Notes under the pieces: model-generated
Told to the model about the DNA's origin: nothing
Database searches by the model: none
What the model saw: the letters and a program-made list of their open reading frames with translations, nothing else
Origin: Candidatus Eiseniibacteriota bacterium
Lineage (GTDB): Bacteria > JAFGKV01
DNA: 10,787 nucleotides
NCBI GenBank assembly: GCA_025453925.1
Contig: JALOPK010000277.1
Span: forward strand, 1 to 10,787
Direction: 5' to 3'
Part shown: positions 1 through 10,787 of the stretch, one piece after another
Numbering within the stretch: the first letter of the stretch is position 1
How the letters are laid out: every line of letters begins with the position of its first letter
Program-made: the position numbers and the translations under genes

Positions 1-1428
1 TGGCACATGGAGGCGGCGGACACGACGGGAGTGGTGGGTGCCTTCCCGTCGCTGGCACTGGACGCGTCGGGGCTGCCTCGCATCGGCTACCAGGACCTGA
101 CCGACGAGGGGAACACCCAGGTGATGTATGCGGAGTATGATGGGGCAGCGTGGCACGTATGCCAGGTGGACACGGGAGGAGCTTTGGAATCACACGTCTC
201 GTTGGCGTTGGACTCCTCAGGCAACCCGCACATCAGCAACGACGCCTACTGGAGTGTCGTCAAGTACTCGTGGCGAGACGAGAGCGGGTGGCACACCGAG
301 ATCGCGGCTGAAGGCGAGTTTGTCGGATGGTTCACCTCGCTGGCGCTGGATGCATCAGGACGAGCGCACATCAGCCACGTCAAGCATTTCGCGGAGGACG
401 CAACGGCCTATGATCTCCTCTACACGCTCCGCGGGGAGACGGGGTGGCAGACACAGGAGGTAGACCACGAAGGGCTATTTGGGGCCGACCCTTGCTTGGC
501 GTTGGACTCGGCGGGCACCCCGCACTTCGCCTACATGGAGGGAAGGACGCTCTCACTGGGCTATGCGACCATGGGAGCCGCGGGGTGGTATACGGAGATC
601 GTGCACCCCGGGGGGCAGATTGGGCTATTCAGCTCCATCGCCATGGATTCATCCGACAATCCCCACATCAGCTACCACGAGTTCGTGCCCGGAGGGGGCT
701 TGGACTACGCCCGCAAAGACGCAGCGGGATGGCATATCGAGGTCGTCGATGCATCCGGCTGGGTAGGCCCGCACTCCTCCTTGGCACTGGATCAGAGGGA
801 ACGGCCGCACATCAGCTACCAGGATAGGGGGTGGTACAATCTGAAGTATGCCTTCAAGGGTGACGGGGGCTGGCACGTGCAGACGGTGGATGCTGCCGGC
901 GACGTTGGCACCTACACCTCGATTGCGGTGGACGCCTCCGGCTGCCCCCACATCAGCTACTACGACGGGACAAATGACGCCTTGAAGTATGCGTCATGGG
1001 AGGATGCAGGGTGGGAGATCGTGACCGTCGATGCATCGGCAGCTGTCGGATCGTACACATCGCTGGCGCTGGATGCCGACGGGCGTGCGCACATCAGCTA
1101 CTACGACGGGACGAACAGCGCACTCAAGTATGCCTACTGGGATGAGAATGGTCTGCATGTAGAGACGGTCGATTCGGAGGGAGAGGTCGGCATCGAGACG
1201 TCACTGGCGCTGGATGATGAGGGGAATCCGCACATCAGCTATCTGGACCACGGTGCCATGCACTATGGTCTCAAGTACGCCTACCGCGGGGCTTCCGGCT
1301 GGGTGGTCCAGAATCTGGCGTCTGACGCCGCGGATGGCACGTCCATCGATCTTGATGCGCCCGGCACCCCTCACATCGCCTACCACTCCCTCTACAGGGA
1401 TCTAAAGTACGCCCACCTCGGTGGGCCT
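1..1428 (+). repeat. Ten in-gene tandem repeats of about 141 bp
   Basis: Ten coding repeats begin with W at the start of each unit (for example WHVCQVD, WHTEIAA, WHIEVVD, WHVQTVD). They are degenerate at DNA level, except that units 7 and 8 share an identical 23-base stretch (949-971 and 1090-1112, exactly 141 bp apart), suggesting a fairly recent unit duplication or conversion. Confidence 0.85.
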
Positions 1429-1746
1429 GGCAGCATAAGCCTCTCCGCCCAGGTGGCCGGGAGTGTGCTGCAGCTTTCATGGCAACCCGTCAATCAGGTG
1501 TCGGCCTACTGGGTGTATGGCGCGTCGAATCTTCCGTGGTTCGTGCCGGGGTTCGCACCTGACTACCAGTACCGAATCACCACGTTGCCCTGCAGTGCCA
1601 CTACGTGGTCCAGTTCGAACGGTGTCGGTGATCCCGCCGCCAACTGGACCTACCTGGTGATGGCGGTGGATGCTGCCGAGCAGGAGCTGTGTCGCTCAAA
1701 CAGAGTCGGGGAGGAGGACTTCGAGGCGGAGATACCCCAGGAGTGA
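1..1746 (+). CDS. Secreted tandem-repeat (beta-propeller-like) protein with C-terminal FN3-like module, 5' end outside window
   Basis: The frame is open from base 1 and ends with TGA at 1744-1746, so 581 residues are visible and the N-terminus is missing. Residues 1 to about 476 are ten imperfect repeats of 44-52 residues. Each repeat reads roughly WHxExVD, then SLALDxxGxPHISY, then LKYAYRDxxG. That pattern of four short hydrophobic strands per unit resembles beta-propeller blades. Residues 477-581 form a different, FN3-like module (LSWQPVN, YWVYGASNLPWF, NWTYLVMAVDAAEQ) ending in SNRVGEEDFE. The gene at 1882-4281 has the same design and is clearly a paralogue. By analogy with it, a signal peptide should lie upstream of the window. 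The ligand or substrate is unknown. No catalytic motif is visible, so a binding or structural role outside the cytoplasm is an inference. The call as a real coding region is strong; the fold assignment is moderate. Confidence 0.9.
   Translation, partial: WHMEAADTTGVVGAFPSLALDASGLPRIGYQDLTDEGNTQVMYAEYDGAAWHVCQVDTGGALESHVSLALDSSGNPHISNDAYWSVVKYSWRDESGWHTEIAAEGEFVGWFTSLALDASGRAHISHVKHFAEDATAYDLLYTLRGETGWQTQEVDHEGLFGADPCLALDSAGTPHFAYMEGRTLSLGYATMGAAGWYTEIVHPGGQIGLFSSIAMDSSDNPHISYHEFVPGGGLDYARKDAAGWHIEVVDASGWVGPHSSLALDQRERPHISYQDRGWYNLKYAFKGDGGWHVQTVDAAGDVGTYTSIAVDASGCPHISYYDGTNDALKYASWEDAGWEIVTVDASAAVGSYTSLALDADGRAHISYYDGTNSALKYAYWDENGLHVETVDSEGEVGIETSLALDDEGNPHISYLDHGAMHYGLKYAYRGASGWVVQNLASDAADGTSIDLDAPGTPHIAYHSLYRDLKYAHLGGPGSISLSAQVAGSVLQLSWQPVNQVSAYWVYGASNLPWFVPGFAPDYQYRITTLPCSATTWSSSNGVGDPAANWTYLVMAVDAAEQELCRSNRVGEEDFEAEIPQE
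1625..1658 (+). repeat. 34-bp stretch identical to 4166-4199 in the paralogous gene
   Basis: The sequence encoding GDPAANWTYLV in the C-terminal module is base-for-base identical over 34 bp at 1625-1658 and 4166-4199. The surrounding module sequences are also similar. The rest of the two genes is far more diverged, which points to recent duplication or gene conversion of the module. Confidence 0.8.
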
Positions 1747-1881
1747 GTCGGATAATGCGAGCACAGGCCCGAAACGGCAGGAGGTGAGACGGACAGGAGA
1801 GCGACCACACGACGTGTGCCCAGAGGCACGGTGCCGATGGGCGGTAGCGTCACGTCAGGCACGACGGAAAGGGGTGAAACA

Positions 1882-4281
1882 ATGCTCAGGGGAACAGGCG
1901 CGGATCGAGGGTGGATACGAGCGGGGTGTGGGCCGCTGGTGCTCACGCTGGCGTTGACGTGGTGGACATGTCTGCTCTGTCCGACGCTCGTCGCCCAGAC
2001 CTGGGAGATCGAGGTGGCGGAGTACGGGAAGCAGTTTTCATTCATGACCAGCCGGAGTCTGCGAGTCGACACGGACGATCATGTGCACATCGCCTACGGG
2101 GAGAACAAGCTCTACTACGCGTTCTACGACGGACTCGCATGGCACTATGAAGTAGCCGACTGGACCTCCAACGTGGGCAAACACGCGGCCCTCGCGCTGG
2201 ACGCATCCGGGCAGCCGCATATCAGTTACTTCAGCTACGGGCCTCGAGGTCTGCAGTATGCGTTCCGGGACGGCGAGGGGTGGCACACCGAACTTGTGGA
2301 CTACTGGCTCGGGAGTTCCGGCAACTTCGGCGCGTTGGAGCTGGACGCAACGGGCTCTCCGCACATCAGCTATGTCGATGATGATGATGAATTGCTGAAG
2401 TATGCCCACCGAACGGCGTCGGGCTGGGAGATAGAAACACTGGACATGACGCACGTGGGTGGGTACACCGCGCTGGCACTCGATGCGATGGGGTATCCCC
2501 ATATCTCCTACTGTAACGACCTTGCCCATATGCGGAAGTATGCCTATCGAGACGGCGGCGGCTGGCACTATGACACGATGGGGTGGGGCGGCACGTTCGC
2601 CTCCATGGCCCTGGATGAGGCGGAGTTTCCTCATGTCGCCTACTCCGGCGGATCCGACTATGACGTGCGGTATGCGTACAAGGACAACTCGGGTTGGCAC
2701 CTCGAGACCGTGGCATCCACGGGGAGCATCACAGGGCACCTCTCGCTGGGCTTGGACGAATCCGGAACCCCCCACATCGGTTACAACGCACTGGTCATGA
2801 CGTACGCCCGACGAGAGGGCTCGACCTGGGTCTTCGAAGGCGTGGACCCGACGGCATTCCGGGGCTGGTATCCGTCCCTGGCGCTGGACAGCGCGGGGAA
2901 TCCCTGGCTGAGCTACCTACCTACGTCTCCAACCCAGGACTTGAAGTGTGCGCACCGGAGCGGAAATTCCCCGTGGCAGATCATGGTCGTTGACAAACGG
3001 AGGTACGGGGGTTTCTGCATATCACTGGCCCTGGACGGCGGGGGCTCTCCCCATCTCAGCCACTTCGATCTGGCTGCGCTCAATCTAAGGTATGTCCACA
3101 GAGACAACACGGGGTGGCATGGTATCACCGTTGACAGCCCTGGCGAGGTTGGCTGGTACTCGTCGCTGGTGGTGGATGCGGCGGACCGCCCCCACATCAG
3201 CTACTGCGACTGGACGAACTGGTCTGACGCCAACCTCAAGTATGCCTCCTGCGATGGAGCTGCCTGGCATCGCGAGACCGTGGACTCGTTCGGGAACGTG
3301 GGGACGTACACGTCACTGGCCCTCGACGTGTCCGGCTTCCCCCACATCACCTACTACGATGATACCAACGGCGACCTCAAGTATGCCCGAAACGATGCAG
3401 CCGGTTGGCACATCGAGACCGTGGACGGACCGGGGGACGTGGGCCAGTGGTCATCATTGGTGCTGGACACCGCGTCCTATCCGCATGTCAGCTACCTTGA
3501 CTCGACGGATTTCGACTTGAAGTACGCGTATGAGGACGTAGCCGGGTGGCACACGCAGACGGTCGACTCAATCGGGCGTGTCGGCGCCTACTCCTCCCTT
3601 GCCCTGGATGCCGACGGGTATCCGCATATCGGGTACTCCGACCATACGAATGTGGATCTGAAGTATGCGTATCGAGATGACGCGGGATGGCATGTCGAGA
3701 TGGTGGATGATGTGGGGCTCGAGAGCCCCGGCACGTACACATCGCTGAGGCTCGACGCATCGGGCCATCCACATGTCAGCTACTGCTCCTCTTCATTCAC
3801 CGAGCTGAGGTACGCCTATCGGGACGATACGGGGTGGCAGGTGTGGCCGGTGGATGCGGAAGGCGCGTCCGGTGCCTGGACGTCGCTATTCCTCGATGCG
3901 GATGGTAACCCACACATCGGATACGGGGGGCCTTATGGGGATCTGAGGTACGCGCGGCTCATCGGCCCTCACGTGATCCAGCTCAACGGCGTCCTTGCCG
4001 GTGACACCCTCCAGCTCACGTGGAGCGCGGTCACCGGTACCCAGGACTACTGGGTGTACGGTGCCGCCAATCTGCCGTGGTTCGTGCCGGGGATGGGGCC
4101 GGGGTATGCGTATCGGCTGACGATCCTGCCCACGACGACCACCACCTGGTCGAGTCCCAACGGCATCGGTGATCCCGCCGCCAACTGGACCTACCTGGTC
4201 ATGGCGGTCGGTGCTGCGGAGCAGGAGCTGGCACGCTCGAATCGGGTGGGAGAGGAGGACTTCGAAGCGGCGATCCCATGA
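1882..4281 (+). CDS. Secreted 14-repeat beta-propeller-like protein with C-terminal FN3-like module
   Basis: This gene encodes 799 residues. The ATG at 1882 is chosen because AAAGGGGTG sits about 7 bases upstream and a good signal peptide follows directly: positive residues, a hydrophobic core (LVLTLALTWW) and a likely cut after LVA near residue 38. An in-frame GTG at 1816 would put 22 polar residues before it. Mature residues 41 to about 694 consist of 14 repeats of 43-51 residues with the pattern WHxETVD, SLALDxxGxPHISY, LKYAYRD. Residues 696-799 are the FN3-like module ending in SNRVGEEDFEAAIP. Fourteen units would fit two seven-bladed propellers, or one large ring; this is an inference from the count. 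One blade contains a run of four GAT codons (2377-2388). The protein is probably exported across the inner membrane by Sec. No enzyme motif is visible. It resembles the partial gene upstream and lies 135 bp from it; the gap has small palindromes at 1806-1818 and 1825-1835 but no clear promoter. Confidence 0.93.
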   Translation: MLRGTGADRGWIRAGCGPLVLTLALTWWTCLLCPTLVAQTWEIEVAEYGKQFSFMTSRSLRVDTDDHVHIAYGENKLYYAFYDGLAWHYEVADWTSNVGKHAALALDASGQPHISYFSYGPRGLQYAFRDGEGWHTELVDYWLGSSGNFGALELDATGSPHISYVDDDDELLKYAHRTASGWEIETLDMTHVGGYTALALDAMGYPHISYCNDLAHMRKYAYRDGGGWHYDTMGWGGTFASMALDEAEFPHVAYSGGSDYDVRYAYKDNSGWHLETVASTGSITGHLSLGLDESGTPHIGYNALVMTYARREGSTWVFEGVDPTAFRGWYPSLALDSAGNPWLSYLPTSPTQDLKCAHRSGNSPWQIMVVDKRRYGGFCISLALDGGGSPHLSHFDLAALNLRYVHRDNTGWHGITVDSPGEVGWYSSLVVDAADRPHISYCDWTNWSDANLKYASCDGAAWHRETVDSFGNVGTYTSLALDVSGFPHITYYDDTNGDLKYARNDAAGWHIETVDGPGDVGQWSSLVLDTASYPHVSYLDSTDFDLKYAYEDVAGWHTQTVDSIGRVGAYSSLALDADGYPHIGYSDHTNVDLKYAYRDDAGWHVEMVDDVGLESPGTYTSLRLDASGHPHVSYCSSSFTELRYAYRDDTGWQVWPVDAEGASGAWTSLFLDADGNPHIGYGGPYGDLRYARLIGPHVIQLNGVLAGDTLQLTWSAVTGTQDYWVYGAANLPWFVPGMGPGYAYRLTILPTTTTTWSSPNGIGDPAANWTYLVMAVGAAEQELARSNRVGEEDFEAAIP
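2002..3963 (+). repeat. Fourteen in-gene tandem repeats of about 141 bp
   Basis: Fourteen coding units start at W41 and follow one another without linkers. Units 9-13 are closest to consensus (WHRETVD, WHIETVD, WHTQTVD, WHVEMVD). Units 5 to 8 are the most diverged; unit 5 is shortened and unit 7 has WLSY in place of HISY. Confidence 0.88.
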
Positions 4282-4446
4282 GGGGTAGCGCGAGGCGCAG
4301 TTGAGAGCGTCCAACGTTGGGTGTTGAACGAACCAGAGGACCAGGCGGGAACTGCAGTTATCGCTGATCAAGAAGTGAGCCCGTGATGGGGGAACCGAGC
4401 CTCCGCGAAGGGCACACGGAATCCAAGCCAATGAGCGAGTGCCACT
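4282..4446. other. Intergenic stretch between the 14-repeat gene and the IS110 element
   Basis: No credible gene is seen here. The annotated transposase frame runs through 4368-4468 only because a frameshift carried it past its natural stop at 4469-4471. This part is therefore most likely host flank read by accident. No hairpin followed by a T-run was found after the stop at 4281. Confidence 0.5.
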
Positions 4447-5672
4447 ATTCTGCTTCGTAAATACGAGTTCACGCGGCTCTTTCTTGGGGCTCGATCGAGA
4501 CGTGATGGCCAAGCGATGCAAGACGCTTTAGATGGTAGTTGGTAGATAGTTGCGAGTATCGAATGCGCGAGGGCCACCTGGGCGCGTTTCTTCCCCCTCC
4601 GCCGCGCAAGTCGACGGTGTTGCTCGGACAGATACGTGTTCCGGGTGCGACTGGCAGCCCATGCCACCTGGGTCAATGTGCCACGAAGCCACCGATTGCC
4701 TTTTGTCGTCTTTCCTGTCCGCCGCTTGCCTGCGCTCTCGTTGTTCCCCGGACATACGCCCGCCCATGATGCAAGATGTCCGGCGGTCGGAAACTGGCTC
4801 ATGTCCGTCCCTATCTCTGCAACGATTGCCTCCGCGCTGCGTACATCTATCCCCGGTACACTCACCAGCAGTTCTACTGCTTCCGTGAATCCCATGATGC
4901 CCCCCTCTCCCTCCCGCTCACCGCTCAGTTCGTCCGAGCGCAGCACAGTCTCGATCCGTGCCGTCAGTTCCGCCAGCACCTCTCCCAAGTACTGCCAATG
5001 CCTATACAGCATCCCCAGCATGAATCGATGATGGTCGGTTACCTTTCCCTCCAGCGCCATCCTCAGCTCCGGCAGTTTCCGCCGTAACCGGCGCCGCGCC
5101 TTCTCTGCCAGGACTCCCGCGTCGTCCTCTCCTCCGATGATTGCCGTGATCATCGCCTGCCCCGACGCCCCCATGATATCCGCCGCCACCGCACTCAGCT
5201 TGATGTTCCCATCCTCCAATACCTTCTGCATCCGGTTCACCACCCGCGCACGCTCTGCCGTCACCTGCGTCCGATGTCTCGTCAGATCCCGTAACTCCCG
5301 GTGCGGTCGCGGCGGTATGAAGCTCCCTCTCAGGAGCCCATGCTGCAACAGCTGCGCCAGCCACTGGCAGTCCCGTACATCCGTCTTCCGCCCCGGCACC
5401 TGCTTCACATGTTGCGCGTTGCAGATCAACACCTCAAACCGCCCCTCAAGCAGGTTGTACAACGGCTTCCAGTACACTCCCGTCGATTCCATCGCCACGT
5501 GCGTCACCCCCCACCCCTCCAACCACTCACCAAGCTCCACCAGCTCTCTCGTCATGGTCCCAAACGTCCGGGTCTCCTGCTTCACCCCGCCTCCCTCCGT
5601 CACCCGTACGTTCACCTTCACGTTCTGCTTGTGCACATCGATCCCTGCGCATCGCGCGTACATCACCTCCAT
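4368..5672 (-). CDS. IS110-family transposase, C-terminus replaced by frameshift
   Basis: The frame encodes 434 residues. The N-terminal RuvC-like DEDD domain is intact: D12 in GIDVHK, E62 in ESTGVYW, D98 and D101 in KTDVRD. The C-terminal Transposase_20 domain follows, with SVPGI at 271-275, AEIGTD at 285-290, SWAGVCPGNNESAGKRRTGK at 302-321 (S313 is the likely catalytic serine) and GNRWLR. ATG 5672 has AGGAG seven bases upstream. After residue 377 (ATIY) the sequence stops resembling the family. The usual GxxYxxLGxDYFD segment is absent and about 57 unrelated residues follow to the TGA at 4368-4370. The normal tail is found one frame over at 4540-4469. In this family the enzyme, guided by a bridge RNA, moves a circular intermediate without terminal inverted repeats. 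With this lesion the protein is probably inactive, although it is still open for translation. Confidence 0.9.
   Translation of the reverse strand: MEVMYARCAGIDVHKQNVKVNVRVTEGGGVKQETRTFGTMTRELVELGEWLEGWGVTHVAMESTGVYWKPLYNLLEGRFEVLICNAQHVKQVPGRKTDVRDCQWLAQLLQHGLLRGSFIPPRPHRELRDLTRHRTQVTAERARVVNRMQKVLEDGNIKLSAVAADIMGASGQAMITAIIGGEDDAGVLAEKARRRLRRKLPELRMALEGKVTDHHRFMLGMLYRHWQYLGEVLAELTARIETVLRSDELSGEREGEGGIMGFTEAVELLVSVPGIDVRSAEAIVAEIGTDMSQFPTAGHLASWAGVCPGNNESAGKRRTGKTTKGNRWLRGTLTQVAWAASRTRNTYLSEQHRRLARRRGKKRAQVALAHSILATIYQLPSKASCIAWPSRLDRAPRKSRVNSYLRSRIVALAHWLGFRVPFAEARFPHHGLTS
4447..4457 (-). repeat. 11-bp direct repeat, copy near the 3' end of the IS110 element
   Basis: CGAAGCAGAAT (minus strand) occurs here, 11 bases past the ancestral transposase stop, and again at 5733-5723, 51-61 bases upstream of the transposase ATG. 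Both copies have the same orientation. A chance match this long between two regions of about 270 and 190 bases is expected roughly once in eighty such comparisons under equal base use. Confidence 0.6.
4469..4540 (-). pseudogene. Out-of-frame remnant of the IS110 transposase C-terminus
   Basis: Read from 4540 downward, this frame encodes NYHLKRLASLGHHVSIEPQE followed by RAA and a TGA at 4471-4469. This matches the usual end of IS110 transposases (LxRRLxxLGYxVxLEP). It is shifted relative to the main frame, which leaves family resemblance at Y377 (4544-4542). The junction carries two near-adjacent CTACCA hexamers. The simplest reading is a deletion of the segment coding for the YxxLGxDYFD region, of a length not divisible by three. 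Confidence 0.75.
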
Positions 5673-5722
5673 GTCTCGTCTCCTCTCTGCTCTTCGCCAA
5701 GGAGGACATCGCGTGCTGTTCC

Positions 5723-5733
5723 ATTCTGCTTCG
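5723..5733 (-). repeat. 11-bp direct repeat, copy in the IS110 leader
   Basis: This is the partner of 4447-4457, in the same orientation. Its position, about 50 bases before the transposase start and same-sense with the sequence just past the transposase, is where a left donor guide would be expected. Confidence 0.6.
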
Positions 5734-5789
5734 CGCGCTCGCCGGATCCCGGCTGCAACACTCTTGGGTGCGGTTCGATGTCCACGCCA

Positions 5790-5798
5790 GACTCATAT
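5790..5798 (-). repeat. 9-bp direct repeat, inner copy in the IS110 leader
   Basis: ATATGAGTC (minus strand) is repeated at 5919-5911. It lies 57 bases upstream of the 11-bp repeat in the leader. A 9-base repeat within about 300 bases is not rare by chance (about one in six), so this alone is weak. Confidence 0.35.
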
Positions 5799-5890
5799 GC
5801 GGGCTCAACGCTCCAAGAATAGACGGCGTCTTCCCTTGGCGTCCTCTCCACAAGCTAGCGGACCCCACGACCATTTTCATCCTCTCAGGG

Positions 5891-5906
5891 TGTCGCCCCC
5901 GCGACA
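5891..5906. other. Perfect 6-bp stem hairpin with a four-base loop
   Basis: TGTCGC CCCC GCGACA on the + strand forms a GC-rich 6-bp stem. No T-run follows on either strand, so a terminator is unlikely. Its place at the start of the proposed bridge-RNA leader would suit a 5' stem-loop. Confidence 0.35.
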
Positions 5907-5910
5907 TGAC

Positions 5911-5919
5911 GACTCATAT
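5911..5919 (-). repeat. 9-bp direct repeat, outer copy possibly flanking the IS110 element
   Basis: This is the same ATATGAGTC as at 5798-5790. If the element begins just inside it, the copy would be the left target half-site and the inner copy the left target guide. The placement is speculative. Confidence 0.3.
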
Positions 5920-6010
5920 CCCTGCCCGTCCTATCCCGTCCCCCGAAGGAGCGTTTGCCCTCGTTGCATCCGGGAGGTACCTTGGGGATGCGACCTGATG
6001 GGCGTCCTAG

Positions 6011-6019
6011 AAGGAGGTG
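6011..6019 (+). promoter_or_regulatory. Strong ribosome binding site deciding a GTG start
   Basis: AAGGAGGTG lies with its GGAGG core six bases before the GTG at 6024. It is the best match to the anti-Shine-Dalgarno in this region. It favours GTG 6024 over the in-frame ATG at 5988 and TTG at 5955, either of which would place an arginine-rich stretch before the signal peptide. Confidence 0.7.
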
Positions 6020-6023
6020 GTCA

Positions 6024-7697
6024 GTGTCTCGAGTCCGGGTTCTCGCATCTGCATTCGTCTTGCTCTGGAGCGCGATCCCCGGAGTCTCCCACTCGTCCGT
6101 GCTGCTCCACGAAATCCTCCCGCCCACCCCACAGGCGTACGCCCATTTCGGCCAGGGCCTCGCCGGGGGAGGAGACGTCAATGGAGACCGCTACGATGAC
6201 ATCGTGGTGGGGGCTCCTGACTTCGACCTCGGGGGTGGACTCGAGAATGCCGGAGAGGCCTACGTCTTCAGCGGGAAGACGGGCACTCTCCTGTGGTCAT
6301 GCACCTCTCCGAACCCGGAGGCCGGGGCCCATTTCGGACTTGGAGTCACCATCATTCGAGACCTCAATGGTGACGGCTTCGACGACGTCGTGGTCGGCGC
6401 ACCTGATGAGGACATGGAGAGTGGCCTCACGGATGCGGGGGGGGTCTATGTGTTCTGCGGCCGGACGGGGGTACTCCTCATGACGATCGTCTCCCCGGAT
6501 CCCGAGGTGTCGGGGAAGTTCGGCCGCTCGGTTGCCGCCCCGGGAGATATGGATCTCGACGGTGTTGACGACGTTCTTGTGGGCGCGACCGGCGAGACGT
6601 CAGACGGGGGACTTGTCCCGGCTGGGCTGGTCTATGCGATGAGCGGGGTGACAGGATCGCATCTCTTGACCTTCGTGTCGCCGAACGAAGAGGCCAACGG
6701 CTGTTTCGGCCACGCCATCGCCGGGGCTGGTCACACCAACGCAGACGCATACCCCGATGTCATTGTCGGTGCTCCTTTTGAGAACAACCCGGGCTATCCG
6801 GAGAGCACCGGCCGAGCCTACCTATTTGACGGCCATACTGCAGCCGTCCGCTTCTCTTTCCAGGGGTATAACACCTCCGAGGACGACAACTTCGGATGGT
6901 CAGTCGCCGGGGGTGGTGATTCGGACGGTGACGGATACGACGATATGGCGATCGGAGCCCCGGGCCAGGACTACAATGGGGGACTTCAGTGGACGGACAC
7001 GGGCTGGGTGTACCGGTTCAGCGGCCTCACGGGTAGTAGTCGCCCTATCGATCTCGAGCTGTTTGAGGGGATATACATGTATAACGGCGAGTCGGTTGCC
7101 TGCATTGGTGACTGGGATCGCGACGGATTCGACGACGTTGCGTACGGAGAGCCTGGCCCTGGAGAGATTGATCTCTCGGGCGGAGTCGAGATCATCAGCG
7201 GGGCCACCGGCACCTGGATTGACTGGGCGGAGCCTCCCGCACCTGAGGGCTGGGGAGCGTTCGGAATGGTGCTCGCGGCAGTAGGAGACGTCAATGACGA
7301 CTGGTACCCAGACTTCGCCGTCACGTCGCTCTATGCCGATGTGATCTACGAGGATACGGGAAGAGTCTGGGTCATCGGCAGGCCCCATCCCACCATTTCC
7401 CTGTCGGCCCAGGCCTCCTCTACCCACTTCGTCCTGCTCACCTGGAACGCAGTTGACGGCGCGACACAGTACTGGATCTACGGAGCAGTGAACGATCCCT
7501 ACTTCGAACCGCAATCCGAGGGCCCCTCCAATAACCTGGTGGCCGTGACCTCCGGCACCGCGTGGATCAGCCTTGCGCCGACGGGAAACGAGGACGCCAA
7601 CTGGACGTATCTGGTGGTGGCGATGAACAGCGCCGGCGTGAGCCTGTGCAAGTCGAATCGCGCCGGCGAGTTCGACCGGGAGGTGGAATCGCCGTAG
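6024..7697 (+). CDS. Secreted FG-GAP (integrin-alpha-like) seven-bladed propeller protein with FN3-like module
   Basis: This gene encodes 557 residues from GTG 6024. A signal peptide (MSRVRVLASAFVLLWSAIPG...) covers about the first 24 residues. Seven FG-GAP repeats follow, each with FG, a calcium-loop motif and usually VGAP. The loops are DVNGDRYDD (51), DLNGDGFDD (113), DMDLDGVDD (175), HTNADAYPD (237), DSDGDGYDD (299), DWDRDGFDD (363) and DVNDDWYPD (422). Seven units match a complete integrin-type beta-propeller. Loop 4 starts with H instead of D and may bind calcium poorly. Blades 6 and 7 have lost the VGAP motif. Residues 457-557 (LTWNAVD, YWIYGAVNDPYF, NWTYLVVAMNSAG, SNRAGEFDRE) are homologous to the ends of the two repeat proteins upstream. 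FG-GAP proteins bind ligands at the cell surface; the ligand here is unknown. Confidence 0.92.
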   Translation: MSRVRVLASAFVLLWSAIPGVSHSSVLLHEILPPTPQAYAHFGQGLAGGGDVNGDRYDDIVVGAPDFDLGGGLENAGEAYVFSGKTGTLLWSCTSPNPEAGAHFGLGVTIIRDLNGDGFDDVVVGAPDEDMESGLTDAGGVYVFCGRTGVLLMTIVSPDPEVSGKFGRSVAAPGDMDLDGVDDVLVGATGETSDGGLVPAGLVYAMSGVTGSHLLTFVSPNEEANGCFGHAIAGAGHTNADAYPDVIVGAPFENNPGYPESTGRAYLFDGHTAAVRFSFQGYNTSEDDNFGWSVAGGGDSDGDGYDDMAIGAPGQDYNGGLQWTDTGWVYRFSGLTGSSRPIDLELFEGIYMYNGESVACIGDWDRDGFDDVAYGEPGPGEIDLSGGVEIISGATGTWIDWAEPPAPEGWGAFGMVLAAVGDVNDDWYPDFAVTSLYADVIYEDTGRVWVIGRPHPTISLSAQASSTHFVLLTWNAVDGATQYWIYGAVNDPYFEPQSEGPSNNLVAVTSGTAWISLAPTGNEDANWTYLVVAMNSAGVSLCKSNRAGEFDREVESP

Positions 7698-7817
7698 GAC
7701 GCCCTGGGGTATGATGAGCACGATCGCTCCCGCGTCCCTCATCAATGGCGATCGGCAGGGGCCTTCCCGCTGACAGCGGACCCAGTGCCTGGGGCTCCCG
7801 CAAGAAAGGATGGCGGC

Positions 7818-8813
7818 ATGACTGCCTCAAGGTATCGAATCGTGGTTGCGGCACTCCTCCTTGTGTGGTGCGGGGGCAGCGCGTCGGCGTATGAACCTGG
7901 CTGTTCATTTCCCGGGTTCCTTCGGGCGTTCATCGTCAACGACGTGCCGTATCTGCAGCTGGTCGACGCTGAGCGGACCTCCCGAATCCTGAGCACTCTG
8001 CTGTGGGCCCTTCACGACAGCATCCCGGCTGCGGAACGAGGCATCCGTCTCGACACATCCACGGCTGTTCCGATTCCCGGTGGTATCCTCCACTGGGAGC
8101 AGAAGCCGACCGGATCCGAGATAGTTGGCACACCCGAAGCCCTCCGCTCCTTGGTCGGGTTCGCACCAGGAGACACCCCGATCATCCACCTCGTCACGCA
8201 GGGGCAGAGTGGCCCCCGGCTGCCCGTCACGGTTGAGAAGGTCGTGCTCCACGCGGACTGGGGGATCGCGCACGTCGTGCTTCGGTGCATGCCGCTTGAC
8301 TCCGCCGTGGCGGCCGCGCTCACCACGGCGAACTGCTGGCGCGCGCTCCTCGGATACTGCCCGGGACTTCGCCCCAGGGTCGAGCCAGCCAGGGTGATGG
8401 ACCCGACATGCCCTCCTGAGATCGCGCGGAAGGCCGCCGAACTGACGACGGCCTTCTTCCCGGCTGGCGCGCCCGAGGCCTCGCGCAACGTCAGCATGTC
8501 TCCAATCAGATACGGGAGCCCCCAGAGAGATGCCACGATGCTCTACGTGATCATCGCGAGCTATGGCGAGAAGGGGGTGACGGGAACCCTGTGGCTACTC
8601 GATGCTGAGGGCTCGGTGCTCCAATCGATCACCGGCTGCAGCCACAACCGGATCATCGGGCCGTTCGAGTTCCATCCCAGCATCTCCGAGGCATTGGCGG
8701 TGTTCTGGGGCGATGGCTATGGCGGAGGCATCGAGGTCCTGCAGTTTGACTCCTATCCCCCCACCGCCCCTCACTTGGTGAGCCGCATGAGGGTGGACAC
8801 ATGGTTCGACTGA
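7818..8813 (+). CDS. Secreted protein of unknown family
   Basis: This gene encodes 331 residues from the ATG at 7818, which has AAAGGA about 7 bases upstream. An in-frame GTG at 7785 would add 11 residues before the signal peptide and is less likely. Residues 1-23 are a classic signal peptide (RYRIVVAALLLVW, then GGSASA cut before YEPGC). The cysteine there lacks a lipobox, so a lipoprotein is unlikely. I do not recognise the mature protein. It is mixed alpha/beta in look. Its final third alternates short strands (LYVIIASYG, GTLWLLDAEG, ALAVFWGDGYGGGIEVLQFD). There is no FN3-like end module, unlike the three genes before it. The gene follows the FG-GAP gene after 120 bp in which no convincing promoter or terminator was seen. 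Confidence 0.85.
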   Translation: MTASRYRIVVAALLLVWCGGSASAYEPGCSFPGFLRAFIVNDVPYLQLVDAERTSRILSTLLWALHDSIPAAERGIRLDTSTAVPIPGGILHWEQKPTGSEIVGTPEALRSLVGFAPGDTPIIHLVTQGQSGPRLPVTVEKVVLHADWGIAHVVLRCMPLDSAVAAALTTANCWRALLGYCPGLRPRVEPARVMDPTCPPEIARKAAELTTAFFPAGAPEASRNVSMSPIRYGSPQRDATMLYVIIASYGEKGVTGTLWLLDAEGSVLQSITGCSHNRIIGPFEFHPSISEALAVFWGDGYGGGIEVLQFDSYPPTAPHLVSRMRVDTWFD

Positions 8814-8863
8814 GACCTCGATGAACGCGAAGGTATCTTCGGCATAGCGGCTCCAGAGCATCC

Positions 8864-8878
8864 GGCGCGTCTTGCGCC
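8864..8878 (+). terminator. Weak terminator-like hairpin after the 7818-8813 gene
   Basis: GGCGC-GTCTT-GCGCC forms a 5-bp GC stem about 50 bases after the stop. Only two T residues follow, so an efficient intrinsic terminator is doubtful. Confidence 0.2.
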
Positions 8879-8960
8879 TTGCGTGGGGGTGCCGCTCTTT
8901 CTGCGTGTCAGGGGGGGCGTCCCGTTCGTCTGCGTCGGTGTCGAAAGAGAGGAACTCCTG

Positions 8961-9188
8961 ATGAAACGTACCACCGCGCTGAAGGTGCTGAATCCCATTC
9001 TTGCCGTTGTCGTGGCGAACCAGATTGTCACCGGCCTGGCGCAGGGGCTGATTCCGTATGAGACCTATGAAGTCCTGCACGGCGGCGGAGGGATCATCGC
9101 GACGGCGGTCATCGTGCTCCATGTGGTGTTGAACTGGAATTGGGTGAAGGCGACCTACCTGAGGAAAGCCCGCCCGGCCAAGGCATAG
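8961..9188 (+). CDS. DUF4405-like small membrane protein
   Basis: This gene encodes 75 residues. ATG 8961 has AGAGGA 7 bases upstream. Upstream in-frame codons from 8883 encode unrelated sequence and are probably untranslated. Two hydrophobic helices are seen (about 9-31 and 44-61), joined by IPYETYEVLHGGGG. The pattern VLHxGGG then LHxxLNWNWVK, with H40 and H54, is that of DUF4405 proteins, which resemble half of a cytochrome b561-type di-helix bundle and may bind haem between histidines. Haem binding is an inference from the family. The tail (YLRKARPAKA) is basic and probably cytoplasmic. A ferritin-like gene follows after 69 bp in the same direction, so the two may be co-transcribed. Confidence 0.8.
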   Translation: MKRTTALKVLNPILAVVVANQIVTGLAQGLIPYETYEVLHGGGGIIATAVIVLHVVLNWNWVKATYLRKARPAKA

Positions 9189-9257
9189 GCACTCCACGCG
9201 GCGAGGTTGGAGCCGGACGTGCGTACGGCCCGGCACGCCTGGAGAGGAGGTGAGCAC

Positions 9258-9761
9258 GTGGTGACCCGAGATGCCCAGATCGAGATCCTTCGCCTGCTCG
9301 AAGAGAACGAACGAGGCATGTCCGAGTTCTACCACGAGTGTGCCGAGCGATTCGTCAACCACACAGCCGTCTGGCGTCAACTCGCGACAGAGGAAGACAC
9401 CCATGCGCTCATGGTCGAGGTCATTCGATCACTGGTGGAGGAGGGCGGCATCGACCTTGGGCATCGACTCTCGTGGGATGCCGTGGGAACGCTCGCGCGG
9501 CACGTCCGCGATCAGCTTGACGCGGTGAAAGCCAGGGTGCCTTCGATGGAATATGCGGTGGTCTTTGCCGATTCCGTTGAGCACCTATCTGCAGAGAGCG
9601 GAGCGTTTCACGTGCATGAGGGTGACCCCCCGGAACTGGCGAACCTGCTGCACCATCTGGCCGAAGACTCCCTTCGTCACGCGAGGTCGATCGAAGAACT
9701 GGCAGCGGCTCACGGAGGCGCCATGTGGGATGCAGCTAAGGACGAGGCGGGGAAGGAGTGA
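9258..9761 (+). CDS. Ferritin-like / rubrerythrin-like protein
   Basis: This gene encodes 167 residues from GTG 9258; AGGAGG ends 7 bases upstream, and an adjacent GTG at 9261 is possible. The protein appears all-helical. Helix 1 has several acidic residues (LEENERGMSEFYHECAERF). Helix 2 has WRQLATEEDTHA, where E46 and H49 make the ExxH metal motif of ferritin-like proteins. The second half repeats the pattern more loosely (FADSVEHL; LAEDSLRHARSIEEL) with no exact second ExxH, because position 138 is S before H141. A di-iron site is therefore plausible but not certain. No CxxC rubredoxin domain is present, so this is not a classical rubrerythrin. The role may be iron binding or peroxide or oxygen handling. 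The stop overlaps or touches the start of the next gene, which suggests translational coupling. Confidence 0.8.
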   Translation: MVTRDAQIEILRLLEENERGMSEFYHECAERFVNHTAVWRQLATEEDTHALMVEVIRSLVEEGGIDLGHRLSWDAVGTLARHVRDQLDAVKARVPSMEYAVVFADSVEHLSAESGAFHVHEGDPPELANLLHHLAEDSLRHARSIEELAAAHGGAMWDAAKDEAGKE

Positions 9762-9763
9762 AG

Positions 9764-10396
9764 GTGGGACCGGTCGATCAACCTCCCCATGAGGCGAACA
9801 CGAACCCATCCCGCAGGGTGAACGCCATCACTGTGTTCTGCGCCTCCAGCCGGCAGTGTGACACCGTGTACCACGATGCGGCACGCCGTTTGGGCCAGGT
9901 ACTGGCCGGCAACGGGATCACCGTTGTGTACGGCGGCGGGGCAATCGGCTCCATGGGAGCCCTGGCCGATGGTGCACTCGCGCGAGGGGGACGGGTGATC
10001 GGGGTGCTTCCCCGCTTCATGCAGGAACTGGAGTGGGGACACAAGGGACTCTCCGAGCTTCACCTGGTGGACGACATGCGCCAGCGAAAGGAGCGGATGC
10101 TCGAGGGGAGCCAGGGCGTGGTGGCGTTGCCTGGGGGCTGTGGTACACTTGAAGAGCTGTTCGAGGTCATCACTCTCAAGCGGCTGGGCTTGTTCGTGCA
10201 CCCCATCATCCTTGTGAATACCCGCCGGTTCTTCGATTCTCTGGTGCAGCTTCTCTCCTTGGCCATCACTGAACGCTTCATGGATCAGCGTCATGCGGCC
10301 ATGTGGCAGGTGGTGTCAGAGCCGGAAGAAGTCCCGGGAGCGCTGGAAGCGGCTCCACCCTGGTCGAGAGACGCCCGGCGATTCGCGGCACTGTGA
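9764..10396 (+). CDS. LOG-family protein (TIGR00730), probable nucleoside 5'-monophosphate phosphoribohydrolase
   Basis: This gene encodes 210 residues from GTG 9764, with AAGGAG ending 5 bases upstream. GTG 9758, which overlaps the previous stop as GTGA, would add two residues and is also possible. It has the Rossmann-like LOG fold with ITVFCASS near residues 22-29, YGGGAIGSMG at 56-65 (S where L is usual), the RxRK region at 106-109 and the signature PGGCGTLEE at 123-131, with E131 as the family's catalytic glutamate. Family members are often labelled lysine decarboxylase. Characterised ones instead remove the base from nucleoside monophosphates, including cytokinin ribotides. The length is near the usual 180-220 residues. 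The C-terminal APPWSRDARRFAAL is a low-conservation tail. It is cytoplasmic. Confidence 0.9.
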   Translation: MGPVDQPPHEANTNPSRRVNAITVFCASSRQCDTVYHDAARRLGQVLAGNGITVVYGGGAIGSMGALADGALARGGRVIGVLPRFMQELEWGHKGLSELHLVDDMRQRKERMLEGSQGVVALPGGCGTLEELFEVITLKRLGLFVHPIILVNTRRFFDSLVQLLSLAITERFMDQRHAAMWQVVSEPEEVPGALEAAPPWSRDARRFAAL

Positions 10397-10469
10397 TGTG
10401 GTTGCCCGTTACGCGACAGTGTTGACGAGATCGCCCATGTGTGATCGGTTCCACTCAGCGAGGTTTGGC

Positions 10470-10787
10470 ATGGATGAGACGACACGACTGAGTACCCTGT
10501 TTGAGCGGGAGTGGGAAGCGTCTATGGAGCGGTATCCGACGTGGGCTTCGGGCCTCGGCGACCGTCGCTACAATGACCAGTGGGAAGATCAGAGTCTCGG
10601 CGCCATCCAGGCATGGAGCGACCGTCTGGCAGCGGTCGTCAGGGAACTCGACGCCTTCGATTCCGATCTTCTCACCCCGCTGGATCGGCTGAACCGGGAG
10701 CTGCTGCGCCTCCACTATGCCAATGAAGTTGAGGAACATCAGCAGGGTCTTTCCTGCCTTGCCCTCAATCAGCGGGACGGCCCTCAG
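10470..10787 (+). CDS. DUF885 family protein, N-terminal part only
   Basis: The frame opens at ATG 10470, has a weak GAGG about 8 bases upstream, and stays open to the window end (106 residues). A second in-frame ATG at 10437 would add 11 residues but has a poorer ribosome site. The start (LFEREWEASMERYPTWASGL, then GDRRYND) and ALNQRDGPQ near residue 98 are characteristic of DUF885 proteins. These are usually 550-600 residues long, often exported or periplasmic, and related to zinc-dependent peptidases. The metal motif (HExxH-like) would lie in the missing part. No signal peptide is seen at either start, so this copy may be cytoplasmic or its start may differ. Confidence 0.82.
   Translation, partial: MDETTRLSTLFEREWEASMERYPTWASGLGDRRYNDQWEDQSLGAIQAWSDRLAAVVRELDAFDSDLLTPLDRLNRELLRLHYANEVEEHQQGLSCLALNQRDGPQ

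What the first reader, a model, noticed from the sequence alone, without database searches (positions are those of the whole stretch)
5673..5919. Candidate bridge RNA with short matches to the element end and to the flank
The leader of this IS110 element, read toward the transposase, contains two matches with the geometry predicted for bridge-RNA guides. ATATGAGTC at 5798-5790 repeats a sequence at 5919-5911, which could be the left target flank. CGAAGCAGAAT at 5733-5723 repeats 4457-4447, just past the ancestral stop, which could be the left donor (right element end). Left guides are same-sense with the left target and left donor, and the target loop precedes the donor loop, as seen here. The 11-base match is unlikely by chance (about 1 percent by my rough estimate); the 9-base match alone is not. 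I could not find convincing right guides, and the two matches do not end in an obvious common core dinucleotide. The model is therefore incomplete.
Basis: partly seen in the sequence, partly recalled or inferred. Interest (0 to 1): 0.6.

Follow-up and report, generated by a model that had tools for sequence, protein, structure and literature searches.

The report
Bridge-RNA element with IS1111-type guide order
This is a jumping gene whose upstream guide RNA matches both its insertion site and its own end; a sister copy with a changed guide sits at a correspondingly changed site, and the guides run in the order reported for the IS1111 family although the RNA lies where the IS110 family keeps it.

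Summary
A 96%-identical copy in another Fermentibacteria genome fixes the ends: element 4452-5912, flanked by core CT on the + strand (4450-4451, 5913-5914). Target-guide bases differ between the copies (ATATG / ATGTT) and each equals its own flank. The target is a genus-specific palindrome, ACTATTCTAATATTAGAATAGT: 65 and 61 sites in two genomes, none in a third of the same family. Joining L034's flanks restores it. Both lie on the 3' side of their loops; a missed guide, CTATTCT (5822-5816), lies on the 5' side of the target loop. Relatives in other phyla repeat this layout (swap tests p=5e-5 and 1.5e-4). Guide polarity is thus the published IS1111 order, while the RNA lies upstream as in IS110. 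Mini-elements of about 125 bp with both ends but neither transposase nor RNA occupy the same palindrome, suggesting mobilisation in trans. The window's transposase has a 77-bp deletion and is probably impaired. The 5' donor guide was not found.

The parts
4452..5912 (-). IS110-family element between the two core copies (1461 bp)
   Evidence: homology to L034 with unrelated flanks; joined L034 flanks give the uninterrupted repeat
4368..5672 (-). DEDD transposase/recombinase ORF, frame-shifted C-terminus, running 28 codons into the flank
   Evidence: Pfam PF01548 and PF02371; 77-bp deletion relative to L034 at 4541/4542
5695..5840 (-). approximate extent of the guide (bridge/seek) RNA, two internal-loop hairpins; true ends unknown
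   Evidence: conserved leader layout in relatives and helices
5913..5914 (.). core dinucleotide CT (AG in transposase sense), left-end side
   Evidence: comparison of copies and mini-elements
4450..4451 (.). core dinucleotide CT, right-end side
   Evidence: comparison of copies; two mini-elements have unrelated flank directly after it
5915..5919 (+). right half of the target as read on the + strand, CATAT
   Evidence: matches guide 5794-5798 exactly; covaries with the guide in L034
4443..4449 (+). left half of the target as read on the + strand, CACTATT
   Evidence: part of the genomic palindrome
5790..5798 (-). 3'-side target guide ATATG (5798-5794), core AG (5793-5792), handshake bases TC (5791-5790)
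   Evidence: direct sequence; covariation with flank in L034; swap test p=5e-5
5816..5822 (-). 5'-side target guide CTATTCT (CTATT + core CT)
   Evidence: equals target positions 3-9 on the + strand; not matched in every relative
5723..5733 (-). 3'-side donor guide CGAAGC, core AG, handshake bases AA, plus T
   Evidence: equals the right end at 4447-4457; swap test p=1.5e-4
5784..5829 (-). target-loop hairpin: outer helix ACGCC (5829-5825) / GGCGT (5788-5784), apical stem 5801-5814
   Evidence: predicted fold; helix recurs in relatives with other sequences, p=0.028
5704..5783 (-). donor-loop hairpin: outer helix GGACATCG (5783-5776) / CGATGTCC (5711-5704), apical stem 5741-5753
   Evidence: predicted fold; helix recurs in relatives with other sequences, p=0.00075
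4444..4449 (+). half of the genus-specific palindrome ACTATTCTAATATTAGAATAGT (with core 4450-4451); the other half is absent at 5915-5930
   Evidence: 65 and 61 sites in two genomes

Best explanation
The leader of this IS110-family element encodes a bispecific guide (bridge/seek) RNA. Its first loop pairs with the genomic target CTATT-CT-CATAT and its second with the element's joined ends, across a CT core, so that the DEDD recombinase can join them. Guides ATATG-AG-TC and CGAAGC-AG-AA lie on the 3' side of the two loops, and CTATTCT on the 5' side of the first. The reading strand of the site is therefore opposite to the transposase strand: the IS1111 guide order, in an RNA placed upstream of the transposase as in IS110. 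Natural retargeting is visible between two copies. Shown by sequence: ends, core, target repeat, guide-flank covariation, the same layout in relatives. Inferred: transcription, pairing, catalysis, the handshake role, and mobilisation of the mini-elements in trans.
For: Second copy L034 with unrelated flanks fixes the ends; guide ATATG versus ATGTT equals the respective flank; joined L034 flanks give a palindrome present at 61-65 sites per genome, 0 in the reversed control and in G002. Guide lengths, core CT and two further bases agree with the IS621 scheme. Swap tests over 7 lineages: own 8.5 versus swapped 5.1 and 5.7 bases, p=5e-5 and 1.5e-4. Five further elements, searched without hand anchoring, gave 9-base matches mostly at the corresponding leader positions. 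Donor-loop helix covaries, p=0.00075. Mini-elements with the same ends sit in the same palindrome.
Against: No RNA data. Single-sequence folds are not better than shuffled. The 5'-side donor guide was not found, and the 5'-side target guide matches clearly only in the Fermentibacteria copies and, with wobbles, in some relatives. The copies differ at only two guide positions inside the match. Guide positions in the swap test were set after looking at the leaders. Two mini-elements (G001:C9, G000:C258) have right flanks that do not match the 5'-side guide.
Confidence: 0.85

Rival explanations
1. Ordinary IS621-type bridge RNA: the two matches are the 5'-side left target and left donor guides, and the right guides have decayed.
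For: Upstream position of the RNA as in IS621; both matches are same-sense with the left flank and right end.
Against: The matches lie on the 3' side of their loops; the partner target guide lies 5' of them; the core would be AG, against the nearly invariant T reported for IS621; TC and AA fit handshake positions only in the turned reading; relatives show the same layout.
Confidence: 0.08
2. A terminal-inverted-repeat transposon with ends ACTATTCT...AGAATAGT that moved the element or the mini-elements by another transposase.
For: Several copies have ACTATTCT at one side and AGAATAGT at the other.
Against: The same sequence exists uninterrupted as a 22-bp palindrome at more than 60 sites per genome; the window copy lacks the left repeat, and C9 and C258 lack the right one with breaks exactly at the core.
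Confidence: 0.03
3. The leader matches are chance or ordinary repeats without guide function.
For: The 9-mer alone has P=0.035 and the 11-mer 0.009 to 0.022.
Against: Covariation in L034 and the cross-lineage swap tests.
Confidence: 0.02

Closest known systems
IS621 and its bridge RNA (IS110 group; PMC11208160, PMC11208158)
   Same: DEDD recombinase with both Pfam domains, RNA upstream of the recombinase gene, two internal-loop hairpins, target loop before donor loop, CT core, insertion in a repeated extragenic palindrome
   Different: Guide polarity reversed relative to the transposase strand; longest matches on the 3' side; transposase clade distinct (about 27% identity over the N-terminal part) and longer (about 400-460 aa)
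IS1111 group with seekRNA (IS4321, ISEc11, ISPa11; PMC11187229)
   Same: Guide order: complement of the right target first, left-target match second
   Different: RNA upstream instead of downstream; no long terminal-proximal subterminal inverted repeat of the usual spacing; transposase clade distinct (about 24% identity to IS4321)
ISEc21/ISMch6 and ISEc11/ISXne4 natural retargeting (PMC11187229)
   Same: Sister elements whose guide and target differ together
   Different: Here within one genus, between copies 96% identical, at two guide positions
Laboratory mini-IS moved in trans (PMC11187229)
   Same: Ends only, no transposase or RNA, as in the natural mini-elements of about 125 bp here
   Different: The mini-elements here are natural, multi-copy and of at least two internal sequence types; their movement is not tested
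IS1111 in REP/QMITE2 of Coxiella burnetii (PMC5896051)
   Same: Insertion into a dispersed palindromic repeat
   Different: QMITE2 is the target, not an end-derived mini-element

Membership tests
IS110 family (sensu lato) | DEDD N-terminal domain PF01548 and C-terminal PF02371 | tested here: met
   E 2.7e-28 and 4.9e-22
IS110 family (sensu lato) | precise insertion at a specific site around a short core, no further target duplication | tested here: met
   joined L034 flanks restore the palindrome with one CT
IS110 group | long non-coding end and RNA upstream of the transposase | tested here: met
   240 bp upstream, little or none downstream
IS110 group | guide order: bottom-strand match 5', top-strand complement 3' (transposase strand as top) | tested here: not met
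   complement of the right flank lies 5', left-flank match 3'
IS110 group | transposase groups with IS621 rather than IS1111 members | tested here: inconclusive
   separate clade, few references, long branches
IS1111 group | guide order: top-strand complement 5', bottom-strand match 3' | tested here: met
   definition from PMC11187229
IS1111 group | RNA downstream of the transposase | tested here: not met
   guides are upstream in all relatives examined
IS1111 group | subterminal inverted repeats of 7-17 bp | tested here: inconclusive
   imperfect TCGTNATNACG in the window element; ATGAAAAT box mirrored at the right end in relatives but 45 bp inside the left end
Bridge/seek RNA | guide segments that covary with target and donor | tested here: met
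Bridge/seek RNA | two internal-loop hairpins with conserved helices | tested here: met
   helix evidence weak for the target loop
Bridge/seek RNA | all four guides identifiable | tested here: inconclusive
   three of four; the 5' donor guide was not found
Bridge/seek RNA | RNA is expressed and bound by the recombinase | not testable with these tools
   needs small-RNA sequencing or pull-down

The most novel reading that the evidence does not exclude
A third architecture of RNA-guided DEDD recombinases, spread over several phyla: upstream RNA with reversed guide polarity, an intermediate between the IS110 and IS1111 layouts, together with natural RNA-less mini-elements that use another element's guide RNA in trans.
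Probability: 0.6. Interest if true: 0.72.

Novelty: new variant of a known kind. Interest (0 to 1): 0.62.

Why it matters
Two published rules (RNA position and guide order go together in IS110 versus IS1111) come apart in this clade, which makes the proposed relocation of the RNA between element ends testable. The genus gives a compact natural experiment: known ends, a known target repeat, two retargeted full copies and mini-elements. A clade whose main guides are short and on the 3' side may also be useful for programmable recombination.

Tried and rejected
Rfam: no match at gathering threshold. Viral contigs: no relative. Orthologous empty site for the window copy in G001/G002: the flank is not conserved there. 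TIR-transposon model rejected because of uninterrupted palindromes. Single RNA folds: z-scores mostly near 0, used only for helix positions. A first, loosely anchored test of the target-loop outer helix gave p=0.13; the anchored one p=0.028, so that helix is weakly supported. 5'-side donor guide: the candidate CCCAAGAGU before the donor-loop apical stem agrees with the left-end sequence at only 4 of 9 positions plus wobbles; left open. Papers: no description of this combination was found in the held library, which lacks most subscription papers.

Full report
What is there. The window is contig C312 of a fragmented assembly (3.9 Mb in 502 contigs). Its same-genus relative G001 holds the record titled 'MAG: Candidatus Fermentibacteria bacterium' (L034). 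The minus-strand ORF 5672-4368 has both IS110 domains. L034 is 96% identical over window 4437-5914 and its flanks are unrelated. This fixes the ends.

The target. In transposase sense L034 reads ...CACTATTCTCATGTTAG|TCGTCATG ... CGAAGCAG|AATAGTGCC. Joining the flanks gives CACTATTCTCATGTTAGAATAGTG. The palindrome ACTATTCTAATATTAGAATAGT with up to 3 mismatches occurs at 65 sites in the window's genome and 61 in G001, at none in G002 of the same family, and the reversed control pattern occurs at none. The exact inner sequence ACTATTCTCATGTTAGAATAGT is listed uninterrupted at G001:C34 and C186. The window copy sits in a half site, CACTATT-CT-CATATCCC. So the site that matters appears to be about 12 bp around CT, and the palindrome is a common supplier of it.

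The guides. In the leader, in transposase sense, come CTATTCT (5822-5816), then ATATG-AG-TC (5798-5790), then CGAAGC-AG-AAT (5733-5723). In IS621 the 5'-side guide pairs with target positions 1-9, the 3'-side guide with positions 8-14, and two handshake bases after it pair with positions 6-7 of the other DNA (PMC11208158). Read on the + strand the target is CACTATT-CT-CATAT and the joined ends are CATGACGA-CT-GCTTCG. The 3'-side guides then cover core plus 5 (target) and core plus 6 (donor). The next two bases, TC and AA, are complementary to positions 6-7 of the donor (GA) and of the target (TT). This accounts for the otherwise untidy 9- and 11-base matches. L034 has ATGTT-AG-TC as guide and ATGTT-AG as flank: two substitutions in the matching part of the guide, the same two in the flank.

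Relatives. Leaders of relatives in Neobacillus, a planctomycete, Alicyclobacillus, Chlorohelix, Streptomyces and Caballeronia share the motifs GAGCYCG-guide-AG-NN and GAGCACG-guide-AG-NN, with small variations. Matching each guide to its own element end and to all the others gives a mean of 8.5 bases for own and 5.1 to 5.7 for swapped (p=5e-5 and 1.5e-4, 7 lineages). I had seen these leaders before fixing the guide positions, so the p-values are somewhat optimistic. Five further elements searched without hand anchoring (two Streptococcus, a mycobacterial plasmid, G056 and a second Neobacillus element) gave 9-base matches mostly at the corresponding leader positions, among other hits. The helices around both loops recur with different sequences: the donor-loop outer helix is significant by swap test (p=0.00075), the target-loop one only weakly (p=0.028). 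Single folds are not better than shuffled.

Polarity. Siddiquee et al. report that IS1111 seekRNAs lie downstream and carry the top-strand complement first, while the IS110 member ISEc21 has its RNA upstream and the reverse order (PMC11187229). Here the RNA is upstream but the order is that of IS1111. By eye, the region downstream of IS4321 from plasmid R751 shows AAAACGGAAA, the complement of its right flank, first, in agreement with that report. The transposase clade is separate from both IS621 and IS4321, with few references and long branches. Durrant et al. propose that the RNA moved between element ends in evolution; this clade is a candidate intermediate. That last step is inference.

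Mini-elements. At least eight loci carry about 50 bp of the left end and about 17-25 bp of the right end with about 50 bp of other DNA between, of at least two internal types (G000:C177, C258; G001:C71, C9, C275, C225 of one type; C46 and C15 of another; C256 possibly a third), several cut at contig ends. They lack transposase and RNA and sit at the same palindrome or half of it. The simplest reading is mobilisation in trans, as done in the laboratory with mini-IS. IS1111 insertion into a dispersed palindrome of Coxiella is a known parallel for the target.

State of the window copy. Relative to L034 it lacks 77 bp near the 3' end of the transposase gene, which shifts the frame and makes the ORF run 28 codons into the flank. 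The two Pfam domains are complete but the C-terminus is lost, so it is probably impaired; L034 has an uninterrupted ORF.

Not settled: RNA expression and RNA ends; the 5'-side donor guide; why some relatives show no 5'-side target match; whether this polarity has been noted in papers outside the held library.

Noticed in passing
G000 and G001, e.g. L135, L139, L145, L147, L148: The palindrome ACTATTCTAATATTAGAATAGT lies mostly between genes, and in several sites the symmetry continues outward for 5-10 bp with different sequences (5 of 23 sites with 5 bp or more): a hairpin with a fixed inner and a variable outer stem, of unknown function, found in this genus and not in G002.
   Followed up: partly
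G001:C46 and C15 (L056, L088) versus G001:C71 and C9 (L077, L080): Mini-elements of at least two internal sequence types share the same element ends, so ends-only derivatives arose or were reshaped more than once.
   Followed up: partly
L163 / L168, Streptococcus genome G061:C207: Two related IS110-family elements stand in direct tandem with a 1484-bp period, which shows a right-end/left-end junction directly.
   Followed up: no
window 1-1746, 1816-4281, 5955-7697: Three large predicted proteins around the element carry repeats (BNR-like, FG-GAP) and end in a similar stretch (NWTYLV...SNR.GE); the element sits between the second and the third.
   Followed up: no
leaders of L157, L035, L176, L177 and window about 5873-5882: A box ATGAAAATGG in the leader, well inside the left end, is mirrored by ATTTTCA at the right end in several relatives: an asymmetric subterminal inverted repeat; the mini-elements keep the left-end box.
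   Followed up: partly
window 4541/4542: 77-bp deletion relative to L034 between short similar sequences in the transposase gene.
   Followed up: partly
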